The notes beneath the pieces are model-generated. The model was not told the origin of the DNA. It did no database searches and worked only from the letters and a program-made list of their open reading frames with translations. 64,000 nucleotides of DNA from Gammaproteobacteria bacterium (GTDB lineage Bacteria; Pseudomonadota; Gammaproteobacteria; JAPPPA01). The stretch is from contig JAUHZK010000006.1 of the NCBI GenBank assembly GCA_030425645.1, positions 124,001-188,000 on the forward strand. The letters are read 5' to 3'. The translations under genes and the position numbers were made by a program. Shown in pieces: positions 1-64,000 of this stretch (the first letter of the stretch is position 1; each line of letters starts with the position of its first letter).

Positions 1-1
1 C

Positions 2-541
2 TTTGATGTGCCAGTGGATAACATCTATGCCTCACCATTGCTGATCGAAGACATCAAACAGCAGCATTACGACAATGTCATGGTGGTTTCGCCAGACGTG
101 GGTGGTGTGGTGCGTGCTCGTGCGATTGCTAAGCGCTTAGACGATTGTGATTTGGCGATTATTGATAAGCGTCGCCCGAAAGCCAACGAAAGCAAGGTCA
201 TGAACATCATTGGTGATGTTGAAGGCCGTAGTTGCGTGATGGTGGATGACATTGTTGATACCGCCGGCACCTTATGCAAAGCCGCCGAAGCCTTAAAAGA
301 TGTAGGTGCAACTAAGGTAATGGCTTACGTAACGCACCCGGTATTGTCAGGCAAGGCGATTGATAACCTGCTTAACTCGCAAATGGATGAGTTGGTAGTG
401 ACTGACACCATTCCGCTGACCGACGAAGCTAAGGCCAGTGGTCGCATCCGTGTGGTTTCAATGGCACGTATGTTGGCCGACTCGATTGTTCGGGTATATA
501 ACGAAGAGTCCGTCTCTTCACTATTCGACGGCCAAATCTAG
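2..541 (+). CDS. prs: Ribose-phosphate pyrophosphokinase, C-terminal part
   Basis: Makes PRPP from ribose-5-phosphate and ATP in the cytoplasm, feeding nucleotide, His and Trp synthesis. The reading frame is open from base 2, so the gene begins outside the window. About 180 residues of a protein usually near 315 residues are visible. The flexible catalytic loop (DKRRPKANE) and the PRPP-binding loop ([10 protein letters not shown]) are present. It is followed by rplY, pth and ychF, the usual gammaproteobacterial order, which supports the call. The GTG at base 8 is an internal Val codon, not a start. Confidence 0.97.
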
Positions 542-555
542 TTTTTAGCTGCGCC

Positions 556-573
556 CGCTAGTTTTTGCTAGCG
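556..573. other. Short inverted repeat downstream of prs
   Basis: CGCTAG and CTAGCG form a perfect 6-base stem around a T-rich loop. It is too weak to call a terminator by itself and lies just before the stronger hairpin at 603-636. Confidence 0.3.
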
Positions 574-602
574 TGGTTGCTTGCTTTTCTGTAGAATCGC
601 GC

Positions 603-636
603 GCGCTCAAGCCTGCTGGCTTGGGCGTTTTTTATT
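603..636 (+). terminator. Hairpin with T-tract between prs and rplY
   Basis: CTCAAGCC pairs with GGCTTGGG around a TGCT loop and is followed by TTTTTTATTT. It can end prs transcription. A TAGAAT box at 592-597 lies just upstream, so it could instead be the first structure of an rplY leader. Confidence 0.75.
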
Positions 637-709
637 TAGCGGGTTCAGGTCGCGGAACTCGCGTCGCTATTCACATTGGGTGAGGGCGGTATAACTAAGG
701 ATGATTAAG

Positions 710-1381
710 ATGTCTGCTGAAGATTTTATTTTGAACGCAGAGCTTCGTGAAGACCAGGGCAAAGGTGCGAGCCGCCGCCTGCGTCATGCCAACAAAGTAC
801 CGGGTATTATCTACGGTGCTGGTAAAGAAGCTGTTGCGATTTCTGTTGCTCACAACGAGCTGTTCCACCACTTGGAGCACGAAGCGTTTTACTCGCACGT
901 GCTAGAAATCAAGATTGGTAAGAAAACCGAAAAAGGTATTCTGAAGGACCTACAGCGTCACCCAGCTAAGCCATTGCTTCTGCACTTTGACATCTTGCGT
1001 GTTAAAGCTGGTGAGAAACTGAAGACCAAAGTTCCGGTTCACTTCATTAACGAAGATACCTGTGTTGGCGTTAAAGCTGGCGGTGTGGTTTCTCACAACG
1101 TGACCGAACTTGAGATCGAATGTCTGCCTAAGAACCTACCTGAGTACATCGAAGTAGACTTGGCTAACGTTGAAATTGGCCACGCGGTTCACTTGTCTGA
1201 GCTACAACTGCCAACAGGCGTTGAGCTAGTAAATCACGGTGAACTAGACGCTGCTCACGACCAGCCAGTGGCTAGCGTGAACGAGCCTAAGAAAGTGGTT
1301 GTTGAAGATGATGCGCCAGAAGCACCAGCAGAAGTACCTGTTGGCGACGAAGGCAAAGAAGAGGAAGCTGGCGAGGAGTAA
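710..1381 (+). CDS. rplY: 50S ribosomal protein L25 (Ctc-type, long form)
   Basis: Binds 5S rRNA in the large ribosomal subunit. The 223-residue form has the N-terminal L25 5S-binding domain (to about residue 95), the TL5/CTC beta domain and an acidic Ala/Glu/Pro-rich tail. E. coli has only the short form of about 94 residues, so this is the general-stress type common in other bacteria. The start at 710 is preferred over the in-frame ATG at 701 because AAGGA at 697-701 sits 8 bases before it. A strong terminator follows at 1401. Confidence 0.95.
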   Translation: MSAEDFILNAELREDQGKGASRRLRHANKVPGIIYGAGKEAVAISVAHNELFHHLEHEAFYSHVLEIKIGKKTEKGILKDLQRHPAKPLLLHFDILRVKAGEKLKTKVPVHFINEDTCVGVKAGGVVSHNVTELEIECLPKNLPEYIEVDLANVEIGHAVHLSELQLPTGVELVNHGELDAAHDQPVASVNEPKKVVVEDDAPEAPAEVPVGDEGKEEEAGEE

Positions 1382-1400
1382 TCCCGCCACTTCGGCTTCA

Positions 1401-1441
1401 AAAAACGCGCCCTCAGTGCAGACTGTTGGCGCGTTTTTTTT
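1401..1441 (+). terminator. Rho-independent terminator after rplY
   Basis: AAAAACGCGCC and GGCGCGTTTTT form a stem, followed by a run of eight or more T residues. Confidence 0.9.
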
Positions 1442-1472
1442 CGCCACTCGCTAAAATTGCACCTTGCAGCGC

Positions 1473-1553
1473 CTGAGCTGCGTTGCGCTCGAGCTTCCGG
1501 TGCTCATGTACAACAAGTACACTGCGCTCCGGCTCTCAAGCGCGCCTTGTCAG
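1473..1553. repeat. Palindromic intergenic repeat, copy 1
   Basis: An imperfect dyad about 80 bases long lies between rplY and pth. Blocks shared with the copy at 5650-5735 are GCGTTGCG, TGCTCATGTAC, AGTACACT and CGCGCCTTG. The flanking arm sequences differ between the copies, yet each arm pairs with its partner in the same copy. Confidence 0.8.
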
Positions 1554-1599
1554 CCACTACAATGCACAACTTTAACGAGCGGCTTTCGGCCAAGATTGT

Positions 1600-2181
1600 A
1601 TGACCCAAATCAAAGCCATTGTCGGCTTAGGTAATCCCGGCGACAAATACGCCAAAACACTGCATAACATTGGCTTTTGGTATGCCGATGAGTTGCTGCG
1701 TGCGTACCCGGGCGCAAGTTTTGCTAAGGAAAAGAAGCTACACGGCGAGCAGGCGGTGGTTAGTCATAATGGAGAGCGGCTGATTTTGTTAAAGCCAGAT
1801 ACCTTTATGAATAACAGTGGTCAAGCGGTGGTGGCCTTGTGCCAGTTTTATAAATTTAAGCCAGAAGAAATTTTGGTGGCGCATGACGAGCTCGATTTAC
1901 CACCGGGCACGGTGAAAATGAAGCAGGGTGGTGGTCATGGTGGTCACAACGGCCTGCGTTCCATTATTCAGCACGTTGGTGCCAATTTTCAGCGCCTACG
2001 TTTAGGCATTGGCCACCCGGGCCACAAAGATCGTGTATTGGGTTATGTCTTAAACCCGGCACGTAAAGAAGATCAGCCTGCTTTAGACGATATGCTCTAT
2101 CGCAGCGCCAAGAATTTTGAAGTATTAATGCAGCAGGGCTGGAATATCGCTCAGCAACAGCTGCACAGTAGTAACTCGTAA
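1600..2181 (+). CDS. pth: Peptidyl-tRNA hydrolase
   Basis: Cleaves peptidyl-tRNA released from stalled ribosomes and so recycles tRNA. The 193-residue length is normal. Family signatures seen are GLGNPG near residues 9-14, catalytic His22 in TLHNIG, the MNNSGQAV segment, [10 protein letters not shown] and the [11 protein letters not shown] loop. There is no clear Shine-Dalgarno sequence in front of the ATG, but no better start is present. ychF follows after 19 bases and is probably cotranscribed. Confidence 0.97.
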
Positions 2182-2200
2182 ACTAGTTTCAGGAATAACG

Positions 2201-3292
2201 ATGGCCATTAAATGCGGCATTGTGGGCTTGCCCAACGTAGGTAAATCAACGCTATTTAACGCACTAACCAAGGCGGAAATTGCGGCTGAAAACTACCCGT
2301 TTTGTACCATTGAGCCGAACACCGGCATTGTGCCTGTGCCAGACCCACGGCTAGATGTATTGGCGGGTATTGTTTCGCCAGAGAAGGTTATCCCTACCAC
2401 GGTTGAGTTTGTGGATATTGCCGGCTTAGTGGAAGGTGCCTCGAAAGGTGAGGGCCTTGGTAATAAATTCCTTGGCCATATTCGCGAAACCCATGCGATT
2501 GCTCACGTTGTACGTTCTTTTGAAGACGGCGATATTACTCACGTATCGGGCTCAGTTGATCCGGTACGCGACGCAGACATCATCAATACTGAATTAGCCA
2601 TTGCCGACCTAGAAAGCGTTGAAAAGGCTAAGTATCGCTGGAGTAAGCAAGCTAAGTCAGGCGACAAGCAGGCCAAGTTTATGGTTGAGTTGCTAACGCG
2701 GGTGAGCGAGCACTTGGATGAAGGGAAGCCTGTTCGTGCGATGAGCCTGAACGAACAGGAGTTGGATGGCCTTAAAGAGCTGCATCTGATTACGATCAAA
2801 CCACTCATGTATGTCGCCAACGTTGCCGAAGACGGTTTTAGCGACAACCCGCATCTGGACGCAGTGAATAAAATGGCAGCAGAGCAGGGTGCTGTAGTGG
2901 TTTCTGTGTGTGCCGCTATTGAAGCTGAGATTGCCTTGCTTGAAGACGAAGACAAAGCGCTCTTTATGGATGAGCTAGGCTTAGAAGAGCCCGGTTTAGA
3001 CCGCGTTATTCGAGCTGGCTACCAGCTATTGGGCTTGCAAACCTACTTTACCGCTGGCGTTAAAGAAGTGCGCGCCTGGACAGTGAAAGTCGGCGCCACG
3101 GCGCCACAAGGTGCTGGTGTTATTCATACCGACTTCGAGAAAGGCTTTATCCGTGCGGAAGTCGTGGCATACCAAGACTACGTAGACAATAACGGTGAAA
3201 GCGGCGCTAAAGACGCTGGTAAATGGCGCTTAGAGGGTAAGGACTACATCATGCAAGAAGGTGATGTGGTGCATTTCCGCTTTAACGTATAG
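2201..3292 (+). CDS. ychF: Ribosome-binding ATPase YchF
   Basis: An OBG-family P-loop protein (363 residues) that binds ATP rather than GTP and associates with ribosomes; it is linked to oxidative-stress responses. The Walker A motif GLPNVGKS is at residues 9-16, DIAGLVEGA gives the switch II region, and NVAE replaces the usual NKxD, matching the ATP-specific subfamily. The C-terminal TGS domain ends in HFRFNV. An AGGA ribosome-binding site precedes the ATG. It sits directly behind pth, as in many gammaproteobacteria. Confidence 0.97.
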
Positions 3293-3322
3293 CGGTAGCG
3301 ACATTATTCGCGCGGATTTTGG

Positions 3323-3353
3323 CCCTAAATTTAGCCCCTAAATTTGTTAGAAT
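3323..3353 (+). promoter_or_regulatory. Tandem 10-base repeat and TAGAAT box upstream of glcB
   Basis: CCCTAAATTT occurs at 3323-3332 and again at 3336-3345 (period 13). TAGAAT at 3348-3353 resembles a -10 box. No convincing -35 is seen at normal spacing. It may be an activator-dependent promoter for malate synthase. Confidence 0.35.
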
Positions 3354-3455
3354 TCGCGCTTTCGTGCTGAGTGAGCAGCTATACGCACCGCGAGTGCGTA
3401 CTGAGTTTGTTCCCAGTGCTTCAAAAATAGCTTTGTAATAGTTTTAAGGAATCTC

Positions 3456-5633
3456 ATGACGAACTATGTTCAGGTAGGCGGCCTACAAGTAGCCGACGAG
3501 CTTAAATCGCTGGTTGATAACCAAATTTGTCCAGGCACCGGTGTCGAGCCAGCTGCATTCTGGGCTTCAATGGAATCTGTGCTGGTCGACTTAACGCCTA
3601 AGAACAAGGCCTTGCTGGCCAAGCGTGATGACCTTCAAGCCAAAATTGACGCTTACCACAAAGAGCGTGCTGGCCAAGCGCACAACGCCGTTGAGTACAA
3701 AGCGTTTTTGACTGAGATCGGTTACCTAGAGCCAGAAGTGGCTGACTTCTCAGTAACTACTGAAAACGTTGATAGCGAAATCGCGACTCAGCCTGGCCCG
3801 CAGCTAGTGGTGCCGGTTAAAAACGCACGTTTCGCGCTAAACGCAGCCAATGCGCGTTGGGGCAGCCTATACGACGCGCTTTACGGCACCGATGCGATTT
3901 CTGAAGACGACGGCGCTGAGCGCGCTGGCGGCTACAACCCAGTACGTGGCGCTAAGGTAATTGCCTTTGCTCGTAACCACCTAGATCAAGCGGCACCGCT
4001 AGCCACTGGCAGCCATGCTGACTCAACTGCATACATCGTGGTTGATGGCGCACTAAGCGTAACCCTAAGCAACGGCGAAACCACCGGTTTGGCTCAGCCT
4101 GAAAAGTTTGTTGGCTTCCAAGGCGATGCATCTGCACCTGTTGCCGTATTGCTGAAAAACAACAACCTGCATATCGAAATTCAAATTGATGCAGACAGCC
4201 CAATTGGTAAAACAGACGCTGCTGGCGTTAAAGACCTATTGGTTGAAGCCGCCGTGACTACCATTATGGACTGCGAAGATTCCGTAGCCGCGGTAGACGC
4301 CGAAGACAAAGTTGAGGTTTACACCAACTGGTTAGGCCTGATGCAGGGCAACTTGCAAGAAAGCTTTGCCAAAGGCGGCAAGATGATGACGCGTGAGCTA
4401 AATGCTGACCGTTTCTACACCGCGCCAAATGGCGACGAGCTACGCCTACACGGCCGCAGCTTGCTGTTCGTACGTAATGTTGGTCACCTAATGACTAACC
4501 CAGCCATCTTGCTACCAGACGGCAGCGAAGCGCCAGAAGGCATTATGGATGGCATGGTGACTTCACTGATCGCTATTCATGACCTGAAAGGCGAGCAAGC
4601 AGCCAAAGACGCCAAGCGCAACAGCCGCACCGGTTCGGTTTACATCGTTAAGCCGAAAATGCACGGCTCAGAAGAAGTCGCCTTTGCTGACGAGCTATTT
4701 GCTCGCGTAGAAGACGAGCTAGGCCTAGATCGCCACACCCTAAAAGTGGGCATCATGGACGAAGAGCGTCGCACCACCGTAAACCTGAAAAACTGCATCC
4801 ACGCTGCTAAAGAGCGTGTTGTGTTTATTAACACTGGTTTCCTAGACCGTACCGGTGATGAAATCCACACCTCAATGCTAGCGGGCCCATTTGTGCCTAA
4901 AACACAAATGAAGTCTCAGAAGTGGATTGGCGCCTACGAAGACCAAAACGTTGATATCGGTTTGGCTTGTGGCCTACAGGGCAAAGCCCAAATTGGTAAA
5001 GGCATGTGGGCCATGCCAGACGAAATGGCGGCCATGTTGGATGCCAAAATCGGCCACCCGAAATCAGGCGCTAATACCGCTTGGGTTCCGTCACCAAACG
5101 GCGCTACCTTGCACAGCACGCACTACCATCAAGTAGACGTGATTGCGGTACAAAACGAGCTTAAGTCTCGTCCAGCCGCTAGCGTAGATGACATTTTGGC
5201 CATTCCGCTAACCGACGCATCAACTCTAGACGCTGACACTATTCAGCAAGAGCTAGACAACAATGCTCAAGGTATTCTTGGCTACGTTGTACGTTGGATC
5301 GACATGGGTGTTGGTTGCTCTAAAGTGCCAGACATCGACGATGTAGGCTTAATGGAAGACCGCGCGACCTTACGTATCTCTAGCCAACACATCTGCAACT
5401 GGCTAGTACACGGCGTATGCACCGAAGAGCAAGTGAAAGAAACCTTTAAGCGTATGGCTGAAGTAGTAGATCGCCAGAACAGCGGCGACCCTGCTTACCA
5501 AAACATGGCGCCTAGCTGTGATGGCATTGCTTACCAAGCCGCTTGTGCTTTGGTATTTGAAGGTGAAACCCAGCCTAGCGGTTACACCGAGCCACTATTG
5601 CATGCTAACCGTCGTAAGCTGAAAGGTAGCTAG
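3456..5633 (+). CDS. glcB: Malate synthase G
   Basis: Condenses glyoxylate with acetyl-CoA to give malate, the anaplerotic step for growth on C2 compounds, fatty acids or glycolate. The 725-residue length is that of the monomeric G isoform. Typical segments are [15 protein letters not shown], the [15 protein letters not shown] region, [14 protein letters not shown] and the C-terminal [11 protein letters not shown] with its catalytic Asp. AAGGA precedes the ATG. It stands alone between ychF and pyrC, without isocitrate lyase in the window. Codon use looks like a well-expressed gene. Confidence 0.97.
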
Positions 5634-5649
5634 GCTCGCCCCTCGCGTC

Positions 5650-5735
5650 CTCTGGCGGCGTTGCGGCACAGTTTTCAAATGCTCATGTACTCACAGTACA
5701 CTCCGCTTTTCAAACTGCACCGCGCCTTGCCAGAG
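5650..5735. repeat. Palindromic intergenic repeat, copy 2
   Basis: The dyad runs from CTCTGGC to GCCAGAG between glcB and pyrC. GGCACAGTTTTCAAA in the left arm pairs largely with TTTTCAAACTGCACC in the right arm. The TGCTCATGTAC...AGTACACT core is shared with copy 1 at 1473-1553. Confidence 0.85.
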
Positions 5736-5769
5736 AACACGAGGAACAAGCCTGAGTGTTTAGCTCATT

Positions 5770-5800
5770 AAAAAACGCCAGCCTGTGCTGGCGTTTTTTA
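5770..5800 (+). terminator. Terminator after glcB
   Basis: AAAAAACGCCAGC and GCTGGCGTTTTTT form a 13-base stem with a CTGT loop. The A and T tracts make it usable in both directions. Confidence 0.9.
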
Positions 5801-5855
5801 TGTCCAGAAATCGAATAAGCTTTATTACATTCTCAATATTCACAGAAATCGCCCC

Positions 5856-6887
5856 ATGCAAGAAATCACTATTGTTCGCCCAGATGACTGGCATGCTCAC
5901 CTTCGTGACGGCGCAGCGCTGCGTTCTACCGTAACGGATATATCGCGGTATTTTGGCCGTGCCATTGTGATGCCTAACCTGACTCCGCCGGTTACGGATG
6001 TTGAAAAAGCCGACGCCTACAAGGGCCGCATTCTTGCAGCCAATACCGCCGAGCGTTGTATCGATCCGCTGATGGTGATTTACCTCACCGACAACACCAC
6101 ACCAGAAATGATCAAAGCCGCGGCCGAGTCCAGCAGTGTTTACGCCGCCAAGCTATACCCAGCGGGCGCGACCACCAACTCTGACTCGGGCGTAACCGAT
6201 GTTCGCAAAATGGCCCCGGTTTTTGACGCCATGCAAAAACACGGCTTGCCGCTGTTGGTGCACGGGGAAGTCACGCACGATGAAATCGATATCTTCGACC
6301 GCGAAGCGCGTTTTATCGAAGAGCATATGCAGCGCATTGTGTCGGAGCACCCAGAACTGAAAGTGGTTTTTGAACACATCACCACCGCCAATGCGGCACA
6401 GTTTGTTGCCGAGGCGCACAGCAGAGTAGGGGCAACTATTACCGCGCATCACCTGCTATATAACCGCAACGATATGCTGGCCGGCGGCATTCGGCCACAT
6501 TACTACTGCTTACCTATTTTGAAACGTAATACCCACCAGCTGGCACTCATTGATGCGGCAACATCAGGCAGTAATAAATTCTTTTTAGGCACAGACTCCG
6601 CGCCCCATGCCGTAGGCAAAAAGGAATCCGATTGCGGTTGTGCTGGTGCCTACACCGCACACGCTGCCATCGAACTGTATGCAGAGGTATTCGATGAAGC
6701 CAACGCACTAGACAAGCTAGAAGCCTTTGCCTCGTTCAACGGCCCGGACTTCTACGGCCTGCCCAGAAACACCGACACCATCACCCTCCGCAAGCAAAGC
6801 TGGCAAGTGCCTGAGCGTATGCAGCTAGGTGACGATGTGGTGCGCCCGTTACGAGCGAGTGAAGACATCCAATGGGTGGTTGCTTAG
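5856..6887 (+). CDS. pyrC: Dihydroorotase (class II)
   Basis: Interconverts carbamoyl-aspartate and dihydroorotate in pyrimidine synthesis. At 343 residues it matches the E. coli PyrC type. Metal ligands are visible as H13-A-H15 followed by LRDG, the carboxylated Lys in [16 protein letters not shown] near residue 98, His in VHGEVT and FEHITT, and Asp in GTDSAPH. No strong Shine-Dalgarno sequence is seen, but the start matches family N termini. The gene is monocistronic, bounded by terminators on both sides. Confidence 0.97.
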
Positions 6888-6913
6888 CGCTAAGCCGCAC
6901 ATCAACAGTCATA

Positions 6914-6944
6914 GAAAACGCCAGCTTAATGCTGGCGTTTTTTT
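6914..6944 (+). terminator. Terminator after pyrC
   Basis: AAAACGCCAGC and GCTGGCGTTTT form a stem followed by seven T residues. The core stem GCCAGC/GCTGGC is the same as in the terminator at 5770. Confidence 0.9.
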
Positions 6945-7026
6945 GTAGGCCTATTAACTGTATTTATACGATGGAACCACTGCCTACTGCTAAGGTCATA
7001 AGCGCAACACTTATCTGGAGAGGTTC

Positions 7027-7464
7027 ATGAAGAAGATTGTTTTTGCAGCCGTTTTGGCATTGTTCGCTGGTGTGGCATCAGCCGAGAAAATTAATACCGG
7101 CTTTTTCGGCAACACGGCGGTTAAAGGCTATGACGTGGTGGCGTACTTCACCGAAAACAAACCGGTTAAAGGCAGCAAGAGTTTTCAGACCGAGTGGCAG
7201 GGCGCTGACTGGCGTTTTTCTAGCCAAGAGAATCTAGAGGCTTTTAAAGCGAACCCCGAGCAATACGCGCCCCAGTACGGCGGTTACTGTGCTTACGCAG
7301 TTTCTCAAGGTTATACCGCTGGTATCGACCCCGAAGCCTTTGCCGTAGTAGACGGCAAGTTGTACCTCAATTACAGCCATAGCATTGCCGATAAGTGGCA
7401 GGGCGATCGCAGCAATTACATTTTGCTAGCCAACAAAAACTGGCCAGAGCTGGGCGCAAAATAG
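7027..7464 (+). CDS. Exported YHS-domain protein
   Basis: A 145-residue protein with a Sec signal peptide cleaved after ASA (residue 19). The mature part contains a YHS-type domain: GYDVVAYF, then the WRFSSQENLEAFKANPEQY and PQYGGYCAYAVSQG segments. YHS domains often bind metal or accompany metal-handling and redox proteins, but the usual Cys ligands are reduced to one Cys here. GGAG lies upstream of the ATG. It has no obvious partner: the next gene encodes an acylase with its own upstream region. Exact function is unknown. Confidence 0.85.
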   Translation: MKKIVFAAVLALFAGVASAEKINTGFFGNTAVKGYDVVAYFTENKPVKGSKSFQTEWQGADWRFSSQENLEAFKANPEQYAPQYGGYCAYAVSQGYTAGIDPEAFAVVDGKLYLNYSHSIADKWQGDRSNYILLANKNWPELGAK

Positions 7465-7543
7465 GGGCGGTTGGCTTTTCAATATCCTATTGATCGGCGG
7501 GCCAGACTGATAACGGGTTAACTCTCCTTGTTTAATTGTTCTG

Positions 7544-7568
7544 ATTAGTCTAATTTGGCAAACTAATT
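7544..7568. promoter_or_regulatory. Inverted and direct repeats upstream of the acylase gene
   Basis: ATTAGT (7544-7549) and ACTAAT (7562-7567) are inverted repeats. CTAATT is also directly repeated at 7550 and 7563. The spacing suits a protein-binding site in the acylase promoter region. No regulator can be named. Confidence 0.3.
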
Positions 7569-7613
7569 GGAATTGTTATAAGCACCCAGAGTGGTGCAGC
7601 GAGGAGAAGCCCC

Positions 7614-10175
7614 ATGAAACGTCTATACGCGTTTTTACTAGCCACGTTTGTGTCTGCCGTATTGGTTGCCTGTGGCAGCCCTGAGCCCGATGGCAGCGAT
7701 GACGGTGATCGTTCAGTAGAGCTAGGTGACCGTAGCTACGACGCCAATATCCGTTGGACCGAGCTCGGAATTCCCCATATTAAGGCGTCTAATTTTGGCT
7801 CTTTAGGCTATGGCATGGGTTATGCCTTTGCTTGGGACAATATGTGCACCCTGATGGACGATATTGTCACCATTCGAGGTGAGCGTTCCCGGTATTTTGG
7901 CCGCAATGGGCCAACTCACATCAACCGCGCTAATGGTTCAAACCCCACCAACATTAACGCCGACTTTTTCTGGAAGCATGTTGCCAACGACGCTCGCGTA
8001 GAAAGCTTATTAGCGGCGCAGCCCAGCAACGTACGTGATGCGCTGCAGGGCTACGCTGATGGCTTTAGCCGCTATGTACGTGAGCTTAAAGCGGGCCAGC
8101 ATCCGGGTGCGCACCCTGATTGCGCCGGTGCTGAGTGGTTGGGTGATATTGACCTCAACGATATGGGGCGGCGGGTGATTCGATTGTCGGTACTGGCAAG
8201 TTCATCCGTGTTTATGAACGAGATTGGCAGCATGCAACCGCCATCACCGGAGACGGTGGCTGGTTTGCTTAGCGGCCTGCCTGATCTGATTGGTGGTTCT
8301 CTGCCTATTTCAGCGCCAGCTTTAGATACTGAAGAGTTATTAGAGCAAGCAAAATCGAGTGGCCGTTTTGACGAGTTCCCGTTTGGTGGCGAGCTGAACA
8401 TTGGCTCGAATATGTACGCCTTGGGTAAAGACGCCACTCAAGACGGTAATAGCTATCAATTCGTGAACCCGCATTTTCCTTGGTACGGCACCGAGCGCCT
8501 GCACATGTCGCATTTGATGCTAGAGAACGATGAAGAAGACTGGGAAATCATGGGCGCGTCCTTGCATGGCGCACCGGCGGTGTTGATCGGCTTTAACGAG
8601 CACCTTGCTTGGAGCCATACGGTTTCAACGGCTTATCGTTTCACCATCTATGAATTAACTCTCGTACCCGGTGCGCCAACCAGCTACCTATACGACGGCG
8701 GCATTCGTGAGATGGAAGCCACCGAATACAGTATTCAGGTAATGGAAGACAACGGCGAAATTACTGAGCAGAAACGCACCCTGTATCGCTCGCATTACGG
8801 CCCGATCATGAATTTGCATATTGCCGAAGGCCTCGGCCCATTTGAGTGGACGCCAGTTAACGCCTACGCCATCCGTGATGCCAATTTAGAAAATGATCGT
8901 CTAATGGAACATTTTATGCGCTGGAATATGGCCGAGTCTTTGGAGGAGTTTGAAGCCATCCAAGACGAGCTGGTTGCCGTGCCATGGGTAAATACCACAG
9001 CTACGGCGCCGGGTAAGCATGCTTATTATTCAGATGTGACCACCGTGCCTAACGTGCCAGACGAAATGACCCAGCCGGGACCAACCGGCTGCTCAAATTC
9101 GATTTTGGCTCCGGTAGTGGCGCAACTGGCACCCGGTTTGCCGGTACTAGATGGTAATCGCTCTGCTTGCGAATGGCGGAATGACCCTGATTCTCCTCAG
9201 GACGGTATTTTCGGCGCCAGCAACTTACCTAAATTGCGCCGCGACGACTGGGTGCATAACTGCAACGACAGTTACTGGTTAACTAACCCAGAAGAGCCAG
9301 TTGAGGGTTACGCCGCGATCATTGGCGATGAAAACGCCGAGCGTAGTTTGCGTACCCGTAAATGTATTCGCCAAGTGCAGCAGCGTTTGGATGGTACTGA
9401 TGGCCGCGACGGTACTAAGTTTAATCGTGAAAACCTGAAAGAGATTGTGCTCTCTAGTGAGATCTATTCCGAAGAGCTTGCGCGCGAGAGTTTAATTGCG
9501 ACCTTCTGTGACGCGAACCCAAGCGGTCAAGTACTGAGCCAAGCAGGCCCGGTTGATGTCACTCAAGCCTGTGATGTGCTTAAAGCCTGGGATGGCACCA
9601 CTAACCTTGAGTCTGTTGGTGGGCATATCTGGCGCGAGTTCTGGAAAGCCGCCAGCGGCGGGCCTATTCCTGTGGTCGGTTCTCCGGTGCCTATTTGGTT
9701 AACACCGTTTTCTAATGATGATCCGGTAAATACACCGAACACCCTGAATATTGCTAATCCGCTAATCATGGCGGCCTTCGGCGATGCCGTGAATAAGCTG
9801 GTAGACGCCGGTGTGGCCTTGGATGCGAAATTGGGTGATATCCAATGGGCTGAGCGCAATGGCGACCGTATCCCAATCTTTGGTGATATCGGTGGGGTGG
9901 GTGCCTTTACTATCGCCGTTAGCAGTTTGAACAATGACGGCACTGGTTATGGCCCGGTCGACTACGGCAATAGCTATGTGCAAGTAATTGGATGGGACGA
10001 ACAAGGTAACCCAGAGGCTGACGCCTTTATTACTTATTCTCAGGCGACTGATTCCGCCAGTCCGCATTACCGTGATTGGACTGAGCGCTATAGCCGTAAA
10101 GAGTGGAAACGCTTGCCGTTTACTCAGGCCCAAATTGAGGCTGAGAAGATCAGAGAAATGGATCTGAGGCAGTAA
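7614..10175 (+). CDS. Penicillin/acyl-homoserine-lactone acylase family lipoprotein
   Basis: An Ntn-hydrolase precursor of 853 residues that would hydrolyse an amide bond of an N-acyl substrate at the cell surface or in the periplasm. The N terminus is a lipoprotein signal with lipobox LVAC, acylated at Cys20. The alpha-beta junction is GS at residues 264-265 (NIGSNMYAL), so Ser265 would become the catalytic N-terminal residue of the beta subunit after self-cleavage. HGAPAVLIGFNEHLAWSHT is a conserved beta-subunit segment. Relatives act on AHLs, beta-lactams or bile amides; the substrate here cannot be read from sequence. GAGGAG precedes the ATG. Confidence 0.9.
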   Translation: MKRLYAFLLATFVSAVLVACGSPEPDGSDDGDRSVELGDRSYDANIRWTELGIPHIKASNFGSLGYGMGYAFAWDNMCTLMDDIVTIRGERSRYFGRNGPTHINRANGSNPTNINADFFWKHVANDARVESLLAAQPSNVRDALQGYADGFSRYVRELKAGQHPGAHPDCAGAEWLGDIDLNDMGRRVIRLSVLASSSVFMNEIGSMQPPSPETVAGLLSGLPDLIGGSLPISAPALDTEELLEQAKSSGRFDEFPFGGELNIGSNMYALGKDATQDGNSYQFVNPHFPWYGTERLHMSHLMLENDEEDWEIMGASLHGAPAVLIGFNEHLAWSHTVSTAYRFTIYELTLVPGAPTSYLYDGGIREMEATEYSIQVMEDNGEITEQKRTLYRSHYGPIMNLHIAEGLGPFEWTPVNAYAIRDANLENDRLMEHFMRWNMAESLEEFEAIQDELVAVPWVNTTATAPGKHAYYSDVTTVPNVPDEMTQPGPTGCSNSILAPVVAQLAPGLPVLDGNRSACEWRNDPDSPQDGIFGASNLPKLRRDDWVHNCNDSYWLTNPEEPVEGYAAIIGDENAERSLRTRKCIRQVQQRLDGTDGRDGTKFNRENLKEIVLSSEIYSEELARESLIATFCDANPSGQVLSQAGPVDVTQACDVLKAWDGTTNLESVGGHIWREFWKAASGGPIPVVGSPVPIWLTPFSNDDPVNTPNTLNIANPLIMAAFGDAVNKLVDAGVALDAKLGDIQWAERNGDRIPIFGDIGGVGAFTIAVSSLNNDGTGYGPVDYGNSYVQVIGWDEQGNPEADAFITYSQATDSASPHYRDWTERYSRKEWKRLPFTQAQIEAEKIREMDLRQ

Positions 10176-10176
10176 C

Positions 10177-10204
10177 AAAAAAGGCCGCGTAAGCGGCCTT
10201 TTTC
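10177..10204. terminator. Bidirectional terminator between convergent genes
   Basis: AAAAAAGGCCGC and GCGGCCTTTTT form a stem with a GTAA loop. The A/T tracts on both sides serve the acylase gene and the convergent PhaC-like gene. Confidence 0.9.
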
Positions 10205-10223
10205 TTGTCTGTTAGTTACGCTC

Positions 10224-11381
10224 TTAGGAAGAGCGGTCTGCTAACCAGTCAGCGGTTACAGCCCAGTTTTCAGCGATGGCTTTGCGGCTAACAAAGACGC
10301 CCATATGGCCGCCCGGTGCAATCACAAACTGTTTGTCTGGACTATTCACAGCATCCATCACGCCGCGGGCCGCGGTGGCGGTAACCATCACGTCGCCGCT
10401 GCCGCCAAAGCCAAGTAGAGAGGCTTTAATGGCGTGGAAGTTGGATTCTTTACCGCCAATCTCGACCTTGCCGTCGTGGAAGTCGTTATCCAGCCACACC
10501 TTAATGGTGGTGTCTTGAATCACGCCGCCGGGGTAGGCAACCATGCCGTCCAAAAAGGCAGAGCGGGTGAGGTGGTTTTGCACAAACTCGCGGTCAGCCA
10601 AATTCAGTACCAGTTCCCAGTAGCCGCGCAGGGTGCCCACAGGGTCGGTTAATTTAAATCCCAGTGCATTCGCCCAGCCGGGTACGGCTAGCCATTTCGG
10701 GTTTAGCTTATGCACGCGGAAGCTGGTGTATTTGCGCACCATAGCCGCGGGGCCGTTTAGCACCATGTTCCACATCTTGCCCTGGGGACCAGACGCGTGG
10801 GTATTGATCGGGCTAGCCACGGTCACTACGTTTTTGACGTGGTTGTCTTCGGTAAGGCCGGCATATAGCAGGCAGAACTGACCACCCATGCTCCAGCCCT
10901 GTAGAGACACTTCATCTTCGCCGGTAATCTCGCATACCTTGTTAATCATTTCCGGCATCAGTTCGTTTACGTAGGTGCCGTAGTTGTAATGCGCGTGTTC
11001 TTTACCAGGAGAGCCCCAGTCAATCAAAAATACATCAAACCCTGCGGCGCGCATGTATTTCACATAGCTTTGGTCGGGGAACAGATCATAGATCAGCATG
11101 TTAACGGCCAGTGGCGGCACAATCACCAACGGCACGCGGTAGGTGCCTGGGTTAATGGTGCGTTCACTGCCATCCGAGAGCTTTAAAAAGCCATCTTCAA
11201 GCGGGCGGTAACGGCGTAACTTAACCAAGTCGGTTTCATACACTACGTCGTAAGGGGTGCGGTCGGCGAGAATCAGCTCGTCATTTTTGTACAGCCAGTC
11301 GGCGGCGTTGTTAACTACGGTGCTCGCCATTTGATTCGCTTCCATGGCCTTGTTGACAAGGTTTTCAGCGATTTTTTTCAT
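10224..11381 (-). CDS. PhaC-family alpha/beta hydrolase with Ser nucleophile
   Basis: A 385-residue protein resembling short (class III type) polyhydroxyalkanoate synthases: FLIDWGSPG, a lipase-like box, and GGHMGVFVS near the end. The box reads G162-W-S164-M-G-G, so Ser164 replaces the Cys used by true PHA synthases. The triad would be completed by Asp330 (SGDVMV) and His359. It may be a PHA-related hydrolase or thioesterase rather than a polymerase. No phaE, phaP or phaZ lies next to it. A CTGC-GGT-GCAG dyad lies 26-46 bases upstream of the start. The gene is divergent from deaD. Confidence 0.8.
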   Translation of the reverse strand: MKKIAENLVNKAMEANQMASTVVNNAADWLYKNDELILADRTPYDVVYETDLVKLRRYRPLEDGFLKLSDGSERTINPGTYRVPLVIVPPLAVNMLIYDLFPDQSYVKYMRAAGFDVFLIDWGSPGKEHAHYNYGTYVNELMPEMINKVCEITGEDEVSLQGWSMGGQFCLLYAGLTEDNHVKNVVTVASPINTHASGPQGKMWNMVLNGPAAMVRKYTSFRVHKLNPKWLAVPGWANALGFKLTDPVGTLRGYWELVLNLADREFVQNHLTRSAFLDGMVAYPGGVIQDTTIKVWLDNDFHDGKVEIGGKESNFHAIKASLLGFGGSGDVMVTATAARGVMDAVNSPDKQFVIAPGGHMGVFVSRKAIAENWAVTADWLADRSS

Positions 11382-11406
11382 GATCGTATCCTGTAAAACT
11401 GCTACA

Positions 11407-11427
11407 AATTGCTGCGGTGCAGCAATT
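11407..11427. promoter_or_regulatory. Perfect 9-base inverted repeat, PhaR-like operator candidate
   Basis: AATTGCTGC-GGT-GCAGCAATT is a perfect dyad. Its core CTGC-N3-GCAG matches the CTGC-N3/4-GCAG pattern reported for the PHA repressor PhaR. It lies just upstream of the PhaC-like gene and also upstream of the deaD -10 box. No phaR gene is in the window. Confidence 0.5.
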
Positions 11428-11440
11428 ATTTTGTGGGCAT

Positions 11441-11448
11441 TGTATAAT
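11441..11448 (+). promoter_or_regulatory. Probable deaD promoter -10 region
   Basis: TGTATAAT contains a consensus TATAAT (11443-11448) followed by a GC-rich stretch. No good -35 is seen at 17 bases. A start near 11455 would give deaD a leader of about 150 bases. Long leaders are usual for cold-shock helicase mRNAs. Confidence 0.5.
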
Positions 11449-11603
11449 ATGCAGCGCGCGCCGATCTATGATCCTGTGCGCCATACGATTGACCGTGTCT
11501 TCAGTAGCTCGTTGTTTGTGGGAAAGAGCCAACACTGCGGGGCGGTTTTGCATCTTTAAAGATGCTAATAACGACGCCCAAACCGTCGCACTTGGTGAAC
11601 AAC

Positions 11604-13697
11604 ATGACTGACACGCAAGACCTGCCTAGCTTTGAAGAGCTGGGGCTGCCGCCGCACATTCTTAATGCACTTTCTAAGCTTGGCTACGAAACACCGTCGC
11701 CCATTCAAGCAGCGGCTATTCCTGAATTATTAGATGGCCGCGACATTCTCGGCATGGCCCAAACCGGCACCGGTAAAACGGCTGCTTTTGCATTGCCTAT
11801 TTTGGCTGACTTTGATGTGGCTCAGCGCGGCAAGTCGCCGACAGCGCTGGTATTAGCCCCAACACGCGAGCTTGCACAGCAGGTAGCCGAGGCGTTTGCT
11901 AGCTATGGCGCTGCTGACCTGAAATGCAAAGTATTGTCGGTATATGGTGGTTCGCCGTATAGCGCGCAGACACGTGCCTTAAATCAAGGCGTAGATATCG
12001 TAGTGGGTACGCCGGGCCGAGTGATGGACCATATGCGTCGCGGTAATCTCGACGTATCTGCGCTAAAAACCCTCGTACTAGATGAAGCCGACGAAATGCT
12101 ACGCATGGGCTTTATTGAAGACGTGGAATGGGTACTAAGCCATACGCCAGAAGATCGTCGTATCGCCTTGTTCTCAGCCACCATGCCGCGCGAAGTAGCC
12201 CGTATTGCCAAGCAATATCTGCAAGACCCAGCGGAAGTGAAAATCGCCGCTAAAGCGACTACCAACTCATCTATTCGTCAGCGTTATATCTTGGTCCACG
12301 GTGGCCAAAAGCCCGAGCTAATCGCTCGTGTCTTAGAAGCCGAAGAAACCGACGGCATCATGGTTTTTGTGCGTACCAAAATGGCCACGGTAGAAGTCGC
12401 TGACTTCCTACGTAGCCAAGGCTTTACCGCTGAAGCTCTAAATGGAGATCTAAGCCAAGAACAGCGTGAGAAAACCGTTTCTCGCCTTAAGAGCGGCAAG
12501 ATTAACGTGGTAGTGGCGACTGACGTTGCCGCTCGTGGTTTGGATGTGGAGCGTATCAGCCATGTGATTAACTACGATATTCCGCACGATCCTGAGTCAT
12601 ACGTACACCGTATTGGTCGTACTGGCCGAGCTGGCCGTGAAGGTGACGCCGTGTTGTTTGTACAGCCGCGCGAGCGCCGTATGTTGCGTCTGATTGAAAA
12701 GGTCACACGTAGCCCGGTTCAAGAAATGCAGGCCCCGAGCGCTGATGATATTAACGCTGCACGTATGCAACGTTTGCAAGCGACCTTGTTAAAGCGCTTA
12801 GAGCGTGACCTAACGCCATACCGTGAATTGATTGGCACCTTGCAAGAAAACACCGGCCTGCCGATTGAGGACATTGCCACGGCCTTGGCCTTAGAGCTAA
12901 ACAAAGGTGGTCCGTTCTTGTTGGATGACCGCAATAAATTCCGCAACATCGATCGCGACGGTGGTGGTAAAAAAGAGAAATCAGGCCGCTTTGAGCGCGA
13001 TAGCCGTCGCCCAGAGCGCCGTGAGCGTCCACCACGTGACCCACAGCGCGACGCCGAACGTACCAACATGAAACGCGAAAAGGTCATGGGTTCGGTTGAA
13101 GAGGGCATGGAGCGCTTCCGAGTTGAAGTGGGCCACGGCCACGGCGTGAAGCCGGGTAACTTGGTAGGCGCGATTGCGAATGAAGCCGGTCTAGATTCCC
13201 AGAATATTGGTCGGATTGAGTTGTTTGATAGCTTCTCAGTCGTTGACCTGCCAGAAGGCATGCCAAAAGACCTATTCAAGCACCTGAAGGGTGTTTGGGT
13301 TTGTGGTCAGAAGCTGGCGCTGTCGCGTTTTGAAGGCAACTTAGAAGAGAAACCAATTCAGCAGAAAGGCGGCCCACGTGGCGGCTCTCGTCCACCAGCC
13401 GGTGGTCGTGGCGGTTTTGGTGGCGGTCGTGACCGAGATCATGGCAATGGCCGCGGTGAAAAGCGTGATCGTCGTCCACCACATGCTGGGCATCGTGCGG
13501 CAGAACGCCGTTTTGATGAAGACGAGCGTGCGCCGCGTGATCATGCGCCACGAGATAACGACCGTGACGGCAATCGCCCAGCGTTTAAGGCTAAGCGTAA
13601 AGACTCAGCCGCCGTGGCTAAAACCAAACCTCGCAAAAAGGTACGGGCTGCGGCTTTGAAAAACAAAGGCAAGCCAAAGCGTAAGCCTAAGGCCTAG
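11604..13697 (+). CDS. deaD: DEAD-box RNA helicase DeaD/CsdA
   Basis: An ATP-dependent RNA helicase for ribosome assembly and mRNA unwinding, especially in the cold. Motifs in order: Q motif, AQTGTGKT, PTRELAQQ, TPGRVMDH, LDEADEM, SAT, and HRIGRTGRAGR. A DbpA-type RNA-binding domain follows (MERFRVEVGHGHGVKPGNLVG to about residue 570). The last 130 residues are an Arg/Gly/Lys-rich basic tail. Start at 11604 (MTDTQD, 697 residues) fits the family better than the ATG at 11562, though neither has a strong ribosome-binding site. A strong terminator follows. Confidence 0.95.
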   Translation: MTDTQDLPSFEELGLPPHILNALSKLGYETPSPIQAAAIPELLDGRDILGMAQTGTGKTAAFALPILADFDVAQRGKSPTALVLAPTRELAQQVAEAFASYGAADLKCKVLSVYGGSPYSAQTRALNQGVDIVVGTPGRVMDHMRRGNLDVSALKTLVLDEADEMLRMGFIEDVEWVLSHTPEDRRIALFSATMPREVARIAKQYLQDPAEVKIAAKATTNSSIRQRYILVHGGQKPELIARVLEAEETDGIMVFVRTKMATVEVADFLRSQGFTAEALNGDLSQEQREKTVSRLKSGKINVVVATDVAARGLDVERISHVINYDIPHDPESYVHRIGRTGRAGREGDAVLFVQPRERRMLRLIEKVTRSPVQEMQAPSADDINAARMQRLQATLLKRLERDLTPYRELIGTLQENTGLPIEDIATALALELNKGGPFLLDDRNKFRNIDRDGGGKKEKSGRFERDSRRPERRERPPRDPQRDAERTNMKREKVMGSVEEGMERFRVEVGHGHGVKPGNLVGAIANEAGLDSQNIGRIELFDSFSVVDLPEGMPKDLFKHLKGVWVCGQKLALSRFEGNLEEKPIQQKGGPRGGSRPPAGGRGGFGGGRDRDHGNGRGEKRDRRPPHAGHRAAERRFDEDERAPRDHAPRDNDRDGNRPAFKAKRKDSAAVAKTKPRKKVRAAALKNKGKPKRKPKA

Positions 13698-13726
13698 TAA
13701 TTGCTTCGGCAGTTTATGCAGGTAAT

Positions 13727-13757
13727 AAAAAACCCAGCCATTGGCTGGGTTTTTTTA
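13727..13757. terminator. Bidirectional terminator between deaD and the SulP gene
   Basis: AAAAAACCCAGCCA and TTGGCTGGGTTTTTTT form a long stem between two convergent genes. Confidence 0.92.
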
Positions 13758-13777
13758 TGGCTTAAAGCGGCTAAGGC

Positions 13778-15313
13778 TTAGTCCAGTGCATCAGTGGCAA
13801 CGTGGTATTTAGGATCTTCTTTCACGTTAACCTCGACCAGTGGGCCCGCCTTCTTAAGCAGGTCACGGCATTCGGCGCTTAGGTGCTGCAGATGCAGGGT
13901 TTTGCCTGCGGCGGTGTAGCGCTCTGCTAAGGCGTCAATGGCTTGCAGACCTGAGTGGTCCAGTACGCGTGAACCAATAAACTCAATGGTCACATCTTCT
14001 GGATCTTCATGTGGTGTGAATAAATCACGGAAGTATTTGATCGACCCAAAGAACAACAGGCCATGCAGTTCGTAAACCTTGCTGCCGTCTTCGTTAATGC
14101 GAGTGGTAGCGGTGATGTGCTTGGCACTTTCCCAGGCAAACACCAGTGACGCCACAATCACGCCGATTACAACGGCCATAGCAAGATCGGTAAATACGGT
14201 CACTACTGATACCAAGATCAATACGAAAGCGTCATGACGCGGAATCTTATTGAGAATACGGAAACTAGACCATTCAAAGGTTTTGATCACCACGATAAAC
14301 ATCACGCCAATCAACGCGGCAACCGGAATGCGCTCAATCAGTGGTGAGGCAAAGAGGATAAAGCTCAATAGGAATAGGCCGGCAGAGAAACCAGACAAAC
14401 GGCCGCGGCCGCCAGAGTTAATGTTAATCATGCTCTGACCAATCATGGCGCAGCCGCCCATGCCGCCGAAGAAACCAGTGGCAATATTGGCTACGCCTTG
14501 GCCGGCACATTCGCGGTTAGCTTTGCCGTGGGTATCGGTCATTTCGTCGATTAACGACATGGTTAATAGCGACTCAATCAAACCAATCGCTGCCAAAGTA
14601 ATGGCGTAAGGCAGAATGATTTTGAAGGTTTCCCAGTTGTAAGGAATATCGGGAATCGCAAAGCTCGGCAAGCTGCCACCAATCGTGGCGAGATCACCCA
14701 CGGTGCGGGTATCTAGCTCTAGGAAAATTGTCGCTAGGCTAGTCACTACAATCGCCACCAATGCGGATGGCAGAATGGTGGTGAAGCGCGGCAGCACCTC
14801 AATAATCAGCATGGTCACGGCGACAATACCGAGCATGGTGTAAAGCTCAGCGCCTTGCATCCACTGCAATACACCGTCGGCATCGGGCAGTTTGAACTGG
14901 TTGAGCTGCGCCAAGAAGATCACAATCGCCAAACCATTCACAAAACCCAGCATCACCGGGTGCGGCACCATACGGATAAATTTACCCAGTTTGGCGGCAC
15001 CTGCGAGCACCTGAATAATGCCCATCAGCACCACTGTGGCGAATAGGTATTGCACGCCATGTTGTACCACTAAGGCCACCATCACCACGGCTAGGGCGCC
15101 GGTAGCGCCAGAAATCATGCCCGGACGGCCGCCTGCTACCGCAGTAATCATACCCACCATAAAGGCAGCATAGAGGCCGGCGGTAATCGGCACTTGGGCG
15201 ATTAAAGCAAAAGCCACGGCTTCGGGTACGAGTGCTAAGGCAACCGTAAGGCCGGAAAGAACATCGGCGCGTATCGCGGTTGGGTTTAAGCGAGAAGAAA
15301 GTTGCTGAACCAT
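13778..15313 (-). CDS. SulP-family anion transporter with STAS domain
   Basis: A 511-residue inner-membrane transporter of the SLC26/SulP family, expected to carry sulfate, bicarbonate or another anion. It starts with the family N terminus (RADVLSGLTVALALVPEAVAF), has about ten or more hydrophobic helices including the PGMISGATGALAVV segment, and ends in a cytoplasmic STAS domain (about residues 425-505, with SRVLDHSGLQAID). The sequence resembles YbaR and BicA-like members, so bicarbonate or sulfate are equally possible. TAGGAG lies before the ATG. It is divergent from the GIY-YIG gene. Confidence 0.9.
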   Translation of the reverse strand: MVQQLSSRLNPTAIRADVLSGLTVALALVPEAVAFALIAQVPITAGLYAAFMVGMITAVAGGRPGMISGATGALAVVMVALVVQHGVQYLFATVVLMGIIQVLAGAAKLGKFIRMVPHPVMLGFVNGLAIVIFLAQLNQFKLPDADGVLQWMQGAELYTMLGIVAVTMLIIEVLPRFTTILPSALVAIVVTSLATIFLELDTRTVGDLATIGGSLPSFAIPDIPYNWETFKIILPYAITLAAIGLIESLLTMSLIDEMTDTHGKANRECAGQGVANIATGFFGGMGGCAMIGQSMININSGGRGRLSGFSAGLFLLSFILFASPLIERIPVAALIGVMFIVVIKTFEWSSFRILNKIPRHDAFVLILVSVVTVFTDLAMAVVIGVIVASLVFAWESAKHITATTRINEDGSKVYELHGLLFFGSIKYFRDLFTPHEDPEDVTIEFIGSRVLDHSGLQAIDALAERYTAAGKTLHLQHLSAECRDLLKKAGPLVEVNVKEDPKYHVATDALD

Positions 15314-15421
15314 AGGAGAACCTAAAAAACGTAAGACGGCAGCTTGGGCTGCTAGGTGAATGCCGCGCAGACTACCAGAAAAGGGCTTTTAATTCTGGCC
15401 TAAAGCTGCTGCAATGCCGGT

Positions 15422-15706
15422 ATGAGCAATGCCGAACAAGCCTGGTTTTTATATATGGTGCGCACAGCCAAGGGCGTGCTTTATACCGGCGTTACCTTGG
15501 ATGTGGCGCGCCGTTTTGCCGAGCACCAAAGCAGCGGCCCTAAAGCCGCCAAGGCGCTAAAAGGCAAAGGCCCGTTAAGTTTGGTTTATGTTGAACAGCT
15601 AGAGTCTAAGGTCGCCGCTTATCAACGCGAATACGCGGTGAAAAAGCTCAGTAAAGCGCAGAAAGAACGGCTGATTGTTGAGGCGTCTGATTGTCGAGTC
15701 GTTTAA
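15422..15706 (+). CDS. GIY-YIG domain protein, UPF0213/YhbQ type
   Basis: A stand-alone GIY-YIG nuclease-fold domain of 94 residues. The signature appears as Y11 in FLYMV, Y21-T-G, R30 and E34 in RRFAEHQ, with the later KGPLSLVYVEQ strand typical of this family. Members of this small group are thought to act on DNA, but their role is unsettled. The stop codon overlaps the stop of the convergent downstream gene through a shared TTAA at 15703-15706. Confidence 0.9.
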   Translation: MSNAEQAWFLYMVRTAKGVLYTGVTLDVARRFAEHQSSGPKAAKALKGKGPLSLVYVEQLESKVAAYQREYAVKKLSKAQKERLIVEASDCRVV

Positions 15707-16632
15707 GGCTGAGCTTGATAGTCCGCCGGTTTGTCCGAACCCTTCTTAAACGGCGCCGCTAGCTGGCCTAGGTAGTTTTTGGGGTAATCTGGATTTAGCA
15801 AACCAATCTCGCCCACGCCACGGTTATCGCCGTTATTCTCTGGGTGGAAATAGGTGCCAAAGATGCGGTCGTACACAATCAGGTTGTTGCCGTAGTTATT
15901 GTCTGATTCTTCGATCTTCTTCGAATGATGCCAGCGGTGTAGTTCGACCACGTTAAATAACCAATACAAAGGCCCCAGTTTTAAATCTACATTGCAGTGC
16001 TGGGCAAAGCCGCAAACGGCGGTGGCGATCAAATACAAACCCAGCACTTCGCCATGCACGCCCATGAGTGTGGGAACCAGTAGCTCGGTAAAGGTAAACC
16101 AAGCTTTATCGACCGGGTGTTGGCGAGTGGCATTCCAAAACCACAAGCGGGTAGCTGAATGGTGCACAGCATGAAAGCGCCATAGAAATGGCACTTCATG
16201 CGCCAAGCGGTGGCCCCAGTAACGGCCAGCGTCGCCGGCCAGCATCAGTAGTACTACCTGCGCCGCAATCGGCCAGTCTGATGGCCATAAGCTACCGCCG
16301 GCTAACGAGGCAAGCCAAGCCGTGCCGCCCGCTAGAAACGCGATATAAAGCGGACTCAGAATCTTCGGCAGAATGCCGTAAGCAACGGTGCCGCTAATTA
16401 GGTCGTTACTCAGGTCGCCGTCCAACTGGTTCCAGTGTGGGCGATAGGGCATCAGCCGTTCAAATACAAAATACAGTAGCCCGGCAGCAGCTACGCCGGC
16501 ATAAGTCGCTACGGCAAAGTGCACGTTGTTCTGAATGGCCAGCCAAGCGGCTGCGGGCAGGCCCACAATCAGCGCCGGGAAATAAGCCCGCTGTAGAAAC
16601 CAATATAGTTTGCTGTTTTTGTTTAGTTGCAT
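15703..16632 (-). CDS. Fatty acid hydroxylase/sterol desaturase family protein
   Basis: A 309-residue membrane di-iron oxygenase-family protein with several hydrophobic helices. The His boxes are complete: H141xxxH145, H154xxH157H158 and H232xxH235H236, plus QH at 211-212. The family hydroxylates or desaturates lipids and sterols using O2 and electrons from a partner reductase, which is not in the neighbourhood. It is a paralogue of the protein at 26110-27060; both contain HRWHHSK-IEESD. It may be transcribed with the upstream DMT/YcaQ pair on the same strand. Confidence 0.9.
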   Translation of the reverse strand: MQLNKNSKLYWFLQRAYFPALIVGLPAAAWLAIQNNVHFAVATYAGVAAAGLLYFVFERLMPYRPHWNQLDGDLSNDLISGTVAYGILPKILSPLYIAFLAGGTAWLASLAGGSLWPSDWPIAAQVVLLMLAGDAGRYWGHRLAHEVPFLWRFHAVHHSATRLWFWNATRQHPVDKAWFTFTELLVPTLMGVHGEVLGLYLIATAVCGFAQHCNVDLKLGPLYWLFNVVELHRWHHSKKIEESDNNYGNNLIVYDRIFGTYFHPENNGDNRGVGEIGLLNPDYPKNYLGQLAAPFKKGSDKPADYQAQP

Positions 16633-16651
16633 AGGGCTACTGAGTGCTTTG

Positions 16652-17575
16652 TTATGGTTTTCTAAGGGTTAACAGCAGTACGCCCGTCATTACTAGCGCA
16701 ATGCCCGCCAAGTGGTACAGCGTAAACGGCTCGCCCAATATAACAATAGCCAGCAAAATAGTAATAACCGGGCCTAGGGTGCCGACAATGCCGGTTTGTG
16801 CCGAGCCAACCCGAGCGATCGCCTCGCTAATCATAAAGCTGGGTATAACCGTGCTGACCAGCGCCAAGCAGGCCACCCAAAACCAAGCTGCTGGGCTAAT
16901 GGCTAGCAGCCCAAAATCTAGCGTGTGGCTGTAATACAGCAACACAAATACGCTAGAAACGCTCATGGCCAGCGCGGTAAACCAGGTGCTGCCGAGTTTG
17001 TGGATGACACCTTTGCCGAACAGCACGTAAAAGGAATAACTTAGGGCCGATAGCGCCACGAACATGACGCCGAGCTTGGTATCCAAGTTATTGCCGCCGC
17101 TGGCTTCTTGGCTAAAGATCAGCCAAATCCCCGAATAGGTCAGCACTAAGGTAATGACGATATGGCGGTTCAGCGGTGTTTTAAAAAACAGCGCGCCCAG
17201 TAACGACACAAAAATAGGATAGGTAAACAGCGTTAAGCGTTCCAAGCCAGCGGTGATGTACTCAAGGCCTTTGAGGTCTAACCAAGAAGATAAGAAATAG
17301 CCGATAAACCCCAAGAAAACGATAAACAAGGCGTTTTCACGAATCGCTGCTTTGGGTGCGCTAGGTTGCCGCCATAAGTAACCAATAATGACGAGGTAAA
17401 TTGGTAGCGAGATCAACATGCGCAGCATCAGCACGCTGTCGGTATTTAAACCTTCCGCATAAGCTAGCTTGATAAAAATGGATTTCAGCGAAAATAGCGC
17501 CGTGCCTAAAAAGGCTAGGGCAAAGCCTAACCACGGTCGCGCCGTTTGCAGTTGAGCGGTTTGGGGCGTGGTCAT
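16652..17575 (-). CDS. DMT/EamA-family transporter
   Basis: A 307-residue inner-membrane protein with ten predicted helices in two EamA repeats. The second repeat carries the usual conserved end (GPVITILLAIVILGEP). The substrate is unknown; members export amino acids, metabolites or toxic compounds. Its ATG overlaps the ycaQ stop by four bases (17572-17575), so the two are translationally coupled. The downstream sterol-desaturase-family gene follows after 19 bases. Confidence 0.9.
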   Translation of the reverse strand: MTTPQTAQLQTARPWLGFALAFLGTALFSLKSIFIKLAYAEGLNTDSVLMLRMLISLPIYLVIIGYLWRQPSAPKAAIRENALFIVFLGFIGYFLSSWLDLKGLEYITAGLERLTLFTYPIFVSLLGALFFKTPLNRHIVITLVLTYSGIWLIFSQEASGGNNLDTKLGVMFVALSALSYSFYVLFGKGVIHKLGSTWFTALAMSVSSVFVLLYYSHTLDFGLLAISPAAWFWVACLALVSTVIPSFMISEAIARVGSAQTGIVGTLGPVITILLAIVILGEPFTLYHLAGIALVMTGVLLLTLRKP

Positions 17576-18783
17576 AAGGCTTGCTGCAAACCTTGCGTTA
17601 AATGATTGGGGCTTACGCGGCTAACTGATATGGAATCACAGCGCTGAAATTGCCGGAACGGCTTTAAGGCTTCAGCAAGCGCGGCGATTAGCTCGTTTTC
17701 ATCATAGCTCTGTTTTTCCAAGTGCAGGGCGATGATCTCTAAGCGATTTTCGCTGCGATGCGCTTTGCAGTCCATGCGGCCAATAAACTCATCGCCGAAC
17801 AATAATGGCAGGCAGAAATACCCATATTGGCGCTTTGCCGCCGGCACGTAGCATTCAATTTGGTAGTCGAAGTCGAACAGTGCTGCTAGCCGCTGGCGTT
17901 GAATCACCGCGTTATCAAAAGGCGAGAGGATCTTTAGGCGTTTGCTGACGCGGGGCAGGGGCTTTTCAAACTTGCCTTTAGGCAGCAAGAAGACGTCACC
18001 ATTACTTAGTTTGAGTTCTTGCAAGCGGCCTTGGCTGACTTGTTCCGCTAGCAAGGCGGTCATGGCTTGGCGCAGGCCTTTTATCTTGCGTAAATAAATC
18101 AGCCCTTTTAGTGATACTAAACCCTGGCAACGCAGCTGTTGATCTAGCAAATGCCAAGCAAACTCTTCTGTGGACGGTGTGCGGGTATCAGTGCCGCTGG
18201 GCAATACGCGCTCAGTTAGGTCGTAGGTTTTTTCAAAACCCTGCCGGTTGCTCACCATTAAGTCGCCTTGCATATACAACTGCTCTAGTGCTTTTTTGGC
18301 GGGTTTCCAGTCCCACCAGCCGGCGCCTTTTTTCGACTGTCTGTTCTCTAAGTCGCGGGAACGCAATGGGCCATCGGCTCGTATTCGGGCTAGTAACTCG
18401 GCCATCAGCTTTTGGTCTGGGTTCTTATACCAATGCACTTGGCCGCTTTTAATCGCTGCTTTGTAAGGCAGCGAGAAACGGAAATCAGCCATCGGCAAAA
18501 AGGCTGCTGCGTGCGACCAGTATTCAAAAACGTCACCGGCTAATAACAGCTTGTTGAGTAGCTCTGGCTGGTAGTTTGGCACCCGCGACTGCAACACATG
18601 GTGATGCGCGCGCTCAATGACCGAGATGCTGTCGATCTGCACGTAACCAATGTGCTCAATTGCCTCACGCGCACCCGCCAAACCGCGGCCAAACGGCTGT
18701 GCAGCCAATAACCCTTGGGCAGACAGCGCTAAGCGGCGCAGTCGCTGCTTATCTGTTGGATGCTTAATTTCAATAGCAGTCAT
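17572..18783 (-). CDS. ycaQ: YcaQ/AlkX-type DNA glycosylase, winged-helix
   Basis: A 403-residue HTH_42 (DUF1006) protein. E. coli YcaQ removes alkylated bases and unhooks DNA interstrand crosslinks. The catalytic Q-hydrophobic-D motif is present as Q49-I50-D51 within YVQIDSISVIERAHHH, the YcaQ form rather than the QxQ of AlkZ. Other family marks are the FEYWSHAAAFLP segment and the winged helices in the middle. It is coupled to a DMT transporter, and the pair is divergent from the sulfatase gene. Confidence 0.9.
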   Translation of the reverse strand: MTAIEIKHPTDKQRLRRLALSAQGLLAAQPFGRGLAGAREAIEHIGYVQIDSISVIERAHHHVLQSRVPNYQPELLNKLLLAGDVFEYWSHAAAFLPMADFRFSLPYKAAIKSGQVHWYKNPDQKLMAELLARIRADGPLRSRDLENRQSKKGAGWWDWKPAKKALEQLYMQGDLMVSNRQGFEKTYDLTERVLPSGTDTRTPSTEEFAWHLLDQQLRCQGLVSLKGLIYLRKIKGLRQAMTALLAEQVSQGRLQELKLSNGDVFLLPKGKFEKPLPRVSKRLKILSPFDNAVIQRQRLAALFDFDYQIECYVPAAKRQYGYFCLPLLFGDEFIGRMDCKAHRSENRLEIIALHLEKQSYDENELIAALAEALKPFRQFQRCDSISVSRVSPNHLTQGLQQAL

Positions 18784-18880
18784 GGTTGGGCAGTAATTGC
18801 GGTTATCGGCTTGGGTAAGTGAGCTAAGCAGGGTAGTCTTTGTAGCCTAATAAATGCACACAGTGCAATGGGAGAAGACG

Positions 18881-20470
18881 ATGAAAAAGTGGCTCGCCAG
18901 ACTGAGCTTGCTTGTCTGTGGTGTGGTGTTGGCAATATTGCTCGGTCTTTATGGTTTGGTGAAATTTGGCCAGCCCGATACCCAGGGTATTAAACATGCT
19001 CATTACGCCGACGACCCGAACACTGACGCCAGCCAACTCGCCATCAAACCCAATAGGGGCAAGCTTCCAAATATTGTGGTGATTCTGGCCGACGACCTCG
19101 GCTATGGTGATTTATCTTCTAACGGCTCCACCGTGATTCAAACGCCGGAGATCGACAAGCTAGCGGAAGAGGGTATGCGTTTTACCGACTTCTATTCCGC
19201 CATGCCGGTTTGTACGCCATCGCGCGCCGGAATGCTCACGGGCCGTTATCCGCCGCGCACTGGTCTAGTCACTGCAGGCCAAGCCAAGAACGACTCCTTT
19301 ATGCGTAAGGCTATTTATAAGGCTGCCACTATCTTTGCCCAGCTTGGCGTGGTGGACATGCGCGGTGGTGCCAATATGGTCGATGGCTTACCGCAATCGG
19401 AAATTACTATCGCAGAAATGCTGCAAGCGGCTGGCTATGAAACCGCTGCCTTCGGCAAATGGCATTTAGGCGACTTTACCGAACTGCCCGAATACCACCC
19501 GCATGAACACGGCTTTGATCGCTTCGCCGGTTTTAACGTCTCTAATGACGATTGGCCGGTAGCGTATTGGGATGACCAAACCGAACTGGTCGAAGACATT
19601 GGCGTGGTGCAAGAAGACTACACCCGTGAGTTCACCGAAGCCGCGGCCACGTTTATCGAGCAAAACCAAGACAAACCGTTTTTCGTTTACCTAGCGCAGA
19701 AGGATCCGCACCAGCCATTCCATCCATCGCACCATTTTCATGGTATTTCTGACGGCGGCCCTTATGGCGACGCCGTAGCCGAGTTTGATTGGAGCGCTGG
19801 CCATATCGCCCGCACGCTACAGCGCCTAGACCTAGACGAAAACACCTTGCTGATTGTCACCAGCGACAACGGCCCGTGGTTTGAAGGCAGCAGCGGCGGC
19901 CTAAGAGGGCGCAAAGGCCAAACCTATGAAGGCGGTTTCCGCGTGCCCATGGTGGCGTGGTGGCCGGGCACGATTGACGCCGGCAGCGTCGGCACTACGC
20001 CGGGTATGAATATCGACATTTTGCCGACTGCCGCAGAGCTAGCGGGCATTGAACTGCCGCAAGACCGCATTATCGACGGCCAAAGCCTTGTGCCCACGTT
20101 GCTAGAACAAGAAGAACCGTCAGCGCTGAAAAATAGGGCGCTAATCTATTTTGATGATTGGGATGCAGAAGGCTTGCGCCAAGGCGACTGGAAAGTCCTC
20201 ACCAGCCATAACACCTACACCTGGCCACTACCGCTAGACGCTCCCGACAGCTTCGCCGGTAAAGTCGTTGGCGGTCGTGATTACATTCCCGCCGACGGCA
20301 GCGAGCCGGTGCCGACGCTCGGCTACTGGCCCGCGCTTTATAACGTGCGTCGCGATATGCATGAGGCCTACAATCTAGCCGAACGAGAACCTGAGAAAGT
20401 AGACGCGTTAATGACGCAACTCAGCCAGTGGCGAGATGGCTTCTACGCAAATCCACGAGGCTGGAAATAG
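18881..20470 (+). CDS. Type I (formylglycine) sulfatase
   Basis: A 529-residue arylsulfatase-like enzyme that would hydrolyse sulfate esters outside the cytoplasm. The N terminus has one hydrophobic segment (residues 8-28), a signal or anchor. Metal ligands begin with ADDLGYGD (Asp71, Asp72). The maturation signature is Cys111-T-P-S-R followed by GMLTGR, so Cys111 becomes formylglycine. FGKWHLGD and TSDNGPW are further active-site segments. The start at 18881 has GGGAG in front, better than the ATG at 18854. No maturase gene is adjacent; substrate unknown. Confidence 0.93.
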   Translation: MKKWLARLSLLVCGVVLAILLGLYGLVKFGQPDTQGIKHAHYADDPNTDASQLAIKPNRGKLPNIVVILADDLGYGDLSSNGSTVIQTPEIDKLAEEGMRFTDFYSAMPVCTPSRAGMLTGRYPPRTGLVTAGQAKNDSFMRKAIYKAATIFAQLGVVDMRGGANMVDGLPQSEITIAEMLQAAGYETAAFGKWHLGDFTELPEYHPHEHGFDRFAGFNVSNDDWPVAYWDDQTELVEDIGVVQEDYTREFTEAAATFIEQNQDKPFFVYLAQKDPHQPFHPSHHFHGISDGGPYGDAVAEFDWSAGHIARTLQRLDLDENTLLIVTSDNGPWFEGSSGGLRGRKGQTYEGGFRVPMVAWWPGTIDAGSVGTTPGMNIDILPTAAELAGIELPQDRIIDGQSLVPTLLEQEEPSALKNRALIYFDDWDAEGLRQGDWKVLTSHNTYTWPLPLDAPDSFAGKVVGGRDYIPADGSEPVPTLGYWPALYNVRRDMHEAYNLAEREPEKVDALMTQLSQWRDGFYANPRGWK

Positions 20471-20507
20471 CCCTACAATCCGGTAACGCAAAATAAGGTA
20501 ACACCCG

Positions 20508-21230
20508 GTGGAATTTACTGACGTATTAACAAGCCGAAGAAGTATTCGTGCTTTTTCTGATCGCGCGGTTGAAAAAGAGCTGTTGGATGAGATTTTGGCC
20601 GAAGCCTTAGAGTCGCCCTCAAGCTCCAATACCCAGCCCTACAAGCTCGCGGTGGCAACTGGCCAAGAGTGCAAAGCGATTGGCGAAAAGCTGTTGTTTA
20701 AATACAACCGAGCGAATGAAATCCAGAAGAAACCGCTACCGCTAAAAGTGGTGTCGGCGGTTACCAGCGGCGTGATGCCAGACGGCGACTTCAAACCCAT
20801 CATGGGCAAATATCCCGGTATTTTTCAGGAACGCCGCGTGCAAACCGGCATGGGTTTGTACGAAGTGCTAGGCATTGAACGCCACGACAAAGTCGCACGT
20901 GACGAGCAAATGGCCCGTAACTTCACCTTCTTTGACGCGCCAGTCGCTATCTTTGCTTTTGTGCATCCGGGCATGACATTCACTGCATTGGTAGACCTCG
21001 GCATTATGTTGCAGTCCTTAATGCTTTCGGCCACCAATAAAGGCCTAGGCACCTGCGCCCAGGGCGCGCTAGGTATCTGGCGTTCGCCCATAGACGAGCA
21101 CTTTGATGTACCCAAAGACTACAAGCTCGTCTGTGGTGTGGCCTTAGGCTACCCAGAAGAGGCCGAAGTCAACGGCTATCGTCCAGAGAAAGTATCGCTA
21201 GACGATTTGTTAGTGCCGCTAAAGGCGTAA
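20508..21230 (+). CDS. Nitroreductase-family flavoprotein
   Basis: An FMN-dependent NAD(P)H oxidoreductase of 240 residues. The N-terminal RRSIRAFSDRAVEKELLDE and SPSSSNTQPYKLAVATG segments form the FMN site, and the C-terminal GVALGYPEEAEVNGYR is typical. It would reduce nitro compounds, quinones or flavins; physiological substrate not evident. The start is GTG at 20508 with AAGG nine bases upstream. The gene follows the sulfatase by 37 bases and precedes the GerW-like gene by 24, so the three may be one transcript. Confidence 0.92.
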   Translation: MEFTDVLTSRRSIRAFSDRAVEKELLDEILAEALESPSSSNTQPYKLAVATGQECKAIGEKLLFKYNRANEIQKKPLPLKVVSAVTSGVMPDGDFKPIMGKYPGIFQERRVQTGMGLYEVLGIERHDKVARDEQMARNFTFFDAPVAIFAFVHPGMTFTALVDLGIMLQSLMLSATNKGLGTCAQGALGIWRSPIDEHFDVPKDYKLVCGVALGYPEEAEVNGYRPEKVSLDDLLVPLKA

Positions 21231-21254
21231 CCGTAAAACGGGGGACAAGAAGAA

Positions 21255-21569
21255 ATGAAAGAACTCATCACCGAAGAACTAAAAAAGAAACTCACCGCAG
21301 GCCTAGATTCAGTCGGCGCCGACCAGCTTTTCGGCAACCCGATTGAACTGAACGGAGAAACCGTCGTGCCAGTCGCCAAAATTCAGATTGAACTCAGTGC
21401 AGCGGCCAAAGGTTCCGGTGGCGGCACCGCTGGCCTAAAAGGTGCATTAAGCAATGCCACCAAAGGCGACGGCGGGGGAGACGCCAATGCCGGGGTCAAA
21501 ATCAGTATTGAACCGTCTGGTTTTATCTCCACTAAATCTGGTAAGCCTGAACTGGTATTGTTTGATTAG
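21255..21569 (+). CDS. GerW/YtfJ-family protein
   Basis: A 104-residue protein with the GerW (YtfJ) layout: a helical N terminus, then FGNPIELNGETVVPVAKIQIE, a Gly-rich middle (residues 54-77) and a final strand ISIEPSGFISTKSGK. The family was named from Bacillus sporulation and germination, but short homologues are widespread in non-sporulating bacteria, where the role is unknown. It has no signal peptide. It is the last gene before the AT-rich islet. Confidence 0.75.
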   Translation: MKELITEELKKKLTAGLDSVGADQLFGNPIELNGETVVPVAKIQIELSAAAKGSGGGTAGLKGALSNATKGDGGGDANAGVKISIEPSGFISTKSGKPELVLFD

Positions 21570-21606
21570 AGTTAAGCGGCTCTGACCCTTATAGCTGCTG
21601 TAGCCT

Positions 21607-21749
21607 AAAAAAACGTGGTCTGTCCCCGTTTTTGCCGTTGCCGAAAAAACGTGGTCTGTCCCCGTTTTTGTGTCCCCGTTTTTGCCGGTCCCCGTTTTTG
21701 CCGCCGTTTTTGCCCCGTTTTTGCCCTGGTCTGTCCCCGTTTTTGCCCC
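21607..21749. repeat. REP-like array of CTGTCCCCGTTTTTG units
   Basis: About seven degenerate units of (TGTCC)CCGTTTTTG(CC) lie in tandem. Three carry the longer GTGGTCTGTCCCCGTTTTT form and two of these are preceded by AAAAAACG, giving a small AAAAACG...CGTTTTT stem-loop. TGGTCTGTCCCCGTTTTT-type sequences are, from memory, common around REP-associated tyrosine transposases. No such transposase is present here. Spacing is irregular, so it is not a CRISPR. Confidence 0.75.
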
Positions 21750-21828
21750 TTAAAGCTATTGATTTTTGCTTTTTCGCCCGCACTCTAATAATTGAGAAAG
21801 CACTCTCGGTCACTTGAGGAAACCTGTT

Positions 21829-21960
21829 ATGGCTCTTAAACCTGGTCCGAAACCAATAGCTAAATCGACTGGAAAACCAGATAGACGTAGGCGTGATAAT
21901 AAAAGCACCCCAGGCAATACGCCTGGTTTAAAACCTAGTAAGTCTTCAAAAAATAGATAA
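21829..21960 (+). CDS. Small basic Lys/Pro/Gly-rich protein, 43 residues
   Basis: An unrecognised small ORF with a good ribosome-binding site (GAGGAAA, six bases before the ATG) and its own hairpin terminator 17 bases after the stop. The product is strongly basic, with RRRR at residues 19-22, and repeats a Leu-Lys-Pro pattern (LKPGPKP, then GLKPSKSSK). It looks disordered and could bind nucleic acid. CCAGGC...GCCTGG inside the ORF could fold in the mRNA. The function is unknown. The clean translation signals argue for a real gene. Confidence 0.55.
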   Translation: MALKPGPKPIAKSTGKPDRRRRDNKSTPGNTPGLKPSKSSKNR

Positions 21961-21976
21961 AACTGATCGTTAAAGC

Positions 21977-22009
21977 AGGGGCTAACTGGAAGGTTCGCCC
22001 CTTTTATTT
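21977..22009 (+). terminator. Terminator after the small basic protein gene
   Basis: AGGGGC and GCCCCT pair around a 14-base loop, followed by TTTATTT. Confidence 0.65.
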
Positions 22010-22041
22010 ATAGCTCCCGCTAATTGGGGAACTGCTAAAGA

Positions 22042-22067
22042 GCTAAAGGGCTCTGCCCCCCTTTAGC
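22042..22067 (-). terminator. Hairpin at the stop codon of the HEPN-like gene
   Basis: GCTAAAGGG and CCCTTTAGC form a perfect 9-base stem that ends on the stop codon of the minus-strand gene. There is no clear T-tract. Confidence 0.5.
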
Positions 22068-22672
22068 TAGTTTCCATGTTCGTCAAAGTGTGCAGTCCAA
22101 GGTAACTCTAGGGGTTGTACATAGCCAGTTGCGGTCCCTTTTCTTGGGTGCTTTGTTGAAATTGTTTTTATTAATTTTTCAAGAGATTTTTCGGCCTGTT
22201 GTAGACGAACTTCAGAGAAAGCTTGGTTTTCGTCGGCTTCAAAATCGTCTCTTAGGTTCTGAATATGGATGCGGTTTCTCAGTTTTCTCAAGTTATCCAG
22301 TTCCGTATAAACATCTGCCGTCTTGGGGCCTAGTAGCTGATTCTTCCTTGCGCTCGCAATATAGGTTTCAAATTGATCGATTTGTTTGTTTCGAATTTTT
22401 TCAAGTGTTTTTTCGTTGATTCCTTGAACGCCTTCTCTTACGTAGTCTTTTATGCGCATATGAAAATCATATAAAACGGCCTCGGCTATTGATGCGATAG
22501 TGACAATCATTGGCTTTAGTAAGAGCGTTTCTCCTCTCATATAGCTAGCATACAGTTGATTAAGTATTTCGCAGTTATGGCATATATTGTCGCCAACTTT
22601 GAAGTCGCCAATAAAATCAGCGGAGACGGTAAACATGTTTGGACTACTACGTATGAGTTTGGGACGTTCCAT
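22067..22672 (-). CDS. Uncharacterised protein, candidate HEPN domain
   Basis: A 201-residue, mostly helical protein that I do not recognise with certainty. R129-K-L-R-N-R-I-H136 fits the R-x(4-6)-H motif of HEPN RNases or RNA-binding proteins. A CxxC (C31, C34) lies near the N terminus. It has no signal peptide or membrane segment. The ATG at 22672 is preferred: the in-frame TTG at 22693 lies inside the terminator of the upstream BVMO gene. The coding sequence looks poorer in G+C than its neighbours, consistent with transfer. No antitoxin-like partner is adjacent. Confidence 0.6.
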   Translation of the reverse strand: MERPKLIRSSPNMFTVSADFIGDFKVGDNICHNCEILNQLYASYMRGETLLLKPMIVTIASIAEAVLYDFHMRIKDYVREGVQGINEKTLEKIRNKQIDQFETYIASARKNQLLGPKTADVYTELDNLRKLRNRIHIQNLRDDFEADENQAFSEVRLQQAEKSLEKLIKTISTKHPRKGTATGYVQPLELPWTAHFDEHGN

Positions 22673-22679
22673 GCTAACT

Positions 22680-22706
22680 AAAAAGCCCCGCAATGCGGGG
22701 CTTTTC
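22680..22706 (-). terminator. Terminator after BVMO 1
   Basis: AAAAGCCCCGCA and TGCGGGGCTTTT form a near-perfect stem followed, on the minus strand, by five T residues. Confidence 0.88.
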
Positions 22707-22707
22707 T

Positions 22708-24171
22708 TTAGGCGCTTACAACGTCGTAGTCGTTGAAGTTGGGCTTTCTGGTTTTACGTTTGTAGGTAAAGGTAAAACCGGGCCACATATTTACAATTTT
22801 GCCGGTGCTGTCGATATACCAGCTGCTGCAGCCGCTGGCCCATACCGAGGTTTTGAGTTTTTTCTGCACGGCGTTGTCCCAAGCGGTTTGGGCGTCTTTA
22901 CGGGCGTCGATGTATTTCCAACCATTGGCTTTCATGGCCAGCACGGTTTGCTTGATGTGCTGCATTTGGCACTCGAGCATAAACACGGCTGAGTTGTGCG
23001 AGAGGTTGGTGTTAGGGCCGTAGATAAGGTGCAGGTTAGGGAATCCGCTGAGGTTGATACCCTTGTATGCGCTCACGCCGTTTTTCCAAGCTTCGTTTAG
23101 GTCGATGCCATTGAGGCCTTTGAAATCGACTGGCGAAAGGAAGTCGGTGGCTTTAAAGCCGGTGCCGAAGATGATGGTGTCGACCTCTACACGGCGGCCG
23201 TCTTTGGTGATGATGGCGTTTTCTTCTACGCGCTCAATACCGGTGTCGATAATGTCGACATGCTCTTGTGCCAGTGCAGGGAAGTAGTCGTTAGACAGTA
23301 GAATGCGTTTGCAGCCAATGTTCCACTGAGGCGTCACTTTGCGACGTTTCTCTTTGTCTTTAATGGCCGAGTTAATGGCGTATTTTCCGAGCAGGCCAAA
23401 GGCTTTTAGGGCGAACTGGAAGGTGGTGAAACCCAGTGCACGGACTTCGTTTAGCCAGTAAATCCAGTAGCGATAAGCGCGGTCGTAAACCGGCAAGTTT
23501 TTAAACAGCCATTGTTCGAACTTTAGGAATTTACGGTCGGCTTTCGGGGTTACCCAAGCGCCTGAGCGTTGGAATAGGAATAGCTCTTTGGCTTGTGGCA
23601 CAACCTTAGGCACAAACTGGATGGCGCTAGCGCCGGTGCCGATGACAGCAACGCGTTCGCCTTCTAGGTTGTGGTCGTGGTTCCACTGCGCCGAGTGGAA
23701 GGTGGTGCCTTTAAAGTTTTCTAGGCCGGGTAGGTCTGGCGTAGCCGGTTGGCTAAGCGGGCCATTGGCCATAACCACGGTGCGCGCGATGACCACGCCG
23801 CCGCTGGTTTGCAATGTCCAGAGGCCGCTGGTTTCGTCGAACTCGGCTGACTGCAGCTCAGTATTGAAACGAATATTTTTGCGCACGTCGTAGTTGTCGG
23901 CGCAGTCGTTTAGGTAGCCGCGAATCTCTGGCTGCTCTGCAAACTTACGCGTCCAGTCGTGCTTAGGCGCAAACGAGAACGAGTACAGATGCGATTGCAC
24001 GTCGCAAGCCGCGCCAGGGTAGTGGTTGTCGCGCCAAGTGCCGCCCACGCCGTCGGCGCGTTCGATTACTACAAAGTCTTCTTCGCCGGCTTTTTTGAGG
24101 TTAATGGCCATGCCTAGGCCGCCAAAACCGGTGCCAATAATGGCGACGTTAAAAATACTGTTCTGGGTCAT
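22708..24171 (-). CDS. Flavin-dependent Baeyer-Villiger-type monooxygenase 1
   Basis: A 487-residue NADPH/FAD monooxygenase that would insert oxygen next to a ketone or oxidise a heteroatom. The first Rossmann motif is G13-T-G15-F-G-G18. The BVMO fingerprint F153-x-G155-xxx-H159-xxx-W163 is intact, and the NADPH motif GTGASAIQ follows. The C-terminal HNSAVFMLECQMQHI region is typical of the family. The substrate cannot be told from sequence; ketones from sterol, cyclic or alkyl degradation are likely. It is monocistronic, divergent from an SRPBCC protein. Confidence 0.93.
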   Translation of the reverse strand: MTQNSIFNVAIIGTGFGGLGMAINLKKAGEEDFVVIERADGVGGTWRDNHYPGAACDVQSHLYSFSFAPKHDWTRKFAEQPEIRGYLNDCADNYDVRKNIRFNTELQSAEFDETSGLWTLQTSGGVVIARTVVMANGPLSQPATPDLPGLENFKGTTFHSAQWNHDHNLEGERVAVIGTGASAIQFVPKVVPQAKELFLFQRSGAWVTPKADRKFLKFEQWLFKNLPVYDRAYRYWIYWLNEVRALGFTTFQFALKAFGLLGKYAINSAIKDKEKRRKVTPQWNIGCKRILLSNDYFPALAQEHVDIIDTGIERVEENAIITKDGRRVEVDTIIFGTGFKATDFLSPVDFKGLNGIDLNEAWKNGVSAYKGINLSGFPNLHLIYGPNTNLSHNSAVFMLECQMQHIKQTVLAMKANGWKYIDARKDAQTAWDNAVQKKLKTSVWASGCSSWYIDSTGKIVNMWPGFTFTYKRKTRKPNFNDYDVVSA

Positions 24172-24363
24172 GTTGTTGGCTATAAGGGAAGAGCATTAGG
24201 AAATTTTGGCGCGCATTTTACGGATAAAGGCGCTCAGTTGCTAACCCAACTGACGAGCGTTGCGATTGGCTGAAATGCCATGCGCCTCGGTCAATGAATG
24301 TGGCGGTAGACAGTTGTACATTTTTGTCTGAATTTTTTAACAAAAACAAAAGTTGAAGACCCT

Positions 24364-24825
24364 ATGGATATTGATTTGAAACTGGTGAAAACCGGTTCTG
24401 TAAGCGGCAAATCACCAGCCGAGTTGATTGAAGTATTGAGCGATATGCCTGCAACGCTGTCGCATTTCCCTAAATTGCGCCCGATCACCGAGTTGGCTGC
24501 AAACCGCTACCGCTGGGATCTAGAAGCCATTGGCGCAGCTGGCGTTGAGCACGAAGTCAGCTTTGCGACTGATTTTGAAACCGACGTGGACGCGGGCGAG
24601 ATTCGTTTTAGCGCCGTAAAAGGCGAAGGTAACGCAATGATTTCTGGCGTATTCCGTGCGCAAGAGAGTGGCGGTGCTACCGAGTTGGTACTAGAAGTAG
24701 GCGGAACCTTAAGTGACATTAAAGTACCGATGTTGCTACGTGGCCCAGCTAAGCCATTTATTAAAGGCATGTTTGAAAAGCTGGTAGACCGCTTTGTAGA
24801 GCGCGTGTCTGAAGCGCACGGCTAG
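24364..24825 (+). CDS. SRPBCC (START-like) family protein
   Basis: A 153-residue cytoplasmic protein predicted to form a helix-grip fold with a hydrophobic ligand pocket. It starts with a beta strand (DIDLKLVKTGSVSGKSP), has the PATLSHFPKLRPI helix region and central beta strands, and ends in a long helix (KPFIKGMFEKLVDRFVERV). It is recognised by layout rather than by a catalytic motif. It lies next to a BVMO and might carry a lipid or hydrophobic intermediate, which is inference. A terminator follows. Confidence 0.65.
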   Translation: MDIDLKLVKTGSVSGKSPAELIEVLSDMPATLSHFPKLRPITELAANRYRWDLEAIGAAGVEHEVSFATDFETDVDAGEIRFSAVKGEGNAMISGVFRAQESGGATELVLEVGGTLSDIKVPMLLRGPAKPFIKGMFEKLVDRFVERVSEAHG

Positions 24826-24858
24826 CTTAGCCTTGTTGCCGCTATGGCAGCGCCCGAT

Positions 24859-24888
24859 AAAACGCCGCTTATATAGCGGCGTTTTTTG
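24859..24888. terminator. Bidirectional terminator
   Basis: AAAACGCCGCT and AGCGGCGTTTTTT form a stem with a TATAT loop. It overlaps the stop of the acyltransferase pseudogene and ends the SRPBCC gene. Confidence 0.9.
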
Positions 24889-25976
24889 TTGCGGTGGCAG
24901 TGATGGTGTCGACAGATCTGTTTGGTGATAGTGGGAAGCGGTATTTGAGTTTTTCAAAGCGGCTTTCTATCAATATTAATGACAGATATGCCGCCATGAT
25001 GGAGCCGCCAAAGTAGCTCAGTTGTACCCACAGCGGAGAGGTGGATATGTATTCGTTGTTGGTGACAGCTAACAATGCGCCCCGAACGGGTACGTGCACC
25101 AGATACAGCGCGTAACTAATGCTGCCGAGAAAACGCAGTGGCTTGCTACTAAGTGCGGTGTTGAGTGTGGCCGACCAGTCGTCAATTAATGCGACAAGAA
25201 TGCAGCCGTACAGCAGGTTAAAGCCAAGTAGATAGAAACCACGATGCAAGTCGGGTGCCTGGGTGGCGCTGTTAAGGCCGTCGATAAGCGCCAGTGCGAT
25301 TAGTCCAATGCCAACAATAAATGGCTTGGGTAAGCGCCATGGGCTGGTTGAATTTCTTGAGTAATGCCAATAGAAGGCAATGGCAACGCCAATGCAAAGG
25401 GCGTCCATTCGGTATATGAGTAGCCAATGAAAGACATCTGCGGTGCGGAAATATACTGCCAGTGGTATCAACGCTAAGATCACTGCGAGGGCAACGGCAA
25501 GGTGCCGCCTTGCAAAACATCAGTAGCAACGGCATTAACAGATAAAACTGTTCTTCAATGGCGATGGACCAGCTGTGATGGAACCAGAAAATAAACTGGT
25601 CGTCAGCGCCGTGAAAGCCAGGGGCCAGGTAGTGGTGGGTGTACTGCAAGAAGAACGGCGCGCTTAGTAGGCCGTCGGTATGACGCCAGTCGCCGGTTGC
25701 TACATAGTTTACGACCACCACAAAGCTGCAAAACGCCAGCAGTAGGTAGTAAATCGGCCAGATGCGTAATGCTCGCCGAATCATAAAATTGCGTAGTGAA
25801 AAGTTATCACGCACCAGCGCCTGCAGCACTAGCCGTGTAATAAGAAAGCCAGAGAGGACGAAGAATAGATCTACAAACGTCCACATCCAGCTAAATAATG
25901 CGCCGTAGTAAGCGTGAAACCAAACTACGCCAAATGCTGCAATGCCTCGCAGCCCGTCAAGTTGCGTATCGCGCAC
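24869..25976 (-). pseudogene. Acyltransferase-3 (OafA type) membrane protein, one frameshift
   Basis: Two overlapping frames together encode a complete acyltransferase family 3 protein, which would O-acylate a surface glycan or lipid. Frame one (from the GTG at 25976) has the N-terminal DGLRGIAAFGVVWFHAY motif and runs to LLMPLLLMF. Frame two resumes with RRHLAVALAVILALIPL and runs to 24869. Removing one base from the A run at 25514-25517 (T on the coding strand) restores about 368 codons, the usual family length. No other damage is seen, so this is either a recent mutation or phase-variable tract, or a sequencing error. The unusual start and lack of a clear ribosome-binding site are noted. 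Confidence 0.85.
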
Positions 25977-26109
25977 TGATTTAACCGTTTTTTGTTATTT
26001 AATAATCCTTCCTGTTGACAGTATGCATGGATGCCCAGAAAAACACTAATCCTAGTTGGTTTAGTCGGCGTGCTTGACTAAGGTCGCTGCGGTTAGGTTT
26101 GCTTGGTTA

Positions 26110-27060
26110 TTAGAGGTCTGAGAGTTCAGCCCGGTTAGCGTTAGCCAGTTGGCTGAGGTAGTTGGCTTCGTTTTCGTAGAAGTCGCTGGGTTTGTCGATC
26201 GCCCGCTTGGCAAAAGCGGCCTTTAGCTGGCCCCAGAAGCTAGTGGGGTAGTCCGGGTTAAAAAGACCGAGCACGCCGACGTGGCGGTCTTTGGGTAGAA
26301 ACCATGTGCCGAACAGTAAGTCCCACACAATCACGTTGTTACCAAAGTTGGTGTCGGACTCTTCAATGAGTTTGGAATGATGCCAGCGGTGCAATTCTGG
26401 GCCACTGAGTAGGTAATTTAGGAAGCCGAGTTTGACGTCGACATTGCCGTGCTGGAAAAGGCCGTGGGTTTGGATAAAGACTACGGCAAGCGCGACGAGG
26501 GTGACGTCTGCGCCTAGCGCCATAATTACAATTACATCAATCGCGGCGAGTGCTAGCCAGTCGACAAAGTGAAAGCGGGCGGCGTTAAAGAAGTAGAGGC
26601 GCTTGGGGCTGTGGTGAATGGCGTGGAAACGCCATAAAAAGCCGAATTTGTGTGAGCTGCGGTGAAACCAGTATTCGAAAAAGTCCAAAGCCAGCAGGGC
26701 TAGAACAAGCTGTAACAGTGGGTGCCATTCGGTCGGCCAAATATTCAGGCTGGCGTTGCTAAAGCCGAGGCTAGCAAGCGCAGCAATCAAACCGAGTTTA
26801 AAGCCAACGTTAGCGGCTTCGCGCAAGGCGAGGTTAATGCCGATATAGGTGGCGTCGGTCATTAGGTCTTGTTGCGGTGTGTTCCATTTGGCCCGATAGG
26901 GCATCACGCGCTCCATCACGCCCACCAAAACAAAGGCGGCGGTGAGCGGCGCCATAATGCTGTACAGCGGTAGTTGATGGATATAGAGCATAAGGTAGGC
27001 GCTATACACGCTGGCGGCCATAGTGGCGGGGTATAGGCTGTACTGAATGAGGCGATGCAT
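26110..27060 (-). CDS. Fatty acid hydroxylase/sterol desaturase family protein 2
   Basis: A 316-residue integral membrane di-iron family protein. The His boxes are H133xxxH137, H146xxH149H150 and H224xxH227H228, with QH at 203-204. It is a clear paralogue of the protein at 15703-16632, with the same HRWHHSK-IEESD and FGNN segments. It follows the AraC-family gene on the same strand after 22 bases, so the regulator and enzyme probably form one transcript. The position beside BVMO and PF10118 genes suggests lipid or sterol oxidation, with substrate unknown. Confidence 0.9.
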   Translation of the reverse strand: MHRLIQYSLYPATMAASVYSAYLMLYIHQLPLYSIMAPLTAAFVLVGVMERVMPYRAKWNTPQQDLMTDATYIGINLALREAANVGFKLGLIAALASLGFSNASLNIWPTEWHPLLQLVLALLALDFFEYWFHRSSHKFGFLWRFHAIHHSPKRLYFFNAARFHFVDWLALAAIDVIVIMALGADVTLVALAVVFIQTHGLFQHGNVDVKLGFLNYLLSGPELHRWHHSKLIEESDTNFGNNVIVWDLLFGTWFLPKDRHVGVLGLFNPDYPTSFWGQLKAAFAKRAIDKPSDFYENEANYLSQLANANRAELSDL

Positions 27061-27082
27061 GATTGAGCGGTCTTCTCTTGAT

Positions 27083-28102
27083 TTATGGTTTTTTGCGGTG
27101 GTTCTGGCGGTATGCGGTAGGGGTTTCGCCTAGCCATTTTTTAAACGCAGCGGTAAAGCTGCGGCGCTCTTCAAAGCCGAGCTTAAAGCCAATGCTGTCT
27201 ACGTCTAGGTCGCTGTGTTTAAGCATGTCGCTGGCAACGGCTTTGCGGGTTTGGGCAAGCACTTCGGAAAAACGATAGCCTTCGGCTTTCAGTTCGCGTT
27301 GTAGCTTGCGTGGATGAATATGCAAGGCCTTAGCAACGCCTTCGATGCCTTCGCCGAAAAGGTGTAGCTCTTTCTTTAGTAGGGATTGGATTTGGTTTTT
27401 AAATCCGTTACTTAGGCTGCTATCTAATAGTTTTACGCGAATACTTTGTTCGGCTTGTTCGTGTACTGGCGGCAGGTTGCCCGGCAATGGTTGGTCGAGC
27501 ACATCGGGGTTAAATTGGATTTGATTGCGATGGTTATTAAAGCTGACTTTGCAGCCAAAATAGCGCTCGTAATTGCTGATTTTGTCGCGCGGAGTGTGGG
27601 CGAAACTGACCTGGGTGAGTGACGAAACATGCGGCGCAATCAGCTGACTAAAGCGCTTAACCACGGCGGCAATCATTTCTGCGAAAACGGGCATTTCGGC
27701 CTCGCTGCCGTCGGGGTGGCAAAAACTGAGCGTGGTCATCGCATGTTCGTCGAACTGGCTGCCGTCGATCTCGATGGCGGTATGAATCAGCGGTGGAATC
27801 CAATCAATCAGCTTGGCGGCGTCGCGTAGATTGCTGGAGCTAACCACAAAGGCCGACATTTCTGGAATGCCGTCAAAGTTAAAGACTTCACCAAAGGCAA
27901 AGGAAAAATGCTGTAAATGGCACTTGCGTTCTAGTGCTTCAAGAAGGGCATTAATGTCTTCTACAGACAGTTGTTTAAAGGCGTTGTTGTCGTTGGAAAC
28001 GGCAATGCCAAGCTCTGACACCACGGCATTAAAGTCACCGCCGCCTAACGCTGCGGCGCGGGTTAATAGACTTAATCCTGTGAGGTCAATTGTGGTTGTC
28101 AT
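27083..28102 (-). CDS. AraC-family transcriptional regulator
   Basis: A 339-residue regulator with an N-terminal ligand-sensing domain of the arabinose-binding-like type found in OruR/ArgR-like proteins, and a C-terminal double helix-turn-helix (about residues 235-335). The second HTH ends in ERRSFTAAFKKWLGETPTAYR-like sequence, the AraC signature. Start at 28102 gives the usual family length; an upstream in-frame ATG at 28171 would add 23 unconserved residues. It is divergent from the PF10118-BVMO-PF10118 operon and probably controls it. Confidence 0.9.
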   Translation of the reverse strand: MTTTIDLTGLSLLTRAAALGGGDFNAVVSELGIAVSNDNNAFKQLSVEDINALLEALERKCHLQHFSFAFGEVFNFDGIPEMSAFVVSSSNLRDAAKLIDWIPPLIHTAIEIDGSQFDEHAMTTLSFCHPDGSEAEMPVFAEMIAAVVKRFSQLIAPHVSSLTQVSFAHTPRDKISNYERYFGCKVSFNNHRNQIQFNPDVLDQPLPGNLPPVHEQAEQSIRVKLLDSSLSNGFKNQIQSLLKKELHLFGEGIEGVAKALHIHPRKLQRELKAEGYRFSEVLAQTRKAVASDMLKHSDLDVDSIGFKLGFEERRSFTAAFKKWLGETPTAYRQNHRKKP

Positions 28103-28137
28103 TGTCGCAATATAATCCCTTTTTGTCGTTTCTGCAC

Positions 28138-28185
28138 CTCGTTTGTATACGAGTGTATGCATAAGATGCATTCATCGAATACGAG
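28138..28185. promoter_or_regulatory. Operator-like repeats between araC-type gene and PF10118 operon
   Basis: CTCGT-N6-ACGAG (28138-28153) and TGCAT-AAG-ATGCA (28158-28170) are inverted repeats. ATACGAG is directly repeated at 28147 and 28179, 32 bases apart, close to three helical turns. AraC-family regulators bind such direct repeats. The 248-base divergent region holds no other clear signal. Confidence 0.5.
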
Positions 28186-28350
28186 ATCTACGCACGATTG
28201 TCCTGAGATCGCCTAACTTCGTTAAAACCGTGCTCATTCGGTCATTTATGACTTATAAACTCCCTCATTGCGCGCGGTTTTGCCTTGTTATCCACCCTCA
28301 GTCCTGCTCGTGCGAAGACCTCTTAACGCAAATGACGTTTGGAGACGGCA

Positions 28351-29232
28351 ATGGCACATACAGAATATAAAGAAACCCCAGAAGTACGTATGGGTTTGGA
28401 CTTTGGTTTTAAGGGCGACGATATCCCCAAATACTGGATGGCCGGCGACCCGTTTCGCACCCGTATGATGGATGCAGTGCAAGCCACGTTCCCAGACGGT
28501 GAGCGTTACTTTATTACCACCGTAATGGCGTTTAAAGACCAGATTGAAGATCCTGAATTAAAGGCTGAGGTAAAAGATTTTGCCATGCAGGAAGGGCAGC
28601 ACGGTCGCGTACATACCGAGTTCAATGAGCGCCTGCAGCGCCAAGGTTTAGACATTAAGCGTGTAACGGGCATGATTATGAAATTGAATAATCGTCGCCT
28701 GAAGTACTTTTCAGCACAGTACAACATTGCACTGACCGCTGCCTTTGAGCACCTAACTGCCATGATGGCGGAGCTGTTCTTTGCTGAAAAACACGTTTTA
28801 GCTGGTGCCGACAAGCGCGTAAAGGCCATGTTTGCTTGGCATGCCATTGAAGAGATGGAACACAAAGCGGTGGCTTATGACGTGATGCAGAAAGTCGCCA
28901 AAGTTGGTTACTTGCGCCGTACTACGGCGATGACCCACGGCTTGCTGTCGTTCACCCTAAATACCGTCATCATGCCTTGGTTTATGTTGAAGTCTGACGG
29001 CATTGGTCGCCGTGAGCGTTTAGCGCTGTATGCCCGCGGTTTAGCGTGGATGTTTGGTCCCCGCAAAGGTGTTTTCACCCGCATGGTTCCGGCCTTGGCC
29101 AAGTACTACAAGCCGGGTTTTCACCCTAACCAATTGCCATCGGTACATAACTACGACGCTTGGAAAGACACCTACGACGAGTCGCAAGACCCAATGGCTG
29201 CCTCAGAGGCTATGTACGCTGCCGCGCACTAG
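28351..29232 (+). CDS. PF10118-type protein 1, candidate di-iron oxygenase
   Basis: A 293-residue helical protein of the family named predicted metal-dependent hydrolase (PF10118). The acidic and His residues fit a ferritin-like four-helix di-iron site: E51, E81xxH84, E133 and E168xxH171, as in soluble di-iron oxygenases. The start at 28351 has GGAG six bases upstream and matches the N terminus of the second copy; the ATG at 28339 is less likely. It is followed after 18 bases by a BVMO gene and then by a paralogue with the same six residues. The function as an oxygenase is inference. Confidence 0.85.
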   Translation: MAHTEYKETPEVRMGLDFGFKGDDIPKYWMAGDPFRTRMMDAVQATFPDGERYFITTVMAFKDQIEDPELKAEVKDFAMQEGQHGRVHTEFNERLQRQGLDIKRVTGMIMKLNNRRLKYFSAQYNIALTAAFEHLTAMMAELFFAEKHVLAGADKRVKAMFAWHAIEEMEHKAVAYDVMQKVAKVGYLRRTTAMTHGLLSFTLNTVIMPWFMLKSDGIGRRERLALYARGLAWMFGPRKGVFTRMVPALAKYYKPGFHPNQLPSVHNYDAWKDTYDESQDPMAASEAMYAAAH

Positions 29233-29250
29233 CGCAGCTTGGAGTAGGCG

Positions 29251-30747
29251 ATGAATACGCTGCATTATGACTTTGTGATTCTGGGTGCGGGCTTGTCGGG
29301 CATTGGCGCGGCTTGCCGGCTGAACAGGGCGATGCCCGGTAAGTCTTATACCGTGTTGGAGCGTCGCCAAGCCATTGGCGGTACTTGGGATTTATTTAAA
29401 TACCCCGGTATTCGTTCCGACTCAGATATGACCACCTTCGGTTACAGCTTTAAGCCTTGGAAAAGCCCAAAGTTATTAGCTGACGGCCCGTCTATTAAGG
29501 CTTATGTGACCGAAGCGGCTGAAGAACACAAGGTAATCCCCAATATTCGTTTTAAAACGGAAATTGAGCAGGTGGAGTGGTGCTCTAAAGCCGGGCGATG
29601 GACAGTCACCAGTAAAGATATCGAGAGCGGGGAGTGCACACGTATTAGCGCGCAGTTCATCGTGAACGGCACGGGTTACTACAACCACAAGAAAGGCTAT
29701 ACGCCGGAATTTGCTGGTCGCGATAACTTTGAAGGCCAAATTGTGCACCCGCAGTTTTGGCCGGAAAATTTGGAGTACCAAGGCAAAAACGTAGTGGTGA
29801 TTGGTAGTGGTGCAACTGCCGTGACCTTAGTACCGAATATGGCCAATAAGGGCGCCCAAGTCACCATGCTGCAACGTTCGCCGACTTACGTGATTTCGGT
29901 GCCGGAAGTGGACCCTGTTTACGTGTGGATGAGCAAAGTCATGCCGGTAAGCTGGGTGTTTGCTATTTCGCGTGTGCGCAATGTTTTGCTGGGCCGGGCG
30001 CTGTATAACGCAGCTGGCCGTTGGCCAAAGTTGGTGCGCCGTTTCCTTCTGGGCGGTGTTAAGTCCCGCCTAAAAGGCAAGGCCGATATGGCTGACTTTG
30101 AGCCGCGTTATAACCCTTGGGAACAGCGTTTATGCGCGGTGCCGAACGGCGACCTGTTCAAGGCGATTGTTGACGGCAAAGCCTCTGTAGTGACCGACGG
30201 CATTGAAACTTTCGATAAGACTGGCATCCACTTGAAGTCGGGTAAGCATTTAGCCGCTGACATCATCATTACCGCCACGGGTTTAGAAATGCTGGCTTTC
30301 GGTGGTGCCGAGGTGAAGGTAGATGGCCAGCCGGTCGCCGTTAGCGAACGTATGCTGTACAAAGGCATGATGTTTGAAGGCGTGCCTAACTTTTTGCATA
30401 TCAACGGTTATTTCAACGCATCGTGGACGTTGAAAGCCGACATTGTGACCGATCACTTTTTACGGGTGGTTAAGCATATGGATGAAACCGGGGCCGACGT
30501 GGTGACGGCTAATGCAGGTGCCGCAGCGCGTAATAAGCCGCAAAAAGATAATGAACCCGGCTATGTGCAGCGAGGTGCGCATACTCGCCCGATGGAAGGC
30601 GAGAAAAAGCCTTGGGCGGCGTTGGGGGATTATTTAAGTGATGCGGTGCAACTAAAGCTTGGGCGGGTAACCCACTCAGCATTGGAATATCGCCGCACCA
30701 GCGGCGGAACAGCTTTGGTAGAGGATGCTGCTACCGAAGCCGTGTAA
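29251..30747 (+). CDS. Flavin-dependent Baeyer-Villiger-type monooxygenase 2
   Basis: A 498-residue FAD/NADPH monooxygenase with GAGLSGIG near the N terminus, the BVMO fingerprint F160-E-G162-xxx-H166-xxx-W170 and a second Rossmann motif GSGATA. It contains the YPGIRSDSDM segment seen in BVMOs acting on aliphatic and aromatic ketones. GGAG lies before the ATG. It sits between two PF10118 genes, so its substrate is probably made or used by those proteins. It is a different subtype from BVMO 1 at 22708-24171, with limited similarity outside the motifs. Confidence 0.93.
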   Translation: MNTLHYDFVILGAGLSGIGAACRLNRAMPGKSYTVLERRQAIGGTWDLFKYPGIRSDSDMTTFGYSFKPWKSPKLLADGPSIKAYVTEAAEEHKVIPNIRFKTEIEQVEWCSKAGRWTVTSKDIESGECTRISAQFIVNGTGYYNHKKGYTPEFAGRDNFEGQIVHPQFWPENLEYQGKNVVVIGSGATAVTLVPNMANKGAQVTMLQRSPTYVISVPEVDPVYVWMSKVMPVSWVFAISRVRNVLLGRALYNAAGRWPKLVRRFLLGGVKSRLKGKADMADFEPRYNPWEQRLCAVPNGDLFKAIVDGKASVVTDGIETFDKTGIHLKSGKHLAADIIITATGLEMLAFGGAEVKVDGQPVAVSERMLYKGMMFEGVPNFLHINGYFNASWTLKADIVTDHFLRVVKHMDETGADVVTANAGAAARNKPQKDNEPGYVQRGAHTRPMEGEKKPWAALGDYLSDAVQLKLGRVTHSALEYRRTSGGTALVEDAATEAV

Positions 30748-30795
30748 AGGTTGTCGTAGTTGCTGGCAAGTGACTACACTGCTGATCTAGTTTGG

Positions 30796-30813
30796 TTTGG
30801 GCCGGGGCCCAAA
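30796..30813 (+). promoter_or_regulatory. Perfect stem-loop between BVMO 2 and PF10118 gene 2
   Basis: TTTGGGCC-GG-GGCCCAAA is a perfect dyad in the 92-base intergenic gap, ending about 15 bases before the GAGGAG ribosome-binding site. There is no T-tract, so it is more likely an mRNA-stability or processing element than a terminator. Confidence 0.45.
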
Positions 30814-30839
30814 TTAGGCAATACAACGAGGAGAATTCC

Positions 30840-31721
30840 ATGACACAAGTGGAACATAAAGAGCCTATTCAAGTTCGCGCGAATTTGGATTTCGGCTTTG
30901 AGTCTGACGATATCCCGCGTTATTGGTTAGCGGGTGATCCGTTCCGTAGTCGGATGGTGGACGCTGTGCAAGCTACGTTCCCAGATGGTGAGCGCTATTT
31001 TATTGCCTCTGTAAACGCTTTTCGAAAAGACATTACCGACCCTGCATTGCTAGAAGAAGTGAAAGACTTTTCCCAGCAAGAAGGGCATCACGGTCGTGTG
31101 CACACCGATTACAACGACCGCCTGCAACGCCAAGGCGTTAATGTTCGTGCCTTTACCAAGCACACACAAAAGCTCACCAATTATCGACTTAAACACTATT
31201 CGGCGAGTTATAACGTCGCCTTGACTGCAGCCTTAGAGCACTTCACCGCCATGCTGGCCGAGCTGTTCTTCGCCCGTAAGCAAGTGATGGCCGGTGCAGA
31301 CGAACGTGTAAGAGCGATGCTGGCTTGGCATGCGATTGAAGAAATGGAACACAAGGCCGTGGCGTTTGATGTGATGCAGAAAATTGCCAAAGTAGGCTAC
31401 TTCAAACGTTGTTTGGCGATGACGCACGCTACGCTGTCTTTCATGTTGTTTGTAATGATTGCGCCGTGGTTTATGTTGAAGATGGATGGTCTGAGCTTTG
31501 GCGGCAGGCTAAAAGCTTACGGCAAAGGCATGGCTTGGATGTTTGGGCCGCGCAACGGCATCTTCTTGCGGATGGTCGGCATGATTGCGCATTACTACCG
31601 ACCGGGGTTTCACCCGACGCATTTGCCGTCGGTACACAATTACCAAGCCTGGCTTGACGGCTACGGCGAAGAACAAGATCCAATGGCAGCATCACGAGCA
31701 ATGCATGCGGCAGCGATTTAA
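30840..31721 (+). CDS. PF10118-type protein 2, candidate di-iron oxygenase
   Basis: A 293-residue paralogue of the protein at 28351-29232, aligned without gaps over most of its length. E51, E81xxH84, E133 and E168xxH171 are all kept. They differ mainly at the N terminus, in residues 99-115 and in the helical segment after residue 185. GAGGAG lies six bases before the ATG. Keeping two highly similar copies around a BVMO suggests either two substrates or a hetero-oligomer. A terminator follows directly. Confidence 0.85.
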   Translation: MTQVEHKEPIQVRANLDFGFESDDIPRYWLAGDPFRSRMVDAVQATFPDGERYFIASVNAFRKDITDPALLEEVKDFSQQEGHHGRVHTDYNDRLQRQGVNVRAFTKHTQKLTNYRLKHYSASYNVALTAALEHFTAMLAELFFARKQVMAGADERVRAMLAWHAIEEMEHKAVAFDVMQKIAKVGYFKRCLAMTHATLSFMLFVMIAPWFMLKMDGLSFGGRLKAYGKGMAWMFGPRNGIFLRMVGMIAHYYRPGFHPTHLPSVHNYQAWLDGYGEEQDPMAASRAMHAAAI

Positions 31722-31750
31722 AAAAAGCCCCTGGAGAGGGGCTTTTTTCT
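31721..31750 (+). terminator. Terminator of the PF10118-BVMO operon
   Basis: AAAAAAGCCCCT and AGGGGCTTTTTT form a 12-base stem. It begins right at the stop codon and is also usable by the convergent ceramidase gene. Confidence 0.92.
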
Positions 31751-31767
31751 AGGTTTAGCTTAAGGCC

Positions 31768-34155
31768 CTAAGGGCAATCAGCGACTGGTCCGTCAATTAC
31801 AAACTCGTTTGATATGCCTTCATACGGGGTCAGTATGCTGGCTTGGTTAGCGACCCCTTCAAAGCGAATGCGGAATGTGCCGGGCTGGGTATTGCGTGGA
31901 ATACGCCAGAGAATTTCAGCTATATGGTTTGTCGATGGCCCTAACTGCGGTTGCGGATTATTGGGCCGCCAGTTGTAGGTGGTTTCTGGGTCGGCATCGC
32001 GGTAGACCACTTGCCACTCGCCGCTTTCATTCTGGCGCTCGACGAATAAGAAGCTGCTGTCGGTTTTCAAATCACTATTGGGGCTAGAAGACTGGAAGTC
32101 GACTCGAACAGTTTCGCCCGGCGCGTAGCTAGCGCTAGGTTGTAGCGTTACGTTGCCAAAGGCGCCGCTGTCGGTACCTTGAGTGGGTAGCAGTTGGAAT
32201 AGTTGTGGCGACGTCACAGGTGGCGTGGGGCCGGGGTCGCTGGCGTTGCCATTAATCATATCTAATGCTAAGCGGCGGGTTTCTTGTTGCACAGCCGCTA
32301 AGGACCATGGGCCGAATTGATTCGAGGCGGCCTCGTACATCTGTAGCGCGTATTCTTCGCGGGTGGTGAGATAGCTGACGTAGTCGTTGGCGAGGCCATT
32401 AATCACCACGTAGTCGACGCCATCATTCTTTAGAACGTCTAATAGCGTGGCGCGAATGCGGCGGCCGGCCATGGTGGTGATTTCCCAAGGTAGACCGACA
32501 ATGGCGAGGTTGCCAATCCGGAATAACTGGAACGGCACAACCGTGGCCGAGGCGTTAACGGGCGGCCCAAAGATAAACAGGATGGGTTTCTCGGCTTGGC
32601 ACTCAAGGTTTAAGCCGGGCAGGGTGCCGAGGTTGCAACCAACGGCGGCCGAAAATAGGTTGGTTGGCACATTGCCATTGGTTAGGGCGCGGAATTCGTC
32701 AGCCGCCAGTTGCGCTGCATCTGGGTCGGCGCAGCTAATGCCTGATTCGGTAAATTGACCTTGCTCACCCGGTTGCGCTCCGTGGCCAGCGGCGGGGAAG
32801 GAAACGCCCATGGCGGCGTTGCAGGTGCGCTTGGGGTTGGCGTCCAGTTCTGGTGGATGAATAAGCGAACTCAGCACCACCGGGTCGGTAACTTCGACTT
32901 GGTCCATTTGTACATAGCCAAAGCGATAGTCGACGGGGCCGGTCACAGTTTCATTCGCCTGCGCGTGTAGGGTTAAGGCTTTTAGTAGTTGCTTCTGGCC
33001 ATTGGCAACGGTAACAGCATTAGGCTCGTTAGGCGGCAAAAAGGCGTCTTGCTCGGCGCGTTTTTCGTCATTGTCGAACCACATTTGGGTGAAGGCATCG
33101 CCTTCATCAGCTTGCATAAAGCTGGCCACAAAGCCGGGATGGTTTTCGGCTTCAAAACGCTCAAATTGATAGGCCGCATAGCCTTTGTTGTCGCCACTAA
33201 TCGGTACAGCGCCAAGGCCGTAGTCGGAAATCGCATCCGATGTGGGGTGTACTCCAAACCAGTTCATGCTGCCAACTTGGTTGCCGTCGGCTTGTAAGAA
33301 CTTCAGTAGGGTCATTAAGCGAGGAGTGTCGACGTCGTTGCCGTCTTCATCTTGGTATTGCTGACGTTCTGATTCTGGGTTTTGTTGGTAGGCGGGGATG
33401 GCGCGGTTTTTATTGGCGCCGGTCAACTCACCTTGGTTAATTAAGATGCTGCCGTTTTGTGGATTGGCGACGAGATTTTCGTGCGCTTGTTTGATGGAGT
33501 TAAAGAGGCCGTCAACGGTGATATCAAACGTTTGCGTGTCATGCCCAAAGCGTAGTGCGTTAAAGGCGGTGAAATGGGCTTGGCCGCCGGGTGTTGAATG
33601 CGTGTGGGTGGCATTCATCATGATGTTTTCTTCGTTGTACAGACTGGCCAAGGCTGGGTCTGCCGCCACTCGATCTAAAACCGCTTTGCGTACCGACTCG
33701 AACAACATGCCGGTATCGGTAATCGCCAACACAACGCGTTTGTTATTACAGGGCGAGTGCACTACAAAACTACGCGCGTATTGGCGCATATAAATACCGG
33801 CGGAGTAGTTCTCGGGGCTTTCGTTGCCCATATGAATTTTGCCGCCAGCTGGGCCGGTGATATCGGTTTTGGCAGCTGCGAAGATGAAATTGCTATTACC
33901 ATCGCAGGCCGGCACTGACTGTACGCCAGCAGTAGCTGCCGCGGCAGGGATGGTGCTTGCTGAGGAGGCTTGTAAACCTTCGCCGTATTCCAACCAAGGG
34001 CTTTCGGCCACACATTTGCCTTCTGCAGATAATGGGCTGTTGGCTTGGCTGTTTCCGCCAGTGTTGTTCGCGCTGGGACTGTTATTGCCACAGGCGGTTA
34101 CAAGCAATAGGGCGGCACCAATGCCAGCGATTGGTGTTAGTCGATTCAGGATCAT
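31768..34155 (-). CDS. Neutral ceramidase-type lipoprotein
   Basis: A 795-residue exported lipoprotein (lipobox VTAC, Cys22) of the neutral/alkaline ceramidase family, which cleaves ceramide to sphingosine and fatty acid. Zinc-site residues are visible in ATHTHSTPGG (H184, H186), and the family segments WFGVHPTS, ISGDNKGYAAY and FMQADEGDA are present. The C-terminal 150 residues form the immunoglobulin-like domain. Start at 34155 has GGAG nine bases upstream; the longer frame to 34320 lacks homology. It is divergent from a DUF4212-symporter pair. Bacterial members may act on other N-acyl lipids. Confidence 0.9.
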   Translation of the reverse strand: MILNRLTPIAGIGAALLLVTACGNNSPSANNTGGNSQANSPLSAEGKCVAESPWLEYGEGLQASSASTIPAAAATAGVQSVPACDGNSNFIFAAAKTDITGPAGGKIHMGNESPENYSAGIYMRQYARSFVVHSPCNNKRVVLAITDTGMLFESVRKAVLDRVAADPALASLYNEENIMMNATHTHSTPGGQAHFTAFNALRFGHDTQTFDITVDGLFNSIKQAHENLVANPQNGSILINQGELTGANKNRAIPAYQQNPESERQQYQDEDGNDVDTPRLMTLLKFLQADGNQVGSMNWFGVHPTSDAISDYGLGAVPISGDNKGYAAYQFERFEAENHPGFVASFMQADEGDAFTQMWFDNDEKRAEQDAFLPPNEPNAVTVANGQKQLLKALTLHAQANETVTGPVDYRFGYVQMDQVEVTDPVVLSSLIHPPELDANPKRTCNAAMGVSFPAAGHGAQPGEQGQFTESGISCADPDAAQLAADEFRALTNGNVPTNLFSAAVGCNLGTLPGLNLECQAEKPILFIFGPPVNASATVVPFQLFRIGNLAIVGLPWEITTMAGRRIRATLLDVLKNDGVDYVVINGLANDYVSYLTTREEYALQMYEAASNQFGPWSLAAVQQETRRLALDMINGNASDPGPTPPVTSPQLFQLLPTQGTDSGAFGNVTLQPSASYAPGETVRVDFQSSSPNSDLKTDSSFLFVERQNESGEWQVVYRDADPETTYNWRPNNPQPQLGPSTNHIAEILWRIPRNTQPGTFRIRFEGVANQASILTPYEGISNEFVIDGPVADCP

Positions 34156-34278
34156 ATTGTCTCGCTCCGTATCCAGCAGATCGGCTAGATATGCGGCTGA
34201 TAGGTTTATGTTATGCCGTTGTTTGGGCGATCTTAGCAAATCGCACCGGCTACTGCTTTTGCTGCAGAGCAGGCTAGG

Positions 34279-34284
34279 TATACT
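34279..34284 (+). promoter_or_regulatory. Possible -10 box for the DUF4212-symporter operon
   Basis: TATACT lies 39 bases before the DUF4212 ATG. A poor CTTTTG -35 sits 17 bases upstream. Confidence 0.35.
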
Positions 34285-34323
34285 GCTGCAAACTTCGGCG
34301 CTGATCGAAGCAGGAGACAATAA

Positions 34324-34581
34324 ATGACAGAAGAAAAACGTCGCGCTTACTGGCGTGAAAATTTGCGCCTAATGGGCGTGCTGATGCTGGTTTGGTTTGC
34401 GGTTTCGTATGGCGCCGGGATTTTGTTTGTAGAGGCGCTAAATAGCTTTTCTTTAGGTGGTTATCCACTGGGTTTTTGGTTCGCTCAGCAAGGCTCTATC
34501 TATAGCTTTGTAGTGCTGATTTTTGTCTACGTCTGGCGCATGAATGCGCTGGATCGCAAATACGACGTGCACGAGGAGTAG
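34324..34581 (+). CDS. DUF4212 small membrane subunit of a sodium/solute symporter
   Basis: An 85-residue protein with two membrane helices (about residues 17-37 and 55-74), the layout of DUF4212. These proteins almost always precede an SSS-family symporter, as here, and are assumed to be its small subunit. AGGAG lies before the ATG. The symporter starts eight bases after this stop. Confidence 0.92.
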   Translation: MTEEKRRAYWRENLRLMGVLMLVWFAVSYGAGILFVEALNSFSLGGYPLGFWFAQQGSIYSFVVLIFVYVWRMNALDRKYDVHEE

Positions 34582-34589
34582 GCAAGCGC

Positions 34590-36335
34590 ATGGACACTCA
34601 AACCCTAACTTTTATTGCCGTTGGCCTTAGCTTCGCACTGTATTTTGGGATTGCGCTGTGGTCGCGCGCTGGTAGCACCAAAGAGTTTTACGTGGCTGGC
34701 GGCGATGTTTCGCCGGTGGTGAATGGCATGGCTACGGCGGCTGATTGGATGTCGGCAGCGTCGTTTATTTCCATGGCCGGTTTAATTGCCTTTAAGGGTT
34801 ATGACGCTTCGGTTTACTTAATGGGCTGGACCGGTGGTTACGTGATGTTGGCACTCATGCTGGCGCCGTATTTGCGTAAGTTTGGCAAATTCACCGTGCC
34901 GGAATTTATTGGTGAACGTTATTACTCTAAAGCGGCCAGAACCGTGGCCGTGATCTGTCTGATTGTGGCCTCGATTACCTACGTAATTGGGCAAATGAAA
35001 GGCGTTGGTGTGGCCTTCTCGCGCTTTTTGGAAGTCGACTTTACCGCTGGCGTGATGATTGGCATGACCGTGGTGTTTTTCTATGCCGTATTGGGCGGCA
35101 TGAAGGGCATTACCTATACCCAGGTGGCGCAATACTGCGTGCTAATTTTTGCTTACACGGTGCCGGCCATTTTTATCTCGCTGCAGTTAACCGATAACCC
35201 TTTGCCGCAATTGGGCTTGGGTAGCCAGATGGCGGATGGCAGCGGCAGCTTGCTGCAGAAGCTGGATAAAGTACTGGTCGACCTAGGCTTCAGCCAATAC
35301 ACCGCGCAAAAGGGCAGTACTCTAAATTTATTCTTGCTAACGCTGTCGCTAATGATCGGTACCGCGGGCTTGCCGCATGTGATCATGCGCTTCTTTACCG
35401 TGCCTAGCGTTAAGGATGCGCGTAGCTCGGCCGGTTGGACTTTGGTGTTTATCGCTATTTTGTATACCACCGCCCCCGCAGTCGGTGCGATGGCGATGTT
35501 TAACTTAGTGAAAACGGTGCAAACCGACACGGTTGGTGTGCTGCAAGCCAATTTGGAATACGAGCAGCGCCCAGAGTGGTTTAAGAATTGGGAAACCACC
35601 GGCTTGCTGACTTTTGAGGATAAAAACGGCGATGGCCGTATTCAGTATTACAACGATAAAAATCCTAGCTTTGAAGCGCCGCCATCATGGGCGGGCAATG
35701 AGTTAAAGGTTGACCGCGACATTATGGTGTTGGCGAACCCGGAGATCGCTAAGTTACCGGGTTGGGTGATCGCTTTGGTCGCCGCCGGTGGTTTGGCCGC
35801 GGCGCTGTCCACGGCCGCAGGTTTGCTAATGGCAATCTCGTCGGCGATTTCGCATGACTTGGTGAAAGGTTTAATCAAACCCAATATTTCAGAAAAAGGT
35901 GAGCTATTGGCTGGGCGCGTGGCAATGGGTGCCGCCATTGTCGCTGCCGGTGTGATGGGGATAAATCCGCCCGGTTTTGCGGCGCAGGTAGTGGCGCTGG
36001 CCTTTGGTTTGGCGGCCAGCTCCTTATTCCCCGCCATATTGATGGGTATTTTTAGTAAACGCGTTAACCGCCAAGGTGCGATTGCCGGCATGTTGACTGG
36101 CCTGACTGCGACGCTAATTTATATCTTCTGGTTTAAGGGCTGGTTCTTTATGGCCGATACCGCAATGGCACCTAACAACTCAGCTAATTGGTTCTTGGGT
36201 ATTTCGCCAGAGGCATTTGGCGCCGTTGGTGCGGCGCTGAACTTTGTAGTGGCGTTAACGGTTAGTCGTCTAACGGCAGCGCCGCCACCAGAGGTTCAAG
36301 CCTTGGTTGAGGCGGTACGGGTTCCGAGAGCTTAG
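34590..36335 (+). CDS. Sodium/solute symporter, VC_2705/ActP-like subfamily
   Basis: A 581-residue SSS-family transporter with about 13 membrane helices. The core AADWMSAASFISMAGLIAF and PGWVIALVAAGGLAAALSTA segments are typical of acetate/ActP relatives. A hydrophilic insert near residues 310-365 carries D-K-N-G-D-G-R-I, which resembles a calcium-binding loop. Likely cargo is acetate, propionate or another short-chain acid, by analogy. It forms an operon with the DUF4212 subunit and would fit C2 use through malate synthase. Confidence 0.92.
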   Translation: MDTQTLTFIAVGLSFALYFGIALWSRAGSTKEFYVAGGDVSPVVNGMATAADWMSAASFISMAGLIAFKGYDASVYLMGWTGGYVMLALMLAPYLRKFGKFTVPEFIGERYYSKAARTVAVICLIVASITYVIGQMKGVGVAFSRFLEVDFTAGVMIGMTVVFFYAVLGGMKGITYTQVAQYCVLIFAYTVPAIFISLQLTDNPLPQLGLGSQMADGSGSLLQKLDKVLVDLGFSQYTAQKGSTLNLFLLTLSLMIGTAGLPHVIMRFFTVPSVKDARSSAGWTLVFIAILYTTAPAVGAMAMFNLVKTVQTDTVGVLQANLEYEQRPEWFKNWETTGLLTFEDKNGDGRIQYYNDKNPSFEAPPSWAGNELKVDRDIMVLANPEIAKLPGWVIALVAAGGLAAALSTAAGLLMAISSAISHDLVKGLIKPNISEKGELLAGRVAMGAAIVAAGVMGINPPGFAAQVVALAFGLAASSLFPAILMGIFSKRVNRQGAIAGMLTGLTATLIYIFWFKGWFFMADTAMAPNNSANWFLGISPEAFGAVGAALNFVVALTVSRLTAAPPPEVQALVEAVRVPRA

Positions 36336-36343
36336 TGATAGCT

Positions 36344-36369
36344 GGCTTGGCTAACGATTTAGCCAAGCC
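36344..36369. terminator. Hairpin between convergent symporter and tautomerase genes
   Basis: GGCTTGGCTAA and TTAGCCAAGCC form a perfect 11-base stem with a CGAT loop. It overlaps the tautomerase stop codon. It lacks a T-tract. Confidence 0.55.
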
Positions 36370-36728
36370 GCTTCTTCGCCCGGTTCGGGCAAAATTTCGC
36401 CGCCTTCCATACCCCAGCTGGCGGGGAAACCGATCAGCTCGACTGCAACATCATCACTAGCTAATCCCGCGGCTTCGGCAATGCTGTTGATTAGGTTATT
36501 ACGCAGGCTGTCGGTGAGTTCTTGGTTGCGGTTGCCACCGCTACGAACGTTGCCAGTCACCGAAAGTTTGGCTTGGCCTTTAAGTGGGTGGTTGTCCATA
36601 AAGATGACATTCACAAACTCGGGAGGCGCGCCGGTGGTGTCGCAGTGGATGTCAGTAATGCGGTCGGCAATGGCTTTATTGGTTTGGGCATTGCTGCTGC
36701 CGCGTGAGGCGAGGGTGTAAACGGGCAC
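36351..36728 (-). CDS. Tautomerase-superfamily protein, cis-CaaD-like
   Basis: A 125-residue protein with Pro2, which becomes the catalytic N-terminal Pro after Met removal. The C-terminal ELIGFPASW...GGEILPEPGEEAAW segment and His in ITDIHCDTTG resemble the cis-3-chloroacrylate dehalogenase group of the 4-oxalocrotonate tautomerase superfamily. Whether it dehalogenates, hydrates or isomerises is unknown. It lies downstream of a second tautomerase-like gene and a LysR regulator on the same strand. Confidence 0.8.
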   Translation of the reverse strand: MPVYTLASRGSSNAQTNKAIADRITDIHCDTTGAPPEFVNVIFMDNHPLKGQAKLSVTGNVRSGGNRNQELTDSLRNNLINSIAEAAGLASDDVAVELIGFPASWGMEGGEILPEPGEEAAWLNR

Positions 36729-36768
36729 GGTGGTCGCTCCGGTGATTGGTTGGGTTGAGAACCTAGTC

Positions 36769-37221
36769 TTATAGGCTGGGCGAAAAACGCAGCGGTTTGC
36801 CGCGGAGTTTGGCGCCCATTAAGTTGCTGGCCACATGCATACCAAAACGCAGGCGGCCCCAAGCGGAGAGGCGCCTTAAGGTGCTATCGGCAATGACCTT
36901 GAATTCGGTGGCATCGACTAAGGCTAGCATCAGGCTTTCTAGGTCTTGGCCGGTCACAGCTGACCATGCTTCTGCCAGTGCGGTTAGATAATCCACACGT
37001 TTTTTTTGTGGAAAACCGTTGTCGCATTCGGCGCTAACAATCGAGGTTTGTGAGGCCGCGTAATTAGTAAAAAAACGCCCGGCGGCGACTTCGCTCCAGA
37101 TGACGGTTAACTTTTCTTGGCTAACGTGCTCGGCGTAGAGTCGTTTGAGTAGCTTTTCCAGCTCGCTGATTTGGGCGTCGCTGAATTGGTTCTCTTGAAT
37201 CATAACGAGGACTTTTTTCAT
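36769..37221 (-). CDS. Uncharacterised protein, possible tautomerase-like fold without Pro1
   Basis: A 150-residue protein with an alternating beta-alpha pattern: KVLVMIQ strand, a long helix (SDAQISELEKLLKRLYAEH), strand LTVIWSEV, then a second helix and strand (AWSAVTGQDLESLMLALVDA). This resembles a tautomerase-type repeat, but the N terminus is Met-Lys-Lys, not Pro. AGGAG lies seven bases before the ATG. Its start overlaps the LysR stop by four bases (37218-37221), so the two are coupled. Function unknown. Confidence 0.6.
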   Translation of the reverse strand: MKKVLVMIQENQFSDAQISELEKLLKRLYAEHVSQEKLTVIWSEVAAGRFFTNYAASQTSIVSAECDNGFPQKKRVDYLTALAEAWSAVTGQDLESLMLALVDATEFKVIADSTLRRLSAWGRLRFGMHVASNLMGAKLRGKPLRFSPSL

Positions 37222-38114
37222 CTGTTTGCTCCTGCAAGGTCGGCAAAAGTGTTTTGTAACCATTCCGCGGCGGCCGCGGTTTCACTATCGGGGGAGGGTT
37301 TGTGTGCGAACACGAGGTAACAGGCTTGTTCCAACAACATGGGCGGCGCGCCAAAAGTTTGTAGTTTGCCGCTGTCTAGGCGAGGTTGAGTCAATGGCAA
37401 TAAACCTAAGGCGATCCCCATAGCGTTCTCGGCGGCGCTGAGCGCGGTGTGATAGTTCTCAAAATAGAGCTGTTTGTTTTTAGCCAAGCTAATGCCTATT
37501 TTTTGCTCAGCGATTTCCCAGTCATTTACGTCGGTGCGTGCATGTATCAGGGTGGTTTGCTGTAATGCTGGCAGCGAGTTAATGGGGTGTTGGGCTAGAA
37601 AAGAAGGTGCGGCGAGGCCGCAGACGCTAAGCGACGACAAAAATTCACAATGCAATCCGGGCCACTTCCCATCACCTAGGCGAATGCCAATATCTACGGC
37701 CTCGCTCTCAAAGTCAGCGAGTTTGTCGGTGGTTTCTATTCGTAGGTCTATTTCGGGATGTTGGGCGTGAAAGTTTGGTAAGGCAGGCAATAAAATATCA
37801 AAGGCAATTTGAGCAGTGGTAGACAAACGCACGGTGGGGCTGGCTTGGCTGGCCACCCAACGTTGGTGACCGTTTTTAAAACGGTTAAGCGTTTTGTTAG
37901 CGACTTCGTAGTAACTGGCGCCTGCCTCGGTAAGCCTGACTTGGCGAGCGCTGCGTTTAAACAGCTCGGTGCCAAGAAGGCCTTCTAGCGTTTTGATTTG
38001 CTGGCTAATAGCCGAGGGTGTTACGCATAATTCGTCTGCTGCTGCTTTAAAGCTAAGCAGTCGTGCGGCGGCTTCAAAAGCGGGTAGTAGTTGTAGAGGT
38101 GGTGCCGTGTTCAT
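37218..38114 (-). CDS. LysR-family transcriptional regulator (GcvA-like)
   Basis: A 298-residue LTTR. The N-terminal winged HTH covers about residues 1-65 (ARLLSFKAAADELCVTPSAIS) and the rest is the substrate-binding effector domain. The N terminus (PPLQLLPAFEAAARLLSF) is of the GcvA/AmpR type. It is divergent from an old-yellow-enzyme gene and coupled to the tautomerase-like genes. A T-N11-A dyad in the shared promoter region is its likely binding site. Confidence 0.93.
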   Translation of the reverse strand: MNTAPPLQLLPAFEAAARLLSFKAAADELCVTPSAISQQIKTLEGLLGTELFKRSARQVRLTEAGASYYEVANKTLNRFKNGHQRWVASQASPTVRLSTTAQIAFDILLPALPNFHAQHPEIDLRIETTDKLADFESEAVDIGIRLGDGKWPGLHCEFLSSLSVCGLAAPSFLAQHPINSLPALQQTTLIHARTDVNDWEIAEQKIGISLAKNKQLYFENYHTALSAAENAMGIALGLLPLTQPRLDSGKLQTFGAPPMLLEQACYLVFAHKPSPDSETAAAAEWLQNTFADLAGANR

Positions 38115-38170
38115 CGTTTCGTTTCGCTAACGTAATGGGCCGATTTTCGGCCATATGGAGATGGTATGAG

Positions 38171-38183
38171 TTAGAAATTCTAA
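38171..38183. promoter_or_regulatory. LysR-box candidate
   Basis: TTAGAA-A-TTCTAA is a perfect 13-base dyad with the T-N11-A form of LysR-type operators. It lies between the divergent LysR and old-yellow-enzyme genes. Confidence 0.55.
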
Positions 38184-38292
38184 TGTATGGCTAAGAATAT
38201 ATCGTTTGCTTTGGTTAGATGCTGGCTTTAGTGTGTCGCCACTAATTAACGAGCTGATGGCTACTGAGCCGCAATTTAGAGAAGGTAACGCA

Positions 38293-39522
38293 ATGACAAC
38301 GGTAACCGTGGCTGAAAGCTACACATTAAAAAACGGCAAGACCCTTAAAAACCGTTTTATGAAATCCGCCATGAGCGAGCAACTGGGCAATGACGTGCAT
38401 AACCCAGATCAACGCCTAGTCAATGTCTATGGCCAGTGGTCAAAAGGCGGCTGTGGTTTGATTGTGTCTGGCAATATTATGGTTGACCGCAATCACTTGG
38501 GTGAGCCTCGTAATGTGGTCTTAGACGAGCAGTCGGATTTAGATGCCTTCCGGGCTTGGACCGCCGCGGCAACGGCCAACGGCAATGAATTTTGGGCGCA
38601 GCTTAATCATCCCGGTAAGCAGATTCCGAGTTATTTGAACAAAGCACCGGTGGCGCCGTCGGCCATTTCTTTGGGGCGTGGTTTGGAAAAAGCCTTTAAT
38701 ACGCCGCGCGAGTTAACTGGCGATGAAGTACGACAAACCATTGGCCGTTATGCCACCGCCGCGAAGTTGGCTAAAGACGTGGGCTTTACCGGCGTGCAAA
38801 TTCACGGCGCGCATGGATATTTGGTTAGCCAGTTTCTGTCGCCACGCCACAACCAGCGTGATGACGAGTGGGGCGGCAGCTTGGAAAACCGTATGCGTTT
38901 TGCGCTTGAGGTGTACAAAGGTATGCGTGCAGCCGTGGGTGACGATTTTCCTGTGGCTATCAAACTGAATTCAGCAGACTTTATGAAAGGTGGCTTTACC
39001 GAAGAGGAGTCTATGCAGTTTGTGCAGGCGTTATCTGAGGCCGGTATTGACCATGTTGAGATTTCTGGCGGCACCTATGAAAGCCCAGAAATGGTTCAAG
39101 AGACACCTAAAGAAAGCACCCGCCAGCGAGAAGCTTTCTTTATGGATTACGCCGAGAAAGTACGCAAGGTTACGGATGTACCTTTGGCTGTTACCGGTGG
39201 ATTTCGTACCACACGAGGTATGAATGACGCCCTACAAAGCGGCGCCATGGACTTTGTTGGTATTGCGCGTCCGCTTTGTTTGGATGCGGCGTTACCGAAT
39301 AACGCGATTGCCGATGAAAACTACCGTATCGACTTGCCGCATTTGTCTACCGGCATTAAGTCAGTCGATCAGCTCGCCGCGCATAACATCACTTGGTACG
39401 AAGCCCAGCTTTGGCGCATGGCTAAGAACAAGGCTCCTAAGCCGAATATGAGTGCATGGCGCAGTTTTGCCATCACCATGTTAGCTAACGGTAGTACCGC
39501 TATTAAGCAGCGCCGCGCTTAG
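38293..39522 (+). CDS. NADH:flavin oxidoreductase, old yellow enzyme family
   Basis: A 409-residue FMN enzyme that would reduce activated C=C bonds of enones, dienoyl compounds or nitro esters. Only the TIM-barrel domain is present, without the FeS and second flavin domains of dienoyl-CoA reductase. Family marks are HPGKQ, VQIHGAHGYL with the substrate-binding His pair, FLSPRHNQRDDEWGGSLENR and TGGFRTT. The start at 38293 has AAGG seven bases upstream; the ATG at 38206 is less likely. It is probably controlled by the divergent LysR regulator. Confidence 0.93.
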   Translation: MTTVTVAESYTLKNGKTLKNRFMKSAMSEQLGNDVHNPDQRLVNVYGQWSKGGCGLIVSGNIMVDRNHLGEPRNVVLDEQSDLDAFRAWTAAATANGNEFWAQLNHPGKQIPSYLNKAPVAPSAISLGRGLEKAFNTPRELTGDEVRQTIGRYATAAKLAKDVGFTGVQIHGAHGYLVSQFLSPRHNQRDDEWGGSLENRMRFALEVYKGMRAAVGDDFPVAIKLNSADFMKGGFTEEESMQFVQALSEAGIDHVEISGGTYESPEMVQETPKESTRQREAFFMDYAEKVRKVTDVPLAVTGGFRTTRGMNDALQSGAMDFVGIARPLCLDAALPNNAIADENYRIDLPHLSTGIKSVDQLAAHNITWYEAQLWRMAKNKAPKPNMSAWRSFAITMLANGSTAIKQRRA

Positions 39523-39546
39523 CGGTCAGTCTTCGCGATTAACGCT

Positions 39547-39580
39547 GGCGGGCCTAATAACTTAGGCCCGCCGGTTTGTT
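39547..39580 (+). terminator. Hairpin after the old-yellow-enzyme gene
   Basis: GGCGGGCCTAA and TTAGGCCCGCC form a perfect 11-base stem, followed by GGTTTGTTT. It lies between convergent genes. Confidence 0.7.
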
Positions 39581-39585
39581 TGGCT

Positions 39586-40521
39586 TTACTGTAAAGGCAG
39601 CACCTGGTTGATGCAGTGTGACGGCTCTGGCGGGATGTATTCCGGCGCGTCCTCAGGTTTGTCGAGGATGTCGCAGCTAGCCAATATGCGGCGTGTGGCA
39701 ACAAAGATGCCGTTGAGTACATGGCGTTGAAAATCCACGTCTTGATACAGCGCGGCCTCATGTCCCAATGCGGTGTACCAAGCGCGGCCGGCAAATTTGT
39801 CGTGACACCAAGTCATTGGATGGTCGCCCTGGGTGCCGCTAAAACCTTGCTCTGGGAACGATGGGTTGCGTGGATCACAGCTGGTGTTGGGGACTTGTAG
39901 GTAGCTGGATTCATCGATGCGCGTGAGTACGCGTACTTCTTCCCTAGGGTTGGTTTTAAAGCTGTAGAACTCTTCCATTGGAAAGATATTCCACTCTGGC
40001 GCTACGTGGCTAACGCTGGGGTGTTCGCTGTCTTCAACAATAATGGTGCCGGGTTGGTTTAACACCGGGTGGGCGAGGAAATAGGCGCCGACCAATTCAC
40101 CATAAAAAGGCCAGTCATGCTCGGTGTCGGCCGCTGAGTGAACGCCAACAAAAGCACCGCCGCTGCGAATAAAACTTTCGAAGGCGACTTGTTGGTCTTC
40201 GTCGAGCACATTCAAGGTGGTGTTGAGGAAGAAAACAGCCTCATATTGAGCAAGGCCATCGGTAGTGAAGTCAGCCGGGTTTTCGCTTAGGACCACTTCA
40301 AAGTCATTGGCGCTGGCGAGGTCTTGTAGCATTTGCTTACCGGCTTCGATCGACACGTGCCGAAAACCGGCGGTGTGCGAAAAAACCAACATTTTGAAAG
40401 AGCCTTCACGAATCACAGGTTCTTCAATGGTAGGGATTTCAGTCGTTTGGCTATTGGGGCTGTCGCCGGGGCAGCCGAGTAATACAGCTGACAGACAAAA
40501 TATGAGCACGATGCGAATCAT
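39586..40521 (-). CDS. ThuA-domain lipoprotein
   Basis: A 311-residue lipoprotein (lipobox LLGC, Cys17) with a ThuA-like amidotransferase-type fold: LVFSHTAGFRHVSIEAG, then SFIRSGGAFVGVHSAADTE and ALGHEAALYQD. ThuA-like proteins accompany sugar oxidation, including trehalose and 3-keto-glycoside use. The ATG overlaps the GMC gene stop (TAATG at 40519-40523), so the two are coupled. The three-gene set is ThuA, GMC dehydrogenase and dehydrogenase subunit 3, in reverse order of transcription. Substrate not known. Confidence 0.88.
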   Translation of the reverse strand: MIRIVLIFCLSAVLLGCPGDSPNSQTTEIPTIEEPVIREGSFKMLVFSHTAGFRHVSIEAGKQMLQDLASANDFEVVLSENPADFTTDGLAQYEAVFFLNTTLNVLDEDQQVAFESFIRSGGAFVGVHSAADTEHDWPFYGELVGAYFLAHPVLNQPGTIIVEDSEHPSVSHVAPEWNIFPMEEFYSFKTNPREEVRVLTRIDESSYLQVPNTSCDPRNPSFPEQGFSGTQGDHPMTWCHDKFAGRAWYTALGHEAALYQDVDFQRHVLNGIFVATRRILASCDILDKPEDAPEYIPPEPSHCINQVLPLQ

Positions 40522-42227
40522 TAGACGCCTCCTTGGGTAATGCCGCGAGCGATTCGCAGGGCATTGGCCAAAATGGTTAGGGTGGGGTTAAAGCCAGGGA
40601 AGGTTGGGAATAGCGAACCGTCGACGACATGTACGTTCTGACATTCGTGTAGGCGGCCTTGGGCATCGCAGACCGATGTCGCTGGGTCGTTGCCCATTCT
40701 TGCGGTACCGGCGTGGTGAGCGGTGTTGCTGGGGTGGTCGCTAATGGTTGGCTGCGGTAAGACCACAGCGGCGACAGCGCCGGGGGCAGCTAGACACATG
40801 GCTTCAAGGCGCGGCGCAAAATAAAGCGCAGCGGCTTTTTCATGCGCATGTGGCGAGTAGGTAACCCTTGCGATGGGTAAGCCATGCCAGTCGCGCATTG
40901 ATGGGTCGAGGTCGACTCGGTTATTGGCTTGTGGCAAATCTTCGCCGACAAACTGAATGCCACCAATGCGTTGGCGGCCTAGCGAAGTCGTCATCGCGGC
41001 TTTGTGTGGCGCACCGTGAGGAATGCCAAGGCCGGCGTAAAAATAGGCTTCTGACATTAACGGTAGACCGCTGCCCACCTGAATTAAGCCACCTTTGAAA
41101 TACGGCACGCCCTGCAACGTGGCGAGTGGGTCGGTAAACGGGCCGACAAGGTCGTCGACTTCTACCGTGGTGCTTTGGGCGCGTAGTGTTTGCACGTCGT
41201 AGCTAAATTCTGCGCCGCCGATGATGAAGTAATGGAACATCATATTGCGGCCGACTTGATCAGAACCGTTGCCTAGGCCATTGGGGTGTTGATCGTTGGC
41301 CGATAGCAGCAGTAAGCGCGCGGTTTGAATGGGCGAACCGGCAATAATGATTTTGTCGGCTGAGAGACGATGAGCGACATGGTCCTCGTCGTAGTATTCA
41401 ATTTCGGTGGCGGTGTCGCCAGCGGCATTGGTATGAATCTTAAACACATGTGCGCGTTCTATCACGCGCACTTGGCCGGTTAATACGGCCGGGTTGAGGT
41501 AACTCGTTAAAGCATCGCCGCGGGCGTTAATAGGACAGCCAAAGCTTGAGCACATGCCGCAGGAATTACAGGCTGGACGTCCATCAAACTCACGCGAGTT
41601 AACCGCCGATGGGTAGGGGAACGGGTTGTAGCCAACGGTCTGAGCGCCAGCGGCCATTAGGCGCGCGGCGTAACCGGTGGGGTTGGGCGGCATTGGGTAG
41701 TTGCGGCTGCGTGGCGTTTGGTCCAGCACAAACTGTGGCATCTGCTCGGTGTCGCCTTGGACGCCAATGGTGTGTTCGACTTCGTCGTAAAACGGTTCAA
41801 GTTCCTCGTAGGTAATCGGCCAGTCGGCTACTTGAGCGCCGTCAATGGGGCCGCTGTCGCTGAGCATGGTGAAATCTTGCCGCCAGAAACGTGGGAATTT
41901 AGCGTTGTAATGCAGCGATGTGCCGCCAACGGCGGAACCGAGTGATTGGTGGGCGCCGTACTGGCTGCGCTCAACGCCATCGGCTGCCTCGGCCTGAGAG
42001 CGTCCCACTTGGGGCTCTAAGTTAGGGTGTGGAAAGCCGAAGTGGCGAGAGCTCTTAACTTCGTCACTTGAATACAGGGTTTCTAACTCACTACTTGGTT
42101 TTTCACCAAAACCGGGGCGCAGATTACGGCCGCGCTCAACAACGGTAACGTCCCAGCCGTTTTGGGCAAGCTCGTGTGCGGTAATACTGCCGGCCGGGCC
42201 GGAGCCAATAATGATGGCGCTAGGCAT
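40521..42227 (-). CDS. GMC-family dehydrogenase with Cys cluster
   Basis: A 568-residue FAD-dependent oxidoreductase. The Rossmann motif is GSGPAGS (residues 8-14), and the C-terminal HHAGTARMGN plus FPGFNPTLTILANA are GMC active-site regions. C220, C223, C226 and C231 form CNSCGMCSSFGC, close to where FAD-glucose dehydrogenases carry a 3Fe-4S cluster. It has no signal peptide, so it may be exported with the Tat subunit encoded just upstream. Start and stop junctions are tight on both sides. Likely substrate is a sugar or alcohol. Confidence 0.92.
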   Translation of the reverse strand: MPSAIIIGSGPAGSITAHELAQNGWDVTVVERGRNLRPGFGEKPSSELETLYSSDEVKSSRHFGFPHPNLEPQVGRSQAEAADGVERSQYGAHQSLGSAVGGTSLHYNAKFPRFWRQDFTMLSDSGPIDGAQVADWPITYEELEPFYDEVEHTIGVQGDTEQMPQFVLDQTPRSRNYPMPPNPTGYAARLMAAGAQTVGYNPFPYPSAVNSREFDGRPACNSCGMCSSFGCPINARGDALTSYLNPAVLTGQVRVIERAHVFKIHTNAAGDTATEIEYYDEDHVAHRLSADKIIIAGSPIQTARLLLLSANDQHPNGLGNGSDQVGRNMMFHYFIIGGAEFSYDVQTLRAQSTTVEVDDLVGPFTDPLATLQGVPYFKGGLIQVGSGLPLMSEAYFYAGLGIPHGAPHKAAMTTSLGRQRIGGIQFVGEDLPQANNRVDLDPSMRDWHGLPIARVTYSPHAHEKAAALYFAPRLEAMCLAAPGAVAAVVLPQPTISDHPSNTAHHAGTARMGNDPATSVCDAQGRLHECQNVHVVDGSLFPTFPGFNPTLTILANALRIARGITQGGV

Positions 42228-42229
42228 CG

Positions 42230-43243
42230 TTACACCGCCTCTTGTTTTTGTAGGAAGTTACGGTAGTTCTGCATCAGCTTTTTAAGCTGATTGATGTCGC
42301 CGCCGGAGCTGGCGATCAGGAATGACATCTCATCGGCCGAACCAATCACGGGAAACGACGTTGTTTTTCTGCTTAACGACTTGGGCGGATTGAATTCGCC
42401 GGGTTTAGTCGCTTGCGCTGATTTGTTAGCGGCACCTTCGTGGTAGGAGGCGGGTAATAGGGCATCGAATAAACCGGGGTTGTCGGCATTAACTACCTGC
42501 TCGTCGCTGTAACCACGTGGATGTACGTCGCCGTCGTAATTCGTAAAACCCCAGCCGGCAAAGTTTTGGTTGCCTTGGTATTCGGGCGCGCCATACATGC
42601 CTTTGATGGCTTCGCCGAACACGGTGCCGACAAAGCTCGCGACAGCGGCATCAGATGGGTCGTTGATAATTAGGTCGCGCTGCGCAGCGGATAGATCGGC
42701 AAAGCATTCAGCGCCTTGTTGTTGTGCGCGGCTGTCTAGATGCGCCAAGCCCTCGTCATAGATTTGTTGTAAGCCAACAATCGGGCCGTTCATTTCACGT
42801 TCGGGAATGCCTTGCGAGCCTTCGATGGTGGTGCGCCAAGCAATCTCTTCGTATTTGTCTAAGGGAATAAAACGCTGGAATTCGTTGGTGGGATGGCCGC
42901 CGCGGTCAGAGTAGGGCGCACCGGCATAGATAAAGGCCGGGCTGGTTTCAAACGCCGCCAGAAAGGCATCGATATGATCGACGCAGCGCGCCGTGGTCGC
43001 ACCGGGCGAAATGTCTTCCGGAATTAGCCGGTCCAATAACGCTTCTAACGAATCGTATTGTTTTTGGTTTAGGTATTTGGCCGCTACGGTCGGGTTGTCC
43101 GGTGGGTTAATACCGGGGCCTGATACGGGACTGTCTGTTGTATTAGGCGAGTTGCCGCAACCTGGCAATGCCATCGTGGCGGTGATGGCTGCGGCGCCAC
43201 CAGTTTGTAGCGCTCTGCGCCGACGTAAATCGGTTTTAGGCAT
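42230..43243 (-). CDS. Gluconate 2-dehydrogenase subunit 3 family protein
   Basis: A 337-residue small-subunit-type protein. The N terminus has RRRRALQTGGAAA followed by a hydrophobic stretch and LPGC, which reads as a twin-arginine signal combined with a lipobox. The body contains the family segments LDRLIPED and WGFTNYDGDVHPRGYS. It probably chaperones and exports the GMC subunit, whose start lies two bases after this stop. A cytochrome subunit is missing. The start at 43243 has GGAG six bases upstream; the ATG at 43282 is rejected. Confidence 0.87.
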   Translation of the reverse strand: MPKTDLRRRRALQTGGAAAITATMALPGCGNSPNTTDSPVSGPGINPPDNPTVAAKYLNQKQYDSLEALLDRLIPEDISPGATTARCVDHIDAFLAAFETSPAFIYAGAPYSDRGGHPTNEFQRFIPLDKYEEIAWRTTIEGSQGIPEREMNGPIVGLQQIYDEGLAHLDSRAQQQGAECFADLSAAQRDLIINDPSDAAVASFVGTVFGEAIKGMYGAPEYQGNQNFAGWGFTNYDGDVHPRGYSDEQVVNADNPGLFDALLPASYHEGAANKSAQATKPGEFNPPKSLSRKTTSFPVIGSADEMSFLIASSGGDINQLKKLMQNYRNFLQKQEAV

Positions 43244-43408
43244 AGTCTGCTCCAGCCCCTCTTTGTGGGCGTTATTTTGCAAAACATATTAACCAAAAAC
43301 TAATTTGATAAGTTGTCCTTTGTGCCGATAAATTACTCGTATAAGTCAATTGTGATGACGGCGTTTGCGTTATCGTGTGACCAATAATTAAATGCGTGGG
43401 AGACACCT

Positions 43409-44302
43409 GTGGGCGATTTATATATCCGCTACGAATATTGGCTGGCGTTTTGGCAGCTATTGTTGGCAATGTTCGGCATGGGAGCAACCCTAAAGCCGGC
43501 TGACTTTGTCGCAGTGGTTAAAATTCCGAAAGCCATTATTGTTGGGTTGTCCGCGCAAATTGTTCTAGTGCCAGTGCTGGCCTATCTATTTTTGCAGCTG
43601 TTTGACCTGCCGCCTGGCGTCGCCGTTGGTTTAGCTATTGTGGCCGCTATTCCCGGTGGTACCAGTTCAAATATCTTTACCTACTTCGCGCGTGGTCATG
43701 TGGCTCTGTCCATCGCCATTACCGCGGTGACGACCATTGGTTGCTTGGTGACCGTGCCGTTCGTATTGGATTTGCTGATCGGCCCCTATGTGCCGGCCGA
43801 TTTTGAGTTGCCTGCCCGACAGATTGCGCAAGAGATTCTAATTAGTCTGTTGATTCCTTTGGCAGCTGGCATGTTATTGCTAAAGGTGGCGCCGAAGATC
43901 GCCGAGCCGGTATCAAAGTGGTCTGTTCGGATCAGTCTGTTGCTGATTATTAGCATTATTGTTGGCGCGCTGGGAGCTGGCCGTTTGGATGCCGAAGCAA
44001 TGGGCCTGAGTAACATGCTGGTGATTATTGGCTTTATTGTGCTGGTAATGGTGGTGGGTTTTGTAATCCCTAAATTGCTAGGGCTGCCGATCAGAGACGT
44101 CACCGCCATTGATATGGAAATGACGATTCGTAACGTCAATTTGGGGGTTTTGATCAAAGCCTCTTTATTCCCGGTTATGGCCGGTGTGGCCGACCCTTTA
44201 GGTGATTTGGCTCTATTTGCGATCCTGCTCTATGGCGGCGCTATGAACTTCCTAGTCATCCCGATGATACTGCTGGCTCGCAAAAAAATACCTGCAGCCT
44301 AG
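43409..44302 (+). CDS. Bile acid:sodium symporter (BASS) family protein
   Basis: A 297-residue inner-membrane transporter with about nine helices. Family marks are FGMGATLKPADF near the start, the AIVAAIPGGTSSNIFTYFARG loop and EMTIRNVNLGVLI. It would couple Na+ import to an organic anion; homologues carry bile acids, pyruvate, pantothenate or other carboxylates. The start is GTG at 43409 with GGAG six bases upstream. The next gene begins eight bases after the stop, so it belongs to the molybdopterin/MpaB operon. Confidence 0.92.
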   Translation: MGDLYIRYEYWLAFWQLLLAMFGMGATLKPADFVAVVKIPKAIIVGLSAQIVLVPVLAYLFLQLFDLPPGVAVGLAIVAAIPGGTSSNIFTYFARGHVALSIAITAVTTIGCLVTVPFVLDLLIGPYVPADFELPARQIAQEILISLLIPLAAGMLLLKVAPKIAEPVSKWSVRISLLLIISIIVGALGAGRLDAEAMGLSNMLVIIGFIVLVMVVGFVIPKLLGLPIRDVTAIDMEMTIRNVNLGVLIKASLFPVMAGVADPLGDLALFAILLYGGAMNFLVIPMILLARKKIPAA

Positions 44303-44309
44303 GAGAGAA

Positions 44310-46604
44310 ATGATGAGCAACGTTGCCGAAACAGAATGGAAAAGCACCGCCTGTATTTTGTGTGCGCTTAATTGCGGTTTGAAGGTAAAAACCGAAGACG
44401 GGCGCATTACCAAAATTATTGGTGACAAAGAGCATCCGATTTCCCAGGGCTACGTTTGTGAAAAAGCGCAGCGGATGGATTACTACCAAAATGGTGCTGA
44501 CCGTTTAAGTTCGCCGATGCGGCGTAAGGCTGATGGCATCTATGAAGCTATCGACTGGGATACCGCCATCAAAGAAGTCGCCGCCAAGCTAATGGGCGTA
44601 AAAGACGCTCATGGTGGCGAGAGCATTTTATATTACGGCGGCGGTGCTCAGGGTAATCACCTTGGTGGGGCCTATGGTGATGCCTTACTAAAAGCCTTGG
44701 GAGTGAAGTACAAATCCAATGCCTTGGCACAGGAAAAAACTGGCGAATTCTGGGTGCACGGCAAAATGTTTGCTGCCGCCGGCCACGGTGATTTTGAACA
44801 CGCTGAAGTGTCTATTTTTATCGGCAAAAACCCTTGGCAGTCGCATGGGTTTGCCCGAACCCGTGCAGTGATTCGCGAAATTGAAAAAGACCCTAAACGC
44901 AGCATGGTGGTGATTGACCCGCGGGTGAGCGAAACCGCTGCCAAGGCGGATTACCACTTGCAAATCAAACCCGGCACCGACGCCTGGTGTTTGGCGGCCT
45001 TATTGGGTGTGCTGGTACAAGAGGACTTGGTTAAACGCGACTGGATGGCTAAACATACCAGTGGTTTTGACGCTATTGAAGAAACCCTGCAAAAGATTCC
45101 AGTGACCGAATATGCCCAAGCCTGTGGCGTGGATGAGCAGTTGCTACGCGATACCGCACGCCGCATTGGATCGGCCGATAGTGTCTCGGCGTTTGAAGAT
45201 TTAGGCATGCAGATGTCGGTGCATTCAACACTAAGTAGTTACCTACAGCGTTTGTTGTGGACCACTACCGGCCATTATGGCCGCAAAGGTACGGCTAATG
45301 CCTTTGTGCCTTTCTTGTCGCTGGCTAAGGCCAGTAAGGGCGATAACACCGCTAAGAAAACCACCGGCCCCAGCAAAAAGCGCGTTAGCCCGGTGTTGGG
45401 CGAGAAGATCATTATTGGTTTGATTCCCTGCAATATTATTCCGGACGAAATCCTCACCGATCACCCCAAGCGTTACCGTGCCTTTATTGTTGAAAGCGGC
45501 AACCCGGTACATTCGCTAGCTGACAGCCAACGTATGCGCGAGGCTATGCGTGCGGTGGATGTGTCAGTAGTGATTGATGTGGCAATGACCGAAACCGCAC
45601 GTCAGGCGGATTATGTGTTGCCAGCCGCGAGTCAGTTTGAAAAGGCCGAGGCAACCTTCTTCAGTATTGAATTCCCCGATAACGCCTTCCATGTGCGCCA
45701 ACCTTTGTTTGATGCCAAACCCGGCACCTTGCCCGAGGCTGAAATTCACGCGCGCTTGTTAGAAGAAATGGGCGTGTTATCAGACAAAGATTATGCGCCG
45801 TTGCGTCGCGCCGCCAAGCTCGGTTTATGGGCGTTTACGCCAGTGTTCTTAGCGTTGGCAGCAGCCAAACCTAAGATTATGAAATACGTACCGGTGGTGT
45901 TGTACCGCACCCTAGGTGAAACCCTGCCGAAAGGTATGGAGGCCGCGGCGGTGGTGTGGGGCATGGCCTTGTTGCATATTCAAGGCAACCCGAAAAGCGC
46001 CAAACGTGCCGGCTTTGGCGGCCCGTTACCATTTGCAGCGAACAAGTTGTTTAAGGCCATTATCAATAACCCCTCTGGGGTGACATTTGCTCGCGCTACC
46101 TTTGAAGATAGTTGGGCGGCCATTGGCATGAAAGACAAGAAAATTAATCTGCATATTCCAGAAATGCTGGAAGAACTGCAGAAAATTGAGTCGACGCCGC
46201 TACCAACCCAGCAGGGTTACCCGTTTATCCTCTCAGCCGGTGAGCGCCGTACCGAGACATCTAACACTGCCGTGCGCGATGCTAGCTGGCACAAAAAAGG
46301 CCTCTATGCGGCGTTGCGCATTAGCCCTAAAGATGCCGAAGGTATTGGTCTAGAGACTGGTGATGTGGTGAAGCTGAGTACTCGCCGTGCTACTGCTGAA
46401 GTGCCAGTTGAGGTGAGCGAGATGATGCAGCCCGGGCATATTTCATTGCCTAACGGCACCGGTGTTGAATACACCGATGAAAACGGCGATGTTTTGAAGA
46501 TGGGCTTAGCACCGAATGAGTTTACTGCCAGCGAAGACCGAGACTTTTTAGCTGGTACGCCTTGGCATAAATACATCCCAGCTAAGCTAGAAAAGGTTGC
46601 CTAA
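44310..46604 (+). CDS. Molybdopterin-dependent oxidoreductase (formate-dehydrogenase-like)
   Basis: A 764-residue DMSO-reductase-family protein. C16xxC19xxxC23 and a fourth Cys in GYVCEKA provide a 4Fe-4S cluster. Later segments include IGKNPWQSHG, VIDPRVSETAA, and the C-terminal molydopterin-dinucleotide domain with SLPNGTGVEY. No Tat signal is present, so it is cytoplasmic. The middle carries an insert rich in Lys and Ala (about residues 345-365 and 500-570) typical of uncharacterised relatives. ATG at 44310 or 44313 are both possible after AGGAG. Electron partner and substrate are unknown. Confidence 0.9.
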   Translation: MMSNVAETEWKSTACILCALNCGLKVKTEDGRITKIIGDKEHPISQGYVCEKAQRMDYYQNGADRLSSPMRRKADGIYEAIDWDTAIKEVAAKLMGVKDAHGGESILYYGGGAQGNHLGGAYGDALLKALGVKYKSNALAQEKTGEFWVHGKMFAAAGHGDFEHAEVSIFIGKNPWQSHGFARTRAVIREIEKDPKRSMVVIDPRVSETAAKADYHLQIKPGTDAWCLAALLGVLVQEDLVKRDWMAKHTSGFDAIEETLQKIPVTEYAQACGVDEQLLRDTARRIGSADSVSAFEDLGMQMSVHSTLSSYLQRLLWTTTGHYGRKGTANAFVPFLSLAKASKGDNTAKKTTGPSKKRVSPVLGEKIIIGLIPCNIIPDEILTDHPKRYRAFIVESGNPVHSLADSQRMREAMRAVDVSVVIDVAMTETARQADYVLPAASQFEKAEATFFSIEFPDNAFHVRQPLFDAKPGTLPEAEIHARLLEEMGVLSDKDYAPLRRAAKLGLWAFTPVFLALAAAKPKIMKYVPVVLYRTLGETLPKGMEAAAVVWGMALLHIQGNPKSAKRAGFGGPLPFAANKLFKAIINNPSGVTFARATFEDSWAAIGMKDKKINLHIPEMLEELQKIESTPLPTQQGYPFILSAGERRTETSNTAVRDASWHKKGLYAALRISPKDAEGIGLETGDVVKLSTRRATAEVPVEVSEMMQPGHISLPNGTGVEYTDENGDVLKMGLAPNEFTASEDRDFLAGTPWHKYIPAKLEKVA

Positions 46605-47809
46605 TGGCTAGCCTGCCACAGCGGCATCGTGACTATGAAGCGAGCGTGCGGCGCGCGGGCAAATTCCGTTGGTTGGTTAAGGGCGGCACGGCACTATCTA
46701 AAGAGCGTTGGCAGGCATTAGGTGAAGGGCTTGAGCAAGGCGATAAGCCAGCCGACGCAGTGGTGGCATGGCTGCATGACTATGGCGTAAAGCCGGGCCG
46801 GCTACTGTTAGACAAGGCTATTGCTCGCGGTGTAGATAGTTTGACGGCTGAAGAACAGGCCGCTGCGCAGCCGCTGCTGACATTTATGCAGCAGGTAGAA
46901 CGCCGCCCCGATTGGTTAGATGACGAGCTGCTGGTACTGGGCTCGCGGGTGTTGGATCGGGTGCATCCTGTCAGTTACTACGTGCTGCGTGATGCCGCCT
47001 TAATGACCGGGTATTTGTCATCCGATTTAAATAAACCGCTATTAATGACCGGTGCCTTAAAAGGTGGCGCTAGTCGGCGCGTGGCGCAAACGATGAAATG
47101 GTTTGCCGATTGCGCCAAGTCAGGCGGCCTAGAGCGCTGGGGCGATGGTTTTCGTTCCACCTTACATGTGCGTTTGCTGCATGCGATGTTTAGAGACAGC
47201 TTGCCTAAACACGCTGACTGGGACCGCGACGAGATGGGCTTGCCCATTAATCAAACCGATATGGTGGCGACTTGGTTGGGCTTTTCTGTGGTGTTCTTAG
47301 GCGGTGCTCGGTTGATGGGTGTGCCGTTCACCGCGCGCGAATCCAAAGCCGTTATGCATTTGTGGAAATATGCCTGCTGGTTAATGGGCGTAGAAGAGCG
47401 CTGGTTAACTGACGACGAGACCGAAGCGCGGCGTTTGTTATTCCATATTTTTGGTACTTACCGTGGCGCTAACGAGAGTAGCCGCCAGATGGGTTTGGCC
47501 TTAAAAGGCGAGGTGCCGCAAATACCGTTTAAGCGCTGGCGGCCGCTGGTGTGGCGCTGGGAACAAGCCAAGCATCTATCGCTGACTAGCTTGTTTGCCG
47601 GGCCGGCGGGTATGCGTCGCTTAGGCTTACCGATGTGGATGCCGCCTTGGTATCCGATGCTGGCGTTTCCAATTAACTTAATTCGGCACGGCGTTCTACG
47701 TTTGTCGCCCGCCTTACAGCGGTGGGCCGAGCGCCGTGGTCATCAGGCGCGTGAAGACCTGGTGCAGTTGCACTTTGGAATAGAAACGCCGGATTTGGCT
47801 GAGTTTTAA
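46604..47809 (+). CDS. MpaB-like oxygenase (DUF2236, latex-clearing-protein family)
   Basis: A 401-residue DUF2236 protein. The family includes heme-b rubber oxygenase Lcp and the fungal MpaB oxygenase. The core H188-V-R-L-L-H193-A-M-F-R and GLPINQTDMVATWLGFS match the heme-binding and conserved Thr regions. No signal peptide is visible. Its ATG overlaps the molybdopterin gene stop (TAATG), so the pair is translationally coupled. It would cleave or oxygenate a hydrophobic substrate, which is inferred from the family. Confidence 0.85.
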   Translation: MASLPQRHRDYEASVRRAGKFRWLVKGGTALSKERWQALGEGLEQGDKPADAVVAWLHDYGVKPGRLLLDKAIARGVDSLTAEEQAAAQPLLTFMQQVERRPDWLDDELLVLGSRVLDRVHPVSYYVLRDAALMTGYLSSDLNKPLLMTGALKGGASRRVAQTMKWFADCAKSGGLERWGDGFRSTLHVRLLHAMFRDSLPKHADWDRDEMGLPINQTDMVATWLGFSVVFLGGARLMGVPFTARESKAVMHLWKYACWLMGVEERWLTDDETEARRLLFHIFGTYRGANESSRQMGLALKGEVPQIPFKRWRPLVWRWEQAKHLSLTSLFAGPAGMRRLGLPMWMPPWYPMLAFPINLIRHGVLRLSPALQRWAERRGHQAREDLVQLHFGIETPDLAEF

Positions 47810-47821
47810 AGCCAGCCAACC

Positions 47822-48883
47822 TTACGGCGCAGATAGTTGGTCCTTGCGCAGTTCGCTGCTGTTTAAGGGCAACTGATAGAACAAACCATCGTTCGCGATG
47901 GTGGTGCCATGAGCGCGCACCTTGGAGATGCCACGTAGAAAAATGCGCTCGGCTATTTTGTTAGGCGGCGGTGGAGTGAGGTGGTAGAGCACCAACTCTT
48001 GCACCTTGGCTTCATTGGCGGCCTCGGCGGCTTCAACCGGTGAGGTGTGGTAGTCGCGAATGTCGAAGAAGATTCTTTCTAATTGAGGCTTGTCGAGCTC
48101 GCTCGCGACGGTTTGCAGCTGCTGTACCATATGCTGTGCTTGGGCTTCATGGAATAACAGGTCGGCGTCAGCCGCGGCGTCAATCAGCGTGGCTGATTTT
48201 ACGGTATCGCCTGAAACTACAATTGAGCGGTCGCCGTAGTCGAAGCGATAGCCCAGAGCCGGGTGGATTGGTGCGTGATCCACCGCAAAAGCGGTCACGG
48301 TAAGTTTGCCATCTTGGTGGATCACTTGCGGCAGCTCTGCAACGGTAATGGCTGCCATCTTGGCTGTTTCCGGTCTGAGATATTCAGCGCCGTGGTGGCT
48401 AATCCGATATTGGCGGTCCTGCGCATAGGCCTGATTAAAGCCAGCTACCACGGTTTCAACGCCCTTGCCGCCGTAGACGTTTAGCTCGCTGTCACGGCCA
48501 GCGGCCCAGCTCTGCATGTTGTATTCGCCTAGCTCAACAATATGGTCAGAATGAAAGTGGGTGATAAAGACACCTGCTAGCTTTTCCGCCGGAATACCGC
48601 GTAGGGCCAGATTGTTCCAACTGCGAGAACCGGTGTCGACAACGTAGAACTTGTCACCAGCAAAGATAGCAATACAGGGCCCGGCGCGCTTTGGCGAAGG
48701 AAAGGGTGATGTACTACCGCAAACCAACGCGTTTAATGAGTCTTGTTGGAATAGGTCGCTGGTGTCCTGCGCCATACGGCTTTTGATAACCGTAGCCATC
48801 AGCTTATCTTGTACGGTATGGCTTTGAAGAGCGAGATAGCCGCTGGCGGCGACAAGAAGTAGGGCGACGATAAGTTTGCGCAT
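47822..48883 (-). CDS. Exported metallo-beta-lactamase-fold hydrolase
   Basis: A 353-residue MBL protein with an N-terminal signal or anchor (residues 3-20). The metal motif H109-F-H111-S-D113-H114 follows FITHFHSDH, and further ligands are in VSGDTVKS and FHEAQAQHMV. The layout resembles RNase Z-like and arylsulfatase-type members rather than beta-lactamases. Being exported argues against tRNA processing. The start at 48883 gives a clean signal peptide; the longer frame to 49168 runs into the fumarase gene and is rejected. Confidence 0.87.
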   Translation of the reverse strand: MRKLIVALLLVAASGYLALQSHTVQDKLMATVIKSRMAQDTSDLFQQDSLNALVCGSTSPFPSPKRAGPCIAIFAGDKFYVVDTGSRSWNNLALRGIPAEKLAGVFITHFHSDHIVELGEYNMQSWAAGRDSELNVYGGKGVETVVAGFNQAYAQDRQYRISHHGAEYLRPETAKMAAITVAELPQVIHQDGKLTVTAFAVDHAPIHPALGYRFDYGDRSIVVSGDTVKSATLIDAAADADLLFHEAQAQHMVQQLQTVASELDKPQLERIFFDIRDYHTSPVEAAEAANEAKVQELVLYHLTPPPPNKIAERIFLRGISKVRAHGTTIANDGLFYQLPLNSSELRKDQLSAP

Positions 48884-48942
48884 GTGTTTTAGTGTTTGCG
48901 ATTGTTCTGGTTGGATGCAGTGTAGGGCATGTTGCTGACAAT

Positions 48943-48979
48943 AAAAAAGCCCACGCTTATTGCTAAGCGTGGGCTTTAT
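48943..48979 (-). terminator. Terminator of the fumarase gene
   Basis: A 14-base or longer stem (AAAGCCCACGCTTA with TAAGCGTGGGCTTT) ends on the minus strand in six T residues. Confidence 0.93.
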
Positions 48980-48998
48980 GAGTGTAGCTAAACAGCGT

Positions 48999-50531
48999 CT
49001 AACTTTTCTTGATGTCTTGGATCTTAACTGCCCATTCAGCAGGGCCGGTTTGGTGAACCGACTCGCCATTGACGTCAACAGCGACGGTGACGGGCATATC
49101 TTTAACTTCAAATTCGTAGATGGCTTCCATGCCCAGTTCTGGGAAGGCAACCACTTTAGAGCCAACAATGGCTTTGGATACGAGATAAGCAGAACCGCCC
49201 ACGGCCATTAGATACACGGCTTGGTGTTTCTTGATGGCTTCGATCGCAGCAGGGCCGCGTTCTGCTTTACCGATCATGCCGATAAGGCCTGTTTTCTCGA
49301 GGATATAGTCGGTGAACTTGTCCATACGGGTGGCGGTGGTGGGGCCGGCTGGGCCAACCACTTCTTCACGCACTGGGTCTACCGGGCCAACGTAGTAGAT
49401 GAACTTGCCGCTCATGTCGACGTCTTCTGGCAGGCCTTCACCGGACAGGAACAGCTCTTGCATTTTCTTATGCGCAGCGTCCCGGCCGGTTAGCATTTTG
49501 CCGTTTAGCAATAGGGTTTCACCTGGCTGCCATGAGGCAATATCTTCTTTGGTGATTTCATCCAAATTTACGCGGCGGCCAGACGCGCCAATGTCTTGGG
49601 TGATTTCTGGCCAGTCTTCTAGGCTTGGCGGTGTTTGTAGGCTCGGGCCGCTGCCGTCAAGCACAAAGTGGGCGTGGCGGGTGGCAGCACAGTTAGGAAT
49701 CATGGCTACGGGTAGGTTAGCGGCGTGGGTTGGGTAGTCGTGAATTTTGATATCCAAGACGGTAGTAAGGCCGCCAAGGCCTTGAGCGCCAATGCCGAGG
49801 TCATTAACCGCGTCCATCAGTTCTAGGCGTAGTTCTTCTACGCGGGTCAGCTCAGCGCCGCTAGCGGCTTTGTCGCGTAGCTCATGGATGTCGACCGGCT
49901 CCATTAATGATTCTTTAGCCATCACCATGGCTTTTTCGGCGGTACCACCAATACCAATACCGAGCATGCCCGGTGGGCACCAGCCAGCGCCCATAGTCGG
50001 TACGGTTTTGACAACCCAATCAACAATGCTGTCGGATGGGTTCAGCATGACGAATTTGGTTTTGGCTTCAGAACCACCGCCTTTGGCAGCGACTTGTACG
50101 TCTACGGTATTACCCGGAACCACTTCCATATGGATAACGGCTGGGGTGTTGTCTTTGGTGTTTTGGCGTTTGCCGGCAGGGTCTTTCAGAATAGACGCGC
50201 GCAAGACGTTGTCTGGGTGGGTGTAAGCACGGCGTACGCCTTCGTTTACCATGTCGGCCACTGAAATATCGCTGTCAAACTGCACATCCATACCGATCTT
50301 AAGGAATACGGTCACAATGCCGGTGTCTTGGCAGATAGGGCGGTGGCCTTCGGCGCACATGCGTGAGTTGATCAGGATTTGCGCCATGGCATCTTTGGCG
50401 GCTTTGCTTTCTTCTTTTTGGTAGGCCTCGTGCACCGCGTCGATAAAATCTTTGGGGTGGTAGTAGCTAATGAACTGCAGGGCGTCGGCAACGCTGTCGA
50501 TAAAGTCGTTCTTTTTGATTGTGGTGGTCAT
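48999..50531 (-). CDS. Fumarate hydratase, class I (single chain)
   Basis: A 510-residue iron-sulfur fumarase that hydrates fumarate to malate in the TCA cycle. The 4Fe-4S Cys residues appear in RPICQDTG, GAGWCPPGM and IPNCAATRH. The C-terminal beta domain has LLLNGKMLTGRDAAHKK and GPTTATRMDKF. It is the fused alpha-beta form, similar to FumA/FumB, and oxygen-labile in relatives. It is divergent from the DUF2288 gene and has its own terminator. Confidence 0.95.
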   Translation of the reverse strand: MTTTIKKNDFIDSVADALQFISYYHPKDFIDAVHEAYQKEESKAAKDAMAQILINSRMCAEGHRPICQDTGIVTVFLKIGMDVQFDSDISVADMVNEGVRRAYTHPDNVLRASILKDPAGKRQNTKDNTPAVIHMEVVPGNTVDVQVAAKGGGSEAKTKFVMLNPSDSIVDWVVKTVPTMGAGWCPPGMLGIGIGGTAEKAMVMAKESLMEPVDIHELRDKAASGAELTRVEELRLELMDAVNDLGIGAQGLGGLTTVLDIKIHDYPTHAANLPVAMIPNCAATRHAHFVLDGSGPSLQTPPSLEDWPEITQDIGASGRRVNLDEITKEDIASWQPGETLLLNGKMLTGRDAAHKKMQELFLSGEGLPEDVDMSGKFIYYVGPVDPVREEVVGPAGPTTATRMDKFTDYILEKTGLIGMIGKAERGPAAIEAIKKHQAVYLMAVGGSAYLVSKAIVGSKVVAFPELGMEAIYEFEVKDMPVTVAVDVNGESVHQTGPAEWAVKIQDIKKS

Positions 50532-50631
50532 TAGCTAGGCTCCGAATAAGCTGGCGTTATGTTAGGGTGCGCGCGATAAATAAGCGGCTAGTGCATAGTC
50601 AGCCGCGTATTTTACGGATTAGGACGCTGAT

Positions 50632-50943
50632 ATGACAGATGAAGCAGACAAGCTTTTAGTAAAAGACAAACTTAATTTAGAAACCGCCCAAATTGAATGG
50701 ACGGCTTTGGCACGTGACTTTGCGGCTGGGCGCGTGATTAGCGTGCATCAAAGCTTAGATTTGGTTGAGGTGGCGACGGCTTTTGCAGAGGACAAAACGG
50801 ACTCGGTTAAGGCGTGGATGAATGAGCAGCAAGTGCAGCCGGTGACTGACGAACAGGCGCTGGCTTGGCACGAGGCCGATGCCGACGTTTGGGCAGTAGT
50901 CGTAAGGCCTTGGATATTGGTGCAATCGTCAATTGTGAACTAA
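50632..50943 (+). CDS. DUF2288 family protein
   Basis: A 103-residue cytoplasmic protein that fits DUF2288: LNLETAQIEWTALARDFAAG, the SLDLVEVATAFAEDKTDSV segment, and DVWAVVVRPWILVQ at the end. It is found in many proteobacteria without a known function. The ORF starts after GGA; it is divergent from fumarase and precedes a c-di-GMP enzyme gene by 115 bases. Confidence 0.9.
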   Translation: MTDEADKLLVKDKLNLETAQIEWTALARDFAAGRVISVHQSLDLVEVATAFAEDKTDSVKAWMNEQQVQPVTDEQALAWHEADADVWAVVVRPWILVQSSIVN

Positions 50944-51058
50944 GCTTAAGTTGCGTAGAGTGGGTCGCTAAGCGCTAGCTAGAATGTCGGGGAGAGCATT
51001 CGGGGTTTGGTGTACACCGTTTTGAAAAGTTAAAGACAAGTTCGTAAGGGGTTCCGAT

Positions 51059-53500
51059 TTGTCTACTGCAGCTACAGCTAAAAAATCGCTCAGCTTTAAG
51101 CGCGTTTTATTTGTGTGCTTTTTGGCCGTTGCCATCGCGCCGGTGGTAATGCTGACGGCCTGGATTCAGCAACAGGCCTATCAACAAGAGCGCGAGCGGG
51201 TTCATGACAACCACCTACTGGTGGCCAGCAATATTACCCACGCGCTAGATCGTTATGCCTTAGACGTTAAGGCAGCCACAACTACCGTGGCTGGATTGTT
51301 CGCGACCGGGTCAGATCTGCAGCCAGTGGCGCCATTGTTGTCGCGCCTAGAATTCAATCATTTGTGCCTGCTGGGCGCTGAAAACGATGTGCTAGCTAAG
51401 GTGATGGCACCCGATAACCCTGCGCCGCATATGTGGCCGGGCGGTTTTGATGACTTGCGCGCGCGCTCTTCAGCGGAATTGTCGTTTCTTCCTGTTGCCG
51501 TAACAGCGGATGGCACACCCGCCATTTGGCTGACTCAGCAATATGAAGATGGTCGCTTGTTGGTTGGCGTAATTAACACCGATTACTTTTTGGCGGTGCA
51601 GAAGCTGGTTAAGTTTGGTATCCGCGGTCATGCGGCGGTGGTTGACCAGACCGGCTTGGTGGTGGCGCATCCCAAACAAGCCTGGGTAGAAGAGGCTAAA
51701 AGCCTGGCTGCCATTTCCCCGGTGCAGGCTATGGTTAGGGGCGAAAGCGGCGTGATCGAGTTCTATTCGCCGGCGGTTAAAGCCGACATGATTGCGGGCT
51801 ATGCGACGGTGCCATCCTCGGGCTGGGGGGTGATGGTGCCTCAGCCTTTGGCAGAACTGAAAGATGCGGCAAAACGGCATAGTTATATTGCCTTAGTCAT
51901 TGGTTTGGCAGGCGTTCTGCTAGCGGCGTGCTTGGCCTGGCTGTTGTCAGGTTGGGTCACCGGACCGATTACGCATTTGGTAAAAGCGACCCAGAACTGG
52001 TCGGGCGGCAAAAGACCGCAATTCGAAGGTCCTAAAGAATTCCTGCCGTTAGAGCTAAACCAGCTAAGCCGAGCATTTGAGCGCATGGCCAAGCGTATCA
52101 ATTTGACGCATGCCGAACTCAAACATCAAGCCGAAAAAGATGGCCTTACAGGGCTAACCAACCGTGTTGAGATTCAATCGTCTCTGAATTCGGCGGTAGC
52201 CAATTTGAATGCCCGAGGTTCGACCAAGGTTGGCTTGCTGTATGTTGATTTAGATCGCTTTAAGGCGATTAATGACAGCCTAGGCCATGCTTTTGGTGAT
52301 GAGGTGCTAGTCAGTGTGGCCAATCGGCTAGAGACTATTGCTGAGGATGCGCTAGTCGCAAGGCTGGGTGGCGATGAGTTTTTGCTGATTGTTCAGGGCG
52401 TGGTGGATCGGCAGCTGTTATTTAGCACCGCGGCTGAGGTAGTGAAAACTATTCAGGAGCCATTCTGGGTGGGCGACCATAGTGTCCGCATTGACTGCGC
52501 GGTGGGTATTGCGGTGGCACCGGATGATGCAACGGATGCAGAGGTTTGTTTGCGTCGTGCAGATTTGGCGATGTATCACGCCAAGCGCGATAAGGAAGAG
52601 CGGATCTGCTTCTACGCCCCCTTTATGCAGGCGGAGCTGGATCGGCGGCAAAAAATTGAGCAGTCATTGCGGGTTGCGCTGCAGCAGGGCGGCTTAACGC
52701 TGGCGTATCAACCGCGGGTTGACTTAGAAACAGGGCATTCGCTTTGTGTTGAGGCCTTACTAAGGTGGCCGGCGATGCAGGGCGCTGAGAGTGTTAGCGT
52801 GCCGGAGATCATTCAAGTCGCTGAGCAGGCCGGCTTAACCAACCAACTAGGGCGCTGGGTGCTGGATACGGTATATCGGGAAACTATCGACCTATTAGGC
52901 AGCGATGGGGCGCCTTTAAGTGTTTCGGTCAACTTGTCGGCGGCTCAGTTCGCGTCGCCTAAATTGGCGTCGTATATCGTTGATAAGGCGTTAGAGGCCG
53001 ACTATTCCACCGAGCGTATGGAAGTGGAAATTACCGAGACGACGGCTATGGAGAACTTTGAAGAGGCCTGTCGAGTACTCGATACCTTAAGTAAATACGG
53101 CATTTCCTCGTCCATCGATGACTTTGGCACTGGCTATTCTTCGCTGAGTTATTTGAAACGCTTGCCGGTGAGCTTCATCAAAATCGATCAGAGCTTTGTA
53201 CGCAACGTAGAGAAGAGTGCTGATGATCAGGCCATTGTGCGCACCATCCTGTCGTTGAGTCAGACCTTGGGAATTCCGGCCGTTGCCGAGGGTGTCGAAA
53301 CAAAAGCGCAGCTGGAGTTTCTGGCGGCAGAGGGCTGCCAGCAGGTTCAAGGTTATTGGTTTGCCAAGCCGATGCCGGTGGCTGAGCTGGAGGATTGGAT
53401 GGCGCAACGGGGTGAGATGTTATATGCCGACGGTTTGCGGCAATCTAATCATCTTGAAGAAACCAGCGCGCTGGCGTTAAATTTGGACAACATCGCTTAA
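51059..53500 (+). CDS. Dual GGDEF/EAL c-di-GMP enzyme with periplasmic sensor
   Basis: An 813-residue inner-membrane protein. A first helix (18-37) and a second (about 283-303) flank a Cache-like periplasmic sensor; HAMP follows (to about 350). The GGDEF domain has an intact GGDEF (437-441); the EAL domain has EALLRW (565-570), DDFGTGYSSLSYLKRL and IKIDQSF. Both motifs look catalytic, so it could make and degrade c-di-GMP. The RxxD inhibitory site is missing. The start is TTG at 51059 with AAGGGG upstream; an ATG is not available near the conserved N terminus. Confidence 0.93.
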   Translation: MSTAATAKKSLSFKRVLFVCFLAVAIAPVVMLTAWIQQQAYQQERERVHDNHLLVASNITHALDRYALDVKAATTTVAGLFATGSDLQPVAPLLSRLEFNHLCLLGAENDVLAKVMAPDNPAPHMWPGGFDDLRARSSAELSFLPVAVTADGTPAIWLTQQYEDGRLLVGVINTDYFLAVQKLVKFGIRGHAAVVDQTGLVVAHPKQAWVEEAKSLAAISPVQAMVRGESGVIEFYSPAVKADMIAGYATVPSSGWGVMVPQPLAELKDAAKRHSYIALVIGLAGVLLAACLAWLLSGWVTGPITHLVKATQNWSGGKRPQFEGPKEFLPLELNQLSRAFERMAKRINLTHAELKHQAEKDGLTGLTNRVEIQSSLNSAVANLNARGSTKVGLLYVDLDRFKAINDSLGHAFGDEVLVSVANRLETIAEDALVARLGGDEFLLIVQGVVDRQLLFSTAAEVVKTIQEPFWVGDHSVRIDCAVGIAVAPDDATDAEVCLRRADLAMYHAKRDKEERICFYAPFMQAELDRRQKIEQSLRVALQQGGLTLAYQPRVDLETGHSLCVEALLRWPAMQGAESVSVPEIIQVAEQAGLTNQLGRWVLDTVYRETIDLLGSDGAPLSVSVNLSAAQFASPKLASYIVDKALEADYSTERMEVEITETTAMENFEEACRVLDTLSKYGISSSIDDFGTGYSSLSYLKRLPVSFIKIDQSFVRNVEKSADDQAIVRTILSLSQTLGIPAVAEGVETKAQLEFLAAEGCQQVQGYWFAKPMPVAELEDWMAQRGEMLYADGLRQSNHLEETSALALNLDNIA

Positions 53501-53523
53501 CGATTAAGCGCAATAGATAGCCC

Positions 53524-53549
53524 CACCGGCGTTGGTTTAAACGCCGGTG
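53524..53549. terminator. Hairpin between convergent GGDEF/EAL and ABC-F genes
   Basis: CACCGGCGTT and AACGCCGGTG form a perfect 10-base stem with a 6-base loop. There is no T-tract. Confidence 0.55.
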
Positions 53550-53558
53550 AGGTTGGCT

Positions 53559-55151
53559 TTATAGGCCTTGGCTGGCGAGGTATTCCTCGTAATTACCGAT
53601 GTATTCGACAATGCCTTCGCCGGGTTTGATTTCCAAGATTTTGGTTGCTAGGCCGGATACGAATTCGCGGTCATGGCTCACAAACATAACCGTGCCTTCG
53701 TATTGCTCCAACGCTAGTTGCAGTGACTCGATAGACTCCATATCCATGTGGTTGGTAGGTTCGTCCATCACCAGCACGTTTGGTCGTTGCAGTAGCAGCT
53801 TGCCGTACAGCATGCGGCCTTGCTCACCACCGGAGAGTACGTCGACGGTTTTGTCGATATCGCCACCGCTAAACAGTAGTCGACCGAGGGTGCCGCGGAT
53901 CACTTGATCGTCATCGCCTGGCTTGCCTTGTTTGGTCATCCACTGCATCAGCGTTTCTTTGCTTTCGAAGTCTTCGCTGTGGTCTTGCGCGAAATAACCG
54001 ACTTCGGCGTTTTCTGCCCACTTGACCATGCCGCTATCGGCTTCTAAGTCGCCAACTAGGGTGCGAAGCAGGGTGGTTTTACCGGCACCGTTAGGGCCGA
54101 TAACGGCGATTTTTTCGCCAGCTTCTACCCAAAGCTTGAAGTTTTCGAACAGCGGGCCTTCTTCAAAGCCTTTGCTTAATCCTTCTACTTCAATAGCTTG
54201 ACGGTGTAACTTCTTCTCTTGCTCGAAACGAATATAAGGATTGCGACGGCTCGAAGGTTTGATGTCCTCAACCTTGAGTTTGTCGATTTGCTTAAGTCGA
54301 GAAGTGGTTTGGCGCGAACGGGCAGCGTTGGCTTTGAAGCGCTCAACAAAGGCTTGTAGTTCGGCAATCTTTTCTTTGTTACGGGCATTGGCGGCCGCTT
54401 GGCGCTCTTGGGCCTGAGCGGATGCGAACATGAAGTCGTCGTAGTTGCCCGGATAAATACGCAACTCGCCATAGTCTAGGTCGGCCATATGCGTGCAAAC
54501 GCTGTTTAGGAAGTGACGATCGTGCGAAATGATCACCATGGTGCTATTGCGTTCGTTAAGGATATTTTCCAACCAACGAATGGTATTGATGTCCAAGTTG
54601 TTAGTTGGCTCATCAAGCAGCAGGATATCGGGCTCACCGAATAGCGCCTGTGCCAGTAATACCCGTAGTTTGTAACCCGGCGCAACTTCGCTCATCGGGC
54701 CGTAGTGTTGCTCGGTGGGAATGCCAACGCCAAGTAGTAGTTCGCCAGCTTTGGACTCGGCGCTATAGCCGTCCATTTCCATAAACTTCATCTCAAGGTC
54801 AGCCACTTTCATGGCGTCTTCTTCAGACATTTCAGCTAGCGCGTAAATACGATCACGTTCGGCTTTGATTTCCCAAAGCTCTGGGTGTCCCATAATCACG
54901 GCGTTAATAACGCTATGCTCTTCGTAGGCAAACTGGTCCTGTTTTAGAACGCCTAAGCGTTCCATTGGGTCTTTGCTAACGTTACCGTGGGTAGGTTCTA
55001 GGTCACCCGCCAGAATTTTCATCAGCGTAGATTTGCCGCAACCGTTAGCACCAATTAGGCCGTAACGATTGCCTTCGCCGAATTTAACAGAGACGTTTTC
55101 GAACAGAGGTTTGCCAGTGAATTGAATGGCAAGGTTGTTTGCGATCAGCAT
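53559..55151 (-). CDS. ABC-F ATPase, YbiT-type
   Basis: A 530-residue soluble ABC-F protein that acts at the ribosomal E site rather than as a transporter. There are two nucleotide-binding domains: Walker [10 protein letters not shown] and GPNGAGKTT, Walker [12 protein letters not shown] and [10 protein letters not shown], joined by the long charged linker helix pair (about residues 245-310). The N terminus and length match E. coli YbiT. It is probably constitutive. The next gene upstream on the same strand is far enough away to have its own promoter. Confidence 0.93.
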
Positions 55152-55171
55152 GGGGTCTTAGTGCCGTTGGG

Positions 55172-55453
55172 TTATTCGTAGGTGCAGATGTAGGCGGTAT
55201 CGATTTCAATCTTAAGGTCGAAAGATTGATTGGCGTCTACGGTGAAGGTGTTGAATGGTTCAAAGCTTACCCAGTCGTCACTGCCAGGTAGTTTGACGGT
55301 CATTTTGCCGCTCACCACGGTGATGGTCTCGAACTGGCTGGTGGCAAAAGTGTATTCGCCCGGCGCCATTACGCCAGCAGTGGTAGGCAAGCTGCCGTTG
55401 TGAAAAGCAATTGATTTAACGTTGCCGTCAAAGTATTCGTTTACTTCAAGCAT
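55172..55453 (-). CDS. ppnP: Pyrimidine/purine nucleoside phosphorylase PpnP (YaiE)
   Basis: A 93-residue cupin-fold enzyme that phosphorolyses several nucleosides. The signatures are [43 protein letters not shown] and [12 protein letters not shown]. The start at 55453 matches the family N terminus (MLEVNEYF); the longer frame from 55567 is not supported. It lies 20 bases upstream of the ABC-F gene on the same strand and is divergent from yaeQ. Confidence 0.95.
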
Positions 55454-55609
55454 TTCAAAAAACCTGCAAAAAGATTGATAGGCGCGGCTTAGCGCTGCGC
55501 ATGGAGTTGGGCGCGTATTATCCGGATATTTACGATCGAGTGTTAGCGCTTTACGAATATGTGCCATGATGCCGCCCCTTTTGCTAGCGACGTATGGAGC
55601 ACAGCGGCT

Positions 55610-56140
55610 ATGGCGCTTTCGGCCACAATTTTTAAAGCTAACCTAAACGTGGCTGATATGGATCGGACGTATTTTGCCGACCACGCGCTGACCTTGGCTT
55701 TGCACCCCTCGGAAACCGAGCTAAGGATGATGTTGCGTTTGTTGTGTTTTGCCTTGTTTGCTCATGAGCGTTTGAGTTTTACTAAAGGTTTGAGCACTGA
55801 GGATGAGCCAGATCTTTGGCAAAAGTCGTTGTCAGACGAATGTGAACTGTGGATTGAATTTGGGCAGGCAGATGAAAAACGGTTACGCAAAGCCTGTGGC
55901 CGGGCTAAGCAGGTGGTGATTGTGAACTATCAGCCGAGGGCAGCATTGGTGTGGTGGCAGCAAATGGAAGCAAAGCTACGCCGTTTCGATAATCTTGCAG
56001 TGTTGAGCCTTGAGTATGAAGAGGCTGAGCTTGTGGCGCTATGTCAACGCAGTATGAACATTAGTGCCTTGGTGCAAGACGGCGAGATAATGCTGAGTGA
56101 CGGTAGTGTGAGTACCTCGGTTATCGCTAGTTATCGCTAA
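55610..56140 (+). CDS. YaeQ family protein
   Basis: A 176-residue protein of the YaeQ family, which has a PD-(D/E)xK nuclease-like fold but an unclear biological role. It begins [19 protein letters not shown], with the [17 protein letters not shown] and [15 protein letters not shown] segments that define the family. The start at 55610 is preferred to the ATG at 55559 on homology. GGAG lies 11 bases upstream. It is convergent with ychJ. Confidence 0.95.
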
Positions 56141-56152
56141 GTGCTAGGTTTT

Positions 56153-56560
56153 TTACTTGATGTCTCCATCTAAGTAATACCACTGATCGCCTTCTTTTAT
56201 AAAGCGCGAGCGTTCGTGCAGCTGCGCTGGTTGTCCCTGACTGACATAGCTGGCGACAAACTCGACTTCGCCAATTTTGTCTTGCGCCTCGCCCAGTTCG
56301 CAGTCTTTGATGCTGAGTCCTAGCCACTGCGTATTCGCAATCATGCTTTGAATGTCCTTCAAGTCGCTGGGTTCTCTCATTGCTGGCGCACGGGTTTTTA
56401 CCAAGTATTTGGCGAGGCCTTTAGCAAATGCGCTATACCGAGAGCGCATCAACGCTTCGGCGGTATCGGCTTGCTTAATGCCTGCGTGAAGGGGAGCGCA
56501 GCAGGCCATGTAGGGGTATTGGCTGCCGCAAGGGCAGAGTGCGTCATGCTTTGGGTTCAT
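56153..56560 (-). CDS. YchJ-family SEC-C protein
   Basis: A 135-residue UPF0225 protein. The N-terminal SEC-C zinc motif is CPCGS...CC (C9, C11, C20, C21), and the NTF2-like C-terminal domain holds MRSRYSAFAKGLAKYLV and the WLGLSI strand. A single SEC-C motif is present, versus two in E. coli YchJ. Its role is unknown; SEC-C motifs bind zinc and often dock on SecB or ribosomes. Confidence 0.93.
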   Translation of the reverse strand: MNPKHDALCPCGSQYPYMACCAPLHAGIKQADTAEALMRSRYSAFAKGLAKYLVKTRAPAMREPSDLKDIQSMIANTQWLGLSIKDCELGEAQDKIGEVEFVASYVSQGQPAQLHERSRFIKEGDQWYYLDGDIK

Positions 56561-56712
56561 ATCTGAATTTTATGACACAGCCTGATAGTTGTGTTGAATT
56601 GCGCTAATTATCTGATTTGACATTCATTTTTCCTTATACAAAACTAACATTCGAATGGTTGGTTGATATGTCCACGACAATAGAAGCGTGGACTCGATAA
56701 TTCTAGGTTCAT

Positions 56713-58257
56713 TTGGAGTTTGGGATCAGGGTGCAAACACACAAAGCATTGTTGATACCCGTTGGGTTGTTTGTCGCGGCATTGGCAACCTGGGTGGCTT
56801 CCTACTTTGAAACACGAGTGTTGGAAAGCCATTTTGAACAAACTGCTAGGCGCTATAGCTTGGCGGTAGAAAAAGAGCTGGCTGTCGCTGTGGAGTCAAT
56901 GCATATCCTTAAGGGTTTGTATGACGGTTCGCAGTTTGTGGATGCAGAGGAGTTTTCTGCTGCTACCAGCGATATCTTCCATCGCCGTAATGAAGTGGTT
57001 TCTTTCGCTTGGCTGTTGCCGCATAACAATGCGGATGGTAATGCTGAGGCATATCGTTTGACCTACCTTGAGCAGAATGCCAGTCATGCAGATAGCAATG
57101 CGGTTGATGCAACGATTGCTGAGATAGATATAGAGGCGTTTCACCGGGTCCGAGATAGCGGACGGCCTGCACTGGTCGAATACAGCGCAGGCGCTCAGCA
57201 GTCGTCGAGTGGTGTCCATATTTTGGTGCCGATATATAAGCCAGTCTCTCCTAGTAACGTCGCCGTAAGACGACAGCAGCTGCAAGGTGTTGTCGTTGGT
57301 AGTTATGCCTACGAGCAGTTGCTGCAAACGTCTGTTTGGAAGGCGCTGGATCCCCATGTTAGTTACCAAGTAACAAGCCTCAGTGGTGTGGCTTCTGCGC
57401 CGCAGAGCGTGTTCGCGATAAGTGCGAATGATGGCGCGGTTCTGTCTGATATGTCGTTTGAACAGCAGATTGCTGCCGTGGACAGGCGTTGGCTGGTGAC
57501 GGTAACCGCTTCGGTTATGTATTTAAAAGCCTTGCGTAGTTATTTGCCCGAGCTAGTCGGTGTTTGCCTTCTGGCCTTGGTGGCTGCGTTCGCTTGGATG
57601 ATGCGTCAGTCTGAGCGCGTGACGCAGGACGTTGCCTATCAAGTGGTAGAGCGTACTAAGGCCTTGAATTCGGCCAACCGGCGATTACAACAGTTGGCTC
57701 GGACTGATTATTTAACTGGCCTGCCAAATCGCCGAAGTTTTGACGAAGCGCTTGAGGAAGCTACCGAGCAGCGTAAGTCAGTTGGATTGATTTTGATCGA
57801 TGTGGACTACTTCAAACACTATAACGATCACTATGGTCATCAGGCCGGAGATGACTGTTTACAGCAAGTGTCGCAAGTTCTACGAGCGGTGACGCAAGCA
57901 ATGCCAGATGTGTTTGTTAGCCGCTACGGCGGCGAAGAATTTGCTGTATTAGCAACCGAGCACTATCACTTGGGTAGTTTGGCCGAAGCGCTACGAGAAG
58001 CCGTTTCTAATTTGGGTATTCGACACCGACGTTCCTCAGTGGCAAAGGTGATTACCATTTCGCTGGGCGTGTTAGAGCCGCAGCGAGCCAGCGTAGAGCT
58101 AACAGCTAAAAAGGCCGCAGAGGCTTTATTGATGAGGGCTGATAAAGCCTTGTATTTGGCTAAAGCCTCTGGCCGGAACCAGGTATATATTGCCGAAGCG
58201 GAAGCCGAGGATGGCTTGGCGATAGCCGTTGCTGATGTTGATAAATACGCCAGTTAA
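56713..58257 (+). CDS. CHASE-domain diguanylate cyclase
   Basis: A 514-residue inner-membrane diguanylate cyclase. An N-terminal helix (about 12-30), a periplasmic CHASE sensor (about 45-270) and a second helix (about 280-300) precede the GGDEF domain. The active motif is GGEEF (406-410) within [12 protein letters not shown]. The RxxD inhibitory site is absent. The TTG at 56713 is the given start; GTG at 56731 (MQTHKALL) is an equal option and neither has a good ribosome-binding site. Its stop overlaps that of the convergent YgiQ gene in a shared TTAA. Confidence 0.9.
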
Positions 58258-60518
58258 CGGCGTTTGCTCGTTTTTCCTGAGCTTCTTTTATTCTTTTTGG
58301 TGCCGTGGCTTCTAGGCGGCAGCCCCGTATACTGAGTCAAAATTGCCCCTTTCTTAGGCGCCGACTTGCCTGTGCGTTTTTTATGGGCTTGGCCAGAGTT
58401 CTTGCGGCGTGGCGCTTGATAGTCCTTTTCCGGTTGTGTTGCCGGAATGAGACATTTTGGGCTGTCGCCAATTAAATCGCGGCGTCCCATGCGCACCAGT
58501 GCTTCGTGGAGTAGTTTCCAGTTGGCTGGGTCGTGATAACGCAGAAAAGCTTTGTGTAACTTGCGTTGCGCTGGGTCTTTAACGGTTTCGACGCCATCGG
58601 TTTTGTACGTCACCTTGCGCAGCGGGTTTTTGCCACTGTGGTACATAGCTGTAGCAGTAGCCATTGGCGACGGATAGAAGGCTTGTACTTGGTCGGCGCG
58701 GAAGTCGTATTTTTTTAGCCACAGCGCCAAGTTCATCATATCTTCATCGGTAGTGCCGGGGTGGGCAGCGATAAAGTAGGGGATAAGGTACTGCTCTTTG
58801 CCGGCTTCTTTGGTGAACTTCTCAAATAGTGCCTTGAACTCGTCGTAGGCCCCGATGCCCGGTTTCATCATTTTGCTAAGCACGCCGTCTTCGGTGTGCT
58901 CTGGAGCAATTTTCAGATAACCGCCAACGTGGTGTGTCACCAGTTCTTTGACGTATTCCTGATCTTTCACCGCCAAGTCGTAACGCAGGCCGGAAGCAAT
59001 CAAAATTTTCTTCACGCCTTCTAAGTCGCGAGCTTTGCGATATAACTGAGTGAGCGAGCTATGGTCGGTTTCCAGGTTGTCGCACACACCAGGATAAACG
59101 CAGCTGGGTTTGCGACAGTTGGCTTCAATTTCCGGTGACTTGCAGGCTAGGCGGTACATATTGGCGGTGGGGCCGCCTAGATCGGAGATGACACCGGTAA
59201 AGCCTGGTACTTTGTCTCGGATTTCTCTGACTTCATTCAGAATCGACTCTTCTGAGCGGTTCTGAATAATGCGACCTTCGTGCTCAGTAATAGAGCAGAA
59301 AGTACATCCGCCAAAGCAGCCGCGCATGATGTTGACGCTAAAGCGAATCATCTCGTAGGCGGGGATGCGTTGGCCTTCGTATTTGGGGTGCGGCACACGG
59401 GCATAGCTGTGACCGAAGGCATAATCCATCTCTTCGGTAGACAGCGGTAGCGGCGGTGGGTTTAGCCAAATATCTTTGTCGCCGTGCTTTTGTACCAAGG
59501 CGCGGGCATTGCCGGGATTGGTTTCTAGGTGCAACACGCGGTTTGCGTGGGCATACAGCACTGAGTCATTACGGACTTTTTCAAATGACGGTAAGCGAAT
59601 AACGGTGCGGTCGCGGTCGTGCTTGGGGTGTGGCATAAAACGGATGATTTTGCCGCTGACCTTGCTGCTTTTGTGTTCGACTTCGGTTGGGAACGCTGCG
59701 TTGCGTTGCTCTAGCTCGCACTCGCTGAGTTCCGCAGTGTTTACATAAGGATTAACAATGCGGTCGACCTTGCCTGGGCGGTCGATACGTGTGCTGTCGA
59801 TTTCGTAATAGCCGTCGGGCGTGTCTTTACGAATAAAGGCGGTACCGCGCACGTCGGTAATGCTGCTGACGTCTTCGCCGCGAGAAATACGGTGCGCGAC
59901 TTCAACAATGGCGCGTTCGGCGTTGCCGTAGAGCAGGATGTCGGCCGTGGCGTCCATCAAAATGCTACGGCGGACTTTTTCTTGCCAGTAGTCATAATGG
60001 GCGATACGACGCAATGAGGCTTCGATGCCGCCCATCACAACAGGGACTTCAGGCCAAGCTTCTTTGCAGCGCTGGCTGTATACCAAACTGCAGCGATCGG
60101 GGCGTTTTCCGGAAACGTTGCCGGGCGTGTAGGCGTCGTCGGAACGTGGTTTGCGATCAGCCGTGTAGCGGTTGATCATCGAGTCCATATTGCCGGCGGC
60201 AACACCAAAGAAAAGATTCGGTTTGCCCAGCGCCATAAAGGCGTCTTTGCTGTGCCAGTCGGGTTGGTCGATGATGCCAACGCGGTAACCTTGCGCTTCT
60301 AACAGACGGCCAATAATCGCCATGCCAAAGGAAGGATGATCCACATAGGCATCGCCGGTCACAATCACCACGTCGCAAGAATCCCAGCCAAGTGCGTCCA
60401 TTTCTGCCCGCGTGGTGGGCAAAAATTCGGCGGTACCAAAACACTCTGCCCAATATTTTGGGTAGTCGTATAAGCGTGTTTTGGGAGTATTGGGTAGCTG
60501 AGGGGCGGCGTTAGCCAT
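58254..60518 (-). CDS. YgiQ-family radical SAM protein
   Basis: A 754-residue radical SAM protein. The cluster motif is CFGGCTFC (near residue 395) after [10 protein letters not shown] YgiQ N-terminal domain (about residues 12-320, with [20 protein letters not shown]) and the SAM barrel with [14 protein letters not shown] support the family. The C terminus is Lys/Arg/Gly-rich. It is linked to RNA or cofactor modification in general, but no reaction is known. The start at 60518 agrees with the conserved N terminus; the longer frame to 60635 is unlikely. Confidence 0.95.
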
Positions 60519-60673
60519 GCCTGTTTCTGACCTCGCGAGACGGCTTAAAGCTTCACAGGGCGCGCATTGTACCTGATTGCGGCTGTGGCAATTTATGTCT
60601 GTGGATTTGAGGCCTTCAAGCGGCTGCGCTAGCAACTGTGCCGGGGTTATCTTGAGGCGGCTGTAGAGCTCTT

Positions 60674-61786
60674 TTAGGCGACTAGGCTGTCTATTGTTGC
60701 GGCACGGTTGCGACCCTCGCGCTTGGCCTTGTATAAAGCAGTATCAGCGTTAATGGTGAGTTGGCGAATATTGTGTTGTCTAGGGGCTAGCGTGGCGTAA
60801 CCGACACTAGCAGTAACGATGGGGCCGGCGATATCAGGGCGTGGGTGCTCAATGGAGAGAGCATGGAAGCAGGCTTTGGCTTGCTCGGCGATTAACTGAG
60901 CCCTCATGTCGCCTTCAATTAGCCCGATAAGGGCAAATTCTTCACCGCCAACCCGTGCGGCATGGAGACCGTGTTGGCGGCCAAAGCTGCTCAGTTTGTG
61001 GCCTATTTGTCTTAAACAGCGATCGCCTTCAGGGTGACCTAAAGCATCGTTGTAATCTTTAAAGTGATCGATGTCGATCATCACCAATAGGCAAGCATGG
61101 TTGGCCTGTTCAGCTTGGCGCCAGTATTCGGCAAGCGCGTTATCGTGCCCGCGGCGGTTGGACAGCTGCGTTAAGGCGTCCGTAATCGCGTCATGTTCGG
61201 CTCTGAGTCGCTGGGTCTCGCTGTCTTCGAGTTCGGACTCTAATCGGGGCAGCATTCTGATAAGGAAAATGGCCATTGGCTGGCCGATAAAGGTGAAGAC
61301 GAGAAGGTCTGATGCACCTTGTTGCTCAACGCTTAAAGCGGGCAGCCCGAAATAGAGGGTTAAGCCTGCAAAGACGGCCCAGATAGCCACGCAGAAACGC
61401 AGCGCTACTTGGCCTGGCAATAATAGAAAGCAGTAGATGTAGAGCAGCGGTAGGTAGGCAAATAGGGCGACAAACATGCTGTTAGTAGCGGTTGCTAGGT
61501 AATCACTGCTAAACAGCAGCCAAGTAGCGCCAACACAGGTCGCGGCCATGGCGGTCGCGGTAACAAATGCAATACGGGCTTTTGTTAGTAGTTCAAAGCT
61601 AGAAAGTAGCGTTAAGGTCGCGAAGCAACAGGCAGTAACTAACCAGTAAGAGACTTGGAGCCAGTCTCCACCAGTGACGGAGATCGTGCTCCAGCTAGCC
61701 GCAAGATTTAACAACACTAGGCAAGGCAGCATCCATCTGAGGATTCTATCGCGCCGTTGGGTGAAGATTTGTGAGCGCTGACTCAT
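60674..61786 (-). CDS. Membrane diguanylate cyclase, six-helix sensor
   Basis: A 370-residue protein with six or so membrane helices in residues 15-180, in place of a named sensor domain, then a linker coiled-coil (181-198) and a GGDEF domain with GGEEF at 280-284. The RxxD inhibitory site is not present. It would synthesise c-di-GMP in response to a membrane or redox signal. It lies 155 bases upstream of ygiQ on the same strand and has a terminator-bounded upstream side. Confidence 0.93.
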
Positions 61787-61841
61787 GGGCTTTTATTATG
61801 TGTAGAGCTTTTATTGGATCCCGTAGATGGTTGATTGTAAT

Positions 61842-61880
61842 AAAAAAGCCTGCACTAGTGTCACTAGTGCAGGCTTTTAG
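61842..61880 (-). terminator. Terminator of acnB
   Basis: AAAAGCCTGCACTAGTG and CACTAGTGCAGGCTTTT form a 17-base stem with a single-base loop centre; the minus strand ends in six T residues. Confidence 0.93.
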
Positions 61881-61912
61881 ACAAGTGCCCGGCTAAGCCG
61901 GGTTAGAGGCTT

Positions 61913-64000
61913 TTAGGCCGCTACTTCAGCAGTGTCAGCCGCTGCTGTGTAGTCTTCCATCTTGTCGAAGTTGAGGTAGCGATAAACTTCGCCAGACATG
62001 CTTTGCAAGTCTTTGGCGTAGCCCATGTATTCCTCAGCGGTGGGTAGCTTACCGAGTACCGCAGCAACAGACGCTAGCTCAGCAGAAGCCAAGAATACGT
62101 CAGCACCCTGACCTAGGCGGTTAGGGAAGTTACGGGTAGAGGTAGAAACCGCGGTGCTGTTAGGCGCGATACGTGCTTGGTTACCCATGCAGAGTGAGCA
62201 GCCAGGCATTTCGGTGCGGGCACCGGCTTTACCGTAGATGTTGAAGTAACCTTCTTCCATCAACTGCTTCTCGTCCATCTTGGTAGGAGGAGAAACCCAT
62301 AGGCGGGTGCTTAGCGCGTCGCCGTGAGCTTCTAGCAACTTACCAGCAGCGCGGAAGTGGCCAATGTTGGTCATGCAAGAACCGATGAATACTTCGTCGA
62401 TGCCACGGCCAGCAACGTCAGACAAGGTTTTCGCGTCGTCTGGGTCGTTAGGGCAGCATAGGATTGGCTCTTTGATCTCGTTCATGTCGATCTCAATAAC
62501 CGTGTGGTATTCAGCATCGGCATCAGCGCGCATCAGTTGTGGGTTGGCTAGCCATTCTTCCATTGAGTTGATACGACGGCTCATGGTACGAGCGTCGCCG
62601 TAACCTTCAGACAGCATCCACTTCAACATGGTGATGTTTGATTTCAGGTACTCAGCAACCGAGTCTTCGCTCAAGGTGATGGTACAACCAGCAGCAGAGC
62701 GCTCAGCAGAGGCGTCAGACAATTCGAAAGCTTGCTCAACGGTTAGGCCGTCGATGCCTTCAATTTCTAGTACGCGGCCAGAGAATACGTTCTTCTTGCC
62801 TTCTTTCTCTACGGTTAGGTGGCCTTCTTTAATGGCTTGTAGAGGAATAGCGTGCACTAGGTCACGTAGGGTGATGCCAGGCTGCATTTCGCCTTTGAAG
62901 CGAACCAATACAGACTCAGGCATATCCAGAGGCATAACGCCGGTGGCTGCAGCAAACGCTACAAGGCCAGAACCGGCTGGGAACGAAATACCCATTGGGA
63001 AACGGGTGTGCGAGTCACCACCAGTACCTACGGTATCTGGAAGCAACATACGGTTCAGCCAAGAGTGGATGATGCCGTCGCCTGGACGTAGTGAAACACC
63101 GCCACGACTCATGATGAAGTCAGGCAGGGTGTGTTGCATTTCAACGTCAACTGGCTTCGGATACGCCGCAGTGTGGCAGAAAGACTGCATTACTAGGTCG
63201 GCAGAGAAGCCTAGGCAAGCCAAGTCTTTAAGCTCGTCACGAGTCATTGGGCCAGTGGTGTCCTGAGAACCCACGGTGGTCATCTTAGGCTCGCAGTATT
63301 GGCCAGCGCGAACGCCTTCTACGCCGCAAGCTTTACCAACCATTTTCTGCGCAAGGGTGAAACCTTTGCCAGAATCGTCTGGTTGTACTGGGCTGCGGAA
63401 TAGGTCAGAAGCTTCTAGACCGAGTGCTTCACGAGCACGTGCAGTCAAACCACGACCGATGATTAGGTTGATACGGCCGCCAGCGCGAACTTCGTCTAGT
63501 AGCACGTCTGATTTCAGTTCGAACTCAGAAATGGTTTCGCCAGACTCGGTAGTTACCTTGCCTTCGAATGGGTAAACCACGGCAACGTCGCCCATGTTTA
63601 GGCCAGTTACGTCACATTCGAATGGTAGCGCGCCTGAATCTTCCATGGTGTTGTAGAAGATAGGAGCAATTTTGCCGCCGATGCAAACACCGCCGGTGCG
63701 CTTGTTAGGCACGTAAGGGATGTCGTCGCCAGTGAACCAAAGTACAGAGTTGGTCGCAGACTTACGAGAAGAACCGGTACCTACAACGTCACCAACGTAA
63801 GCTACTACATTACCTTTCGCTTTTAGCTCTTCAAGCTGAGAGATAGGGCCGATTTCGCCTGGCTTCTCAGGCTTGATGCCGTCGCGCTCGTTTTTCAACA
63901 TCGCGTTAGCGTGTAGAGGGATATCTGGACGGCTCCAAGCGTCTTGCGCTGGAGATAGGTCATCAGTGTTGGTTTCGCCGGTTACTTTGAACACGGTGAT
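61913..64000 (-). CDS. acnB: Aconitate hydratase B, C-terminal part
   Basis: Interconverts citrate and isocitrate in the TCA cycle; in relatives the apoprotein also binds mRNA. The frame is open to the window end, so about 165 N-terminal residues are missing from a protein of about 865. Visible parts begin at the [14 protein letters not shown] segment and include [11 protein letters not shown]. The 4Fe-4S Cys residues are in IGSCMTN and [10 protein letters not shown]. Frame and family order match E. coli AcnB. Terminator at 61842. The GTG at 63994 is an internal codon. Confidence 0.97.

What the first reader, a model, noticed from the sequence alone, without database searches (positions are those of the whole stretch)
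28351..31721. Twin PF10118 proteins carry a four-helix di-iron ligand pattern and flank a BVMO
Seen: both 293-residue proteins keep E51, E81xxH84, E133 and E168xxH171, exactly spaced for helices 1 to 4 of a ferritin-like di-iron site. Established: soluble di-iron oxygenases use this Glu4His2 set. Inference: the family name metal-dependent hydrolase is wrong here, and the pair hydroxylates a substrate whose ketone is then oxidised by the BVMO between them. Two near-identical copies around one flavin enzyme is unusual.
Basis: partly seen in the sequence, partly recalled or inferred. Interest (0 to 1): 0.78.

Follow-up and report, generated by a model that had tools for sequence, protein, structure and literature searches.

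The report
Misnamed hydrolase is likely di-iron oxygenase
Two proteins that databases label as hydrolases are very probably iron-containing oxygen-activating enzymes that sit beside a ketone-oxidising enzyme, so a large bacterial protein family looks misnamed and may supply the missing first step of an oil- or lipid-degrading pathway.

Summary
The two PF10118 genes (28351-29232 and 30840-31721) and the EthA-type BVMO between them (29251-30747) are real, and all six residues are at the stated positions. The copies are 66.5% identical, not near-identical. Across 164 PF10118 rows (20-100% identity to copy A) exactly nine columns never vary, all Glu or His: E51, E81, H84, H88, E133, H164, E167, E168, H171. 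AlphaFold2 gives an all-helical model (pLDDT 95.7). Its best PDB neighbours are all ferritin-like dimetal proteins: AurF and CmlI, ribonucleotide reductase R2, methane monooxygenase hydroxylase. The pattern is closer to the seven-ligand Glu4His3 set of AurF/CmlI (H164xxxE168xxH171) than to plain Glu4His2. The name 'metal-dependent hydrolase' is therefore probably wrong for the whole family. The BVMO link is general: 23 of 105 PF10118 genes lie within 3 kb of a BVMO-type gene, against about 1% expected. Recurrent operons combine PF10118, BVMO, SDR and an esterase; three Actinomycetota plasmids add a flavin/2Fe-2S reductase right behind PF10118. Twin copies are a genus-level tandem duplication. 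Metal content, O2 activation, substrate and reaction are untested; hydroxylation upstream of the BVMO is inference, and the window locus lacks SDR, esterase and reductase genes nearby.

The parts
28351..29232 (+). PF10118 protein A, 293 aa, predicted ferritin-like dimetal oxygenase; candidate ligands E51, E81, H84, E133, H164, E168, H171 (plus invariant H88, E167)
29251..30747 (+). EthA/AlmA-type Baeyer-Villiger monooxygenase, 498 aa, 18 bp after A; fingerprint FEGQIVHPQFWP
30840..31721 (+). PF10118 protein B, 293 aa, paralogue of A (66.5% identical), all ligands kept
27083..28171 (-). Divergent AraC-type regulator (Arabinose_bd + HTH_18), the most frequent neighbour of PF10118 genes
28172..28350 (.). 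Divergent intergenic region between the AraC-type gene and A; likely promoter/operator, not tested
30745..30842 (+). BVMO-B intergenic segment with a strong hairpin (z -2.8) and a Shine-Dalgarno-like GAGGAG before B
22708..24171 (-). Second BVMO-type flavoprotein in the neighbourhood (membership in the same pathway not shown)

Best explanation
PF10118 proteins, including A and B, are ferritin-like dimetal (most likely di-iron) O2-activating enzymes of the AurF/CmlI type. They have a Glu4His3 ligand set: E51 on helix 1, E81/H84 on helix 2, E133 on helix 3, H164/E168/H171 on helix 4. In BVMO-linked loci they most likely hydroxylate an unactivated carbon of a hydrophobic substrate (alkyl chain, fatty or terpenoid lipid). 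An alcohol dehydrogenase (SDR) then makes the ketone, the EthA-type BVMO makes an ester, and an alpha/beta hydrolase cleaves it: subterminal oxidation. Electrons come from a flavin/2Fe-2S reductase, encoded beside PF10118 in Actinomycetota and presumably in trans here. Shown by computation: invariance, fold class, gene neighbourhood. Inferred: iron, O2 activation, hydroxylation, substrate, order of steps. My estimates: dimetal ferritin-like oxygenase/oxidase about 0.88; C-H hydroxylation upstream of the BVMO about 0.5.
For: Nine columns invariant in all 164 rows are all Glu/His. AF2 model pLDDT 95.7 and all-helical, with the ligands falling in helices 47-59, 68-97, 122-145 and 155-170 plus H171. 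Structural neighbours are CmlI Z 13.6, AurF Z 13.3, RNR R2 Z 13.6 and sMMO hydroxylase Z 13.0 over 223-238 residues; all 50 listed rows are dimetal ferritin-like proteins. The Pfam AurF model hits four PF10118 genes at E 1.7e-5 to 6e-4 (places as), and one PF10118 protein at 0.01. hhalign puts Q80E81xxH84, E133 and H164xxE167E168xxH171 in register with AurF-like DExxH, E and HxxDExxH. 23 of 105 PF10118 genes in 16 of 50 genomes have a BVMO-type gene within 3 kb, about 1% expected. Operons: PF10118-ABH-BVMO-SDR (L113, L118), BVMO-SDR-PF10118-SDR (L048, Oleiphilaceae), AraC-PF10118-BVMO-SDR (L049, L050), PF10118-SDR-ABH-BVMO (L182, L184). Rhodococcus: PF10118-[FAD/NAD/2Fe-2S reductase]-BVMO-SDR; Dietzia and R. 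fascians: reductase directly behind PF10118. Own genome: alpha/beta hydrolase fused to PF10118 beside a BVMO. A and BVMO under purifying selection against the congener (dN/dS about 0.02-0.03).
Against: No metal, structure or activity data. Foldseek E-values are all above 0.1 and Z near 13 is not rare for helical bundles; ligand distances could not be measured. The hhalign score against AurF-like proteins is not significant (E 0.23). About 78% of PF10118 genes have no listed BVMO within 3 kb; many stand alone beside an AraC-type gene. The window locus has no SDR, esterase or reductase adjacent, so the pathway is incomplete locally.
Confidence: 0.6

Rival explanations
1. Dimetal oxygenase of the same fold but with a different reaction: N-oxygenation (like AurF/CmlI), desaturation, aldehyde deformylation or halogenation (like CylC/NocO).
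For: The ligand pattern is nearest AurF/CmlI; QExxH plus HxxEExxH resembles the QExxH and HxxDExxH motifs of diiron halogenases (PMC12101540). Aldehyde-deformylating oxygenases and stearoyl-ACP desaturase are among the Foldseek hits.
Against: Neighbours (BVMO, SDR, esterase, AraC, acyl-CoA genes) point to ketone/ester chemistry, not amines or secondary-metabolite halogenation. E133 and E168 are strictly kept, whereas halogenases are predicted to lose one Glu ligand.
Confidence: 0.25
2. Dimetal oxidase or peroxide/iron-handling partner that protects or supports the flavin monooxygenase rather than acting on its substrate.
For: BVMOs leak H2O2 (general knowledge); ferritin-like proteins often handle iron or peroxide; many PF10118 genes are not in BVMO operons.
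Against: The predicted relatives are catalytic oxygenases/oxidases of about 300 aa, not ferritin/rubrerythrin; a dedicated reductase follows PF10118 in three Actinomycetota plasmids; fusion to an alpha/beta hydrolase.
Confidence: 0.1
3. A true metal-dependent hydrolase, as the family name says.
For: Family name and database annotation 'metal-dependent hydrolase'; Glu/His-rich sites also occur in hydrolases.
Against: All-helical model whose best PDB matches are all dimetal O2-activating proteins; no hydrolase family other than PF10118 itself matched at E up to 10; no experimental basis for the name found in the held literature.
Confidence: 0.05

Closest known systems
AurF/CmlI arylamine N-oxygenases (PF11583)
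   Same: Helical ferritin-like fold (Z 13.3-13.6); Glu4His3 pattern with ExxH on helix 2 and HxxxExxH on helix 4; register-matched in hhalign; Pfam AurF model weakly hits PF10118 genes
   Different: About 10% identity; Gln80 and Glu167 where AurF has Asp135 and Asp226; extra invariant H88; neighbours are BVMO/SDR/esterase, not arylamine pathways
CylC/NocO diiron radical halogenases
   Same: QExxH on helix 2 and HxxxExxH on helix 4 (motifs from PMC12101540)
   Different: Asp instead of E167 in halogenases; PF10118 keeps all four Glu; no halogenase-type context; no sequence comparison was run here
Soluble di-iron monooxygenases (methane monooxygenase hydroxylase, phenol hydroxylase)
   Same: Same fold class (Z 13.0) and Glu/His dimetal site; proposed C-H hydroxylation
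   Different: Those are multi-subunit with a coupling protein and Glu4His2; PF10118 is a lone chain of about 293 aa with no Pfam match to them
EthA/AlmA-type BVMO subterminal oxidation (Thalassolituus TOL_0709)
   Same: The same kind of BVMO; the published pathway (alcohol dehydrogenase, BVMO, esterase) has the gene types seen beside PF10118
   Different: In that study no specific subterminal hydroxylase was identified (PMC6304351); PF10118 is a candidate for that gap, not tested
mymA/virS locus of mycobacteria (from memory, not tested)
   Same: Divergent AraC-type regulator beside an EthA-like BVMO
   Different: No PF10118 gene recalled there; comparison not run

Membership tests
PF10118 (named Predicted metal-dependent hydrolase) | Profile match above gathering score over full length | tested here: met
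   A 256.9 bits, B 256.0 bits, cut-off 33.2
Ferritin-like dimetal carboxylate oxygenases/oxidases | Four-helix core of the ferritin-like fold | tested here: met
   AF2 pLDDT 95.7; all 50 listed VIA-align rows are RNR R2, AurF/CmlI, sMMO or R2lox, Z 12.3-13.6. Predicted model only; Foldseek E above 0.1
Ferritin-like dimetal carboxylate oxygenases/oxidases | E, ExxH, E, ExxH on successive core helices, conserved | tested here: met
   E51, E81xxH84, E133, E168xxH171 invariant in 164 rows; helix positions from the model
Ferritin-like dimetal carboxylate oxygenases/oxidases | Two bound metals at bonding distance; O2 activation | not testable with these tools
   No model coordinates available to the script box; needs purified protein
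AurF N-oxygenases (PF11583) | Match to the family profile above its cut-off | tested here: not met
   A and B do not match PF11583 at E up to 10; one relative at 15.5 bits against cut-off 29.6; four PF10118 genes hit at E 1.7e-5 to 6e-4, below cut-off
AurF N-oxygenases (PF11583) | Glu4His3 ligand pattern incl. HxxDExxH on helix 4 | tested here: met
   H164xxE167E168xxH171 invariant, with Glu for Asp; works like, not a member
AurF N-oxygenases (PF11583) | Amine N-oxygenation | not testable with these tools
   Needs biochemistry
Soluble di-iron monooxygenases (bacterial multicomponent) | Alpha-subunit family match and partner subunits/coupling protein nearby | tested here: not met
   Only PF10118 matched at E up to 10; none of the neighbours scanned is such a subunit
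CylC-type diiron halogenases | QExxH and HxxDExxH plus an unoccupied coordination site | tested here: inconclusive
   QExxH kept in 159 of 164 rows; Asp replaced by E167; halide site not testable
Type I Baeyer-Villiger monooxygenases | FxGxxxHxxxW(P/D) fingerprint and two Rossmann motifs | tested here: met
   FEGQIVHPQFWP at 160, GAGLSG at 12, GSGATA at 185; PDB relatives are BVMOs
Metal-dependent hydrolase (as function) | Hydrolase fold or match to a family with proven hydrolase activity | tested here: not met
   No other family match and fold matches are dimetal O2 enzymes

The most novel reading that the evidence does not exclude
PF10118 is an unrecognised, widespread single-chain Glu4His3 di-iron hydroxylase family that acts on unactivated C-H bonds and supplies the missing subterminal hydroxylase in BVMO-dependent alkane or lipid degradation.
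Probability: 0.4. Interest if true: 0.85.

Novelty: new variant of a known kind. Interest (0 to 1): 0.62.

Why it matters
PF10118 was found in 39 of 249 sampled genomes of the window's phylum and on Actinomycetota plasmids, and is annotated 'metal-dependent hydrolase'. One published network study listed a PF10118 member among protease candidates (PMC8960859). A correct assignment would rename many proteins, add a small single-chain oxygenase family with an N-oxygenase-like site but no arylamine context, and offer a candidate for the subterminal hydroxylase reported as not identified in Thalassolituus on long-chain alkanes (PMC6304351). A single protein purification would decide the metal question.

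Tried and rejected
PDB sequence search with A and with the A1 profile: no relative, only chance hits. hhalign against four AurF-like proteins: matching register but not significant, so not used alone. Literature searches for PF10118, COG3687, UCP07580, Metal_hydrol and 'metal-dependent hydrolase' with alkane terms found no functional work; the held library is open-access only. Reductase next to PF10118 in the Pseudomonadota loci: nothing convincing among the flanks held. A genome survey centred on Actinomycetota was not possible, so the reductase link rests on three plasmids. The idea that the twin copies form a dedicated heteromer was set aside: both keep all ligands, they are sister paralogues, and tandem PF10118 copies occur in many loci without a BVMO.

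Full report
OBSERVATION. The window holds, on the + strand, PF10118 gene A (28351-29232), a BVMO gene (29251-30747) and PF10118 gene B (30840-31721), divergent from an AraC-type regulator (27083-28171). A and B are each 293 aa and both carry E51, E81, H84, E133, E168 and H171. They share 66.5% of residues and 66% of nucleotides, so 'near-identical' is wrong. Pfam assigns both only to PF10118. The middle gene has the type I BVMO fingerprint (FEGQIVHPQFWP) and is closest in the PDB to steroid, cyclohexanone and phenylacetone monooxygenases.

FAMILY TEST. An alignment of 32 members at 21-95% identity to A kept all six residues. I then aligned 163 distinct PF10118 proteins with A, taken from profile searches of the window's class and phylum, pattern-based genome contigs and low-scoring outliers. 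Exactly nine columns never vary: E51, E81, H84, H88, E133, H164, E167, E168, H171. All are Glu or His, although Glu plus His make up only 10% of A. 91 of the 163 came from a scan that required the helix-4 motif; the other 72 did not, and they show the same invariance. More distant Actinomycetota members also keep QExxHxxxH and HxxEExxH.

FOLD. AlphaFold2 with 74 sequences gave pLDDT 95.7 and pTM 0.92, all helical; E51, E81/H84/H88, E133 and H164/E168 fall on four successive helices and H171 at the end of the last. Foldseek found only weak PDB matches (E above 0.1), mostly di-iron proteins: stearoyl-ACP desaturase, aldehyde-deformylating oxygenase, R2lox, CmlI, MMO hydroxylase. VIA-align ranks RNR R2 (Z 13.6), CmlI (13.6), AurF (13.3) and MMO hydroxylase (13.0) at the top over 223-238 residues, and all 50 listed entries are dimetal ferritin-like proteins. 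Z about 13 is not exceptional for helical bundles, so the weight lies in the combination of fold class and invariant ligand pattern.

WHICH DI-IRON TYPE. H164 and E167 are as invariant as the six named residues. E51 / E81xxH84 / E133 / H164xxxE168xxH171 is the seven-ligand 3-His/4-carboxylate pattern described for AurF, unlike the usual 2-His/4-carboxylate hydroxylases; the same text gives QExxH and HxxDExxH for CylC-type diiron halogenases (PMC12101540). hhalign of the PF10118 profile with AurF-like proteins aligns Q80E81xxH84 with DExxH, E133 with the helix-3 Glu and HxxEExxH with HxxDExxH, but the score is not significant. The AurF-like protein used is close to CmlI and AurF. The Pfam AurF model reaches four PF10118 genes at E 1.7e-5 to 6e-4. 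So PF10118 works like an AurF-type dimetal enzyme without passing the AurF membership cut-off.

NEIGHBOURHOOD. All four PF10118 genes of this genome lie beside BVMO genes: A and B here, and two on another contig where an SDR-PF10118-MerR set faces a BVMO, an alpha/beta-hydrolase::PF10118 fusion (629 aa) and a second alpha/beta hydrolase. In 50 genomes with PF10118, 23 of 105 genes have an FMO/BVMO gene within 3 kb, in 16 genomes of 11 families; uniform placement would give about 1% (the FMO list was truncated, so the count is a lower bound). Recurrent operons are PF10118-ABH-BVMO-SDR (L113, L118), BVMO-SDR-PF10118-SDR in an Oleiphilaceae (L048), AraC-PF10118-BVMO-SDR (L049, L050), and PF10118-SDR-ABH-BVMO (L182, L184). 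In Rhodococcus NBC_00297 the order is PF10118, a reductase with FAD, NAD and 2Fe-2S domains, BVMO, SDR. In Dietzia an ABH::SDR fusion precedes PF10118 and the reductase follows; in R. fascians the reductase gene overlaps the end of PF10118. A 2Fe-2S reductase directly behind the gene is what an oxygenase needs and a hydrolase does not. On Acinetobacter plasmid pAR3 the gene lies downstream of a ferredoxin, P450 and FAD-oxidoreductase set, with a transposase between. Many PF10118 genes, however, stand alone beside an AraC-type gene.

TWIN COPIES. A and B are sister paralogues (98/90 support) nested among single-copy relatives. The congeneric genome G112 has the same A-BVMO-B order. A and the BVMO are 95% identical to their counterparts there with dN/dS about 0.02-0.03, whereas B is 77% identical over 176 residues: B evolves faster but keeps the ligands. 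The arrangement is therefore a tandem duplication older than the split of the two species, not a mechanistic requirement. Tandem copies occur elsewhere too.

MECHANISM AND CONFIDENCE. Best reading: O2-activating dimetal enzyme (about 0.88), most likely hydroxylating a hydrophobic substrate whose ketone, after SDR oxidation, is taken by the BVMO (about 0.5). The published subterminal pathway in Thalassolituus has an alcohol dehydrogenase, EthA-type BVMO and esterase but no identified subterminal hydroxylase (PMC6304351); PF10118 is a candidate. The window locus has no SDR, esterase or reductase next to it, so partners would act in trans; the genome has eight Fer2 matches elsewhere. Substrate is open: ceramidase homologues beside both loci hint at lipids rather than alkanes.

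LITERATURE. No functional study of PF10118 was found in the open-access library. One network study listed a PF10118 member among protease candidates (PMC8960859).

Noticed in passing
24869-25976 (-): An acyltransferase-3-like gene seems split into two overlapping frames (234 and 204 aa), as after a frameshift or sequencing error.
   Followed up: no
31768-34320 (-) and L005:15493-17928 (-): A neutral ceramidase homologue (PF04734/PF17048) lies beside the PF10118 locus here, and a protein that looks like its homologue lies beside the second locus, hinting at a lipid substrate.
   Followed up: partly
L005:6328-8217 (-): Alpha/beta hydrolase fused to PF10118 in the same genome and in the congener, directly after a BVMO gene.
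   Followed up: partly
L199:893-2674: Dietzia plasmid: alpha/beta hydrolase fused to an SDR, followed by PF10118 and a PDR-type reductase.
   Followed up: partly
30780-30820 (+): Strong hairpin between BVMO and B without a T run (z -2.8); may tune expression of B.
   Followed up: partly
15703-16632 (-) and 26110-27060 (-): Two membrane fatty-acid-hydroxylase (OlsE-like) genes; the second lies next to the AraC-type gene, also in the congener.
   Followed up: no
22708-24171 (-): A second, different BVMO-type gene about 4 kb from the cluster.
   Followed up: no
30840-31721 versus L180:2-538: B diverges much faster between congeners (77% identity) than A (95%), with the ligands unchanged.
   Followed up: partly
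L162 and L166: AurF-like hits in two other genomes also have PDR-type reductase-like ORFs in or near the match, parallel to PF10118 in Actinomycetota.
   Followed up: no
plasmids collection (H5-H54): PF10118 genes occur on 57 Acinetobacter plasmid records, many with the same match score, so probably near-identical copies.
   Followed up: no
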